In this document: positions 1 to 64,000 of the stretch, piece by piece
Layout: each line of letters opens with the position of its first letter
Position numbering within the stretch: the stretch's first letter is position 1
NCBI RefSeq assembly: GCF_008831285.2
Contig: NC_045138.2
Span: forward strand, 7,159,205 to 7,223,204
Direction: 5' to 3'
Length of the DNA stretch: 64,000 nucleotides
Source: Nymphaea colorata
Lineage: Eukaryota; Streptophyta; Magnoliopsida; Nymphaeales; Nymphaeaceae
The notes under the pieces: generated by a model
Told to the model about the DNA's origin: nothing
Databases searched by the model: none
The model's input: the letters and a program-made list of their open reading frames with translations, nothing else
Program-made: the position numbers and the translations under genes

Positions 1-26
1 ACATCAATGTATGGCAGCCTTTTCTC

Positions 27-1993
27 ATGAACCTAAACCATCAAAACCAAATGACCAACTCGACTACCATCAACCCACGACCAAACCAACAGCCTGAGCA
101 ATCACCCATTCCCACACTCACTCCCTCACCACCCTCCACTGCTCCCACCACAACAACTGAGTTGTTTAATCCCTGCAATCTCCCACTTCCAAGTGTCACT
201 ACCCACCCTTTAGAACTCCCTTCCCCTCCTACACATTCCTCACCACCATCATTCCCTACTCTCACTGACATAGCCACCATCCCTTCACCCACCACCACCG
301 CACACTCATCCTTAAGCCCTCCACACTTACCGCTCACCATACCATCCGTCTCCATACCCTCTCACACACATCCCATGATCACAAGATCCATGACCGGTCA
401 TCTCAAACCTAAAACTTGTATCACCATTCAGTCCCAAACATCTGCCAATACCCATGAACCTGTTACTTACAAGGAAGCCTCTCAATCTGCCACTTGGCGA
501 CATGCCATGGATGCCGAGTATCGAGCTTTGCAGGAAAATCACACATGGGACTTAGTTCCTCATCTAGATCATCTTCATGTTATTGGATCCAAGTGGGTCT
601 CCAAGCTGAAATACAATTCTGATGGCACAATTGCTAGACATAAAGCTCACCTCATGGCCAAAGGTTATCTCCAAGAAGCTGGTGTTGATTTCAGTGAAAC
701 GTTCAGTCCTGTCATAAAACCAACTTCTATACGCATGCTTATCTCCTTGGCCGCTCAGTTCAAATGGGATATTCGCCAGCTCGATTTTGATAATGCTTTC
801 TTAAATGGCATTCTCACCGAGGAAGTTTATATGGTGCAGCCTCCCGGTTATGAAGACCCCAACAAACCAAATCATGTGTGTCATCTTATCAAGGCCCTAT
901 ATGGCCTGAAGCAAGCACCACATGCCTGGTACCTGCGCCTCAGTAACTTCCTCCAACACTTGGGATTTAATGTCTCCACCTCGGATCCCTCTTTATTTAT
1001 CTCTCAAGGATGCCAAGCCTTTGTTCTTGTCTATGTTGATGACATCTTGGTAACTGGGCCATCTAACGAGGTAATATCAAAGGTTATTCAAGAACTCAAA
1101 CAACATTTTTCCATCAAAGATATGGGTCGGTTGTCGTATTTTTTAGGAATTGAGGTTATTTATCAAAATGACTGTATTTATCTAAGTCAAAGGAATTATC
1201 TCCTCAATATCCTTAAACAAACACACATGGAAAAGGCCAAACCATCACCTACACCCATGAGCACCACCCACAAGCTACATAAGGATGGTATTCCATATAA
1301 CAACGATACCTTCTACCGAAGCGTCGTTGGTGCGCTTCAATATGCCTGCTTCACCAGACCAGATCTCTCCTTTTCAGTCAACAAAGTATGTCAATACATG
1401 CATCAGCCTACAGTTGATCACTGGAAAGCAGTCAAAAGAATTATGCGATATGTTTAAGGTACTCTTCACTATGGTTTGTGCTTCAAATCGACCACGTTTC
1501 CTCTCACTCTTCAAGCCTACGCTGATGCTGATTGGGGAGGTTGTTTGGACGACAGGAAGTCGACAGGCGGATGTGTGATATTTCTTGGAGGAAATGCCAT
1601 TTCATGGTTTTCAAGAAAACAATGAACTGTAGCTTTATCTAGCACCGAAGCTGAATATAAATCTCTAGCCGGAGGCGTTGCAGAATTACTTTGGAATCAG
1701 TCCTTACTACAAGAATTTGGCTTAAAACCAACCACGGCTCCCATACTTTGGTGCGATAACATTGGAGCACTTTATTTGGCTACCAATCCAGTCTTTCATG
1801 CTCGGACCAAACATGTGGAAATCGACTTCCACTTTGTTCGAGACCATGTCAACAAAGGACATACCAAGGTTCAATTCCTAAGATCAAATGAACAGGTTGC
1901 TGATGGTTTAACAAAACCATTGAATATTATTCTACATCACCAATTCATGAACAATTTGAACGTGCTTGATTACACGCTCAAATTGAGGGGGCA
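27..1993 (+). pseudogene. Copia pol: reverse transcriptase and RNase H, two nonsense codons
   Basis: This is the polyprotein segment that copies element RNA into DNA. Residues 1-130 of the visible frame are a Pro/Ser/Thr-rich linker. RT follows, with the AFLNG motif near 262, KALYGLKQAP near 289-298, and the catalytic YVDDILVTG near 340. After the TAA at 1455-1457, which falls where copia proteins normally read Y-L-K-G-T, the same frame continues through RNase H motifs (DADWGGC, RKSTGG, STEAEY, ADGLTKPL). A second in-frame stop, TGA, lies at 1623-1625. Apart from the two stops the frame is unbroken from position 27 into the LTR, so decay is recent or mild. The upstream protease and integrase are outside the window. 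The family assignment is firm; the exact protein end is not. Confidence 0.88.
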
Positions 1994-2287
1994 TGTTAAG
2001 GCTAATTGTCCAGCCGTTGACACCAACTATGTCAAGAATTGCTGTCCAGCCGTTGCAAATAAAATGGCAGATCCAAATCGACAGCCAGCCTCATCAACAC
2101 GCAATCACAGGGATACAACATCCGCGGTTACGTGATAATCCTTCCAGATTGAATCATTTCCATATCAGTATTCTTAAATGTTTATCATTATTACCATAAC
2201 TTACAATTGTAACATACAAATGAATGTCAATATAAAATGAGTCGAACCTCACACGTTCAAGTGTGAAAGGAGATATTATATTCTTCA
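1994..2287 (+). repeat. 3' LTR of the first copia element
   Basis: It starts with TGTTAAGGCTAATTG directly after a purine-rich tract (ttgagggggc), as expected for a 3' LTR. The right end is set at a CA near 2287 but could lie some 40 bases further. The mate LTR is outside the window, so the boundary cannot be confirmed. Confidence 0.5.
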
Positions 2288-2289
2288 TT

Positions 2290-2660
2290 ATCTTGTTTTC
2301 TGATAATTTTATCCAACCTATTCTCATCAGTGAGCTTCTCTTCCTCTATATCGTCTGCTTCTGTGTGTACATACTGTAAACCCCTCACTCTCGGTTCCAA
2401 CCTAAAGATTTTCCAACCTAAAGATCTTGTTTCCGGCGATGGTGAGGATCTTAAGGGAGCTGTTGTTCTTGTCGAGAATGCCGAGGGCGTAAGTGCGGGG
2501 CTGGAATAGAGCACCTTCACTGGAGTAGTTGTTGCCTACGAAATCGACGCCGGAACCAATGTCGAATCCGGAAGGGAAGTAAGCGACGAAGGGGGCGACC
2601 TGAACCTCCACCTCGGGGACGACGTCCACCTTCAATTCCACGGTCTCCCGCCATCTCCTC
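2290..2660 (-). pseudogene. Fragment resembling RNA polymerase I subunit RPA49
   Basis: Read on the minus strand, this gives a protein with blocks I associate with the N-terminal part of plant RPA49, a Pol I subunit: PFVAYFPSGFD, VDFVGNNYS, TYALGILDK and NKIFRLEPRVRG, then an acidic stretch (EADDIEEEKLTDE). Two defects are visible. A 16-bp tandem duplication (2395-2410 and 2411-2426) repeats the codons for KIFRLE and shifts the frame. The spacing between PSGFD and VDFVG also looks shorter than I expect for the family, suggesting an internal deletion. There is no start ATG and no downstream gene body. It is wedged between two copia elements, so it is a relic. The identity comes from motif memory, not from a search. 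Confidence 0.5.
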
Positions 2661-2880
2661 CTGCCAATTAAAAAGGAGCAGGAAACAGAGGTGTTGAATT
2701 ACAAAGCTGATATTATGGATTGCGATTCAATGAAGAATTGAGCTGAACTTGCTGTCGTTCGGGTCTTCATAAATCCCCCTAATCATAAGCATCTTTAATC
2801 AAAGGAGAACGGTAGAAAGAAGCGATGCAACAAGTTATGCCAACAAGTTTAATATCTTAAGTCCATATTATATCCATCAT
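2661..2880. other. Unassigned spacer between gene fragment and second copia element
   Basis: I see no coding signal, LTR end or tandem repeat. The left boundary of the next copia element is not recognisable, so part of this may be its degraded leader. Confidence 0.4.
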
Positions 2881-2928
2881 TCAGATGGACCAGATCTCCG
2901 TCAACAGGTCCATCTTATGTAATTTTTA

Positions 2929-3260
2929 ATGGGACTCAACGATAGTTATGCAGGTATTAGAAGTCATCTCTTATTAATGGATCCTCTTCCAACCATGGCC
3001 AAGGTGTACTCTTTTCTCATCCAAGAAGAAAAACAAAGAGACGTCAATATTATTCAAAATGATGGAAAGACTTCTATTCTTGCTGTTCAATCCCATGATG
3101 GAGACAAACGCAATCAAATCAAGGAGAAGGGAAGACTTCGACTAAAATGCGAGCATTTCGGGAACTCGGTCACATCAAGGCAAAGTGTTATTTCCTCGTT
3201 GGTTTTCCTAACAAGTCAAGTTCTTCCAATGCACCAACAAGGCCGAATGTGAACGCCACA
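2929..3260 (+). pseudogene. Copia gag remnant
   Basis: MGLNDSYAGIRSHLLLMDPL followed by KVYSFLIQEEKQR matches the C-terminal part of copia gag (UBN2-like). A cysteine/histidine cluster follows near 3140-3190 (CEHFG, then GHIKAKCY in a second frame), which is the remains of the CCHC zinc knuckle split by a frameshift. Gag forms the particle that packages element RNA. Confidence 0.75.
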
Positions 3261-6200
3261 AGGTCCCCTGCTATCGATCAGTCCCAAACTCAGCTATTTC
3301 AAAAATTTCTTGAGTTCATGGAAAACTCAAGTCGAGGTACCAATGACCCCAAAATAAATTTTTTAGGTAAGCTCCCACCACTCATTTCATGTGCCACAAC
3401 CAGCCAATCATGGAGACTTGACACTAGAGCAAAGCACCACATCACCAAGGCTTTATCTAACCTTGACCAACCCGTAACCATAAATCATCCACCAATTAGT
3501 CTACCCAATGGCTTTAAAACTTCCGTCTCACATATAGAGGATGTGATTATTTCTCCCACCATTACTCTAAAAAATGTTTTATATGTCCCAACATTTAATT
3601 TCAATGTCATTTCCATGCCTAGGCTTTGTAGTGACTCAAAATTGGATGCAAAGTTTAATGAGAACTTTTGTCTGGACCATCACTCGACGACTACAATTGG
3701 AATGGGTAGACTGAAAATGGGTTGTACGTCCTCAATGAAGAAAGAGTTGCTGTTAGCACAACCACAACCAAACCTATAAATTGGCATCTCAGACTTGGGC
3801 ATGCTTCCAATCCCAAACTTCTGACGTTATCTCACTTGGAACTCATTGAATCCTATATGCCATTTGATAATTGTGATACTTGTTTTGCTACAAAAAGTAC
3901 AAGAAATCATTTTCCAATTAGTTTCATCTCTACTCATGCACCTTTTGAATTGATTCACTGTGATGTTTAGGGAGGCTACTAGATAGCTTCATTAAGTGGC
4001 ACACATTATATCTTAACAATAGTAGATGATTTCTCTCGATCTACGTGGGTCTCTCTTATGAGACACAAATCTGAAGTTTTTTGCATGATTAACACCCTTA
4101 TAGAAAATCAATTTCAAACAGGAATTAAAATTATTAGGAGTAATAATGGGACTGAATTTTTTTCTCAAGATATGCAAAATTTTCTTCATGAAAAGGGCAT
4201 TAATCGTCAACATAGTTGCATTGCTATACCACAACAAAATGGAGTAGTTGAACGCTAGCATCAAGATCTTTTTAACATGGCTCAATCACTTCATTTCCAA
4301 GCAAATTTGCCCATCAAATTTTGGGGAGAATACATTACTACAACAACTTATTTTCTGAATAAGTTGCCCACCGATGCACTTCACAATAAAATGCCCTATG
4401 AAATCTTGTTCAAAAAAGCCCCCAATTACAAACACTTCTGCGTGTTTGGATGTCTATGTTATGCTCATAATGTTTACAAAAAGCATAAATTTGATATGTG
4501 TGCAAGAAGATGTATCTTTCTTGGATACCCATATGGACAAGCGGCATATCAAGTTTATGATCTTTAAAACAATGTTTTGTTCACCAGTAGGGATGTTCAT
4601 TTTTGTGAAGACCATTTTCCTTACAAAAATGAAAATATTACTAATGGAGATGGAATGGTAGTGCTTCCCTTACCATTCAGTGATCAAATTTTAGGCGAGC
4701 ATGAGATCTTCTCAAATCTGGCCCAACACCAAAATCTCTCTATTCCTAATTTGCAAACAAACCATGACCACCACAATATTCAACCTAGTGATGAACTAGA
4801 CAACCAAATCCAAGATACTAGTAATGTCAACACAAACACCACCAATGATTCTATTCAGCTCTGTAGGTCTTCCCGCCCAAGACATATGCCCAATCACCTT
4901 AAAGACTACAAGTGTTTTTCTACTCTACCCATTTCTAACAAGTTGTTACTGAGTGATGGTTCAACAATAACAAAAGGTACACGTTATCCAATTGCTTCAT
5001 ATATTGATCATTCCAATTTCACCTCCCATTATCAATGTTTCATGACTACCCTACTTGAGCAACTTGAGCCTTCATCTTTTTCCCAAGCTATGCAGGACCC
5101 AAAGTGGCGAGAAGCCATGCGTGTTGAAATCAATGCATTGCAAGAAAACCAAACTTGGACCGTCACCAAGCTACCTCTCGGCAAAACCCCCATCGGTTGC
5201 AAATGGGTATTCAAGATCAAATACCAATTTGATGGATCAGCTGAAAAATACAAGGCCTGCCTTGTTGCCAAAGGATACTCTTAGACTAAAGGTGTTGATT
5301 ATAATGAAACCTTCGCTCTTTTTGCCAAAATTTCTACCATCCGCTGTTTGCTTGCCCTTGCAGCCATTTAAAAGTGGCATCTATTTCAGGTCTATGTTAA
5401 TAACGCATTTCTTCATGGCGACTTGGTAGAAGAAGTGCATATGCAGTTGCCACCTTGTTTCATTCGACAAGGGGAGAAAGATATGGTATGTCGATTGAAG
5501 AAATTAATTTATGAACTTAAACAATCGTCATGAAATTGGTTCTTTAAATTGACAACATTTTTCAAAAGTTTGGGTTTTTCTCAATCAAAGGCAGATTACT
5601 CATTGTTTTCCAAAACTACGACTAGAGGAAGCATATTTCTAGTGATCTATATTGATGATATAATTATTGCAGGCAACGACTTATTGGGAATCAAGAATAT
5701 CAAATATTTGATGAATGAGAAATTCAAGTTAAAAGACTTGGGGAAGCCTAGATGCATGCTCAACATTGAAGCTGCAAGATCTGAAAAAGGTATATTTTTA
5801 TCTCAAAGTAATATCTCCACAATATTTTACATGAAATAGGCTATATGGGAGCAAAACCATATGACTCTCCTATGGAACAACACTTGAAGCTTGATAATGA
5901 AGAAGGAGAGGTATTCAAAGATGCCAGTCAATATAGAAAAATCATTAGTAAGCTCATATATTTGACTATAATTAGACCCGATATCGTACATACGGTACAT
6001 ATATTAAGACAATTTATGAGCAAACCCTGCATCCCGCACAGAGAAGCGATGAATCACCTTCTAAAGTACCTAAAGGGAACTGTAGGTTATGGGGTATTAT
6101 TGTGTTCAGAAAGTGCCATCCAACTTAAGGCATATTGTGATTCAGATTGGGTATCATGTCCCATGACTCGAAGATCAACAAGTGGATATTCCACTATGAT

Positions 6201-6600
6201 CAACAACAGTCCCATTACATGAAAAACTAAGAAGCAAACAACAGTTTCTAGGTCTTCTGCTGAAGCTTAGTACTGATCCATGGCACTTGCAACATGTGAA
6301 TTCACATGGCTTAAAGCTCTCCTACAAGATTTTGGGATATCTCACATGCAACCGATCACTTTATTTTGCAATAATCAAACTGCAATGCACATAGCAAACA
6401 ATCCTGTATTTCACAAGTAGACCAAGCATATTGAAATTGGCTGCCACATTGTTAGAGACAAAATTCTAAGTGGAGAGATTCAAACTCAGTTTGTGCCCTC
6501 CTCTCGGCAAGTTGCAGACGTATTCACTAAGTCACTAGGACGGGAAGTGTTCCAAACATTCAGAAGCAAGTTGGCACTCTTCAATCCAGGAGCGCCAACT
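3260..6600 (+). pseudogene. Copia pol remnant (protease, integrase, RT, RNase H), multiply broken
   Basis: Segments in order: protease-like (RLDTRAKHHIT near 3415-3450); the pre-integrase block (NWHLRLGHAS near 3779-3810, DTCFATKSTRNH); the integrase core (IVDDFSR near 4020, RSNNGTEFF near 4140, QQNGVVER near 4240); RT N-part (WREAMRVEINALQENQTW near 5105-5160); RT catalytic YIDDIIIAGND near 5650-5680; and RNase H (SRSSAEA near 6250, ADVFTKSLGRE near 6520-6545). Stops occur at about 3968, 4257, 4565, 5282, 5837, 6220 and 6268, with several frame changes. The region is a fossil. It ends at the purine tract cttgaaggggag, immediately before the LTR. Confidence 0.85.
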
Positions 6601-6610
6601 TGAAGGGGAG

Positions 6611-6856
6611 TGTTGGAAAGATCTAACAGAGATAAGCTTTCCATAACAAAATTCTGGTAGTAACATTTTTGGTTTATCTTTATCTAAGCAATAGTTTGAT
6701 CTGATCCCTACATAATCTTTGTTATCTCATTTAGAGGCTTACCCAAAACTGTGTAACACCCATTATAAATATGTAGATCTGTCGTGAATACAAGTAAGTA
6801 AAAATTCCTCTTCTCTATGTTACTTCATCTTGTCCTTTGCCATTACAAATTTATCA
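6611..6856 (+). repeat. 3' LTR of the second copia element
   Basis: It begins TGTTGGAAAGATC right after the purine tract at 6601-6610 and ends at a CA (tttatca) near 6856, about 246 bp. It contains a weak TATA-like region (tataaat at 6763). The mate LTR is missing. Confidence 0.65.
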
Positions 6857-7207
6857 GAGGGGAACTTTCAGAATGCATACGTATAAGTCTATATATGTAT
6901 GCTTCAGTTTTTTTTTTTGTTTTACTTTTCTGCTAGGTTGTTGCAGTTTTAAACTTCTTTTTAGTTGACTATGCATGGATGTTATATGAATATCGTTATA
7001 ATGTGTTTTTTTTTTTTGGAACATGGTTACTTTTGTAGTGTGGTGTTGAAGTTTTATTTTTTCCTCTTAAACAGGTTTTGGTTTGACAAGGCTACGTTTA
7101 TTTACTATGTGTATGTTTTCAATGGGTTGTAAAAATTTCTTGATGTAACAGGTTTTAAACATTCAATGGCAACATTTTTGTCTCTTCATTTTTGTGTCCA
7201 TGCTACA
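6857..7207. other. AT-rich spacer
   Basis: T-rich sequence with several poly-T runs. I see no gene, repeat or element terminus in it. Confidence 0.5.
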
Positions 7208-9450
7208 GTCACACACAGTTAGGCATGTCTATGGAAGTTTGTCTGTGCGGTGGACAAATTTCTAAGCTGATTTTCTGCCATGATCAAGTGCCTATGTGCA
7301 CATTTAAAATGAGATAGGTTACCTATGTTATCAATTTTTGGTGCATTGTATACGGGAAGTCAATCATTGGTGTATCGGAAAGAAACACACCTGTTGGAGG
7401 TTAGGCGGCCTCCATCCCTTTATTTATTTTTTATCATATACTTGAATCCCCCATACTTGGAGTCGGCTCAAGTTCTTCTTAACCCCATTCTTATTTCAAT
7501 GAACATACCGAACAATGTGCCATTTCTTGGAGCCTAACCGGATCTAATTTTTCAGTCATATAAAATCCGGTGAGTCCAAGTTTTTATTCGGTGTATCTAT
7601 TTTCTTACATCCGAACCAAGTTTGTTCCATTGGGGACTAGATCAAAACCCATTTTTGACCAATTTTTTTCTTGATCGGCTGGTTTAATTTGAGAAGCAAT
7701 TAAAATATGATAACCAAATTAAAGTTTGAGAAATTCAATCATTAAGTCAGCTTTGCCTTTTGGCAAGTCAAAATGAAAGTCCTTCTCATTCAACAACGTG
7801 TCAAGAAGGGTTTATGATAGCTGATACTAAGCAAGATATGGATGCCAAATCTCTTGCAACAATACAACCATCCTTGTCCAATAAAGTTTTACAAGAAGTG
7901 GTCCATGACAAGATGGTAAGAGCTCTATGGCAAAAGTTGAAGCCTCTTTACATGAATATGCTAACCAATAAGCTTCATTTAAAGCAAAAGTTCTACACCA
8001 TACAAAATGAATGAAGTTGTGTCACCAAGGGCACATTTAGATGAGTTTAATTTCATCGTCATGGATCTAGAAAATTATGATGTTAAGATTGAAGAAGAAG
8101 ATCAGACTGTCATACTGTATGCTTACTACCACCATCTTACAAGAATTTTAAGGAGACCATGAATGTTGGAAGAGAAACGATCTCCATGGAAGAGGTGAAA
8201 ACAACTCTATGCTCCAAAGAGTTGATGGATAAAGTTCTTACCAAAACAATATCAATATCAAATCCTAATCGAGATCCAAATCGAAAGGATAATTCATATT
8301 GCAAATATTGCAAAAAGATGTGATACAATAGAAGAGTGCTGCAAACTAATAAAGAAAAGAAGCACCAAAATGAAAATAAGCAACATGCTGAAGCCAGCAG
8401 TGCATAGGAAGACAAATTTGTCATACTAGTCACCATGTCCAGATATTGATTGATAGTTGGATCCTTGACTCGGGCAGTTCCTACCACATGATGCCCCACA
8501 AGGAATGGTGCTAATGTATAAAACTATTGAAGGTGGAATTGTTCTCACAAAAAATTATTCATCATGCAAAATAGTTGGGACACAAACTGTTAGAATTAGA
8601 ATGCATGATGGTATAATCAGAATATGCTCACATATGTTTGGTATGTTGTAGGACTTACCAAAAATTCATATCTCTTGGTGCTCTAGAGTCAAAAGGTGTT
8701 ACATCAGTAAAGGTGGAGTTTTTAAAGTCAATAAATATACCTTAGACCTCACAAAAGCCAGATCTAGAAAATGGGCTGGATCTATAGTCATTGTTGCAGC
8801 CATGATATACATAACAAGTCAAGATAATACCAAGTTGTAGCATATGAGGCTCGGGAACATGAGTGAAAGGGAACTGACCATATTCTCCAAACAGGGATTA
8901 CTTGATGATCCAAGTATCGGGAAGCTAAAATTCTAGCAGTACTATGTTCTTGGTAAGCAACGGAGAGTAATTTTTTACACTACCATCCACCACATGAAAG
9001 TTATGCTAGATTATATACACTCTTATTTATGTGGTCACTTTCAAGTACCATTTAAAGGTGATGCAAGGTATGCACCCACCTTTATAGATGACTTCTCAAA
9101 AAAAGTCTGGGCCTATGTTCTAACATTGAAGTAAAAAACCTTAATTTATTTGAGGCAGTGGAAGACCCTTATTAAAAATCAGATATGCGGAAGGATGAAG
9201 CGACTGGGGACAAATGATGGTCCTGATTTTTGCTCGATCACATTTGAAGCCTTTTGCAAGAAGGCAATAATTACCCGACAAAGAACTGTGAAGGAAACTC
9301 TACAACAAAATGGAGTTGCTGAACATGAATTGAACTCTTATAGAAAAAGCTCGATGTATATTGCTGAATGCCAACATTTGTAGAGTTTTGGGTAGAAGCC
9401 ATATCTCCGGCAACATGTCTAATAAACCACTCTCTCCATTTGCTGTAAGA
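7208..9450 (+). mobile_element. Ty1/copia family X, copy A (gag to integrase, 3'-truncated)
   Basis: Nucleotide similarity runs from about 7340 to 9440 against 14886-16960 (copy B), including the leader motif gtgtatcggaaagaaac. Coding remnants: gag (ALWQKLKPLYMNMLTNKLHL near 7920-7985), a Lys-rich region with two close cysteines (SYCKYCKK near 8295), protease (DSWILDSGSSYHMMPHKE near 8450-8505), pre-integrase (RLGNMSERELTIFSKQG) and integrase (HMKVMLDYIHS, FIDDFSKKVWAYV). The integrase C-terminus, RT and RNase H are absent. Stops and frameshifts are common. LTRs were not identified. Confidence 0.78.
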
Positions 9451-10440
9451 CCTTGCTTATTTTTACTTGTGTGCAGTCATATATATAGTAATAAATATGT
9501 TATATGGTAAAGGCTATATATATTCATTTAGTTGTTTATTTATTTTCAACCTTAGAACCAATCAACCCATTTATTATCATAATTATGGTGTAGAAAACTG
9601 AAATTAATCAATAAGGTGGTTGAGGGCTGAGAAATGTGGCTTATGGGACAAACTAAATACAACTAGTTTATTAAAAGATGACGGCGGAATCTGAAGAGTC
9701 ACTTCCTTTATTTGAAAGAAAAGGAAAAAATCGGATGGAAGCTACAGCGCCCTACTAAAAAACTTATTTAAACTAGTGTGAAAACACTCTACCCTCTTAT
9801 TTGCCACAGTAGTAGTAAGAAGGGACTTGGCACTAAGAATGAAGAGCAAGGTGTCGTGGGCTCTGTTCTGCTACATTAATGGTGTAGGTCAAAGTTAGTA
9901 GAAACTCATTGTGGCACTTCCATCTTTCTAGCCTTGGGTTGTGGTGGAAGACCAGGACATGGGTGAAGGTGTTGCTGGGAGCAAAATGTCATGTTGTTGG
10001 CTGAACTTGGTAAGTGGTCGGCTTACCTAAAATGGGTTATACAGTTATATGTGGAGAGATGTGGATATATAGAGATATATACTTCTGTTCAAAGGTACAT
10101 ATTGTTATATGCAAATGGATATGGTTGCAAGGGAAGAGAGTGATCTGAGGATCCGTCTGAGTGAATCAAGCTATGCAGAGTGAAGTTAGAATGAAGAAGT
10201 TACAGGCAAACTAAACTTTACAAATTTCAGAATTTTTGGTAAGGGATTATTCAAGTATTGCACATGAAATTTCTTATATAATTAAGCAAACATAAGAAAA
10301 TCAACTTGTATAGATATATGTACATACATACTTCGATGTAGGATACACGTTATAATCTAAATTATACATGTGGATGTGTTGCAAGGTCTTCAATGAGGGA
10401 TGTTTGCTCTTGAGTAGTGGGTTGTAAACTTCATCTAATG
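9451..10440. other. Unassigned intergenic sequence
   Basis: No coding pattern, splice structure or terminal repeat is visible. It starts where copia copy A is truncated. It probably contains eroded transposon sequence, but I cannot assign it. Confidence 0.4.
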
Positions 10441-10727
10441 TAACGAGTATGAGGGTATACAACTGTAGGCATGTAGCTCATATATATTGTGGTGCTTTCA
10501 TCATTGTTGGGCGAATCACGATCCATACCATAATGAAAGTCATAATTGTGAAGATTCTATGAATTGTGGGGATGTAAAGGTTTGATGAAGGCACCATGCT
10601 TGAAGCAAGAGAACACGACTCAAAGAGAAACACCTAACAATCATGAAAGCACAAAACTAAATAGCAAAAGAAATCCGACAAACCCATTATCAGAAAATTC
10701 TCCTTTAGGAAAAGAGCTTTGATACCA
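10441..10727 (-). other. Minus-strand retroelement leader with initiator-Met tRNA primer binding site
   Basis: On the minus strand the LTR end (...CTTAACA) is followed at 10727-10714 by TGGTATCAAAGCTC. This closely matches the plant copia primer binding site (TGGTATCAGAGC, complementary to initiator-Met tRNA). Downstream on the minus strand, about 10560-10500, is a stretch that also begins the gag of the 14.5-kb element (cacaattatgactttc). The rest of this internal domain is not recognisable. Confidence 0.6.
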
Positions 10728-11017
10728 TGTTAAGGTAAGAGCAAAGAAATAAAAGGTAAGAAGAACACACTATGTAAGAGGTTTAGTGATTTGATCACCT
10801 ATGTCCTCTAAAGATTGCTCTTTTTTCTCTGTCTCTATTACAAATCAGAGCGATAAGGTTCTTTTAAATATGGATCTTGATTACATAAATGGTGGACATC
10901 TGATTTAATACAACTGTCAAAAATTTCAAATTTATTTCACTATTATGGCCATAAATGTCTCTTTGATTCTGCACTCCTTTCTCATGCGCTATTTTTGAAT
11001 TTTTGCTATTCTTAACA
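10728..11017 (-). repeat. LTR-like unit, 290 bp, inverted relative to 14587-14879
   Basis: It begins TGTTAAGG and ends TTCTTAACA on the plus strand, so its termini are themselves inverted repeats. Most of its length is the reverse complement of 14587-14879; shared blocks include gattgctct, ggtggacatct and gctatttttgaatt. The adjoining primer binding site places it as a minus-strand 5' LTR. A plus-oriented gag leader follows on the other side (11018-11145), so the unit lies at the centre of a head-to-head arrangement. Confidence 0.6.
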
Positions 11018-11145
11018 TCATTAATGTTCTTGTCTATTTCCTTTGGTTGTTGCTAGATACGATTTGTAGAATCTCCACAATTATGACTTTTGTTATGGTC
11101 TGAATAATTATGTGCCTGATCTGGATCTGAGATTTTCTTTACATG

Positions 11146-14100
11146 ATGCACCAAAAATTGATGACCAGGTAACTTATCTCATTTGAAGTGTGCACATAAG
11201 CACTTGACCTCCAAAAAATCAGCTTAGAAATTTGTTTTTCCATAAAAATGAGTTTTTTAGGCACCAAAACAAAGTTCCTATCTGATCTTTCATGTCTTCC
11301 AAATGGATTTCACATTGCCCCAAGTTGGGAGGTACCATATTAACAATCTTTTCTCCCACAAGTAGAAGCTTCAAAGATTCACCTCTCTAAAAGATTAAAA
11401 ACATGCTTCTTTTTTTCTAAGCTTTTATATGCTTAGGTGCCTAATGTTGGGTGACCCAATATCAACATCTAGATATCTACTTAAACTATAACAATGAGCA
11501 GTGAGGTTATGAGAAGGCCAAATCTAGATGGGTCATAGTAAGATATTGAAGGGTGCCTACCATACTGCAATACTCTGTTGGATCTTGATAGGAGTTCATG
11601 GATCCTTGAGAAAGAGCCTTTGATGTCCCCTTGGGCGTAAACATGGGTTTTGATCCAAGCATTTTGCCTTGATGTAATAAATCAAGGGCATACTTTTGCT
11701 AAGGCAATATAAGCCCTTGTGATGTCTAATGAACTTCCATGCTGAGAAAATAACTTAGATGTTGAAGATCTTTGAGAGCAAATGTGGAGTTTAAGTGCAT
11801 GATAAGAGAGGTAATGAACATTGTATTATTGCTAGTCAGTAATATATCATCCACATAAACTAAAACATAGCACAAAATGTATTTCTTTTTAGCACAAAAT
11901 GTGACTTGTCTATTTTAGAGGAAGCAAATTCAAATGATGCAAGAGCATATGCAAGTTTCTGGTACCAAGCTCTTGGAGCTTGTTTTAAACCATATATGGC
12001 CTTGCAGATTAAATTAGATCCTTTTTCGAATCATTGATATTGTGCCATGTATACAGTTTCTTGAAGATCCCCATTTAAGAGGACATTATGAACATCTAAT
12101 TGCCGGATAGGCCATTTGAAGCTAACTGCAATAGAGATGGGAAAATAGAAGGTAGTTGGCTTAACCATAGGATTGAATGTCTCAAAATAATCTATTTTAG
12201 CATGTTGAGTGTACCCTTGAGCTACCAATCGTGCTTTACTACATTCAATAGATTCATTTACCTTTCTCTTAATCTTTTACATCCATTTGCATTCAATAAT
12301 ATTATGCCCTGCATGCTTGAGAACTGGAATCCATGTGTGATTTTGAATCAATGCATTATATTCTTAGGTCATAGCATCATTCCACTGACTATATTTTCAG
12401 GCATACTTGTAGAAGCACAGTTCATTTAGGGTCATATTGTATGTTATAAAAACACATGGTAGAAGATGGACTGATGACATGTAGATTTTGGCTAGACGAA
12501 TCTCATTCATGGATCAATAATGCTTAGGCATAAGACCAATAATGCTTAGGCATACAAGAGTGACTCATAAGACTAAGTTCTGTCTCAACAATATGTGGAT
12601 GCTTTCTTTCTGCAGCATTGTTTTTGCTCATGTGTGTGTATGCAAGATATGCAGTGAGTAATGCCTTGAGCTTCTATATGTGTTTTGAGTCCAATACATT
12701 CTTCACCACCATCCATTTGCAATATTTGATTTTCTTTTCACATACATTTTCAACTTTTTGTTTGAAAATTTTGAATACATCAAGGACTTTTGATTTGCAT
12801 GATATGAAATAAATCTATGAATACTTTGAGAAGGCATCAATGAAATGCACATAATATTTTTGCTTGTTTAGGCTTAATATGGGCAAAGGCCCCTGCATGT
12901 CAGAGAACACTAACTCAAGAGGTGTAGAAACAGAATGAATGGAAGAGCATATGCTTTTCCTCTTTGACAATCAACACAAATATTGTTCTCAAATGCTCCA
13001 TAATGTGGTAAACTAAAATGCTGAAATATCCGTCGCAGAACTTTATAGGCGAGATGGCCAAGGCATTGATGCCATTTGTCCAAGGAGACCTTCTGCCCAG
13101 TGTATGCTGCCTTATTGCCTGTGTGCAACTTATTCAAAGTTCTATCTTCATCAAACTTCAGAACATAGAGTGCATCATGAACATGCCCTTGCATGAGTTC
13201 TTTCTTGGTTGTTTGATCCTTCACAATACAAGTATTCAGGTAAAACTCAATGAAAGCATCATTATCAATAGTAAATTTTTGGACATAAAGTAAATTCTCA
13301 TAGTTGACACATGAAGAATGTCCTTAATAAAAAACTTAGTATTACAAATCTGAAAATATGAAAAGCCAACAGTATGAATAGCCAAATCTGACCCATCACC
13401 AATGCAGATAGATTCATTGCCATCATAGGTTCTGTGAACGCTCATGGAGTTAAGGTCATTTGCTATGTGGTGTGATGCATTAGAGTTTGGGCACCAATAA
13501 GCATCGCCCATAGAGGAAGTCATCACGTGGTAAGCACAAAGAAGCGAAGAATTTGAAGATGAAGAAGATGCTTGATGCCTAGCCTGCTTGTTCGGAGGCT
13601 TGATCTTGAAACAAGTTTTTATTGAATTACTTGTTTGATCATAATATTGACATATAATTTTACCTTGATGCCCCTAGTTTTTCTTCCCACCTTCGCCTAT
13701 AGAAATTTGTGGCTTTGAAAGGATTGAAACTTTTTGTACCATTCTTATTGGCATTGTTCATGGTAGGACCAGTAAGAGATTCCTCATTTTCCATATCAAC
13801 TAACTGAGATTCTTACGTAAGAAGTAAAACATGCAACTCTGTCAAAGAAATAGGATCTACTCTACTAGTAATAGAGGTCTTAAAGGCTGCATATTCATGA
13901 GGTAATGCTCTAAGAATGTGAAAGGCAATATCTTCTTCACTAACCATCTTTGACGCCATTGACAATTGGTTATTTATTGTCTTAACTCTATGAAAAAGTT
14001 CATCGATTGTTCATGGGTGATTCTTGAGAGTAGACAATTGTTCTTTTAACTGGAGAACTTTGCTTGAGAGTGGACAACATAAATGTTTCTCAAAGCACTC

Positions 14101-14586
14101 CATACTTCATGAGAAGTTTTCAACCCAACTATTTGAGCATGAATAGGTTCTGACAAAGATGAAATAAGCCAACTAAGCAATAGATAATCTAGTCAAACCC
14201 AATTGAAAAATTCAGGATGAATTGTCTGAGAGTTATTCTATCTAATAAATTTTGAAGGACAAAGTTTATTTCCATCAATAAGACCATATAAATTATAAGA
14301 GACGAGCAGTGGTATAAAACTGGCTCTCCCATAAGAGATAGGTGAGCATAACATTAAGAAATAATTTAAGGTAGTTGGAGCTGGCAGTAAGGGAAACAAA
14401 GAACTTAAGTCAGTGGTTTGACTGTTGCTGTTAGTAGGGGATGATGGGTTTGAGGGAGGACGTAAAGGAAATCTCAGATCTAGATCACACGTGTCATGAT
14501 CCAGACCATAACAGAAGTCAGAATTGTGGATATCCTGTGAACCATGTCTAAAAACAATCAAAGGAAATAGACAAGAACTTTAATGA
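11146..14586 (-). mobile_element. Minus-strand Ty1/copia retrotransposon, degenerate
   Basis: Copia domains appear in reverse order along the plus strand. Gag N-part is near 14561-14238 (NYFLM... LYGLIDGNKLCPSKFI), then more gag to about 13600, protease near 13526-13236 (WCPNSNASHHI), pre-integrase near 13100 (KWHQCLGHLA), RT N-part near 12228-12031 (AQGYTQHAKIDYFETFNPMVKP, QLDVHNVLLNGDLQE), and the RT catalytic region with its C-part near 11870-11540 ([23 protein letters not shown]). Stops and frameshifts are numerous. RNase H and a normal 3' end are not recognisable. A 110-bp stretch at 11140-11250 is the reverse complement of 7230-7345, the 5' flank of copia copy A. Confidence 0.78.
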
Positions 14587-14879
14587 CATTAAGAATAGCA
14601 AGAATTCAAAAATAGCACATGAGAAAGGAAGACAGCAGAATCAACGAGAGGTTCATGAACATAATAATGGAAATAAATTTGAAATTTTTAATTGTTGTAT
14701 TAAATTAGATGTCCACCGTTTATGTAATCAAGATATATATTTAAAGGAAGCTTCTCTCTCTCATTTGTAATAGAGAGAAAAAGAGAGAGCAATCTTTAGA
14801 GAACATAGGTGATTAAATCACCGAACCTCTTACAACATGTGTTTTTGTTACTTTTTATTTCTTTGCTCTTACTTTAACA
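14587..14879 (+). repeat. Second copy of the 290-bp LTR-like unit
   Basis: It is the inverted counterpart of 10728-11017 and ends TTTAACA at 14879. No primer binding site follows; instead, sequence homologous to the leader of copia copy A begins at about 14883. The gag of the minus-strand element starts just left of it, reading away from it. Confidence 0.6.
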
Positions 14880-14882
14880 TAT

Positions 14883-17800
14883 CGTATATGGGATTCAATT
14901 GTTGGTGTATCGGAAAGAAACAAACCTACTGGAGGTTAGGCCTCCATCCCTTCATTTATTTTTTTTCATATACTTGAATCTGATATGCCATACTTGGACC
15001 CGGTTCAAGTTCTTCTTAACCAAATTCTTATTTCAATCAAACATACCCAACATTGTGGGATTTCTTGGAGCCTAACCAGATCAAAATTTTCTGTCATACC
15101 AGATCGAGTTAGTCCAAGTTTTTTGGCATGTCTATTTTCTTAAATCAGAACCAAGTTTGTTCCATTGAGAACTAGATCAAAACGCATTTTGACTGATTTT
15201 TTCTTGATCAGCTGGTTTAGTTTGAGGAGAAGTAATTAAAAAATGGAAACAAAATTTAAGTTTGATAAATTTGATCATTATGTCAGCTTTGTGCTTTGGC
15301 AAGTTAAAAAATGAAAGTCCTTCTCGTTCAACAAGGAGCCGAGATGGCACTCTTAGGCATTGAGAACATACTAGGGTTTATGATAGCTGATAGTAAGCAA
15401 GATAGGGATGCCAATGCTAGCTCCTGCAACAACAAAATTCTGCTTGTCCACTAAAGTTTTAAAAGAAGTGGTCCATAAAAAGATCGTGACAGCTCTATGG
15501 TGAAAGTTGGAGTCCCTCTACCTGAACATGCTCATCAGTAAGCTTCATTTAAAGCAAAAGTTATACTTCATACAAATAAATGAAGTTGTGTCACTAAATG
15601 CCTATTTAGATGAGTTTAATTTCATCATTATGGTTACAGAACATTGCAATGTTAAGATAGAAGAAGAAGATTAGGTTGTCATATTATATGCTTACTACTA
15701 CCCTCTCCTACAAAATTTAGAGAGATTGTCTTTTGGAAGATACACAATTTCCATAAAAGAAGTGAAAACAACTTTTTTGTCCAAAGAGTTGATGGATAAA
15801 ATGTTTATTGAAGCATCATCTCGATGCCAACTTGAAGCTCAACGATAAGGAGAAGTTTCAAGGAGTGAGCAAACAATATAAAATCCAAATCGAAAAAAAA
15901 AGTTCTACAATAGGACAGTGCTACAAACTAATAAATAAAAGAAGCATCGGAATGAAAAAAGCAACATGTTGAAGCCAACATTGCATAGAAAGATGAATTT
16001 GTCCTACTAGCCACCAAATCCAAGCAGTTGATTGACAATTGGATCTTTGATGCAAGCAGTTCCTACCACATAATGCCCCATAGAGAATCATTCTTTGTGT
16101 TCAAGATTATTGAAGATGGAGCTGTTATCACAGAAAATGATTAATCATTCAAGATAGTTAGGGAACAAACTGTCAAAATGATTCATCATTCAAGATATCA
16201 TCTCTCTTGGTGCTCCAGAATCAAAAGGATTATATGATACTGGTGAAGGTGGAGTTCTTAAAGCTAGAAGATCTACCTTGGATCTCATTAAATAGCTAGA
16301 TCTAGAAATCCATATACATTGCTCTGATCTACAGTCATTGGAGCAGCCACAATATCTCTAACAAGTCAAGATAGTACCAAGTTGAAGCATATGATGCTTG
16401 GGCACATGAGTAAAAGGGAGCCGAGAATACTCTCCAAACAAGAATTACTTGACGGTCAAAGTACTGGAAAGCTAGAGTTACATGAGTATTACATTCTCCA
16501 CAAGCAATGGAAAGTAAATTTTGACACTATCATCCACCGCATGAAAGGTATGTTGGATTATATACACTCTAACTTGCGAGGTCACTCTCGAGTACCATTT
16601 AAAGGTGATGCAAGGTATGGACTCACATTTTTATGACTCGTCAGAGAAAGTCTATGTCTACGTTCTAACATTGTGGTAAAAAACTTTTACTGATTTTAAG
16701 CAGTAGAAGACCCTTACTGAAAATTACACACGCACATGAGTGAAGCCATTGAGAACAAATGATGGTCCTGAGTGTTGCTCAAGCGAATTTCAAACCTTTT
16801 GCAAGAAGACAGTAATCACTCCACAAAAAATAGAGTTGTTGAGCATGAATTGAACTCTTTTAAAGATGGCAAAGAGTTTTGGGTAGACATCATATATATA
16901 TACAACAAGGTATCTAGTAAACTGTCTTTCTTATGCACCATTAAATTTTAGAACTCCAAAAGAAGTATGGTCTGATAAACCTGTTGACTATTTTCATTTA
17001 AGAGTTTTAGATGCACAATATACATATACTTTAATGAAAGAAAACTTAATCCTTAGACCAAAAAATGTATATTTCTTGGGTATACATTAGAAACAAAAGG
17101 ACATAGCTTATGGTGCCTTTATTCTAAAAGCCCTAGAATTATCATTGAAAGAAATGTACTTTTAATGAATCTGAGAAGTATTACCTCAAAAAAAATAGTT
17201 GCATCTAAAATTGAAAATGTGGAGGGTGACAAAGAGTAGATAGAGTGGCAAATTGGTCTATGGCTTGTCAGCTACATGTCAAATCATTCTCCTCAAGATG
17301 GTAAAACTAGCCCTTCTATTGGAAATCAATCTAGAGGTGATGATCAAGCAGAATTTTCTCCAAAGAAAAATCCATATTCCAATGCCCAAGATAGGCAAAA
17401 GAGAACGGTTCAACCACCATCAAGGTATTCCAAATGTAGTCTTGCTTATGCCCTATTGTCTATAGAAGTGACAAGTGAGGGTAATCAACCTACATAGTAG
17501 GTTGATGCCAACTCAAGTTCAGATTCTAACAAATGGGTGTTGACTATTTATGAATAGTTACGATCTCTTCCTAACAACAAAACATATGTCTTAGTGTCTC
17601 AGTCAAAAAAAAAAAAGAGAATAGTTGGTTGTAAATATGTCATCAACATAAAAGAAACAAGAAAAAAAAAGTTAATTATAGAACACCTCCAGTTGCCAAA
17701 AACTATAGCCAAATATAAGGTACTGATTGTAGTGACATTTTATCTTCTATTGTTAAATAAGCCTCCATTTGTTTAATTTTGGTTGTAATAGCTAACCTTG

Positions 17801-18830
17801 ATTTGGATTAGTGTAACTAGATGTATTTATGCAGGGAAACCTAGATGAGCAGGTATAGGCGCAGTAGCTTGAAGGTTTTGTAATTAAAAGAGAATATGAT
17901 CATGTTTGGTTATTAAAAAAAATTCTATGCCCATTAAAGCAATTTCTAAGATTGTGTTACTTGAGATTTGACTCCATTCTTAGCTATGACTTTGTGAGAA
18001 GCAAATATGACTTTTTGTGTACTTTAAGATATCACCCAATAACTCCTTAATCTATCTATTGTTGTTTGTAGATGACATGTTTATAACTACAAAGGAAATG
18101 TTTGAAATTTACAAACTAAAGTAGTTGTTTAACAAAGAATTCAAAATAAAAAACTTGAGTAAGATATTGAGAATCAAAGTACATAGAGACAAACAAGAAG
18201 GAAAAGTCTATCTCAGCCAATCAATCTAAAGGTAGTGGGCTTCTCGAGTCTCTTTGTCTTTAAATGTCTAGTTTAGACAATTGTGTGCCCAAGGCTTCTC
18301 CACAAACCAGTGAAGAAAAATAGCACATGTCATGTGTTCCTTATGCAATGCTATTAGAAGCATCATGTATGCTATGCTATGCACTTGACTAGACATTTCA
18401 CATGCTCTTAGTGTTGTGAGCAGACACGCATAATCTAGGAGTAGAGCATTAGCAAACCATAAAATGGATTCTATTGTTCGTAAGCAGAGTCTCAAATTGT
18501 TACTTGGAATTTGGAGGAAAGAAATACACGTTAGTTAGTTATTGAAACTTAGATCTTGCAAGTGAGCAAAACAAAAGGAATTCTCTTACAAGCTATTTGT
18601 TCACCTCTGGAGGTTATGTAATCAGCTGAAAAGTTTCTTTGCAATCCATAATATTATTCTTAACTATAAAAGCAGAGTATATGGCAATAATTGAAGCAAT
18701 AAAGGAAGCCATTTGCCTAAAAGGGTTGTGTGTAGAATTTGACATGAAGCATGAGCATACTACAGTCTTTTGCGACAAAGTGCTATATATCTATCCAAGG
18801 ACAAATTATTTCATGACAGAATGAAGTACT
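14883..18830 (+). mobile_element. Ty1/copia family X, copy B (gag to RNase H), degenerate
   Basis: Colinear with copy A from about 14886, then continuing further. It holds protease (FDASSSYHIMPHRES near 16045-16095), pre-integrase (LKHMMLGHMSKREPRILSKQ near 16384-16445), integrase (MKGMLDYIHSNLRGH), the CIFLGYTLETKGH block near 17070, an RT remnant (LLFVDDMFITTKEM near 18060-18105) and RNase H (IKAEYMAIIEAIKEAICLKG near 18670-18730). RT is partly deleted and every part has stops. LTRs were not recognised. Copy B shows that copy A is a 3'-truncated member of the same family. Confidence 0.75.
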
Positions 18831-18900
18831 TGTAGTTAGCTTAACATTGGAGAAAGTATTGTTAACTTTCTTCCTTGTTTTTTTATTGTGGCCAACAGAA

Positions 18901-19750
18901 ATGTTGCCTTCCTTGTTTGTGTATGTTCATCTATAGACACCATATCACCTAGAGTACAAATAGGTTGATTCCAAAGTCGAGGATTTGCCTTTTGGCTGCT
19001 ACATGGCTGACTTCCCAATCCCATTCATTTAGCTATTTTGAAACCAACACAATTTAAATTCCTAGATATGACAATAAAAGCAGACTGCTCAAAGAACAAT
19101 ATTTCACTGGAAAAAGCAAAAGCACGAACTCCTTAATTGATATGATTACCAAAATTCTGGTCTAAATGTAAATGAGTTGGATTAATTATTCACCAATGTC
19201 GGTAGGCAATTCTATGGTTCTACCAGCTTGTGTCACCCATGTTAGACCATGTGCACCCACAATGGTACTAAGGTATGAAGTACTTCTAACATGGTTAGTT
19301 GGGATTTCAAACTTAAAATGAGAAATAATGTTGCCTTCATTGTTTGTGTATGTTCATCTACAGACACCTTATCACCTAGGATATAAATTGGTTGAATCCA
19401 AAGTCGAGGATTTGCCTTTTGGCTGCTAAATGGCTGACTGCCCAATCCCCATGCATTAGCTATTTTGAACCCAACCAAATTTAAATTCCTAGATATGACA
19501 ATAAATGCAATTTGTTCAAAGAACAATGTTTCACTGGAAAACAAAAGCACAAACTCTTTAATTGATATGATTACCAACATTCTGGTCTAAATGTAAATGA
19601 GTTGGATTACTTATTCACCAATGTCGATAGGCAGTTATATGGTACTACCAGCTTGTGTCACCCATGTTAGACCATGTGCACCCACAATGGTACTAAGGTA
19701 TGAGGTACTTCTAACATGGTTAGTTGGGATTTCAAACTTAAAATGGGGAA
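18901..19750. repeat. ~428-bp tandem duplication, two copies
   Basis: Copy 1 (18901-19327) and copy 2 (19328-about 19750) both start atgttgccttc, and nearly every sentence-length block recurs (cacctag.gta, tcgaggatttgcc, ttaattgatatgattacca, gtgcacccacaatggtac). On the minus strand both carry a similar short frame with GLGSQP.SSQKANPRLW. I do not recognise that peptide. It may be a decayed coding fragment or chance. Confidence 0.75.
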
Positions 19751-20306
19751 TAATGCAATATATGATTGCCATATTCCTACTTTAAGCTTTTAATTGTTAA
19801 ACAAAAACTTATATTACCTTGCCTGAAAAAGTGCATTCATGATGTTGTAAGCTACTTGTTTTTGCATGTAAGTCATTTTTTATGCAATTTCTGTCATCCC
19901 TCAAGCCCTTATCCTTCCCCACAATGCAACAGATTATCAATCAACAACCTATTTATCATCACATGACCAAATTACACCTTTCTTTGCACCACCTAGAGTC
20001 ACATGTTCAATGAAGAGATGCTACCTAATCTCAATTCCATTGGTCATTTTATCAAGTGAACAAGTCGCAGAGAGAGCATGGTTTGTCTAAGAATTCTTTA
20101 CCATGGGAAATGAGTCCGAGCATTGATCCTCCTTTGGTTTGTTATCTTGTAATTAACCGCATATGGATTTACATTCAAGTGGCATGTTATCTTGAGGTTA
20201 TCTTGTACACTGTTTGTATTATTAATTTACATCAATATATGTCAGTCATACATGTCGTCATCACTTTAGGTGCAACCATCATTTAACCCTGAGCTTGTCT
20301 TGATGT
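19751..20306. other. Unassigned spacer left of the CACTA element
   Basis: The left end of the CACTA element should lie here or in the preceding duplication, but I see no CACTACAA-type terminus or TGACGG subterminal repeat. It may have been lost. Confidence 0.4.
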
Positions 20307-21210
20307 TTGGTCTTTGATTATTTAGATTTAAACTTTGATAATAGGGAAGATCGATGTTGGATCACAAAGAGAAGGAATAGTGATTTGAATGGCATAGACA
20401 ATTTCTTTGACTTTACGAGCACTAATAATGTCATTGTGAATGGAAGAATATGTCCATGTGTAAATGCAATAATTTTAGGTCTCAGAAGGTGCTTAATGCA
20501 TTAGATCATATTGTTTGTCATGGATTCATTCAGTCATGTGTTTAGTGGCATGATCATGGGAATCAGTTTTGCCACCTACACAAGAAGAAGGTAACCAACA
20601 CTTTGACGTCCAATTTGAAGATATGCATGAAATGTTTGATGATGTTTTTGACATGCACGAAAATGGAACCACTTCAGCTCAGCCAGTCAACCATGTTATT
20701 AAAGAAGGAGAAGGCAATAACGTGTACGAAAGACTAAGTAGAGACACAAAAGATGAACTTTACCCAGGCTGTAGTAGACATACAAAATTGAGTTTTTTAG
20801 TCCACTTGTTTCATATTAAGATTCTATATGAGCAACAAAAGGTTCAGTATGTTCCTTGATCTATTGCATGAAGCTTATTTGACTGAAGTGTAATTACCAC
20901 AGACTATGTATGAGGCCAAGAAGAGCATCATTGATTTTCCATTCGTAGTGAAAGGATAGATATGTGCCCAAAACAAATGCATGTTATGTAGGAATGAGTC
21001 CAATTCAAAAGATTCTAACAATCATTCTAAAAAAGGCAAGAACACCAATAAAGACTATACATTATTTGCCGAATTGCACCGCGACTGAAAAAAATTGTTC
21101 ATAATATTAAACATTGCACGACAGATGACATGGCATTTTGAAATCTGCGTTAAAGATAGAGTCTTGAGACACTTAGCAGATGGGATTGGCATGGAAGAGT
21201 TGATTAAATG
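20307..21210 (+). pseudogene. CACTA TNPD-like transposase remnant
   Basis: The first part (DRCWITKRRNSDLNGIDNFF near 20350-20410, then an NGRICPCVN cysteine motif near 20440) matches the transposase-associated domain at the start of plant En/Spm transposases. The second part (KDELYPGCSRHTKLSFLVHL near 20750-20810, then YEAKK near 20908 and CAQNKCMLCRNE near 20965-21000) matches Transposase_21. A later piece (MTWHFEICVKDRVLRHLADG near 21128-21185) matches the usual MRWH...HPADG block. Stops, a missing middle and lost frames show that it is dead. TNPD cuts the element ends in active relatives. Confidence 0.75.
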
Positions 21211-22443
21211 AATTCATCTTTTTCAGTAGATGGTCGTAATGTATGACTTGGTTTAGCAAGCAATGGTTTCAATCCATATAAAATTTTGACCTCAACCTAT
21301 AGCATCTAGCCTGTTTTATTAGTCGTCTATAATCTTCACATAGATGTGTATGAAATAGTCTTATACCATTTGACAATTCATTAAACTAATGAGGTGCGTT
21401 TGGGTGGGCCTGTACAATATCATTGGATGTATCTTATTGGGCGGTATGTAATTTTATTTTCTAACAATTGTTAGTTGTGTTTGCATATTTAGGAACATCT
21501 TTCTATTCTTATATTATGTTGGTACTTATTGAAACTGAAGAAAAATCACATATGTGTTAGTAGCATTGAAATATACTAATTAGTCTACTATATCTAATTT
21601 TGACATTTTCTATGTTACAGATTCAACGACAACATGATCATCAAAATCAACATATACCAGAAGATATTGTATGATTGTTTCAATTTCTCAAAAAAAAAAT
21701 GCATTGCAATACAACGGTTTATATCTAATGAGTTTAGATTCATATAAGGGACAAAGAAATGAACATGAAGTAACAAAATAATAGAGTACTCATACTTGCA
21801 GAGACTTCTAGTTTCTCATGTTCAAGAGATAGAAATCCTGTGATTGGTGAAGTTCCATATTATGGATTTGTCATGACATTGTAGAGGTCATTTATATAGA
21901 GACCCTACACTTTGTTCTATTCAAATGTGAATAGTACAATGTACTTAGTTTACATGGTCGTCGTATTAAGCAAGTCGAATTTGAATTCATACTCATCAAC
22001 ATCAACTTTCAATGTATGAAAAATAAACCTTTCATTTTAGCATAACAAGTGCAACAAGTTTTTTACATATAGGACCCGATAGAAAGTGATTGACATATTG
22101 TTATTAAACCAAAACCTAGAGATATATATGACATTTTACAAAAAGAAGTAGTGGTTGGTAATAGTGATTGTAACATCGATATAGACTTGCATAACATGGC
22201 AGTTGCAAATGTTGATAATGTGAATGATATTATAACTTGGGTTCGAGAAGATGTACATGGCATCGCTGTTAATCAATCTCCCATAGGTGGTTGGCATGTA
22301 TCAACATGATAGATATTTCTTTTTAAATTAATTATATAATTTTTTTTATTTCACATTGATAAATGTTGTCTTTTTTACATAGATGGTTGGTACGATGTAC
22401 TTAATTTACATCTAATATTATGTGATAATCTGGTCTTTTGTTA

Positions 22444-23930
22444 GATGACTTCTCGATGGCAATATATACCACTGATGTATGAAAGCATGGACGAAGACAT
22501 TGAGGTAACATTGTTCATCAATATTTTCACTCACTGAAGTTTATATTCACTGACTTAATTTCTGCAATAATTTCACTTATTTTGTTTAACATATATTCAC
22601 TTGTTTGCAGTACCTCCACCAAGACACACCCGGGGATTGACTCGAGCTCTTGCCACTGCAACTTTGAGACATGAGCAAAAACATAATTTGCATGTGAACA
22701 CACTCAAACAGCCAATCGGTAGAGAAGCACAAATTTTTATGACATATATTGCAACGTTGGTACGAGACCCAGAAAGCACACCATTGATATTTCACAAGTG
22801 GTCAGAACTGCCTAATTCATTTAGAGTAGATTTTTGGAAACAATTGCAGGTTATTAATATTGTTTTCATATTAAATTTTAAAGCTTTAATGTTATATGCC
22901 ATTTGTTAACAATTCTACTTTGTCCTATATGTTGAATTGATAGGAGAAATTTGAGGTTTCTAATGAGCAGAAATTTGTCGTACACAAGTGAGCATTACAG
23001 AAATACAAACATGCCTCTTTAGATTATAGAGGTATGAACTGAGGAAAGTACACAAACAATTTAAAACTTTTGAAACTCGTAAACCCCAACTTGTCAAGTA
23101 CGAGATTCCAGATGAACAGTTGGAAACTATTATTAAGCAATTTATAGGAAGTTGATGAAAAGCATACACAAAACGTGCACAGCTAAAGTACCAACAAATT
23201 ATAGGTACACAAAGCTTTGCATGATTTAAATAAAGAAGGTAATTATAAATTACATCAGTTTGAGTTTAAATTTCTAGTTGAAGATTAATATTGAACTATA
23301 CATCTATCCACCAGTCAAATTGATATATTAGCCTATACGGTTTGGAGAAGATGGACATGAGCCTTTACAGGGTAAAGTTTTTATTACAACTAGAAGCAGC
23401 ACTAATGCAAACTATTCCAACCCTGAAACCAACAGTTTTATAGTAAGTTGTTATATCCAATGTTTTTCATGCAACAATAGATATATTACTATGTACTAAT
23501 CTTGTATGTATGTAAATGCATTAGAAAAAGGTAAAGGAAAAGATAGATACTTTGTCCGAGGGAGCATTCCATTCAGCTGGCAGCAGTGAAGTCCTATCCC
23601 AAGTGATGGGAGATGATAGCCATGGTCAAATACATACAATGGGAATATTAGGTATGAAACCTTAGCAGTTTTCTGCTGGAAGTGCAAGCAAAAGTCAGGT
23701 TGAAGTACAAAGTGCAGTATTAAAAGAACAAGTCAGTACATTACAAAGAAAGCTTGTTGTATTAGAGGAGAAATGTGCAGGATGAGCTCAAAAAAAACAT
23801 GTGCTAGAGTACGTGAACTCGAGGCAACCTGTGCTAGGGTCCTTAAGATAGAGGAAAAATGTGTAAAGGTGGATATGCTGGAAGTTCAGGTCAATCAAAT
23901 CATGGCTTTGCTTGCTTGATCATTCAGTTA
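22444..23930 (+). pseudogene. CACTA Transposase_24 (TNPA-like) gene remnant with introns
   Basis: A plausible exon at 22612-22849 is bounded by TTTGCAG and a GT donor. It encodes RGLTRALATATLR..., QPIGREAQIF and LVRDPESTPLIFHKWSELP, typical of plant Transposase_24. The next exon from 22944 continues with EKFEVSNEQKFVVHK and then a TGA where the family usually has Trp. Further pieces reach 23240 (GTQSFA). A coiled-coil-like segment (VLKEQVSTLQRKLVVLEEKC near 23725-23785) ends the protein. In active elements this protein binds the subterminal repeats, which lie 350 bp downstream. Confidence 0.72.
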
Positions 23931-24244
23931 AGATTCGAATATATTATATACTCAACTGTCTTCTTTATTTTTTATAACAAATTTAACATTTTTCTAGGCA
24001 GATTTGCCCACATTAATTTCTCTCATTGATTCATGCCAAGTTGAATTTTTCATTAATGTACAAAATGTAATACATTAAATGTCATGTACTTGTACTATTT
24101 TACATTTTCAATATGTGTCATGGACGGTAATTAAGTATGAATGTAATAGAACTTTTCTTTATACATTGTTACATGTATCGTATGATATATTTTTGTATTC
24201 CATTATTTGGGTTCAATGGAATATAATGTAATATTAAAAGAACA

Positions 24245-24638
24245 ATATAAATGTTAGTGGCGGGAAAAAAGAAACCGTCAGTAATATATTCATTAGCAAT
24301 GGTAATTACATATCGATGTAAATAATTACTGACGGTTCCGTCAGTAGCTGTTAGTAATTGTCCAACCATTTACTGATGGTTACGTACATTGTTACTAAAT
24401 ATCACATTTTTACTGACGGTCTATTCCGTCAATAAATAATAAAATTTCACTGACAGTTGGCGATACTGTCGAGAAGTAATACGTTTTATTGATGGTCCTA
24501 TTGACTCGTCAATGAATGTATCTGCTACATTGTCTACTCTGACGGGTTGCGTACGCCGTCATTAAAACTATCACTGATGGTGTTCTAACGTTTATCGACA
24601 GATTGTTACCGTCAGTCATAAGTGTTTGTTTTGTAGCG
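24245..24638. repeat. CACTA right-end subterminal repeats and terminus
   Basis: At least eight copies of a TGACGG core, direct and inverted (for example actgacggttc, accgtcagt, tactgatggtt), are followed by the terminal ...tgttttgtagcg. These are the usual binding sites of the TNPA-like protein. Confidence 0.8.
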
Positions 24639-25614
24639 AAAAAGAGTCCATCAATCTTTTGATGAAGACGATAGTTATGTAAAGAAAAAAATAAATAAAA
24701 AAAACAAGGAAGGGAGAAAAAATGAAGGGAAGTGTGAGAAAAAAAAGGGCAGAAAAAAATTAATTTCATGTTCTAGAAATTGAGAGAAATTATGAGAAGA
24801 AAGAGCCGATTATTATTATTATTATTATATTATTAAATATGTGCGCATATGCATGAGAGAGGTAGGAAATTACAAAGGTAGGCATAGGAAGCATCGGTAT
24901 GCAATGGGCATGTATTTACTCGAGTCAGCATACTCAAAGTGAATCAAATGGCAAACTGATTTCAATCAATAGTGTAATATGTCATTTTCAGTTACTTTTA
25001 AATATTTTATGTTTATTATTTTAATTATAACTTATATTTATTGGATTCAAATTCAGTTTGAAAAAATCGAGTCCAAATCCAAATCCAAATCTAAAGCTGG
25101 TCGGAGTTAAACTGAATGTAGTAAACAATGGATCTGACTCCAGCAAACTGAAATCTTTGACAAGTCTGAGTTCCATTGCTCTAATTTCAGGCACCGAATC
25201 AAATCTTATATTTAAAACGTTTCCCTGCAGGAACAGCAGAGCCGGAGAACACGGGTTGAGAGTGGAGAGTTGGCAGGGGCCACAGCCAACACTTGACATT
25301 TTGGAAAATAAAAATTTATTAATTAATATTTCAAAAAGTAAATTTAACTCCTCTAAAATTTTCAAAAGTATATGGAGCGCCTTTAACAGTCCCACGTCAG
25401 ACCCATAAGAGAAAAAAAAAATAATGGCGGCACCAACTTGGCATGGATGGAGATATGGTTTGAGTTAGGGGTAAAGCTGAAATTTTTTTATTAAAGGGCA
25501 CCATATATAAAATTTAAGTTTTTAAGAGGCACCAATACATAAATAAAAAAAATCATTCATAAATATCAGTACAAAAATATATATATTTTTTAAGTTTATG
25601 TAGGTAATTGCTCA
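24639..25614. other. AT-rich spacer
   Basis: It includes a purine-rich stretch (24640-24770), an (ATT)n run near 24811-24832, and open frames on both strands at 25021-25408 without recognisable homology. I assign no gene. Confidence 0.45.
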
Positions 25615-26667
25615 CACATAACTAAGGCTGGGCATCGGGTCGGGCCGAGCTGGCCCGGCCCGTTAAAAATGTAAAAAACGAGGCCTGACATTATAAGCGG
25701 GCCAGCCCGAGGCCCGGCCCGTTTAGAAACGGGCCAGCCCGGCCCATGTGATATCGGGACTCAGGCTTCAACTTATGCCCGAGACTCGGCCCGGCCCGAT
25801 TATTAATGGCCCGGGCCGGGCTTTTTCGAGTTAAAGGAGTTGAAGAACATAGGGAGGGAGACCAGTGAGCTTGGCACCAGTGCAGGGGAAGAAAAGCGAG
25901 GGGGAAGGAGGTGGAGAAGATGGTCGGCGACCCACAAAAACAGAGGCTTAAGTTGTAGCGGTTTTCGGATGACCCACAGGGGTGGAGAGATATAGAGGAA
26001 TGGCCATGTTCCTGCCGCAGCTCGTCGGCTTCGTGCTGCTCGTCTTCATCGCGGTGGTGGTTGTGGATGGGAGTTCTTTTCAATGGGACAAGGACGCGCT
26101 GATCGACCTCAAGCAGTTCCTCCAACGAAACAACGCCGCGCATCAGGGGAAGTATGACCAGTGGACCGAGGGCGACGCTTCGCCTTGCGGCTGGTCGGGG
26201 ATCGTGTGCACGGGATGCAGGGTCACCGGGATCGACCTCTCCAACTTCACGCCGCATACGCAGGGGATGTTGTACCCACACTTTCCGTCGCTCACAGCGC
26301 TCGGTTCCCTTGATGTCTCTAGCAACACCTTTAGCCGACTGATTCCGGCATACCTCGAGTAGTGCGCGTCGCTCGGCTACCTCAACCTCTCACACAACAT
26401 CCTTGAATTGGGGGGAAAGGGGGACCCTAACCGGCTAAATTGCTAACATTCAGTTTTTTGAAAAAAAAAAAAATCCTATCGGGCTTCTCGGGCCAGCGGC
26501 CGATCACAATGGCAGGCCCGAGCCCAACCCGTTAGTTACTGGGCCGGGCCGAGCCCGTTAACCTCAGCTTGGAAATTATTATTTCAAGGCCCGGGCCCAA
26601 GCCCATAACGGGCCGGGTACCGGGTACCTGGCGGTGGCCCGGCCCGGTGCCCAAGCTTACACATAAC
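25615..26667 (+). mobile_element. Non-autonomous hAT-like element carrying a receptor-kinase gene fragment
   Basis: The element runs 25623-26659 and is flanked by an identical 8-bp direct repeat CACATAAC (25615-25622 and 26660-26667), the target-site size of hAT transposons. Ends are imperfect inverted repeats: left TAAGGCTGGGCATCGGG, right (reverse complement) TAAGCTTGGGCACCGGG. About 190 bp at each end is packed with GGGCC/GGCCC subterminal motifs, which binds the two ends into one element. The interior is unlike either end and encodes the start of an LRR receptor kinase (26000-26420). No transposase is present. Assignment to hAT rests on target size and subterminal pattern; the terminal bases are not the textbook CAGGG. 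Confidence 0.8.
26000..26420 (+). pseudogene. Captured 5' fragment of an LRR receptor-like kinase gene
   Basis: From ATG at 26000: a signal peptide (FLPQLVGFVLLVFIAVVVVDG, residues about 4-24), then the LRR N-terminal cap (DKDALIDLKQFL, WTEGDASPCGWSGIVC with the paired cysteines) and the first repeats (VTGIDLSNFT, LTALGSLDVSSNTF). The closest family I can recall is the At1g74360-type LRR-RLK. A TAG at 26360-26362 interrupts it where the family reads on into CASLGYLNLSHNIL, which follows in the same frame. Everything after the first repeats is absent. The piece includes apparent 5' UTR (about 25830-25999). Fragment size and position inside the element say capture, not a local gene. Confidence 0.75.
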
Positions 26668-27109
26668 CCACACCAATCAGTGGCGGAGCCAGAAATTTTT
26701 TCAGATTCCTAAGTTTTCATATTTGAAGGGGCACCTACATGTATAACAAAGTAAATATTAAACGATCTTAATGTAAAAATGAAAGAAATTTGAGAAACTG
26801 ATGTAGGAAACTGCGCACATTAACGTTTACGTAGCCTACTGACACCGATGAGGTTTTGGATCCTTGACCAGCTGACTGCTTGGTAAAAAAAAAATTGTAT
26901 GGCACAGAGGGAGACATGTTTGTGATTGTGTGGACGGTAGCTGATGCGTTCTCACAAAATGTATTTTTATTCACATATTGAATCTTATAACAAAATGTGT
27001 TTATTTATTTGCGGGTGCTACAATATTTATTTGATTTATGTATTGGAACCTATTGTAAAATGTGTTTATTTACATATTGGTGCATCTTGTCGTTCGCATA
27101 TTTATATAA
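26668..27109. other. Spacer with eroded repeat sequence
   Basis: It begins with tggcggagccag, a phrase common in plant dispersed repeats (a related piece with ctggctccgc occurs at 41095-41105). No gene is seen. Confidence 0.4.
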
Positions 27110-27199
27110 AGTGCTCCTCAGTCATTTTAATATTAATTTAAATTTAAATTTTTTAAAAGATCTATAGTTTCAAAAAAACTTCTACCTCCGCCGCTAACT

Positions 27200-27600
27200 T
27201 ATGGCCAGGGGAAAAAGAAATGTAGATTTTTCTTCCCCAGTTTCCTCGCTTTCTCTAGAAAATTTTGTAGGGAGGCGAGGCGTGCACATTTTTGCGATCG
27301 TAGTTGAATATTCTTTTGTTGTTTCCCCACTTTCTCTAGAAAAGTTACGAACTAAGTCTACAACTTGGAGGCCGGGAGACTAGGCATGCATATTTTTGCG
27401 ATCTTAGCCACTTTCTCTGGAATATTGGTTCTGGAGGAAGACCAGGTGTGCACATTTAGGCAATTTTGGTTGGAGATTTCTTCCCATACTCATGGATGCA
27501 GACTGTTCATTTTTTACCATTTTCGTTTTCGAACATCTAATTATGTGGACGAATTCAATAACGAAAAAGCATATGAAGTACATAAATAGAGCTGTAGAAA
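27200..27600 (+). repeat. Degenerate ~105-bp tandem unit of unknown nature, copy in block A
   Basis: Recurring phrases are cactttctctagaaaa, then gggagac.aggcgtgcacat, then tttttgcgatcttag. The paralogue at 55618-56050 has one more partial unit, so this copy has lost about 60 bp. An open frame spans part of it, but its product only repeats SLSLE..L and GVHIFAI and resembles nothing I know. Related phrases recur at 40575-40660. Confidence 0.6.
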
Positions 27601-27849
27601 GACGAAGACATTAATTTTCCTGTTTGATACTTTTGAGGACTTTTTTCAAAAACCTAGCAACACAAATGCGTGGAAAATGTCTGCAAATATAAGCAAAAAA
27701 ATTTGAAAATTTGATGTACAGATCATACTTTTGAACTGGGAAATCTAAAAGCATCGAAATTCAGATCTTTGCATACGTTCCCATATATACATCTTCCACA
27801 TCCATTGTCCAGTTGAATTTGCAAAAAAAGTAAATTAAAAAAGCCAACC

Positions 27850-27945
<96 letters not shown>

Positions 27946-29366
27946 GGAGAGATAAAGAGAGAGAGAGAGTGAATGGGAGTCACCCAGCCATATCAAACTA
28001 GCGTCGTCCACCTAAGGAAGATGGATGGTTGAAAAACAAGAAAAAAAAAGTATGAAACTATTAGATAACGAAAATATCTCACTTTTGTGTGTGTGTGTGT
28101 GAAGCAAACATAGGTTGTCCATTTAAGTCAAAAAGCTATTATTCTTGCTATCCAGGAGCACCTTTATTTGCTTCCATTATACGGTAAGAAATAGAAGTGG
28201 ACCATACTTAACTTTGTTGAATTGGGACCCCAAAAAAGCTTTCATATATAAGACCAGGCGTTCCCTTAATCTCTGTGTTTTAAGTCATTTTAACCAAACT
28301 TAACCATATAACATGGCCTACGCATATAGTTGATTTTATCAATTAAGTTCTCCCTCTACATCACATATTTTTTCCCATCTAAACAATATATTTTATAAAA
28401 ATTCTTATATATCTTTTCTCTAAATATGCCTTCTAAGTGTTTTAATATAAACCTTGTCATGTAAACATATGCATAATATATGGAATTTAAGAACAAAAAG
28501 CAATCTTTGAAATTTAATTATGGAATAAGTTTTATGAGTCATGAAATCTACGGCTGGCTGTTAAATCTTAAGATGTTATAAGATCCGATTTGTGCTTATA
28601 ATTTGTTTTCCTTTTTCCTTGTGAAGTACTCCCCTATATGTTGAATTTTTGAGATCATATATGCTGCTGGATTTTTTAAAACAAGCTCCGGTAGTCACCC
28701 CACAAGAAATTTTTCATGAAGGTCCCTGAATTAAATTTTTTAAATTTCTATTAGAGCCGAAATATCATTTTTCAAAATTTTTATATAAAATAAGTAATTT
28801 TTTTTAAAATTTATATGTAAATTTTTAAAAAAAATTGAGGTGGAGTGAGGACTCATGCGGACCTATGTGTTTCAAGAGTCAGACACAAATTGGGAGGCAG
28901 GATTGGCTGTCGTTGTCATATAAATCAATCAGTAAATTTTGGCATACTAATTGCCATCTATTTCATACACAACTCAACTCAAATAAAGTACCTAAATGTT
29001 AAATTTCATACATACAAATTTGATTCCAAAACATTGAGTATACACTAGGCACCAATATAGTCTTGAATCTTAAAAGCAAGAGAAAGGAAGGGTTTTGAAC
29101 GCTCCCATTTGAACAGTAAGATAAAATATTTCTCTCGCTTGCCTGTGTTAAACCAACTATCTATATCATATCTATAAGACCTAATGTTCGCAAATTTTGT
29201 ACACCAGAGGAGAGAGAGAGAGAGAGAGAGATGTCGTTCTCAAGTCAGTGGACAAGATGTGAAGTCTGCCCCAGTCAATACGCTATCGTAGGCTTCGAGT
29301 TAGTGATGAATGTAGGGTTGTAACTAGGGTTTGCTAACAACTTTGCCATTATTCAACCTAAACCAT
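27601..29366. other. Upstream region of DIR1
   Basis: AT-rich, with (TA)n at 27853-27885 and (GA)n at 27886-27970, and GT repeats at 28086-28101. Mostly alignable with 56050-57900. A stretch near 28683-28905 has no clear counterpart in block B and may be a small insertion. No gene is visible. Confidence 0.6.
27853..27970. repeat. (TA)n-(GA)n compound microsatellite
   Basis: About 16 TA units are followed by about 85 bp of imperfect GA. The paralogous site in block B (56292-56409) has a much longer TA tract. Confidence 0.95.
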
Positions 29367-29810
29367 GGTTAGGTCAGCTTCCAAACCCATAAAAGAAAGA
29401 AGAAGGACAGAGACAAAATGGACCAAAAAAACACGGACACTTTGTTCCTACCCCACCCAGCGCCCTGCTGATTCTACGCAGAGGTCTTCATGTTCTAGAA
29501 ACCACGGAGAAGAAAGAATCAATTATTTTATGTACCAAAAAAAAGAACCATTTATTTTTCTCAAGGAAGCGTGTGCTTCTGCTGAATTTGTCAGTCGACA
29601 AAAAAGTATTTTTTGAACTAAAAAATATGTAAAAATTGATTAAAAATAGAAAAAAAGCTGTTGAATGTATTCAACAAAAATAATCAAATCGAACAAATCA
29701 GTTTGATATAAGCATATCAAAACAAATGTTCTAATTTCGTGGTCATTATTGAAAGCAAAAATCCCGCTCTCTCGTCTTTCTCATTTTCCCTCTGCCTCTG
29801 TCTATAAATA
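29367..29810 (+). promoter_or_regulatory. DIR1 promoter: conserved motifs and TATA box
   Basis: TATAAATA at 29803-29810 lies 63 bp before the ATG. Upstream are GGTTAGGTCAGCTTCCAAA (29367-29385) and the palindrome TTCTAGAA (29493-29500), both shared with the other DIR promoters. Their function is inferred only from conservation. Confidence 0.7.
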
Positions 29811-29872
29811 CCGACTCCATCAAACACAGACATGCCTCCCCAAACATCAGCTTCTCTGTGAAAGCCACGACA

Positions 29873-30447
29873 ATGGCATCTTCCCTCCTTCCAAACTGCT
29901 CCACCACCATCTTCCTCTCTTGCTTCCTCTTCCTTCTTGCTGCGGCCGTGGATGCCAAACTAGTTCATAGTCAAAGAGTACTCAGCAGGCCGCTGAAGGA
30001 GAAGATGTCCCACCTCCATTTCTACTTCCACGACATCGTCAGTGGCCGGAACCCGACTGCCGTGACAGTCGCCGGAGCAAAGAACAGCACCTCGCTGACG
30101 GGCTTCGGGGATATTGTGATGATCGACGACCCCTTGACGGAAGGGCCGGAGTTGTCCTCCAAACTGGTGGGAAGAGCCCAAGGGCTATATACGCCTCGGC
30201 AGGGCTGCAGGACCTGAGCTTGCTGATGGCAGTGAACTATGTGTTCATGGAGGGGAAGTACAATGGCAGCAGCTTGAGCATTCTGGGGAGGAACACGGGG
30301 ATGCGGCCGGTGAGGGAGATGGCAGTGGTCGGCGGCAGCGGTCTGTTCAGGATGGCCCGTGGCTACGCCGTTGCGAGGACTCACTGGTTTGATGCAAACA
30401 GGGGAGATGCCACAGTAGAGTACAATGTCTATGTCGTCCATTATTAG
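29873..30447 (+). pseudogene. DIR: Dirigent protein gene DIR1, frameshifted by 2 bp
   Basis: Nearly identical to DIR4 (58356-58928). The ATG at 29873 starts the same signal peptide (ends AAAVDA) and dirigent domain: HLHFYFHDIVSG, GFGDIVMIDDPLTEGPELSS and KLVGRAQGLY. At about 30186-30191 the DIR4 bases ggctgtacgcc are ggctatatacgcc here, an extra 2 bp, so the frame runs into a TGA at 30215-30217. The remaining 75 codons are intact in another frame, from LLMAVNYVFMEGK to EYNVYVVHY and a TAG at 30445-30447. All other conserved positions survive, so the mutation is recent or a sequencing/assembly error. If it is an error, this is a fourth dirigent gene. Dirigent proteins act in the cell wall and steer the stereochemistry of phenoxy-radical coupling. 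Confidence 0.85.
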
Positions 30448-30561
30448 TTAGAAGAAGCCATTGCCGATCACATGGAATCCTGAAATCTCAATTATGACTC
30501 TTGTAGTCAGTTGGGTTGGGTTTGTTGTTCATTCTGATTCCCATTTTGCTTATACAGTAAC

Positions 30562-30599
<38 letters not shown>

Positions 30600-30943
30600 T
30601 ACCTGGCAAACCTTGATTGACTAAGTGTAATTTTTTTACAAACCTACTTCAATATTAAATATTAAGGTAAAATTCATAAAACACTATAACAAGTGTCGTA
30701 CGAATGTACTTCAAAATTTTTGAAATAAATTCATGAAACGTTTAGAACAAGTGTCCCAAGAATGTCTCTTAAATTTTGAGGTACATTCATGTATAAGTTC
30801 TATTGCCAAACACTTTGTAGAAGTTTATCATTTTATAATTAGTGTCCTTTAATAAAAATTTTTTAGATCTACCGCTAATTAATTCTTAGACGTAAAGATA
30901 CTGCGAGACTGTTCACCGAAACTACCCATCAAAGAGAAAAAGA
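30448..30943. other. DIR1 3' flank
   Basis: Contains a CT microsatellite (30566-30596) and AT-rich sequence alignable with 58930-59307. It ends at the insertion site of the PIF/Harbinger-like element. Confidence 0.6.
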
Positions 30944-31124
30944 TAAGGCAACGTTTGATTGCAAGGGAAAACACTATTTATCGAGGTAAAGTTCACTTTC
31001 TTGTACGGTTTTTCCGCTTGCCATCAAACGTCGAAAATGTTACCTCGAAAAAATTGTACGACAAGGGAGATTTTAATGCGGAAATTTTTTCCAGGGATTT
31101 TTCTATGAGCCGTTAGGGCTCTCC

Positions 31125-31330
31125 TCGCTTTGCTCCTTCTCACTGCTCCTCTCCCTCTGTCGAAGCCTTCTCCGCCGTCGAAGCCCTCTCCTCCTATCAG
31201 TGCTCCTCTCCCTCTGTCGAAGCCTTCTCCGCAGTCGAAGGCCTCTACCTATGTGGAAGCCCTCTCCCCTTATCGTTGCTCCTCTCCCTCCGTGAAAGAC
31301 CTGTCTTCTATTGAAGCCCTCAGAATTGCT
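31125..31330 (+). repeat. Degenerate C/T-rich tandem repeat inside the PIF/Harbinger-like element
   Basis: Repeats of tgctcctctccctctgtcga and gaagccctctcc, related to gaagccttctccgc. It keeps an open frame by its repetitive nature (Ser/Pro-rich). I take it as captured 5' untranslated or other cargo, not a gene. Confidence 0.6.
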
Positions 31331-32389
31331 ACATCTGTTGGGGAAGCCCTCTCCTTCTCACTATCTTTTTTCTCTTCCTCCTTCGCGCTGCGTGTGGTTG
31401 GAAGAAGTAGTGTTTGTCCCATTCTGGTGAGTCTCTTTTCCACCTTTGCTTCAATCCCTCTTTATTTCCATCTTTGTTGCAATCCCTCTTTACTTTTTCC
31501 TCTTTCTAGACTTGTCTTGGATGTTCTTAGACTCTCAACCTTAGCTAACCTGCTCATGTGGACCAACTAAATTGTGCAACGGCTCTAAAGTTGGAAGCAC
31601 TCTGATGTACAGGATCTTCAATCTCTGGATACCTTCACTACTTGGATGTTGTCAATGAGTTCGGATTCTACACCATTTTCTTGTTCATGCCACTCCATCA
31701 GTATAAACTTAGAATCCTCTAGTTATATATCAGCAAAGTCTTCTAGACACCATTGTACATCGCAAAGTTTGAATAGTAATGCTTTTCTGTAAATTTCTCT
31801 CCCTTTTTGTGGTGCTTCTTATGTGTCAGCGATTATGCTAAACAACTAAGCAAGCCCCTTAACAGTAAAAAATGTCACCAGCTAACATATTAGAGAAACT
31901 AAAAATTAAATTTCAGATGGTAGAAATTGCAAATTAGAGATCTACAATATTTATAAGAGCAGTAGCTCACGAAGTATCCATCACAGTCTGATGACTTCCT
32001 ACCAGTCTCCAATAAAATTGGCATGATGAGCATTGAAAAAGCACCAATCTTGTCTAGAAACTGGCAAACATGTTTGCCTTTGGCAGCCACGTGAAAGTTT
32101 GGAAAGCTTTCCAGTGGTTAGTGTCTGTCCAAAAATTCTCATAATATATAGACTTCAGTTCTCATTCACATAAACCCATGATATGCACCTGCAAAAGGGC
32201 AAAAGCTGAGCTGTACACGATCTCAGAGTAAAACAATCATCAAAGCCTTTGGTAAGAATTATGTCTGGGACCTGTTAATTTAATCTCTGCCCCACTGTAA
32301 AACAATCATCAACATGCTAATGAATCTTCCTCCACCATATGTGATTCTGCATCCTTATTGATCCTTTAACCTGTCATTTTGATTTTCAG

Positions 32390-32879
32390 GCTGCCAAACA
32401 TCCACCAAGAGGTGCAGCAGCGTAAGATATTGTATATGGGTCTTTATCTGCTTATCTGGGGTGAGGCTGCAAACCTTCGGTTCATGCCAGAGTGTCTTTG
32501 CTACATTTATCATTTTGTAGGTGTACTTTTGCATACATTGCATGTTGGTTTTGTAAATGTTACACTAGTCCTGCTTCCTTTTCTAGTACTTTGGTACATT
32601 TTACCTATGATTTTTAAGGTTTTTTGTTTACTTGTCATTATAGTTCCCATTCTTTCAAAATCTAATATTAGTTGGCTAATCTACAAAGTGAATATTACAC
32701 AAATTTTTTTTCAGTAATTTTATGCATGCTGTTGTTTGCAGATGGCTTTCGAACTTTATGGAATGCTTGCTGGCAATGTGAGTCCAATGACAGGTGAAAC
32801 TATAAAGCCCGCTTGTGGTGGTGAGGAGGAGGCCTTTCCGAAAAAAGTGGTCACACCAATCTATGAAACAATTGCACAG
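32390..32879 (+). pseudogene. Two captured exons of a callose synthase (GSL/CalS) gene
   Basis: Exon a, 32390-32516, is preceded by TTTTCAG and followed by GTAGGT. It encodes QEVQQRKILYMGLYLLIWGE and ANLRFMPECLCYIYH. Exon b, 32742-32879, follows TTTGCAG and ends CAG|GTTTAT. It encodes MAFELYGMLAGNVSPMTGE and VVTPIYETIAQ. Both end in phase 0 and join in frame. These are highly conserved blocks of plant callose synthases, large plasma-membrane beta-1,3-glucan synthases of about 1,900 residues; they come from the N-terminal cytoplasmic third. The rest of the gene is absent, and no stop or frameshift interrupts the two exons. They are cargo of the surrounding element. Whether they are transcribed is unknown. 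Confidence 0.88.
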
Positions 32880-34224
32880 GTTTATCGCTGTATCTATTTG
32901 TTCAGATGCTAAATGAAATCTATATGTTTATTCCACCCAAGTTTCTCTATAATCCGTCTTCTATTTGATCTTGTCTTGCATAGCCATTTTATTTCTCTCG
33001 TGCATTTAAAAAGATGTATCTGATATGCATAATTGTTACGTGAGGAGATGATATCCTTTAAACGGTAAAAAAAAGTTTCCTTGAAAAAATTTTTCTGTCT
33101 ATCAAACTAGGCATTTTTTCTCCTTCAAAAAAGTTCCAGGCCATCAAACATGACCTGAAACAAGAAAAAGAGAATTTTACCCTCCTGTCAGTTACCATGG
33201 AGATTTTACCTTTGAAAAAATTCCCCCTCAAAAAAATCCAAGCCTTCAAACGTGGCCTAAGTGAAAGGAAGGACGACTTAGATTGGGATAAAAAAAGAAC
33301 AGGACTGCATTTTTAGTTGTTTATTTTCTTCACCTCCTTATTCATTCATCTTTCCTTTTGCCATCCGTATGCACACGCTAAATGCTTGGCGAGTACGGTT
33401 CCATAACTGTTCCTCCTCAATGGAGAATGGGTTTGGATCCAGACACTATGTAGCCAATCTGAATCAATTAAAAAGGTTGTCCTTTCGCCCTGTCCATTAA
33501 CCGAGCAACAACGGTTACTTTGCTTTTATCATAAAGCCATGTTTGAGAGTCTTGGATCTGAGATTTGAGGGTGATCCTAAATCCAAAGTTTAAACAACGG
33601 TTACATTACGAAAACACTGATATGTTCGATTTTTTTTTCCCTTTTTTCCTCCTTTTTAATGGCCTAAGAAATGTTCCCCCTCCTCTCTTTCAAACGCCTA
33701 CACTTTCTCGTTCTCTCTCTCTTCTCCCTTTTTAATGGCCTAAGGAATGTTCTCTCTCCTCTCTTTGAAACGCCGACACTTTCTCATCCTTTTTACCTGG
33801 TGGTCCTCTAAAATTGACGACTTGCCCGTTCTCCTCAAACTCTTTGAGGACAGCAAGGTCTACCGGTTTAATTAGTCCATCAATATTTAAAAAAACATGA
33901 TTTTCTGGCAAAAAAAATGTATAACATTATATATGTATATTTTTTCAAAAGAATCAGCATCCTTCAAATTTTTTGATTAAAATAGTCTTCTCACGAACCT
34001 TGATTTATAATATTAAAAGTCAAAAAAAATAAAATTGAACAAATAAATCTAAGAAACAACCATATAATTATATATAAATATTATATATATATAATAAAAA
34101 TATATATTTCACCACACCCCACACCCGTTTTCTGGAATGTGCTCAACATTGATACTGCATCTACATGTACACATTCCGAGACTCGCATTTCCCACCCATC
34201 CATGTAACATATTGACTATCCTTT

Positions 34225-34230
<6 letters not shown>

Positions 34231-34268
<38 letters not shown>

Positions 34269-34364
34269 AGTGTCGATATCATATAAAGTAACTGCTCTTG
34301 AAGACAATCATCTCTCACCCATGTGACACATTCACTATCCTATATATATATATATATATATATA
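34231..34364. repeat. (TA)n microsatellites
   Basis: Two TA tracts at 34231-34264 and 34341-34364 are separated by ordinary sequence. The block B counterparts are at 60110-60150 and 60266-60312. Confidence 0.9.
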
Positions 34365-34559
34365 CTGCACTCATTCGGACACTCGCATCTTTCACCTATG
34401 TGACATATTGACTATCATAATATATTTAAGCTTCCAAAAGCTCTTAGACACCGTACGTCTTTGGACCGGACCGCAAGAAATGTTCAAAATTTTCTTACCT
34501 TTCTAGATGCAACCATTCCATATTTCAGGCGTCGTTAGGAAATGACTGGTCAAACATAT

Positions 34560-35115
34560 ATAAGTTAGTAAGGTTGAACACGAGCCTGAGTCCCGCTCAA
34601 CTCCATTCATGGATAACTGGGCTCAAGATGAGGCGAGCTTGATAGTGTTGACTGGACTCAGCCGTTACGTGTTGAGCTCGAGATCGACTTGACTAAGGCT
34701 CGACAAACTCATTTGAATAAAATTGATATTCATCGCTACGTATTAAGTTTGAGGTCAACTTGATTAAAGCTTGACAAACTCGTTTGAATAGAATTGATAT
34801 TCATTGTTACGTGTTGAGCTCGAGGTCGACTCGATTAAGGCTCGACAAACTGATAAACTCGTTTGAATATATTGACTTGATTAAGCCTCAACAAACTGAT
34901 AAAGTTGTTTGAATATATCGACTTGATTAAGCCTCGACAAACTCGATTAAGGCATCAAGCTTGACTCGGTAGTTACGTGTTGAGCAACTCGATTATTTGA
35001 AAGAGTCCACTCATGAACTCGAGCTCGACTCGTTAAGTAAATAACTTGGCTCGAACTCGTTCACGGTTCAAGCTTTAACAAATCGAGTAGCTTGACTTGT
35101 CGTTCACTCCTAGGC
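34560..35115. repeat. GAGCTCGA-rich repeat, probable old hAT-related MITE, with 71-bp tandem units
   Basis: It begins near gttgaacacgagcctgagtc and ends ...gtcgttcactcctagg; the outer motifs are roughly inverted, as at the ends of the 55.5-kb hAT element. Inside, a 71-bp unit starting gttacgtgttgagctcgag repeats about three times (34664, 34735, 34806). A shorter relative is in block B (60595-60930), so it predates the block duplication. Confidence 0.5.
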
Positions 35116-36233
35116 ATGAACATGGAGGATATGAAACAAAAAGAGACTTTGTTCTTTCGTCCTCCCCTTCCAAAAAGAAAATGCATTTTTACAAGTGGTT
35201 GTAAAATATTTTCTACTTAAATTAAAAAAAATTCAATAGCATGCTTTAGTTTTGCAAAATCTTCGAGCAAAATATTTAAGCTTCAAAAAACATTTAGAAG
35301 CTTGCGGCCTTATTTTCTGTAAACCAACAAAAGAAATAAGACACCGGATTATTTGTAAATTTTCTTCAGAAGCATGCTTAGATTTTGTAAATGTCCAAGA
35401 TGATCTCTTTAATCAAAATCGACTTCAAAATCATGTTCTCTACGTGTAAACATGTTATATTTATTAAAAATAATAGGAATATTTGACATTTTTATGTTCA
35501 TCAATATTTTAAACGCCATAAAATATCCTATACATGTCATATCCTAAAGACGCCAAGGTTGACTCTTCATAAAGCAACTCTACATATCAAGACTGAGATC
35601 TAAAGAGCACCCTGCACAGCCGTTTCTAAAAGATCTAAACCGCAGTTCAACTGAATTTACTCGTTTATTCTTAGAGTTGGAAGTAGAACTCGCTCAAAAA
35701 AAAAAAAAAAAAAAGTCGAGCTCCACTAGTTATAAACGAGTCAAGTTCAAGTTTAAATGTATATTTGAAATGTTAACCAAAATTCAAGTTTTAAGACGTC
35801 GACTCATTTAAGCATCGTTATGCATGACTACGTAAATTTGGTTCATCGTAGTTGAATTACTTAAATTAGTTATCTAAATAAACGAGTTGATAAGTTAAAA
35901 AAAAAAAAAAAAAAAAAACCTTGTCAACACAGAGTAGTCCGGTCCAGCTTCAGCTGTTCTATAAAACTCGACTTAAATTCAAGCTGAGGTATTTGTTTAG
36001 TAAAGTTGAGCTCGAGCTAGAACTCGGTTCGTATGCAACCCATTCTGTTACAAGGCAGAAGTCTCATGTCCTCAAGTCAATGCGCAGTCTTTGAAGATTA
36101 TCTGGTGCAGGTGAAATCATGCTCTAGTCAACACGTGCCAGAGGTTGAGAGATCTACCAAATTCAGACGGCCCTAATTCGACGAACGTCTATCGTTCGCT
36201 ATCAACTTGTGATCATGATTCAAACTAAAGGAT

Positions 36234-36485
36234 GGTCAGGTCAGCTTCCAAAACCATGAGTTAGAAAGGGAACAAGAGAAAGAATTCAATCTCGATCGAT
36301 GGATTGATCAAACACAACGCCACTCCCTTTCCTACTCCTCTCTGTTCTCATTTTCTGTTCGAGTTTCCAAATTCACATTCATAAATTTCTATATTGAAAA
36401 GTCATCATGTTCTAGAAACGAGCCAAAGATCCTCAGGAATTAAGCATGTAAAGCAAAACTTTATAGATCTCTCTCTCTATAAATA
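36234..36485 (+). promoter_or_regulatory. DIR2 promoter: conserved motifs and TATA box
   Basis: GGTCAGGTCAGCTTCCAAA at 36234-36252, the palindrome TTCTAGAA at 36410-36417, and TATAAATA at 36478-36485, 61 bp before the ATG. A G-box (CACGTG) lies at about 36130 in a block shared with 62398. Confidence 0.7.
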
Positions 36486-36545
36486 CTACCTGCAGTGCAT
36501 GCCTCCTCATCATCGGCTTTCATGTTTCACAGCAAAGCCAACGCA

Positions 36546-37118
36546 ATGGCGTATTCCCTTCTTCCAAAACGCTCAGCCACTATCTTCCTCTATACCTTCT
36601 TCTTCCTTGTCGCCGTAGCAGTGGATGCCAAACTTGTTCATAGTCAAGGAGTCCTCCACAGGCCACCGAAGGAGAAGATATCCCACCTCCATTTCTACTT
36701 CCACGACATCCTCAGCGGCCGGAATCCGACTGCAGTACCCATTGCCGGAGCGAGGAACCGGACCTCAGCGACGGGGTTTGGTGATGTTATAATGATCGAT
36801 GACCCCTTGACGGAAGGGCCCGAGTTGTCTTCCAAGCTGGTGGGAAGAGCCCAGGGAATCTACGCTTCGGCCGGGCAGCAAGAAGCGAGCTTGCTCATGG
36901 CAGTGAACTACGTGTTCATGGAGGGGAAGTACAACGGCAGCAGCTTGAGCATTTTGGGGAGGAACGCGGTGATGCAGAGAGTAAGGGAGATGCCGGTGGT
37001 GGGTGGTAGCGGTCTGTTCAGGATGGCCCGCGGCTACGCCCTTGCGAGGACTCACTGGTTTAATGCAAACACGGGAGACGCCATTGTGGAGTACAATGTC
37101 TATGTCGTCCATTATTAG
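36546..37118 (+). CDS. DIR: Dirigent protein (DIR2), intact single-exon gene
   Basis: A 190-residue protein. The ATG at 36546 was chosen because it aligns with the starts of all three paralogues; an in-frame ATG at 36522 is possible. Residues 1-28 form a signal peptide (hydrophobic 11-26, likely cleavage after VDA). The dirigent domain follows with HLHFYFHD (47-54), GFGDVIMIDDPLTEGPE (77-93), KLVGRAQG (97-104), LMAVNYVFMEGKYNGSSLSI (117-136), GGSGLFRMARGYALARTHW (153-171) and EYNVYVVHY to the end. N-glycosylation sequons are N71-R-T and N130-G-S. Asp54 and Arg162 sit in motifs conserved in the family. The lack of introns is usual for DIR genes. Expected role: apoplastic control of phenoxy-radical coupling in lignan or lignin-related metabolism. 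Substrate and product handedness cannot be told from sequence. Block A begins upstream and DIR3 is its closest paralogue. Confidence 0.93.
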   Translation: MAYSLLPKRSATIFLYTFFFLVAVAVDAKLVHSQGVLHRPPKEKISHLHFYFHDILSGRNPTAVPIAGARNRTSATGFGDVIMIDDPLTEGPELSSKLVGRAQGIYASAGQQEASLLMAVNYVFMEGKYNGSSLSILGRNAVMQRVREMPVVGGSGLFRMARGYALARTHWFNANTGDAIVEYNVYVVHY

Positions 37119-37195
37119 TTAATCACATGTGCCGCCATGTAATAAGATATCCCAATATTTTCTCTTCTATGTTATTCTTTAATATTATTTGTATG

Positions 37196-37201
37196 AATAA
37201 A
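37196..37201 (+). terminator. Probable polyadenylation signal of DIR2
   Basis: AATAAA 78 bp after the stop codon, within an AT-rich stretch (gtatgaataaaataattaat) that is conserved behind DIR3 at 48336-48355. Confidence 0.55.
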
Positions 37202-37759
37202 ATAATTAATTATTTAGAGATTTTAAGTTACCCTTAACATCCTAATAGAGAGATTTGAAAACAAATTTCGTAACCTATCTTGAACTCCGTCCTTAAGAAA
37301 AAGCAATGCATCTAGGACATCCAAAATGAAGAATAGCATTCCATTCCACTTTTGGTCAGAACTTCAAACGATTTGTTTGACTAGTGACCTTCAGTGTCAT
37401 CAATGAAAATGAAATTCATCCGTCAAACCTTATTCCGTAAGAGTTTGATGAGTCCTCTTCTTTCAGAAAGCACTTAAGAATTGGGATGAGTCGATATCGG
37501 TTGATAATGTGAGAACACTTTTGAATGTCAAGACGGACTTCTAAACCAACCCGAAAAGGGTTTTGAGGTTGGACTAGGTAGGAAGAATGAATTTATGTCT
37601 GGACGTAGCTGGCCAAGGCCACTCAAACTTCAACCTAAAGAAATAGCCAAAAGGTATGTTATTATCGAACCCAAATTTAAAAAGAAAGAACTATGCTATT
37701 GACCGAACAAAGAACCCTAAATCTATGCCCCTTAATGAATCGAACCGCCCTTCACCTTT
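37202..37759. other. DIR2 3' flank
   Basis: No gene is visible. A partial copy of the downstream 201-bp repeat (catcctaatagagagatttga) appears at 37229-37250. Confidence 0.5.
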
Positions 37760-38556
37760 GTTTGATTTTGACGGAAAAATGTTATTTGGTGCATTGTGCA
37801 CAGCCCCTAAAACCATGACATATTGACTTCTAGCCCACTTTTAAAATGATCTTTGCTCAGGTGTCATGCCCAGACACACATTTAAATTATACATAGGTTT
37901 ATGCATATAACCACATTTAAATTACAAAGTAAAACCAAAATTTTTATTTAAACATCCTAATAAAAAGATTTGAAGCAAAAAGGTTACTTGGTGCATTGTG
38001 CATAGCCCCCAATGCATGATATGAGGACTTCTAGCCTACTTTTAAAATGGTCTTCACTCAGGTGTTATGTTCAGCACACATTTGTATTATGTATAGGTCT
38101 GTGTATATAACCACCTTTAAATTACCAAAGTAAAACCAAAATTTTTACTTAAACATTCTAATAGAGAGATTTGAAGGTAAAAGGTTACATGGTGCATTGT
38201 GCACGGCCCTCAATGCATGACATGTGGACCTCTACCCCACTTTTAAAATTGTCATGGCTCGGGTGTCATGCCCAGTCACACATTTGTATTGTTCATAGGT
38301 ATGTGCATAGAACCACCTTTAAATTAAAAAGTGAAACCAAAATATTTACTTAAACATCTTAATAGAGAGATTTAAAGGTAAAAGGTTACTTGGTGCATGG
38401 TGCACAACCCTCAATGCATGACATGTGGACCTCTAGCCTATTTTTAAAATGGTATTGGCTCAGGTGTCATGCTCAGTCATACCTTTGTATTGTGCATAGG
38501 TCTATGCATATAACTACCTTTTAAATTATAGAATTGAAACCAAAATTTTTACTATC
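37760..38556 (+). repeat. 201-bp tandem repeat, four copies
   Basis: The phrase ggtgca.tgtgcacagccc starts copies at 37788, 37990, 38191 and 38392, giving periods of 202, 201 and 201 bp. Each unit also carries cacttttaaaatg and ccaaaatttttact. The paralogous 3' flank of DIR3 (48350-48430) lacks the array, so it expanded after, or was lost since, the DIR2/DIR3 split. Confidence 0.88.
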
Positions 38557-39961
38557 TGTTGAGAAATGAGCTGCCAAAAGAGGCCAATATATTTTTTTGA
38601 AAATTTTTTATAGTAAATTTTTTAAAAAATTTATACACGTCAATTTAAATATTTGAAAATTTGAGAGGGGCCATTACCTTGCCGTCCTTTTTGCTCCACG
38701 AGTAATTTTACCTACCAGTCAATCCGCTGATCACCTATGCCAAACCACATGTAAGAAGGGGAAAAAAAAATCGTAAGGGTTATGTCTCCAATATATCTGG
38801 GATGCTAGCATAATTAATGGTTTAAAATATAGTTTTTAGGGTCTTAGACATTTTGTAAAAACAATATGATTTTGATTTCACATGTATATAATATAGCCCA
38901 CTCAAAACTAAGTTACATGGTCCATGTAGTAAACCACATTGTAAAAATATTAGGGTTGACAACATGATCAATTACCTTAATCGCTATATAATGCAAAACA
39001 CATTAAGTTTGATGTAAAGCATAAGAAACTGAGAATATTGTCTTGAAAAATCGTAGAAGTGCAATATATATCCTACTACTTATATCCCTACATTATAAAG
39101 AATAAATCATTATATTATTGTCTTTGCATTTCTATCGTGAGACCATGTGTCTAGCCAGTTCCATATTTTACCTCAAAACTTATCGTGTGATATTCTGTCA
39201 AACAAAATTAACTGCAAAAAAAGACGAACTTTCTTTAATCCAAAGGTGCAACCTAGGGGTTAAATTAAATGCAAAAATTCTGGCTCTGCCCGATCTCAAT
39301 AAAAAAAAAAAAACCATCTTTTTACGGTGCTTTACAGTGCTAGATCTAAAACATGACATTAAAAATTATGTCTACCTTTGGCAGCTCGTACGCATTTCCC
39401 TTCATTAATAAAATTTTACCTGCAGTAATAAAATAAACTTGCGAACTGTTCTAGATATTGGTAAATTCGTTTAGATGTAGCCAGTCATATATCAAGATCA
39501 TTGGCCAGTAAAATCGAAGAGGCTAACTAATCCAAACTAATGAATTATTTTTTTATCGATAGTATTTTAATCTTTTTATCACACTAATTTCCCAACTTAA
39601 ATTAGTAATAATTAAAGGTTAACTGGTAACATGTTTTTTTTTTCACTATAAAAAATTAAGTCTGTCTTTAATTATCTCAGTTCATTACTAAAATTTCTAA
39701 AATAAATCTACAAGAGAAACAACAGAAAAGGTGCTAAAAGAGATCTACGGACGGCAGCTTTTTGAAGGTGCATTCAAATTACCTAACTCGTTTCAATTTT
39801 CCTTGCTGAATATTATATATTAACTCCGTCCTCTGTCCGCTGCTTGGCAGGATAGAAACACAGACCAAAATTAATTTCCTTATGACTTTTTATTGGGGTC
39901 CGCTGTGACAGTTATTTAAAACATTTATAATTTGATAGATGCTAGCATCATGTTCGGAGGC

Positions 39962-40085
39962 TGAATTAGAAATCTCTTTTTAGGGACGTCAATCTAGATT
40001 TTCTTATTTTTATTGGGGTCGAATTAAAAATCTTTTCTTAGGGAGGTCAAATCTAGATTTTCTTGCTTTTATTAGGGTCGAATAA
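39962..40085 (+). repeat. ~59-bp tandem duplication
   Basis: gaattagaaatctctttttag... and gaattaaaaatcttttcttag... start at 39962 and 40021; each unit ends in a ttattggggtc-like phrase, and a third partial copy follows. Confidence 0.7.
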
Positions 40086-40362
40086 GGAGGAAGCCAGGGT
40101 AGGGCGTGCATGGGCCCTCGCCCTACCTCAAATTTTTTTTTAAATTTATATATAAATTTTAAAAAATTTCATTTGTTATATATACAAATTTTATATTTTG
40201 GCCATATTCAAAATTTATAAACTTTAATTCGACTTTTTTGATGTTGACTGGTTATGCCTCATGTCCAACTATATATTTTTTTAACTTTTAATGAATCAAA
40301 AAAACATTTATAAAGGTTATTTTTTTGTCTTTCCCAAAGTCATGGCCATGGCCCAGCCTTTG

Positions 40363-40557
<195 letters not shown>

Positions 40558-41300
40558 AAACCGCCGTACTTGTTGGAAGCAGGATCGACCGGGCGTACAC
40601 ATTTTCTGTTAATTGGCAAGGTCTGTGTGGGGCCGTTGGGTGTACACATTTTTCAATTGCAAGTCATATTCGTTTACGTCTTGAAGCAGTACATCCATGA
40701 ACTGAACGGCAAGAAATGTTCAATTTTTCATCGTTTTAAGTCGTATTTGCTTCTTCTGCTTGCATCGTAACCATAGCCCCCCAGTCCATTAAGGATGCTT
40801 TTCCACGACCATGAGTATAGAGATTTTGACCTTGAATTCCACATATTCTCAGATCCAAGATCTTTAGTCCGGGCAAACTTTGCCCATAGTAAGATAGAAG
40901 TACGGGCCTATAAAACTAAATAGATTAAGAACCAAGGCAGAACCAATTGGTGCTGGTGTGGGCAGTTGCCCACACTAGTCTCACAAAATTAGTTTAATAT
41001 GTATGTTAATGTTTTGATAGATTTGATTGTTATATATATAAGCGCCCAAAGAAATTAAAGGTATTAAATAAGCGCTCCCACAAAAAAAAAAAATTCTGGC
41101 TCCGCTAGTATTAAGAACTGTTAGATTAAGCCCATCCTGCCAGAATATGAGAGAAGTCTGTGTTTCCACCCTGAGTTTTTTTTTTTTTTTTTTTACCTTG
41201 TCTATTGTCTATTGGTTTAATACAAGTCTCTACATTCTTTTTCCCCACAAATAATAGGAGACATAGATAAGTAATAGGAAGGGAGGACTAGTCCCAGCCA

Positions 41301-42173
41301 AGGATTTGAGCTGCTTTGAAGATGTTTTTCTTTCATCAAAATCGATTTCAAAATCAGGTCCTCTCCATGTAAACATGTTAGATTATTAAAAAGGATCGGA
41401 ATATTTGACATTTTTATATTCTTCAATATTTCAAATGCCATAAAATCTTCTATACATGTCATATTCCAAAGACGACAAGATTGACTCTTCCTAAAGCAAC
41501 TCCAAATATCACGCCGACATAGACCTAAAAACCAACATACACAGTCCTTTATGAATCTTTTAACTGCAGTTTAACTATATGTTATTAAGGCTACACAACG
41601 AGTTAAGCCAATTCAAGCTCGAGTCAAAATCACTCAAAAAAATTTGAGTCCAGGTCCACTTGTTATAAATGAGTCGAGTTCAAGTTTAAATTTACATTTG
41701 AAATGTTAAGCAAGTCAAGTTCCAGTTATAAGATGTTGTATCATTTAAACTCAGTTTGGCTTGACTATGTGAAGCTGGGAGTTCATCATAGTTGAATTAG
41801 TTAAACTAGTTAACCAGCTATACAATTTAACAAATTAAAAAAACAAGACATGTTAATAAAAAAGATTTAAACGACTTAAGCGAGTTGAACTTGAGTTTCA
41901 CGTAGTCAGGTCGAGCTTGAGCTTGTTCTATGAAGCTCGACTTGAACAATCCGAACGCGCTGTTCAGATGGAGGACTCAGCTCGTATGCAGCCATATATG
42001 ACCCAGAAGCAGAAATCTGGTATTCTCAAGTCAATGAGCAAATTACAATCACTGAATCTTCGCTAAAGGATGTGAAGTCTCCGTGCTCTAGTCAACACGC
42101 GCCAGAAGTTGGGAGATCTACGAAATTCAGCCAGTTCGCTATCAATTTGTGATCATGATTCAACCTAAGGGAT
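41301..42173. other. Upstream region of DIR3 (paralogous to DIR2 upstream)
   Basis: Colinear with 35390-36230: the phrases aaaatcgatttcaaaatca, ccataaaatcttctatacat and gctctagtcaacacgcgcc recur. The G-box position seen in the DIR2 copy is CACGCG here. It includes a GAGCTCGA-type repeat near 41600-41960. Confidence 0.7.
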
Positions 42174-42420
42174 GGTTAGGTCAGCCTCCAAAACCAGGCG
42201 TTAGAAAGAGAGCAAGAGAAATAATTCAATCGACATCGATGAATTGATCAGAACACAACCGCCTTTTCCACTCCTCTCTGTTCACATTTTCTGTTCAAAT
42301 TTCCAAATCCCATTCATAAATTTCTTTACTGAAGAGCCATCATGCTCTAGAAATGACATCAAAGATCATGAGGAATTAAGCATGTAGAGCAAAACTATGT
42401 AGACCTCTCCCTCTATAAGT
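42174..42420 (+). promoter_or_regulatory. DIR3 promoter: conserved motifs and TATA box
   Basis: GGTTAGGTCAGCCTCCAAA at 42174-42192; CTCTAGAA at 42345-42352, where the other three copies read TTCTAGAA; and TATAAGT at 42414-42420, slightly weakened from the TATAAATA of the other copies. Confidence 0.65.
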
Positions 42421-42919
42421 ACTACCTGCAATGCATGCCTCCCCATCATCAGTTTTCTGTTTCACAGCAAAGCCGACGCAATGGCGCATTCCCTTCTTCC
42501 AAAATGCTCCGCATGCACCATCTTCCTTTTTAGCTTCTTCTTCCTCGTTGCCGTGGCAGTGGATGCCAAACTGGTTCATAGTCAAGGAGTACTCCACCGC
42601 CCACCGAAGGAGAAGACGTCCCACCTCCACTTCTACTTCCACGACATGGTCAACGGCCAGAATCAGACTGTAGTATGCCTTGCCGGTGCTGGGGACTGGG
42701 CCTCAGCAACGGGGTTTGGCGATGTTGTGATGAACGACGACCCCTTGACAGAAGGGCCTGAGTTGTCTTCCAAACTGGTGGGAAGAGCCCAAGCGCTCTA
42801 TGCTTCGGTCGGGCTGCAGGAAACGAGCTTGCTGATGGCAGTGAACTATGTGTTCAGGGAGGGAAAGTACAATGGCAGCAGCTTGAGCATTCTGGGGAGG
42901 AACACGGCGATGCGGCCGG

Positions 42920-43204
42920 TGATGGCACCTTCGTGTTGCAGCAGCAGCGGAAACAACAGTAGCGTCTCAGCGTGAAGAGGCAGCACCTGTGACAAATAGA
43001 GGAGAAAATTAAAGCTCGTAACTGCAAGTGGGCCCCTTGTAGTTGGCACCTTTATGTTGCAGCAGCAGCGAAAACAGCAGCAACGTCTCAGCATAAAGAG
43101 CATCACCTGTGACAAATAGAGAAGAAAATTAAAGCTTGTAACTGCAAGTGAGCCCCCTTGCAGTTATGAGATGAATGGGTTGGGCTCTTAGCCACTATCT
43201 AACA
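42920..43204 (-). repeat. 3' LTR of the DIR3 retroelement, enlarged by a 121-bp internal duplication
   Basis: 285 bp against 149 bp for the other LTR. The phrase tggcacctt...gcagcagcagcg occurs at 42923 and again at 43044, 121 bp apart, each followed by cacctgtgacaaatagag. So one LTR gained a tandem copy. It ends TG (42920) and CA (43204) on the plus strand. Confidence 0.85.
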
Positions 43205-46200
43205 TCTCCCACTTGGCCATGAGACCGATAGATTGCTTCCACTATGTATGAGTTTTCTTAATCTTTAGTTACAAGGTTTTTCATAATTGGTTTGTCCTTC
43301 GTAACTTGAAATTTTGTTCAAGGTTTGTAGTGAGGTTTTTCTTTCAATGGTTTTCGATCACAACCTTTCAAGTATTTAATATATTTCACATTAGTTACGA
43401 GGTTATCTTCATTCACAAATATTTTTATCGTAACATGTTAAAACTTAGTCTCATGTAGACCATAAGCTTTACATAAAAGTCATCAAGAATTCTCTTGATA
43501 ATAATGCTAGCAATCATGTAAGCATTTGAAATGTACATGTATATTCTCTTCTTGTTCAACAATGAAACCAATCCTAGATACTTTCCAACCACCTAACAAA
43601 AAAGCAAACCAGGATGATCTTAGCCCCCATACGGGCTACATGCTTGGCTAATAAATCATTAGGAATTCTTTTTGCTAAAAAAGTTAGCAATTATATGAAT
43701 ATATCTTTTGTTTCATTCATACATCTGAAAACATTTGACTGCCATAGAACAAGGTCAACTTGGACTTTCTAATGCATACTAATAAGCTAAATTAAAAAGT
43801 TTGTATAAAGTCCAGCACAGAAACTAATATGCTTAGAAAGCAAATGGTATATTTTCATTTTATTGTTTTCTACAATTACTTAACTCGTTTAGCAATAGGT
43901 GTTCCAAAACATTCATTCTAAATTCATGCAATACATAATCATATGACAAAACACATATTTGTTTTGCAAATGGTATGTTCGAGTGTGCTCCCACTTTTCA
44001 AATGTTTACATAATCATTATTTTGATTAACAATACACCTAATCTTTAGTGATCCGTCCCCACAGGTTTTGAAATGCCCGGGGGGTGAAACCAGTGCCTCT
44101 ACCCTTGTATATGCCCTTATCTCGCCTCTTCGGGTCAACTTCGTAGTGAGATGTCCTTTTCATAGATCCTTCGAGCGAGAAAGGTGTTGCACCTTACCAA
44201 AAAAGCAAGGAGCATACTGCGAGTAGGAAGTGGAATTGATACAATGGATTCAGAAGCATCAAACCTCTCTTTTTTCAGAAGAATCGAAACACATCGAAAT
44301 GGTTCCATGAAGTTGGAAGCACTTTTGACGATTTCCTGAGTGTTATGGAAAGGTCAGGACTTTCTGTAAAGGTCATGACTCATTATGGAAAAGTCAGGAT
44401 CCAGAAAAGTATGACCATTTAAAAGAATGAGCAATTAACTCATAGTCTATCATACAAGTACTTTTTATCTTGCATAGTTTTTATCAATATACCCTTTCAT
44501 AGAAAAAATTTCATTTAACTCATCATTCATATAATAACTTTCCTTACCAAATATTTAAATAATAACAAGCAAATAAATTGCTTACTGTTATGTCACATTT
44601 GTCAAGCATTTCATAAAGCTCAACACATAGTTCCACTATCATGCATAGAATAACAATTTAAGTATCGCCATTCAAGTATTTCACAAAATGATCATTGAGA
44701 TCGATAATAAGCTTCAGTCGGTTCATTACCAAACTGATTCTTAGTCGGTTCATTGCTTAACTGTTTATTAACATATCTAATCGGTCAAACTTGATAATCA
44801 AAAGAATCATTATTTTAAAACTTTTAGAATAATTCCATCTCATGTAAAAAAGAAAAAATTATCATACCCTACTTTTATTTGGGTATCCAATACATATGTA
44901 TTTGCAAACATATCATTTCATTTGCAGATATGTATTCAACATGCATTCTGATCTCCAAAGATCTCAATACAGATCAAGTTAGTGTGAATATCATTATATT
45001 CACGAGTGTTATTTTACACCTCATGACAAATATTAAAATCAAAATCATTCTTAAACAAGAACTTAGTAGCATACTAACATAGTTGGATCCACTAATGAAC
45101 AATTAACATAATATCATTGGATCTAATATAAACAAGACATGGATGTTTAACAATATATCTAAATATATTGAAATCTGAATCAAATCTGTTTGCATGATGG
45201 ATCTTTAAGGAATAAATAGATCCAATTCCAAATGCTACATGATGATAAAGATTCAGATTATCTTAACATAGATCCAAACTAGTAATATCCACAATACAAC
45301 TAATATGAATTTAAAACACATGATCCTCATTGAAATATTATACAATATGGTTCAACAACCATATTTAAATCAATGCTAACTCATCTCTCTTTTGAGAAAA
45401 AGAAGTTACCATGTACTAGCACTTTAGTACTATAAAGCTTCAAATAAATGCATTCTTGCTAATACGAATTTTAGTTCAAGAGTGTTATGTTACATCCCTT
45501 GAGCCTATATTAAAAACAAATTTATTTTCTTAAGAAAGAGAAGAAAATGAAGCATTATTCAATAGTTTCCTATAATGATCTTTGAATCTAGAATGACAAC
45601 AAATACTACAGTATGATCAAATCCAAAAGCAAATATGATAACATATATTGGAACCAAAGCAAACAGGATATGATCTTTTTTTTTCACATATCCAAACAAG
45701 TTTTAAATATGAAGCTAAACTTTATGTAATGTGGATTTCATAAATTCAAATATAGAAATTCAGATCATATCAACATAGATCCAAACACAACAATAAAAAA
45801 AGATAATAAATATCTCGTCCCAAAACACAATCTAGCTTTCTTAAGTCAACACCAAAGATTTTTTTTCATTTTTCATATGATGCAAGTCGAAATTCACACC
45901 CGTAGTCATCTTTAATAAGGGCAAATAAAATTTCAAGTACTAGAATATTTAGTACAACAGACCTTCAAATAAGATATTTCATTATGCTTAAGTGTGTTAA
46001 CTGCAGGCAAAAAAGACAAACATGATGATATATTGGATTCAATGTAAGTACATGTATTTGGAGCCAATGATCGAAACAAGTTAGCTTAGATCCAAATCTA
46101 TCATGAACTAAGCATAATGCCATATGTATCTCACCATGTCTAAGAGTCTGAGCAAATCAACATACAATAATATAATCATTCCTTTTAACTATGATAAACA

Positions 46201-47918
46201 TACAATAATGTAATCTTTGTCTCAGGATATTCTTTCATAAGGAGCAAAAGAAATTCTTTTTTTAGCACTTTAGTGCTACTCACTTAAAAATTGTACAACT
46301 TGTAAAATCATTAGATCTAAAAATCAATGCATATCATGATATGTTTAGGTCTAACATAGCCAAGATCTTAATCTTGAACAAAAGGCGTAAACGAGTCAAA
46401 TCAAATCATGGTCCAAAAAGGTTCAATGTTTACCGTGAGATCCAAATTCAACAGCCAAATGAACATATAAAACAAAATTTTGGTCATAACTAATATCAAC
46501 ATAGAGCTAAATTGACAACGAATATCCATAAGGTATGCATTATAGCATATATTTGAACCAATATAAATAAGATATGAATTTTTTAACCAATGTCCAAACA
46601 AATTCAGACCTTCAAGAATTTAAGGTTCAACATATATGGATACACCCTCAACCACATCCAACCATACAATAGGCATGAGTGTGCAACATGTAGAGATTCA
46701 AAAATACAAAGTGGATAATAGTCAGATCCAAAACCAAAAAGCTCATGGCATCCACATCATTACAATCACAGATCTGGATATAATAATACCCACAATATAA
46801 CCAATAATGATTTGAACAAGAAAGCATATTTCACTTCAGATAGTATAAACCTAGATTCAACAAAAACATTCAAATCGCAACTAGAATTTTAGTTAGTAAA
46901 AAGAGATTGACATTCCTTATCAAATTCATTTCATTGTGTTCATTTTTCTTTATATCAACACATCCAAATCCAACACCATTTCGATTCTCTTCAAGTCAAG
47001 GCGCGAGGAAAACCTTGCTACCGGTGAGGGAGACTCCAATGATTCTCACTACTCTGTCCTCCTTCTCGCGGAAGCAACAGGTGCAGTGGCTCAAACTCTC
47101 AACGAGGTGCAAGAAGCTCTAAGGAGGAAGACGGTAGCCGAGGCGAGAGGCAAGTGAGTGCTCACGCCTGCTAAACTTCATTTGCTAGACCCAAAAAAAT
47201 AGACGGCTGAACAATAGGTGCTCTCAAATCCTCTGAACAGGGGCTTGGGTCGTGTCAGAAAAAAAAAAAAGGAGCACCGGTTGGGTTTCCCTTGGCTGTG
47301 ATGGACAAGACAAAAAACAAAAAAAAAATGACGAGAGAGACGGCCAACAACTGAAGCAACTATCAAATACTTTCTGCTATGGTTTTGGGTCTCTGCTAGA
47401 AGAGAAGACCGAACAGAGCAGCCGCGGGTTTTCGGTTGTTCCAGAGTGTCTGGTTTAAAGAAGAAGAAAAAAAATTTACCAGAGGCTTCAAATCGCAGGT
47501 TACAACAAAAAGGTAATCGTGTCTCTCTTGTCTAGCGCATATGCCCTTTCAGATTTTTATTGTTCTCAGTGTTTTTCCTTTCCGAGACTGACATCAGGAT
47601 CGTTGACAGGGGTCTAGAGATCAATTCCATTTTATGTTTCTCTCAACCTCAGAGATACATAACACAGAGCACAGCATTATATATCAAATCCAAAAAAAAG
47701 GAACGCTTTTCTATTCTGTCTAGCATGGTTCGATGCAAACTGTCTAGTATGTTTCATGTAAACTTTCTAGCATGCTTCATGTAAACAGTCTAGGCATGCT
47801 TCATATTCAGAGATACATATTTGAACTGCATGATAAGAAAGACGATGTTCGTATGTGCACACGTAGCGTTCATCATAGGCAACACAGAGGTATGCTTTTA
47901 CTTGCTTGAATTCAACAA

Positions 47919-48084
47919 CCTGGCTCTGAGACCACTGATAGCACCTTTGTGTTGCAGCAACAGCGGAAACAGCAGCAGTGTCTCAGCGTGAAGAGGCAGC
48001 ACCTGTGACAAATAGAGGAGAAAATTAAAGATCCTACTTGCAGTTACAAGATCAATGGGTAGGGCTCTTGGCCACTATCCAACA
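47919..48084 (-). repeat. 5' LTR and primer binding site of the DIR3 retroelement
   Basis: LTR 47936-48084 (149 bp), plus-strand termini tgatagcacc and ccaaca. The primer site TGGTCTCAGAGCCAGG occupies 47934-47919 on the minus strand, one base from the LTR. Confidence 0.88.
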
Positions 48085-48339
48085 GCCGGTGAGGGAGATG
48101 GTGGTGGTCGGCGGCAGCTGTCTGTTCAGGATTGCCCGTGGCTACGCCATTGCGAGGACTCACCGGTTTGATGCAAACATGACCACTATCGAGTACAATG
48201 TCTATGTCGTCCTTTATGAGTTAATTAGAAGAGGCCACATGGCTGCAATGGAATATATCCCAATATTTTTCCTTTGTAGGTTCATCCTGTTGTTGTTGTT
48301 TGTGATCATGTTATATTATTCTTTAATAATATTTATACG

Positions 48340-48345
48340 AATAAA
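48340..48345 (+). terminator. Probable polyadenylation signal of the DIR3 3' end
   Basis: AATAAA in a context identical to that behind DIR2. In this copy it lies inside the reading frame extended by stop loss. Confidence 0.45.
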
Positions 48346-48349
48346 ATAA

Positions 48350-49236
48350 TTAATTATTTGGAGATTTTAAGTTACTCTTGACTATCCCGACATAAATTGA
48401 ACTCTTGATTGTAGGGGTGGAGCCAAAAATTTTATCTCGTTCGCTGTTGGTTGACAAACAAACTGCGAAGAGGCCAAAATATTTTTTGAATCCTTTAAAT
48501 GTGCAAAAACTTTGTTTTTGACGAATTTAGTTAGATCAAGGGAAGAAAAGCGGAAAAGTGCAATATTCTACTACTTATAATATCCCTACATAAAACTTGT
48601 AATAAGATAAAAGCATAAATCATTATACTATTGTCTTTGCCTTTCTATCTTAGACCATGTCTAGCTCCATATTTTACCTCAAATCTCATCGTGTGATATT
48701 ATGTTGAATGGCAACTTGTGTTGCTTACCACAATGAGATGGAGAATAAAGATGAAAAAAATTTGTCAATGACATCGTAGCAGAAATTTGCGAGTTATTAT
48801 GAAACTAGTAACATGAAAAACATCGCTAAGATTATGTTACTAATAATTTTAATGGAGAAATAAGCATGCGTCAGTGAGTTTGGTAGAGGAGAAAATAGCT
48901 TCAGGAAAAGTGTGAAAGAAGATAACTTTATTTAGTCCAAGATGCTTTCCCATAATGAAATTATGATTAGACAAAGTAAAACCACTTAGTTGCTGATAAA
49001 ACATGTTTTTGTAAGTATATCAAATTTTAGGTGCAACTTTGGTGAAAGAATGAGTCGTCTGCTGTTGGAGATGATGGGATGCTAGGGAATGCCCAAAGAA
49101 GAGGAAAAGGGAACACAAGGAAACACTTTTTATAGCACGACAAACGTATTGGTTTTTTAAAAATTCAAATTGCCACTTTTCAAGGATCACTCCTGACGAC
49201 CTTCTTGTAGGGCTTCACAATTGAGTCACGCCAATG
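48350..49236. other. DIR3 3' flank and spacer
   Basis: Positions 48350-48720 are paralogous to the DIR2 3' flank without its 201-bp array. The rest is unassigned AT-rich sequence. Confidence 0.55.
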
Positions 49237-49920
49237 CAGGGTCAACTCGAACTCGCTCAAGAAAACTTGGCTCACGCTCAACTCGTTTGTAAACGAATCG
49301 AGTTCGAACTTACAAGGATATGCGAAACGATAAATGAGTCGAGTTCGCGTTTCAAGAACTCAAATCATTTATACTCAACTCGACTCACAAACCGATACTC
49401 TACATATATATTGCCAATATCGGTTTCACTAGTAACACGAGATAATGCTTACACGAGTTAAATACTTGCACCAGTTAAATGAGATACACGATTTAACAGT
49501 TATGTGAGTTAAAATAATTAATGCTTACACTAGTTAAATGGGTTAAACGAGTCGAGTTCGAGCTCGATTAGTTGAACGAGTCGACTCATAAGCGAGTTCG
49601 AGCTGCATCGTGTGTTGAACGAGGCAAGCTCGAGTTCACGAGTCGACTCGTTCAACTAATCGAGTCGAGTTTGAGTTCACTGAACTTGAACCGTTAAAGC
49701 TCAACTCGGCTCAAAAGTGTCACTGACTTCTTTTAAAATTAAAAAAAGGGTTTTCAAAAACGTCTCAAGTGGGAAACTCTCTTTTCAGTTTTCACTTTTC
49801 ACTTTCCTTTTTGTTCTTCCTCTTTCGTCTCGAAACTTCTCCCTCTCTCGTTTTGAAACCTTTTCCCCCATTGCAACCCTAACCTAACTCCTAAGATCCT
49901 CTGCCCGTGGGCTGCTTCAT

Positions 49921-50115
49921 CCTTCAGCCTTCAAGGTTCCTGTCACAGCGGCAGCTCCGCTTCAACCTTCAGCCTTCAAGGTTCCTGTCATAGCGGCAGC
50001 TCCGCTTCAGCCTTCAAGGTTCTTGTTGCAGTGGCAGCTCCGCTTCAGCCTTCAGCATTCAAGGTTCCTATCTCAGCCGACAGCTCCGCTTCAACCTTCA
50101 AGGTTCCTGCCTGTG
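49921..50115 (+). repeat. Minisatellite in the hAT 5' untranslated region, about five units
   Basis: The unit is ccttcaaggttcctgtcaca followed by gcggcagctccgctt; five imperfect copies with variable cttcagcctt spacers. It sits upstream of the transposase remnant, where a leader exon would be. Confidence 0.8.
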
Positions 50116-51849
50116 CCTGCAGCAATAAGGGCAAGTTTCCTGTGTGCATGTAAGTAGTTCTCTCTCTCTCTCTCTTGCTTTCTTTCTGCATTTTATTCAG
50201 CAAAGAGGGCAGGTTCTCTTTGTCACGTATCATTGAAGGCACATGGGCTGGGGAGGAAAACGTTTGTAGTAAAAGAGAATTTGAACACCTGCCTCAAGAT
50301 TGGCTTTAGGTAAAAGAGAATTTCTTTTTGTCTTTCGATTCTGTTTCTTTTCTCTTCCTTTACGCACAGAGTTCTTTCTTTGTTTTTTGCTTATCTTTCT
50401 TTTCTAATATTGAAATATTTTTGCATCTCATTCTTTTGTTTTATCTCAAACTAATCACTAAGATTGACCTCTCTCACTCTCTCTCTCAGCAATAGAAACC
50501 TTGAATATTAAAATCTTTTGCATCTCATTCTACAATGTTGTGCTCATAGTGTCCTCAATCCTCTTCATTCTAATGTTCTACATTGGAACATATAAATATT
50601 TTCACAATGATTTACATTTGTGTCATTTTATTTAGATCGTATGTCGTGTTGAGAGACAGTATGCTGCAAATTTGCATGGGATCATATCTCCACATTTCTG
50701 TTCAAGTTTCTAAAAATAATGAAATTGTATCTTTTATGTTCTGTTATCATTGATATCTTTTTTGTTCTAGGGAGAAGATATTGAGGATATTGAAATATTG
50801 CGAGACATTTTCAGGATTTTTCCTACTTACCGGGACAGGTGTGGATTCATTCAATGTCAAAAATCAAATTCTAGATTCACCTCCTTTTATGTTATTTATG
50901 CAGATAGCATCCTTGCAATTTTTCCACTTGGTGATATTTACTCTGTTTCCAAAACTTTGGATGTCATTTCATGAACCGTTACAGTTTGTTTGTTAACGAA
51001 TATCTGCTTAAGTTTTTTGCTTTATTTTCTTATTTACATGAAATTTTTTCTTTACTTTTTATGTTGTGTATCCTAATATTTCTATCATTTGCTCGATGTT
51101 GAAGCATATTTAATTTTTTCTCTTAAAATGCCATATTAAAAATTTTGCCCAATGATGAATTATTGGTAATAGTTCAAATTCTCAAGAAACATCTGTGCAT
51201 GAATTATTGACAGTAATTTAGGTTATAAATAAACATATACTGTTGAACTTGGTAAAATCTCAATTTTGCTGATTTTTATTTTGTTTGATTCCAGATACAA
51301 AATCATTATCATGTGCTCCTTCTTAAAAGACAAAGTTTGCATGTCATGGCCTGAGTTTCTTCTTGTTTCCTTCCTTTTAATGTGTAGTTTCTTGTAAGAT
51401 CATTATTATAGCTCCACTGTCTTGCTTCCGTTGCTTCCCCTCCTCCCCCCCACCCACCCCCACTCCTACTAGGGGATGCTTCACCATTTAGGCAGATTTC
51501 CAATTTTTGGTTTTTGATATTTTTTTCTTTGTAGTCATGGCTGCAAGATGGATTTTTTTTATTCTATGTTCTGCTGCATGATCTTTTAGAGAACCATCAT
51601 ATTGCTTTTGCATCGCTGTTTTTCATATTCTTACTGAAAAGACAATCAAGAACTTTAGCATTTTATGAATACGATTTCATATTTCTTAGATTGTAATATG
51701 TTTCTATCAAATTTCATGTTCAAATAAGAGAATAGCTTGAGCAAAAGGGAAAATTACTTGTTTGAAGAATCACAAATTTAAAAAGAAATATCATTGATAA
51801 GGGCAAGCAAGTATGTGATTCAAGACAAAGCTCAGATAATGTCCCAGTC

Positions 51850-53760
51850 GGAGTACATTCCTCTAATGAAACTCCTATGGATTCGCAAGACACTAAAAAT
51901 GAAGGAGTATCAATAGATGCTCAAGAAGCACGTGTAATTGGTGCAAAAAGATCAAGAGCAAAGACTTATACAATACAGAATGATTTTGATGAGGTAATTA
52001 TAAGTGGTATGAAAAAAGACAAATGTAAGCACTGCAGTACACTATTATTTATGATAAGTACAGGAGGATCTACATCATCAATGTGTGTTTAACATGTTTT
52101 GCTAACAAAAAACAAGCGATTTTAAGTTTTAAATTCGAAAATACTTTAGATGTCACAAAGAAGCTTATGAAAATGGTTCCAACATTGATGTTTAATCAAT
52201 AAGAAAGACAACTGCAAAATTAGTGGCAACAGGAGAGCACACTTTTTATATAGTGGATAATTGTTGGTTTAGGTTCCTTCTTAAGCTTGGTTTTCCTAAT
52301 TGGGTGCCAGTTTCAAGAATGGCAGTTAGGAAAGATGTCATTAAATTGTATGAAGATGAAAATAAGAAATTGAAAGAAGTCTTGAAGGGTGTTGATAAGT
52401 TTGCTTTGACTACAAATATGATATATGACGTTAACAACACGATAAAGAGTGGAATACAACAACGTATCATCAACTTTACTGAAGTTGAGCCACCTCATAT
52501 TGGGTTGGTTTTATTTAATGTAATTGCTAAGCATCTTGCAGATTGGGAGATTGAAAAGAAAATATTACAGTTGACAACACTTCATCAAATGATGTTCTTA
52601 TCAGAAAATTAAAAGAAAACATGGAAAAAGCGGCGTCAACTTATATTATGGAGGTTTTTCATGTGCGATGTTGTGCACATATTTTGAATCTGATGGTACA
52701 AGTTAGTTGAGTGCCATTGAAGATGAAATCATTAGCATTAGAGATGCAATAAAGTATATCAAAGTTTCACCTTCAAGACTCCATGATTTTGTAGTTGTAA
52801 CTAGAGGGTTAGAAATTTCAACGACAAAGAAGTTAGTGTTAGATGTATCAACTCGATGGAATTCAACATATTTTATTGTTGGAAACAACTCTTGCATATA
52901 AAGATGCTTTTGCAAGATATAGCATGGAACACCCATGCTTGATATGGTTTATTGGACGTGAGGATTGAGAAAAAAATAGCAGTAATGTGTGATTTTCTTC
53001 AAGTTTTATATGATTTTGTCTCCACCTTATTTTCTGGGTCATCTTATGCAACAACGAACTTGTATTTTCTTGAAATTGGGAGAGTTCAAGAAATATTGTA
53101 GGAAAATGTTGAAAATGAAGGTGGATTTATGAAGGCAATGGCAATGCAAATGAAAGAGAAAGTTGATAAATATTGGAAATCTTGTAACTTGTTAATGAAC
53201 ATTGCATCCATTTTGGATCCACAGGGAAAACTCACATTATCAAAATTTATCATTTCAAAAATCTACCAGTCAAGAGAAGAAAAGAAAGAACAAATGGAAA
53301 TGATAAAACAATCTTGACAAGATGTTTATGAAACTTACATTCAAAGAATGGAAGTGGTTGCTAATATTTCTACCATATCAACTAATTCCTCCAATATTCA
53401 AGGTCGAGAGAGTCGAGACACACTACGCGGTAGGAGAAAGCTATTTTTTAAGTTCTTAGGTAAAGCTGAGAATGTTGTTTTTCAAGTCACCAAATCTGAG
53501 ATAGACACGTATTTGGAGGATGGATTGATTAAGCATAATGATAATGGTGATGAAGATTCTATTAATATTTTGCAATGGTGGAAGGATAAGGAATCCAAGT
53601 ATGAAATTCTTTCAAAAATGACACGTGAACTGTTGTCAGTTCCAATAACTTTTGTTGCTTCTAAAAAAGCTTTTAGTATAGGAGATCGAATTCTTAATGA
53701 TAGTCGTAGTTCATTGATACAAAAAACAGTTGAAGCTTTGGTTTGTTTGAATAATTGAGT
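51850..53760 (+). pseudogene. hAT transposase remnant
   Basis: Pieces in order: a BED-like zinc finger (CKHCSTLLF near 52024-52050, without clear histidines), then the RICESLEEPER-type core in several frames (LGFPNWVPVSR near 52280, STRWNSTYF near 52848-52875, SILDPQGKLTLSKF near 53205-53250). The C-terminal dimerisation domain follows (LQWWKDKESKYEILSKM near 53570-53620, VPITFVASKKAFSIGDRIL near 53638-53695, SSLIQKTVEALVCLNN to 53755). In the last domain Lys-Lys-Ala-Phe replaces the usual Ser-x-Ala-Phe. Stops at 52090, 52610, 53315 and elsewhere show that it is inactive. Active relatives excise and insert hAT elements as dimers. Confidence 0.82.
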
Positions 53761-55500
53761 AAAGAATGATGGTGATCCGCTGCATGAAGTGTTAACAAAA
53801 GTAAGTATATTTTGAAGAAATTGTATTCATTAAATATTTTATGAATCATTGGTTAATTGACTATATGTACTTTTTTCAGGTTGATGACGAATCAAGTGAA
53901 TATGTATCATTAGAATGATTCAAGTTGCCTCTTGGTAATACTTGTTTTTTTTCGTTCTTTTGTTTTCTTCTTTTCTTGATCTAATGTGATTTTGGTGTCT
54001 GTTTTCGTTACCTCTTGCAATTTTTTGCTTTGATGTTCAATGTTCATGGATCATGATTGTGTGAAGAGCTTCTGCGTGCGTGCATGTGGATGACATTTCT
54101 CTTTATTTGTTTCCTGTTATCAGCCTTTCTCAGGATATAAAAGAATTTTGATTTTTAGTACTTTGGAAGCTAGCATCAACTATGTCATTCACACACATTT
54201 ATTTTTAAAGAAATGAGATGCTTTCAGTTAGATTCTAAATAATGTGTAAGGCTTAATATCTTTTATATTCATAAATAACTTCAAATCATCACAAGATACT
54301 AGCACCAATTCAGTTCTCAATTTAACATATGCACATTTTCAATCCTAAATAGTGGCATGTAATGATTACTTGGAGTTTGTTGGTTGCACATTCTAAAGCA
54401 TTTGTGTATTGTTGGTTGTAGAATGTTTTAGAATAATCTTGTTGGGGCAGTGGTCTTTATCTCACTATCTTCTACATGATGTGAGTATGTGAATTCGAGC
54501 AAGTGATACAATTTCTTAACTTTCCTTCACCTTTTAATGAATGTTCTTGCTGCAGTGTTTATGATCATTGTGCACTAATTCATTTTTTAAATTTGACAAT
54601 AATGTGACATAGCCTTTCTTCGATGTTATTCAGGAGTTTGCTGTTATTGTGGCCAGTGGAAGGGGTGGTTCATTTTCATGTTTTGGTTCCTTGAGAGGAG
54701 AGAGGGTTCTCAAAACATAGTTGTTGTTGCAATTTAATAATGTTAAGTTATTTATAAATGTCAGGATGGCTTGTTCATGTTGATTGTTGAATGAGAATAG
54801 GTATGATCATTGTCTCTTCAACCTAAACCAGGAATTACACAGATGATTCTTTGCCATGCACAAGCAAGAGTTTTACAACCACATCTTTCTGTCTCATTGT
54901 CCTTGTAACCATTCAAAAACTAAAATGATTCTCTCTGCAACTCTAGGGCTTGGAGCTAAGATTTCCTTTTTTACACCTTTTTGATTGGGCATCAGAAAGA
55001 AAAGAAATGAGTAAGACGAGTCATTTGTACATTTGTTCACATATTTTTACATATTTCTGAACAATCTAATTATGTAGATATGTCATTCATGCCCAAATTA
55101 ATTGTGATTGGCGGCATGAGAGGTGTTGCTTAAGATATATTTTGATAACGATGCATGTTGTTACTTTCTTAGTGGCATAAGCTCTTCTTTGGCTGGATTA
55201 ATGTCAAATCCATTATCTATGTTGAGGTTGTTTGACAAAGAATTAATAATAATTCAAACGAGTTTGTTGAGCCTTAATAGAACTTGAGCTCAAGCTTAAC
55301 AAGTAACGATGAGTATCAAACGAGTTTGTCGAGCTTAATCGAGTCGAGCTCAAGCTCAACACGTGACTATCGAGTCAAGTTCAAGCCACTGTAGTTGATC
55401 TATTTTCGAGCTCGAGCCCAGTTGAGCTTGATATTATATTTAGTCAAGCCGAGCTCGAGCTGACTGAACTCAGGCTCGACTCTGCTCGTGTTCACCCCTA
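53761..55500. other. 3' part of the hAT element, non-coding
   Basis: After the transposase remnant there is a possible last intron (gtaagtatat at 53800, acceptor tttttcag near 53880) and AT-rich sequence. The subterminal GAGCTCGA region follows from about 55255. No other gene is seen. Confidence 0.5.
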
Positions 55501-55617
55501 TTCTCGTCGTTCACTTATTTATATATAGTGCACCTCAATCATTTTAATATTATTTTAAATTTTAATTTTTTAAAAGATATATAGTTTCAAAAAAACTTCT
55601 ACCTCCGCCGCTAACTT

Positions 55618-56050
55618 ATGGCCAGGGGAAAAGGCAATGTAGATTTTTCTTCCCTAGTTTCCTCGTTTTCTCTAGAAAATTTTGCCAGGAGACCAGGCCT
55701 GCACATTTTTGTTATCTTAGTTGAATATTCTTTTGTTGTTCCCCCACTTTCTCTTGAAAAATTACGAACTAACTCTACAACTTGGGGGCTGGGAGACTAG
55801 GCGTGCATATTTTTGCTATCTTAGTCGCATTTTGTATCATTGTTTCCCACTTTCTCTGGAAAAGTTATGTGCAGCTGACTCAAATATTGGTCCTGGAGGA
55901 AGACCAGGTGTGCACATTTTAGCAATTTTGGTTGGAGTTTTCTTCCCATACTCATGGATGCAGACTTTTCATTTTGATCATTTCCGTTTTCAAACATCTA
56001 ATTATGTGGACGAATTCAATAACGAAAAAAAATATGAAGTGCATAAATAG
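55618..56050 (+). repeat. Degenerate ~105-bp tandem unit of unknown nature, copy in block B
   Basis: Counterpart of 27200-27600 with about three and a half units: ctttctctagaaaa, then gggagac.aggcgtgcatat, then tttttgctatcttag. It is the more complete copy. Confidence 0.6.
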
Positions 56051-56288
56051 AGCTGCATAAATATGAAGACATTAATTTTCCTGTTTGGTACTTTTAAGGT
56101 TTTTTTTTTCAAAAATCTAACAACACAAATGCATGGAAAATGTCTGAATATAAGCAAAAAACTTTGAAAATTTGATGTACAGATCAGACTCTTGAGCTGA
56201 GAAATCTAAAAGTATCGATATTCACATCCCTGCATACGTTCCAATATATGCATCTTCCACGTCCATTGTACAGTTGAATTTGCAAAAG

Positions 56289-56409
<121 letters not shown>

Positions 56410-56649
56410 ATGATGACTCCAGCTATCCTGAGTCGCCCAACCATATCAAATAAGGGTTCGCCCAACCATATCAAATAAGGGTCGTCCACTTAAAGCAGAT
56501 GGATAGTTAAAAGAAAAACAAGAAAAAAATCTGTGAACTATTATTATATGACAAAAATATTTCTCATTTTTTTCTCATTTTTTTTCCTTAACTGACAATC
56601 ATGCTACATTTATGGCCTGATTAGATGGTTAGGTGATGTTATAGTCTCT

Positions 56650-56765
<116 letters not shown>

Positions 56766-57903
56766 TTTGCTTCTCAAAGAAACCGATATTGTCAAGCAGA
56801 CATAGTTTGTCCATTTAAGTGAAAAAGCTATTATTCTTTCTATCAGGGAGCACCTTTATTTGCTTTCATTACACGGTGAGAAACAAAAGTGGACCATACT
56901 TGACGTTGTTGAGTTGGGACCCCAAAAAAGCTTTCATATATAAGACCAAGGGCTCCCTTAATATCTGTGTTTTAAGTCATTTTAACCAAACTTAATCATA
57001 TAAGATGACCTATGCATATGGTTGATTTGATCAATTAAGTTCTCCCTCCACATCACATTTTTTTCATGTAAAGAATATATTTTATAAGAATTGTTATATA
57101 TCGTTTCCCTAAATCTGTCTTCTAAGTGTTTTAATATAAACCTTATCATATAAATATATGCAAAATATAAGGAAATGTAAGCACAAAAAGCAATATTGAA
57201 AATTTAATGTGTAGATTAAGTTTTATGAGTCAAGATTCTGCAGCTGGCTGTTAAATTTTAAGATGTTATAAGATCCCATTTGTGCTTCTATTTTTTTTTT
57301 TTCCTTGTGAAGTACTCCCCTGTATGTCGAATTGTTTTCATATATGCTGCTGGATTTTTGAAAACAGGCCCTTACAGTGTTTCCAGAACTGTGTCTCTGT
57401 CTTATCAATCAGTAAAATTTGGCATACTAATTACCATCTATTTCATATACAACTCAACTTAAATAAAGTAACTAAATATTAAATTTCTTACCTATAAAGT
57501 TGATTCCAAAACATTGAGTCTACACTAAGCACCAATACAAAATCTTAAGCACCAATACAAAAACTTAAAAGCAATGGAAAGGGAGGGTAAACCAACTATA
57601 TATATCATATCTATAAGGCCAAATGTTTAATTTCATTAAAATCATATAAAAAATCTGGTATTTAACTAGGGTTGGCACTAAATGTGATTTTAAAGATGAT
57701 TTCACTAAATGTTGGTAAATTTTGTATACCAGGCAGGAGAGAGAGAGAGAGAGAGAGGTCCTTGTCAAGTCAATGGAAAAGATGTGAAGCCTGTCCCAGT
57801 CAATACGCGAACATAGCCCAGGGCGTAGGCTTGGAGTTGGTGATGAATGAAGGGGTATAACTAGGGTTTGCTAACAACTTTGTCATTATTCAACCTCAAC
57901 CAT

Positions 57904-58293
57904 GGTTAGGTCGGCTTCCAAACCCATAGAAGAAAGAAGAAGGACAGAGACAAAATGGACCAAAAAAACACGGACATCTGTTCTTACCCCACTCCCAGGT
58001 CTTCATGTTCTAGAAACCACAGAGAAGAATCATTTATTTTTCTCAGGAACCATGTGATTCTGCTGAATTTGTCAGTCGACAAAAAAAAATATTTTTTGAA
58101 CTAAAAAATATGAAAAAAATTGCTCAAAAATAGAAAATAAATTCTTAAATTTATTCAACAAAAATAATCAAATCGAACAAATCAGTTTGATAAAAGCGTA
58201 TCAAAACAAAGGTTCGAATTTCATGGTCATTATTTAAAGCAAAAGTCTCGCTCTTTCTTTTTCTCATTTTCCTTCTGCCTCTGTCTATAAATA
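57904..58293 (+). promoter_or_regulatory. DIR4 promoter: conserved motifs and TATA box
   Basis: GGTTAGGTCGGCTTCCAAA at 57904-57922, the palindrome TTCTAGAA at 58008-58015, and TATAAATA at 58286-58293, 63 bp before the ATG. Layout as in DIR1. Confidence 0.7.
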
Positions 58294-58355
58294 CCGACTC
58301 CATCAAACACAGACATGCCTCCCCAAACATCAGCTTCTCTGTGAAAGCCACCACA

Positions 58356-58928
58356 ATGGCATCTTCCCTCCTTCCAAAATGCTCCACCACCATCTTCCTC
58401 TCTTGCTTCCTCTTCCTTCTTGCTGCTGCCGTGGATGCCAAACTAGTTCATAGTCAAAGAGTACTCCGCAGGCCGCTGAAGGAGAAGATGTCCCACCTCC
58501 ATTTCTATTTCCACGACATCGTCAGTGGCCGGAACCCGACTGCCGTGACCGTCGCCGTAGCAAAGAACAGCACCTCGCTGACGGGCTTCGGGGATATTGT
58601 GATGATCGACGACCCCTTGACGGATGGGCCGGAGTTGTCCTCTAAACTGGTGGGAAGAGCCCAGGGGCTGTACGCCTCGGCGGGGCTGCAGGACCTGAGC
58701 TTGCTGATGGCAGTGAACTATGTGTTCATGGAGGGGAAGTACAATGGCAGCAGCTTGAGCATTCTGGGGAGGAACATGGCGATGCGGCCGGTGAGGGAGA
58801 TGGCGGTGGTCGGCGGCAGCGGTCTGTTCAGGATGGCCCGTGGCTACGCCGTTGCGAGGACTCACTGGTTTGATGCAAACACGGGAGACGCCACAGTAGA
58901 GTACAATGTCTATGTCGTCCATTATTAA
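58356..58928 (+). CDS. DIR: Dirigent protein (DIR4), intact single-exon gene
   Basis: 190 residues, the same length as DIR2. The ATG at 58356 fits TATA spacing and paralogue alignment. Signal peptide about 1-28 (hydrophobic 12-26, ending AAAVDA). Dirigent motifs: HLHFYFHDIVSG (47-58), GFGDIVMIDDPLTDGPE (77-93), KLVGRAQGLYASAG (97-110), MAVNYVFMEGKYNGSS (118-133), GGSGLFRMARGYAVARTHW (153-171), EYNVYVVHY (182-190). Sequons are N71-S-T and N130-G-S. It differs from DIR1 at only a few residues (Asp for Glu in LTDGPE, Val for Gly in VAVAK) and lacks DIR1's 2-bp insertion. Expected to be a secreted, cell-wall dirigent protein guiding radical coupling; the partner oxidase and product are unknown. 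The reading frame is fully open, so this is the second likely functional gene. Confidence 0.93.
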   Translation: MASSLLPKCSTTIFLSCFLFLLAAAVDAKLVHSQRVLRRPLKEKMSHLHFYFHDIVSGRNPTAVTVAVAKNSTSLTGFGDIVMIDDPLTDGPELSSKLVGRAQGLYASAGLQDLSLLMAVNYVFMEGKYNGSSLSILGRNMAMRPVREMAVVGGSGLFRMARGYAVARTHWFDANTGDATVEYNVYVVHY

Positions 58929-60100
58929 TTAGAAGAAGCCATGGCTGATCACATGGAATCCTGAATCCCAAATATAGCTCTTGTCAGTTGGGTCGCGTTT
59001 GTTGTTCTTTCTTATGCCCATTTTGCTTATACAGTACCAAGTCTTTTAGCACCTCTCTCTCTCATTGATTAAGTGTAAAGTGTTTCATAAATTCACTTCA
59101 ATATTATGGTAAATTCTTGAAACAAGTATCATATTAATGTCCTCCAAATTTTAAAGTAAATTCATGTAACGTTTACATGATGATCTCGGACTTTAAAATT
59201 GGAGTAAATTGTAGCACATTAGAAAATGTGTCCCAAGAATGTATTTAAATTTTGACAATGTTCTCCTTGCCAAACACTCTCCCAAAGTACCCATCAAACA
59301 GAAAAAGTAAAGTGAAAGGAGGGACGACTTAGATTGTCGTTCTTGACCTTATTCATGTTGTTCATTCATCTTTCCTTTTTCCATCCCTTTTTCCATTTTT
59401 CATCCGTACGCACGCGCTAAATGCCTGGCGAGTACGGTCCCAAAACTGCTCCCTCTCCATGGAGAATGGGTCTGAATCCAGATCATATGTATCCAATTTG
59501 AATCAATTAAAACGGTTGTCCTTTAGCCCTGTCCATTAACCGAGCAACAACTGTTACTTTGCTTTTTATCATAAGCCATGTTTGAGAGTCTTGGATCTGA
59601 GAGTTGAGCGTGATTCTGAATCCACTTTATGTTAAACCCACTGCTTAAACAAAAGGGAATTTCTCAATTAGAGATCTTAAATCTGTGTTACATTATGAAA
59701 ACCACTGGTATGTTCAATTTTTTTTTCACTCCATTTCGATCCATTTTCTTTTTTCTTTCTCTTTCTCTCCCTTTTTAGTGGCCTAAGAAATGTTCTCTCT
59801 CTTCTCTTTGGAACGCCTACACATTCTCATCCTTTTTACCTGGTGGTCCTCTAAAATTGATGACTTGCACGTTCTCCTCTTTGAGGACAGCAAGGTCTAC
59901 CGGTTTAATTAGTCTATCAATATTTTTAAAAAATGATTTTCTGTTAAAAAAAGGTAAATGTATAACATTATATATGTATAATTTTTTTAAAAAATCAGCA
60001 TCCTTTAAACTTTCGGATTAAAATAGCCTTCTCATGAAACTTGATTTATAATAATAAAAGTCAAAAAAATAAAATTGAACAAATAAACAGAAACAGCCAT

Positions 60101-60155
<55 letters not shown>

Positions 60156-60260
60156 TTATTTATTTATTTATTTATATACTATACACATTCTGACACTCTC
60201 ATCTCTCACCCATGTGACATACTGATTATCCTCTCACTCATGTGACATATTGATTATCCT

Positions 60261-60316
<56 letters not shown>

Positions 60317-61379
60317 TGTCCATATCATATGACCTAACTGCTGTTGAAGATTTTTTTTTTTTTTGATAATAGAAAAAAGATGAGACCCGACTTGGAGAGC
60401 TGGGGTGCTGCCGTTGATTGTTCAAGGGTTGTGTGGGGCCACCGGTATAAGTCATATTCTTTTCCTTCTTGACACCGTATGTCCTTCGACGGGACGGCAA
60501 GAAATGTTCAAAATTTTCTTCCCTTTCTAGATGCAACCATTCCATATTTCAAGCGTCGGTAGGAAATGACTGGTCAAATATATATTAGTTTAATGCGGTT
60601 GAACACGAGCAGGAGCCCAGCTCGACTCCACTCATGGATAGCTGGGCTCAAGCTCGAGCCAAGATCGATAATGTCAGCTGAAGGTCCACTCAATAAATGA
60701 CAAATCAAGTTGAAGTTCGAGCTCCGCTCGTTTAAGCTCGAGAGGCTGAGAGATTCATGCCAGCAGCCAGCTGTGGATTGAAGTTTTGTAAAATTTTAGC
60801 ATAATTTTCCTGACCTTGGGGATTTAGTGAATCAGTTATATGGCGGAGCCAAGTTGAGTCTCAATTAGTCGAGTTCCTACAACTTGAACTGGACTCGGTT
60901 CACAGGCTGAGTTGAGTTCAAAGACCAGCCCAAGTAAGTTTGACATTGTTCTGCATACAACTACAGAGTTCCAAAAAGCTATGTATATGCTCCTAAGAAG
61001 TCTGTGTCCTTTCCAAATGTAATATTTTAGTGGTACCTAAATTAGATCTAATTAGCTAAACCAGATTTAAAGTCAAACTCAATTTAAAATCAGTTTATGA
61101 AATATGAATTAAGAATGTACACGTTAGGTACTAACTTAGACATTTGCATACGAAAACAACCTTTCAAACGAGACCCACACTAGCCAAAAAGTAACTTCAA
61201 ATTTCTAATTAATCTCACAAACAAAATAGCTTGGAGAGGAGTAGCATAGTTGGTCTGGTTGGCGGGGCATTGAGAGACTGGTTGTCAACTCAATTCTCAC
61301 AGACACAAAACTTTTAACTGTAAACTCGTGAATGCGACTCTTTAATTAATGAGTGTATCACTCCCCATTTAGGACCCGG
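58929..61379. other. DIR4 3' flank and block B spacer
   Basis: Contains the empty PIF/Harbinger site (59308-59310), TA tracts at 60110-60150 and 60266-60312, a (TTTA)n run (60151-60175), and an old GAGCTCGA-type repeat (60595-60930) paralogous to 34560-35115. No gene. Confidence 0.65.
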
Positions 61380-62498
61380 AGCAGCCATGAAGGAGGATAT
61401 AAAACAAAAAAAGGGACTTTGACCTTTTATCCTCCCCTTCCACAAACAAAATGCATTTTTGCATGTGGCTGTAAAATATTTTCTACTTAAATTGAAGTCA
61501 TTGCAATAGCATACTTTAGTTTTGCTAAATTTTCCAACAAAATGTTTAAGCTTCAAAAATCATTTAGAAGCATGCGGCTTAATTTTCTGTAAACCAACAA
61601 AAAAAAAAGAATACACCGGATTTATTTGTGAATTTTTTTCAGAAACATGCTTAAATTTTGTAAATGTACTAGATGATTCTCTTTAATGAAAATCGACTTC
61701 AAAATCATGTTCTCTCCGTGTAAACATGTTATGTTATTAGAAAAAAAAAAGTAAGAATGTTTGTCTTTTTTATATTCATTAATATTTTAAAGGCAGATTA
61801 CGATCTTTATATTCATTAATATTTTAAATGCCATAAAATATCCGATACATGTCATATCCTAAAGACCCCAAGGCTGACTCTTCCTAAAAGGTGTAAACTG
61901 CAATTCAACGAAATTTACTCGTTATATTCTTAGGGCCATTAAGTGAATCGAGTCGGGCTCCAGTAGACTCACTCAAAAAAAAAAAAAAAAAAAAAAAACT
62001 CTGAGCTCCACTCGTTATAAACGATTCAAGTTCTAGTTTAAATGTATATTCGAAATGTTAATTAAATCAAATTCAAGTTGTAAGAGGTCGACTGATTTAA
62101 GCTTGGTTATGCCTGACTATAATTCGGTTCATCGTAGTTGAATTACTTAAATTAGTTATCGAGTTAAACGAGTGGACAAGTTAAAAAACGAATACAACTT
62201 GTTAACAACAACGATCTAAACAAGTCAGAACTCGTGTTTCACACCAAGTAGTATCGTCGAGCTTGAGCTGTTCTATGAGGCTCGACTTAAATTCAAGCTG
62301 AAGTCGAGCTCTAGTTTTTTTTCGAGCTATTGTCTTCCAAAGGCAGATTACAATCTTTGAATATTATCCAGTGCATGTGAAGTCATGCTGTAGTCAACAC
62401 GTGCCAGATGTTGGGAGGTCTACCAAATTCAGACAGTCGCTAACTCGACGAACGTCTATCCTTCGCTATCAACTTGTGAACACGATTCATACTAAAGG
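61380..62498 (+). promoter_or_regulatory. Orphan DIR upstream region without a DIR gene
   Basis: Colinear with the DIR2 (35130-36231) and DIR3 (41330-42170) upstream regions, including tagtcaacacgtgccag with its G-box (62393-62409) and cgacgaacgtctatc. Homology stops at 62498, exactly where the GGTTAGGTCAGC block should follow. TATA box and coding sequence are absent. It marks a lost or displaced fifth DIR copy. Confidence 0.7.
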
Positions 62499-62574
62499 TG
62501 TAAAAGAGAAGAAAGATGAAGAGAAAGTAACAGAATTTTAACGTGGTTCAGCCTATTGTTTGGCTTACATCCAC
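62499..62574 (+). repeat. Probable retroelement fragment
   Basis: It starts TGTAAAAGAGAAG and contains gaattttaacgtggttcagcc, a phrase I associate with plant LTR retrotransposon termini. It joins block B directly to the UBR7-like fragment. No full LTR is visible. Confidence 0.35.
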
Positions 62575-62946
62575 GATGAGGGTGAACGTTTCAAGATGAG
62601 GTCGAGCAAACAGTAACAATCGATGGAGGAGCAAGAACTGGTAATGATTTTCTCGCATTTATCTGATCGGCCTTTAGGGTTTTATTTGGTGGTGTTCCTC
62701 ATGACATCTACTTTTATTGGGGTGCTCTTTGCAATTTTCGATATGAAATACCTATTCTCTTACGGGACCAGTTTGTTCTTTTTCTGATTTCTTTACATGT
62801 TGGTTTACTCATTCCGCTTGTTGTTTCTTAAGGAGGCTGATTTGGTATTGGGTGGCGATGAGGGTAACGAGTGTACCTATAATAAAGGGTATATAAAGAG
62901 GCAGACAATCTTTTCGTGCCTCACGTGTACCCCCGATGGCCACGAG
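62575..62946 (+). pseudogene. UBR7-like ubiquitin ligase gene fragment (two exons, damaged)
   Basis: Exon 1 (about 62575-62640) reads DEGERFQDEVEQTVTID, like the N-terminus of plant UBR7 proteins, then switches frame to MEEQEL before a GTAATG donor. Exon 2 (62833-62946, after CTTAAG) encodes EADLVLGGDEGNECTYNKGY and KRQTIFSCLTCTPDGHE, the start of the UBR zinc-finger box, before GTATTC. Two things are missing relative to the family: a short stretch after EQTVTI, and the cysteine-rich piece between TCTP and DGHE. Both gaps fall at repeated GATG words, suggesting slippage or micro-homology deletions. Without the cysteines the UBR box, which binds N-degron substrates, could not fold. I see no later exons up to 64000. 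Identity is from motif memory. Confidence 0.6.
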
Positions 62947-64000
62947 GTATTCAATTTCAGTTGTCTTCGTCGTTGTGGTCACTGGTTTCCCTTTATGCTG
63001 TCCTTTGGTTACTTTATATCAGATTGAAAAATTAAGAATGTATTTTCAGGTATTATGTTGCCAACTTGTTGCAGAATATTCTTTCTAAATTCATGTTGTT
63101 GGATTGTAATCTGGGTTGTTAGATTTGCAATTGATAAACAACAGCTCTTCTATCCTCTGATTAGGTCACTATATTGAGGAGATCTGTTATTGTCCAATAT
63201 TCAATTTGTTTGTAGGACGTCTAGGAGTTTCTCATTTGCATAATTGCCATTCTTTTGTTCCACTTTCCCTAGTGAACTTTTATGCCTTGTGATCGGTCCA
63301 TGTGAATCTCACGTAATGTCAGAAATGAGCAGAGTCCATGTGAATCTCATGTAATGTCGGAAATGAGCAGAGTTTGAATGGTTGACGTTTAGTTTGTTCA
63401 ACTTGTTCTTATACAACTGCCAGAAAGCTATAAAGGCATTCTCATATTCTTGTCATATTCAGAGGAGGTCAGAGTTGATTCTTATCAAAGCAGACATAGT
63501 GATTTATATGGGTATATTTGTTGGCCATAACTTGGCATTCAGATTTGGAGGATAATTGTATATATGTTTACCAATGGTGCCTCTGGGCTCTGTTGTACAC
63601 CATCTTTACTCCCTGTCCTCCTCTCAATTACAAAGTTGGTGCAATTTTTAATTCCATTGTTTCTCAACCATGTCATGCTTGTTGCTGTTCTTTTGGTTGT
63701 TGTCTGTGAGCATGTTGACTTGGCTGTTGCATGTTGACTTGGCTGTTGTCTGTGAGATTGTTGACATTCCTACCTGGATCTTACAATCATCACATGTAGG
63801 CCATTCTCAAGTTCGACTGAGAATCAAATAATCTTTTGGTGAAGATACATGACCCTTTTTGTTATTTTCACTTTTCTATGATTCTTGATGAGATCACTTA
63901 TCATGTTTTAACTAATATTGAACGTTTGTTCTTAGCGATATTGTGTGGAGCTACTGAATATGCACATAGTTTAGATCACCTTGATGAGATCACTTATCAT
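62947..64000. other. Unassigned sequence to the right edge
   Basis: T-rich, intron-like sequence. A 46-bp near-duplicate (gtccatgtgaatctcacgta and gtccatgtgaatctcatgta, 63297 and 63334) and a duplicated tgttgacttggctgttg (63713-63750) are present. No exon of the UBR7-like gene or of any other gene is recognised. Confidence 0.45.

Follow-up and report, generated by a model that had tools for sequence, protein, structure and literature searches.

Positions 30947-33257 of the window are a non-autonomous PIF/Harbinger element of the Pack type, and its interior consists of pieces of three unrelated host loci, located on contigs C4, C12 and C9. Judging from its sequence, template switching, in one run or in several, is probably the origin of this mosaic. 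The window is the whole stretch of 64,000 nucleotides analyzed (C1:7159205-7223204 of Nymphaea colorata), and the genome searched comprised 407.8 Mb in 783 contigs.

The element is flanked on both sides by TAA (30944-30946 and 33258-33260), as the preliminary description of this DNA had reported. Its inverted termini, GGCAACGTTTGATTGC and GGCCACGTTTGAAGGC, are indeed imperfect, with 13/16 identical positions (11/14 over 14 bp), and carry the G(N)5GTT motif at both ends. In the whole window, 8 of the 164,888 TAA-flanked pairs located 200-5000 bp apart reach a 13/16 match, and the seven pairs other than the element do not have the G(N)5GTT motif. When TWA and G(N)5GTT were demanded on both sides at distances of 80-25,000 bp, 19 pairs were found in the window, and only the element exceeded 11/16. 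Concerning the subterminal copies of the terminus motif, also mentioned in that description, they are present at 31020-31035 and 33140-33155, but their count is not above chance (five matches in the window, a mean of 3.03 in shuffled sequences, and 21 of 100 shuffles reaching five). Neither the left hairpin nor the right direct repeat was reached in any of 300 shuffles. Past about 16 bp, the best local score between the two ends was reached by 24 of 300 shuffles; the ends are unlike beyond this point because they belong to two sequence families. No other match to the element was found inside the window at an E-value of 1e-3.

The empty target site is located in the paralogous block B of the same window, where a single TAA stands uninterrupted at 59308-59310, just as had been claimed. 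Block B reads AAAAAG-TAA-AGTGAAAGG at this site, and block A reads AAAAAGATAA, the element, and then TAAGTGAAAGG. Homology to block B restarts at 33259, with 76% identity over about 1 kb. Since blocks A and B can be aligned to the left and to the right of the insertion, the limits of the inserted DNA coincide with the element ends to within a few bases.

The noncoding flanks of both blocks are identical at 787/1012 and 195/239 positions, which is a difference of 18-22%, whereas only 3.7-8% separates the mosaic from its donor stretches, most of which is noncoding. An origin of the mosaic after the A/B block duplication is supported by this comparison if the rates were similar, and so is the earlier proposal that the element moved into block A after the duplication. 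Under the same assumption, block B would represent the pre-insertion site. Tourist/PIF elements excise precisely as a rule (PMC4561436), and block B could have carried the element and lost it in this way, so that the empty site would not be a pre-insertion site; considering the two ranges of divergence, this seems most improbable. The other dirigent copies of the window gave no evidence of polarity, as their alignments stop short of the insertion site.

Regarding the genes next to both sites, the block A dirigent gene (29873-30447) contains an insertion of 2 bp near 30186 as well as a premature stop, and the block B copy (58344-58928) is open along its full length. The dirigent coding regions of both blocks (29861-30450 and 58344-58931) are identical at 570 of 590 positions (97%), compared with 78-82% in the noncoding flanks, pointing either to gene conversion or to strong constraint. 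Downstream of a dirigent gene there is a tandem array (37767-38553) whose unit measures about 202 bp. The window also contains a remnant of a hAT dimerisation domain (53318-53758; PF05699, E = 2.5e-23) and two retrotransposon remnants, read as copia-type (1626-6222 and 12910-13673), with RVT_2 above the cut-off (4568-5284) and Pol_BBD just below it (13236-13673).

The assignment to a superfamily considers the ends, the duplication and the transposase of related elements. The whole-element search of the genome gave at least 43 matches, and the best 40 of 126 candidates were scored, so the counts given here are lower bounds. Among the matches listed, 32 of 43 (window copy included) run at least as far as element position 2313, one base short of the last one (2314). 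In a set of 12 right-end loci outside the window and C2 copies, the end always lies within one mismatch of GGCCACGTTTGATGGC (nine are exact), and TAA or TTA follows directly in 11 of them. Both ends were recognized by motif in seven of the 14 oriented loci, the other seven presenting no recognizable sequence for one or both ends. The target site duplications were equal in all seven complete cases, an equality that mainly concerns TAA against TTA, given that the search was preset to TAA or TTA on the left and to TAA, TTA, TAG or TTG on the right.

Copies with the same termini, which the preliminary description had proposed to look for, exist elsewhere in the same genome, and some of them bear a transposase. 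Pfam identified DDE_Tnp_4 and Plant_tran in three long relatives (L029, L034 and L035) which carry the family ends, and Myb_DNA-bind_3, a Myb/SANT-like domain, in L034 and L029; two of the shorter pieces scored just under the Pfam cut-off and one piece had no match. The DDE transposase and the Myb-like reading frame characteristic of PIF/Harbinger are found in long members sharing the ends. For the window element itself, the eight non-callose frames tested had no Pfam match at all, and accordingly none to a transposase domain. PIF/Harbinger termini are described as inverted repeats of at least 14 bp with G(N)5GTT (PMC2213677), and such termini are present, imperfect in the window element and identical at 16/16 positions in its C3 relative. 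The 3-bp TAA/TTA duplication is present too, with its single TAA in the empty site. Because ends, duplication and transposase agree, the family is assigned to PIF/Harbinger. It should be added that L033 and L034 are stretches of element sequence, each about 7.7 kb long, on C3 and C8; their matches to the C3 Pack element have nearly equal offsets and identities, which suggests that they are near-identical copies.

Mutator-like elements duplicate about 9 bp of their target site and have long terminal inverted repeats, whereas this element has a 3-bp duplication, 16-bp termini and ends without further similarity. The Pack-MULEs of rice are non-autonomous elements carrying host gene fragments; the element described here shares this feature, although it belongs to another superfamily.

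The best-defined piece of the interior comes from a callose synthase gene. Two exons with correct splice borders had been proposed, and both were recovered on the plus strand at 32390-32516 and 32742-32879, each preceded by AG and followed by GT; once spliced, they give 88 codons without a stop. Their identity as callose synthase exons agrees with the match of the joined exons to the Pfam profile FKS1_dom1 (E = 2.9e-24, for a query carrying one additional residue where the exons meet). The frame of the first exon alone is also above the Pfam cut-off (E = 4.9e-16), and that of the second one alone, with 21.1 bits, stays under the cut-off of 27. The parental gene, sought in the same genome, was found on C9, and the joined exon translations of this locus match FKS1_dom1 with E = 2.1e-40, reaching position 100 of the profile versus 74 for the captured exons. 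Two further pieces of the C9 locus had no Pfam match, and we take them to be callose synthase as well. No callose relatives were found in viral_contigs and genome_contigs.

The main callose synthase fragment covers 32327-32882 on the plus strand, and its donor lies within C9:11957368-11958028. It retains the parental intron (32517-32741, plus strand), with 207 of 224 aligned bases identical to the C9 gene, and also part of the intron preceding the first captured exon. At the sequence level, these retained introns demonstrate capture as DNA, in agreement with the earlier proposal that a genomic, intron-containing piece had been taken. The homology is confined to the element, as expected for a captured fragment; it ends at 32882 and does not reach the flanks. 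Next to it, there is a 27-bp filler (32883-32909, plus strand) common to the four Pack-callose copies found, whose donor sequence was not found. Two residues of the captured exons were considered as signs of decay and rejected, since the parent gene carries both.

To the left of this fragment, the element is a succession of pieces of different origin. The left arm (30947-31509, plus strand), labeled here family I, matches L016, L017, L018 and L019, and contains the left terminal inverted repeat, a subterminal inverted repeat, a GC-rich repeat stretch at about 31109-31430 and a GTGAGT at 31427. L017, which measures 1231 bp, is an element flanked by TTA at either end, with termini identical at 14/16 positions, and L016, the partner used for the left arm, is a family relative and not the donor copy. 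The stretch 31109-31430 is also CT-rich, with imperfect repeats spaced 57-76 bp and the GTGAGT at its end, and may be the promoter or the first exon of the element.

After the left arm there is an F-box/LRR gene fragment (31508-31861, plus strand), including the last six codons and the 3' flank, with its donor at C4:13719081-13719433 and 324 of 352 ungapped positions identical. The next piece (31860-32245, minus strand) matches C12:15136821-15137192 and just beyond, with 335 of 348 ungapped positions identical. On C12 an Arm-repeat coding region is located less than 3 kb from this stretch, on the other strand, and the stretch is presumably an intron of an ARABIDILLO-like gene. The window copy has lost 53 bp of it which are kept in the copy on C2. 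Then, 40 bp identical to C9 (32244-32283, plus strand) contain the end of the preceding callose synthase exon and its splice donor, and are followed by a return to the C12 template for 30 identical bp (32283-32312, minus strand) and by a second return, further back, for 23 identical bp (32309-32331, minus strand). The order at this seam is thus C12, C9, C12, C12 again and C9. The right arm (32910-33257, plus strand), labeled family II, includes the inner terminus-like copy at 33140-33155. Regarding the definition of Pack-TYPE elements, host gene fragments lie between the terminal inverted repeats, their three donors are elsewhere in the genome, and the captured DNA occurs in more than one copy, the mosaic on C1 and C2 and the callose part on C3 and C14.

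The joins analyzed were those for which the sequences of both donors, or of a close relative in the case of the left arm, were available. The six joins overlap by 2, 2, 2, 1, 4 and 5 bp, which sum to 16, and the overlap between the left arm and the F-box fragment is AG. With random breakpoints within 300 bp (100,000 draws), the expected sum has a mean of 4.27 and a standard deviation of 2.44, and values of 16 or more appeared in 31 draws. Taken one by one, four joins are not unusual (fractions of 0.17, 0.17, 0.18 and 0.45), and the other two have fractions of 0.02 and 0.006. The case for template switching is therefore based on the overlap sum and on the interleaving of the pieces, and not on single joins; microhomology at the joins and the return to the same template are both found.

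A published model for plant elements of this kind is the fusion of neighboring insertions, put forward for Pack-CACTA and then widened to further DNA superfamilies (PMC8903248), in which two PIF elements inserted close by would mobilize the intervening DNA with their outer ends. The left and right ends of the window element, coming from different sequence families, would agree with it. However, the DNA between two insertions is one continuous locus, and this interior, which comes from C4, C12 and C9, the last two interleaved in pieces of 23-40 bp, contradicts the fusion unless the donors were once contiguous. The single continuous captured locus of Pack-CACTA elements is not what is seen here, with three contigs and interleaved pieces. 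For these reasons fusion is considered very improbable, and break repair with template switching fits better.

The mosaic occurs a second time on C2, where it is flanked by TTA at either end and has the same joins but different flanks. In the first 2250 columns of their alignment, both copies agree at 2079 of the 2139 ungapped positions. The same mosaic at two loci implies that it was made once and moved later, and that it did not arise from a misassembly of a single place. The C2 copy has a shortened right end, for which an internal deletion and the use of the inner terminus are equally possible; the proposal that this copy ends at the inner terminus was dropped, as the alignment fits the deletion equally well.

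Two sister elements contain the callose sequence with the family II right arm and also the family II left half. The sister on C3 (L010:2752-5320) measures 2569 bp, has termini identical at 16/16 positions and is flanked by TTA on both sides; for the sister on C14 (L012, the same locus as L043), a left end with a matching triplet was not found. In the C3 sister, family II pieces in their native order alternate with two foreign pieces from elsewhere (L031, L032), before the callose part. Matches to the two foreign pieces of this sister lie at C4:24865384-24865739 and C7:6368817-6369243. Among its five joins, read by eye, three share 1-4 bp, one has a short filler and one has a few unmatched bases.

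All four Pack-callose copies found have the same join at the right of the callose sequence and the same 27-bp filler, and hence the right callose part has a single origin. Exon 2 also presents three silent differences from the parent that are common to the four copies; these were dropped as proof of one capture, since a later change in the parent explains them equally well. The callose part begins at the same parental base (position 4577 of L011, reversed) in the window, C2 and C3 copies. This border thus occurs in both architectures, for which the trimming of a non-homologous tail is the one explanation offered here, and this counts against the proposed formation.

The shared sequence and the seams are consistent with a formation in two stages. 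In the first one, a family II element would have lost its interior, and the gap would have been filled with the C9 callose piece, a form that would survive in the C3 and C14 sisters. In the second one, as suggested by the seams, the callose-bearing element would have broken to the left of the callose piece. The broken element may have paired with the parent gene, with its non-homologous tail trimmed at the border, and this pairing would also place the repair beside the parent gene, as the source of the 40-bp piece. Synthesis would then have proceeded leftward with switches at short homologies, to C12, to the 40 bp of C9, to C12 again and to the C4 F-box locus, ending with a join to a family I left end; the order and the direction of these switches are those that we infer. 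The hybrid ends would have stayed usable, and the mosaic would have moved at least once to give the C1 and C2 copies, presumably mobilized by the family transposase in trans.

Whether the left half was made in a single switching run is evenly balanced. Several separate gap repairs, each closing a fresh break in an element that could already move, are a possible but less favored alternative, which competes with the single run only and not with template switching itself. The divergence from the donors is uneven, with 28/352 differences in the F-box fragment versus 13/348 in the C12 stretch, and this argues against one capture event for both unless the rates of the donors differ; the alternation of native-order family II pieces with L031 and L032 in the C3 sister also points to separate repairs. 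On the other hand, the short pieces of C9, C12 and C12 lie within 88 bp, are identical to their donors and look like one event. Among the matches of the genome search there was no intermediate between the stages, and a nearer donor or an intermediate may still exist. In a broader reading, which is slightly favored, this plant would have a PIF/Harbinger lineage that gathers unlinked host genes through repeated repair of breaks, with template switching guided by microhomology, and that swaps one end for an end of another PIF family and stays mobile.

Furthermore, the captured exons could be functional, with a chimeric or antisense transcript acting on callose synthase or yielding a new product. 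In the window copy the splice borders are intact, the 88 codons have no stop, and the predicted splice donor GTGAGT at 31427 would join the exons in frame in one of three frames. Nevertheless, no ATG was found in that frame between the last stop and the exons, and in the C2 copy the second exon has an altered last base. The exon changes not common to all copies are six replacement and three silent ones, leaving out the indel at an exon end of the C3 copy; one of the silent changes is CAG to CAA in the first exon of that copy. Although the numbers are small, these changes do not look constrained. A working role is accordingly rated as improbable, and the best explanation is that the captured exons are passengers.

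Pack-PIF elements and the capture of intron-bearing genes by PIF are already known, and what is new is the record of the formation. In grapevine, Pifvine-3 (PMC2528002) likewise comprises PIF elements with host exons and introns and mostly TAA/TTA duplications, but its family has transposase copies, and the parts of that paper considered here give no base-resolution joins. In maize, cluster 18 of Zm-Pack-PIF (PMC8903248) is also a short non-autonomous PIF with fragments of more than one gene and several copies, with captures of 163 bp in 72 elements and of a further 58 bp in four of these. That cluster, like plant Pack-TYPE elements in general, is explained there by the fusion of neighboring insertions, whereas the Nymphaea element has three donors on three contigs with interleaved pieces.

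A likeness in mechanism exists with the Pack-TIRs of animals, attributed to gap filling or FoSTeST (PMC8277862), which share the microhomology at the joins, the template switching and the multicopy mosaics that later moved. In that work, microhomology at one breakpoint or at both is given for 67.6%, with lengths of 1-36 bp and a median of 2. However, it deals with animals, and its authors regard an application to plant Pack-MULEs as worth exploring. The gap-repair models for MULEs (PMC4858842) similarly bring ectopic DNA into a plant transposon by repair of a gap or of an excision site, but they are theoretical, concern MULEs and give no base-resolution joins in the sections considered. Among the titles and abstract openings listed from the open-licence literature, none describes a plant PIF element in which template switches are interleaved.

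The donors, the joins, the second copy, the sisters and the transposase-bearing relatives are all present in one genome, which makes this formation testable join by join, and the seams bear on how such elements gather genes. According to a 2026 review (PMC13317346), a route by which unlinked genes are taken up may still await discovery. If the reading presented here is true, it would provide a route of this kind, listed in that review as possibly undiscovered, by which plant Pack-TYPE elements capture unlinked genes.
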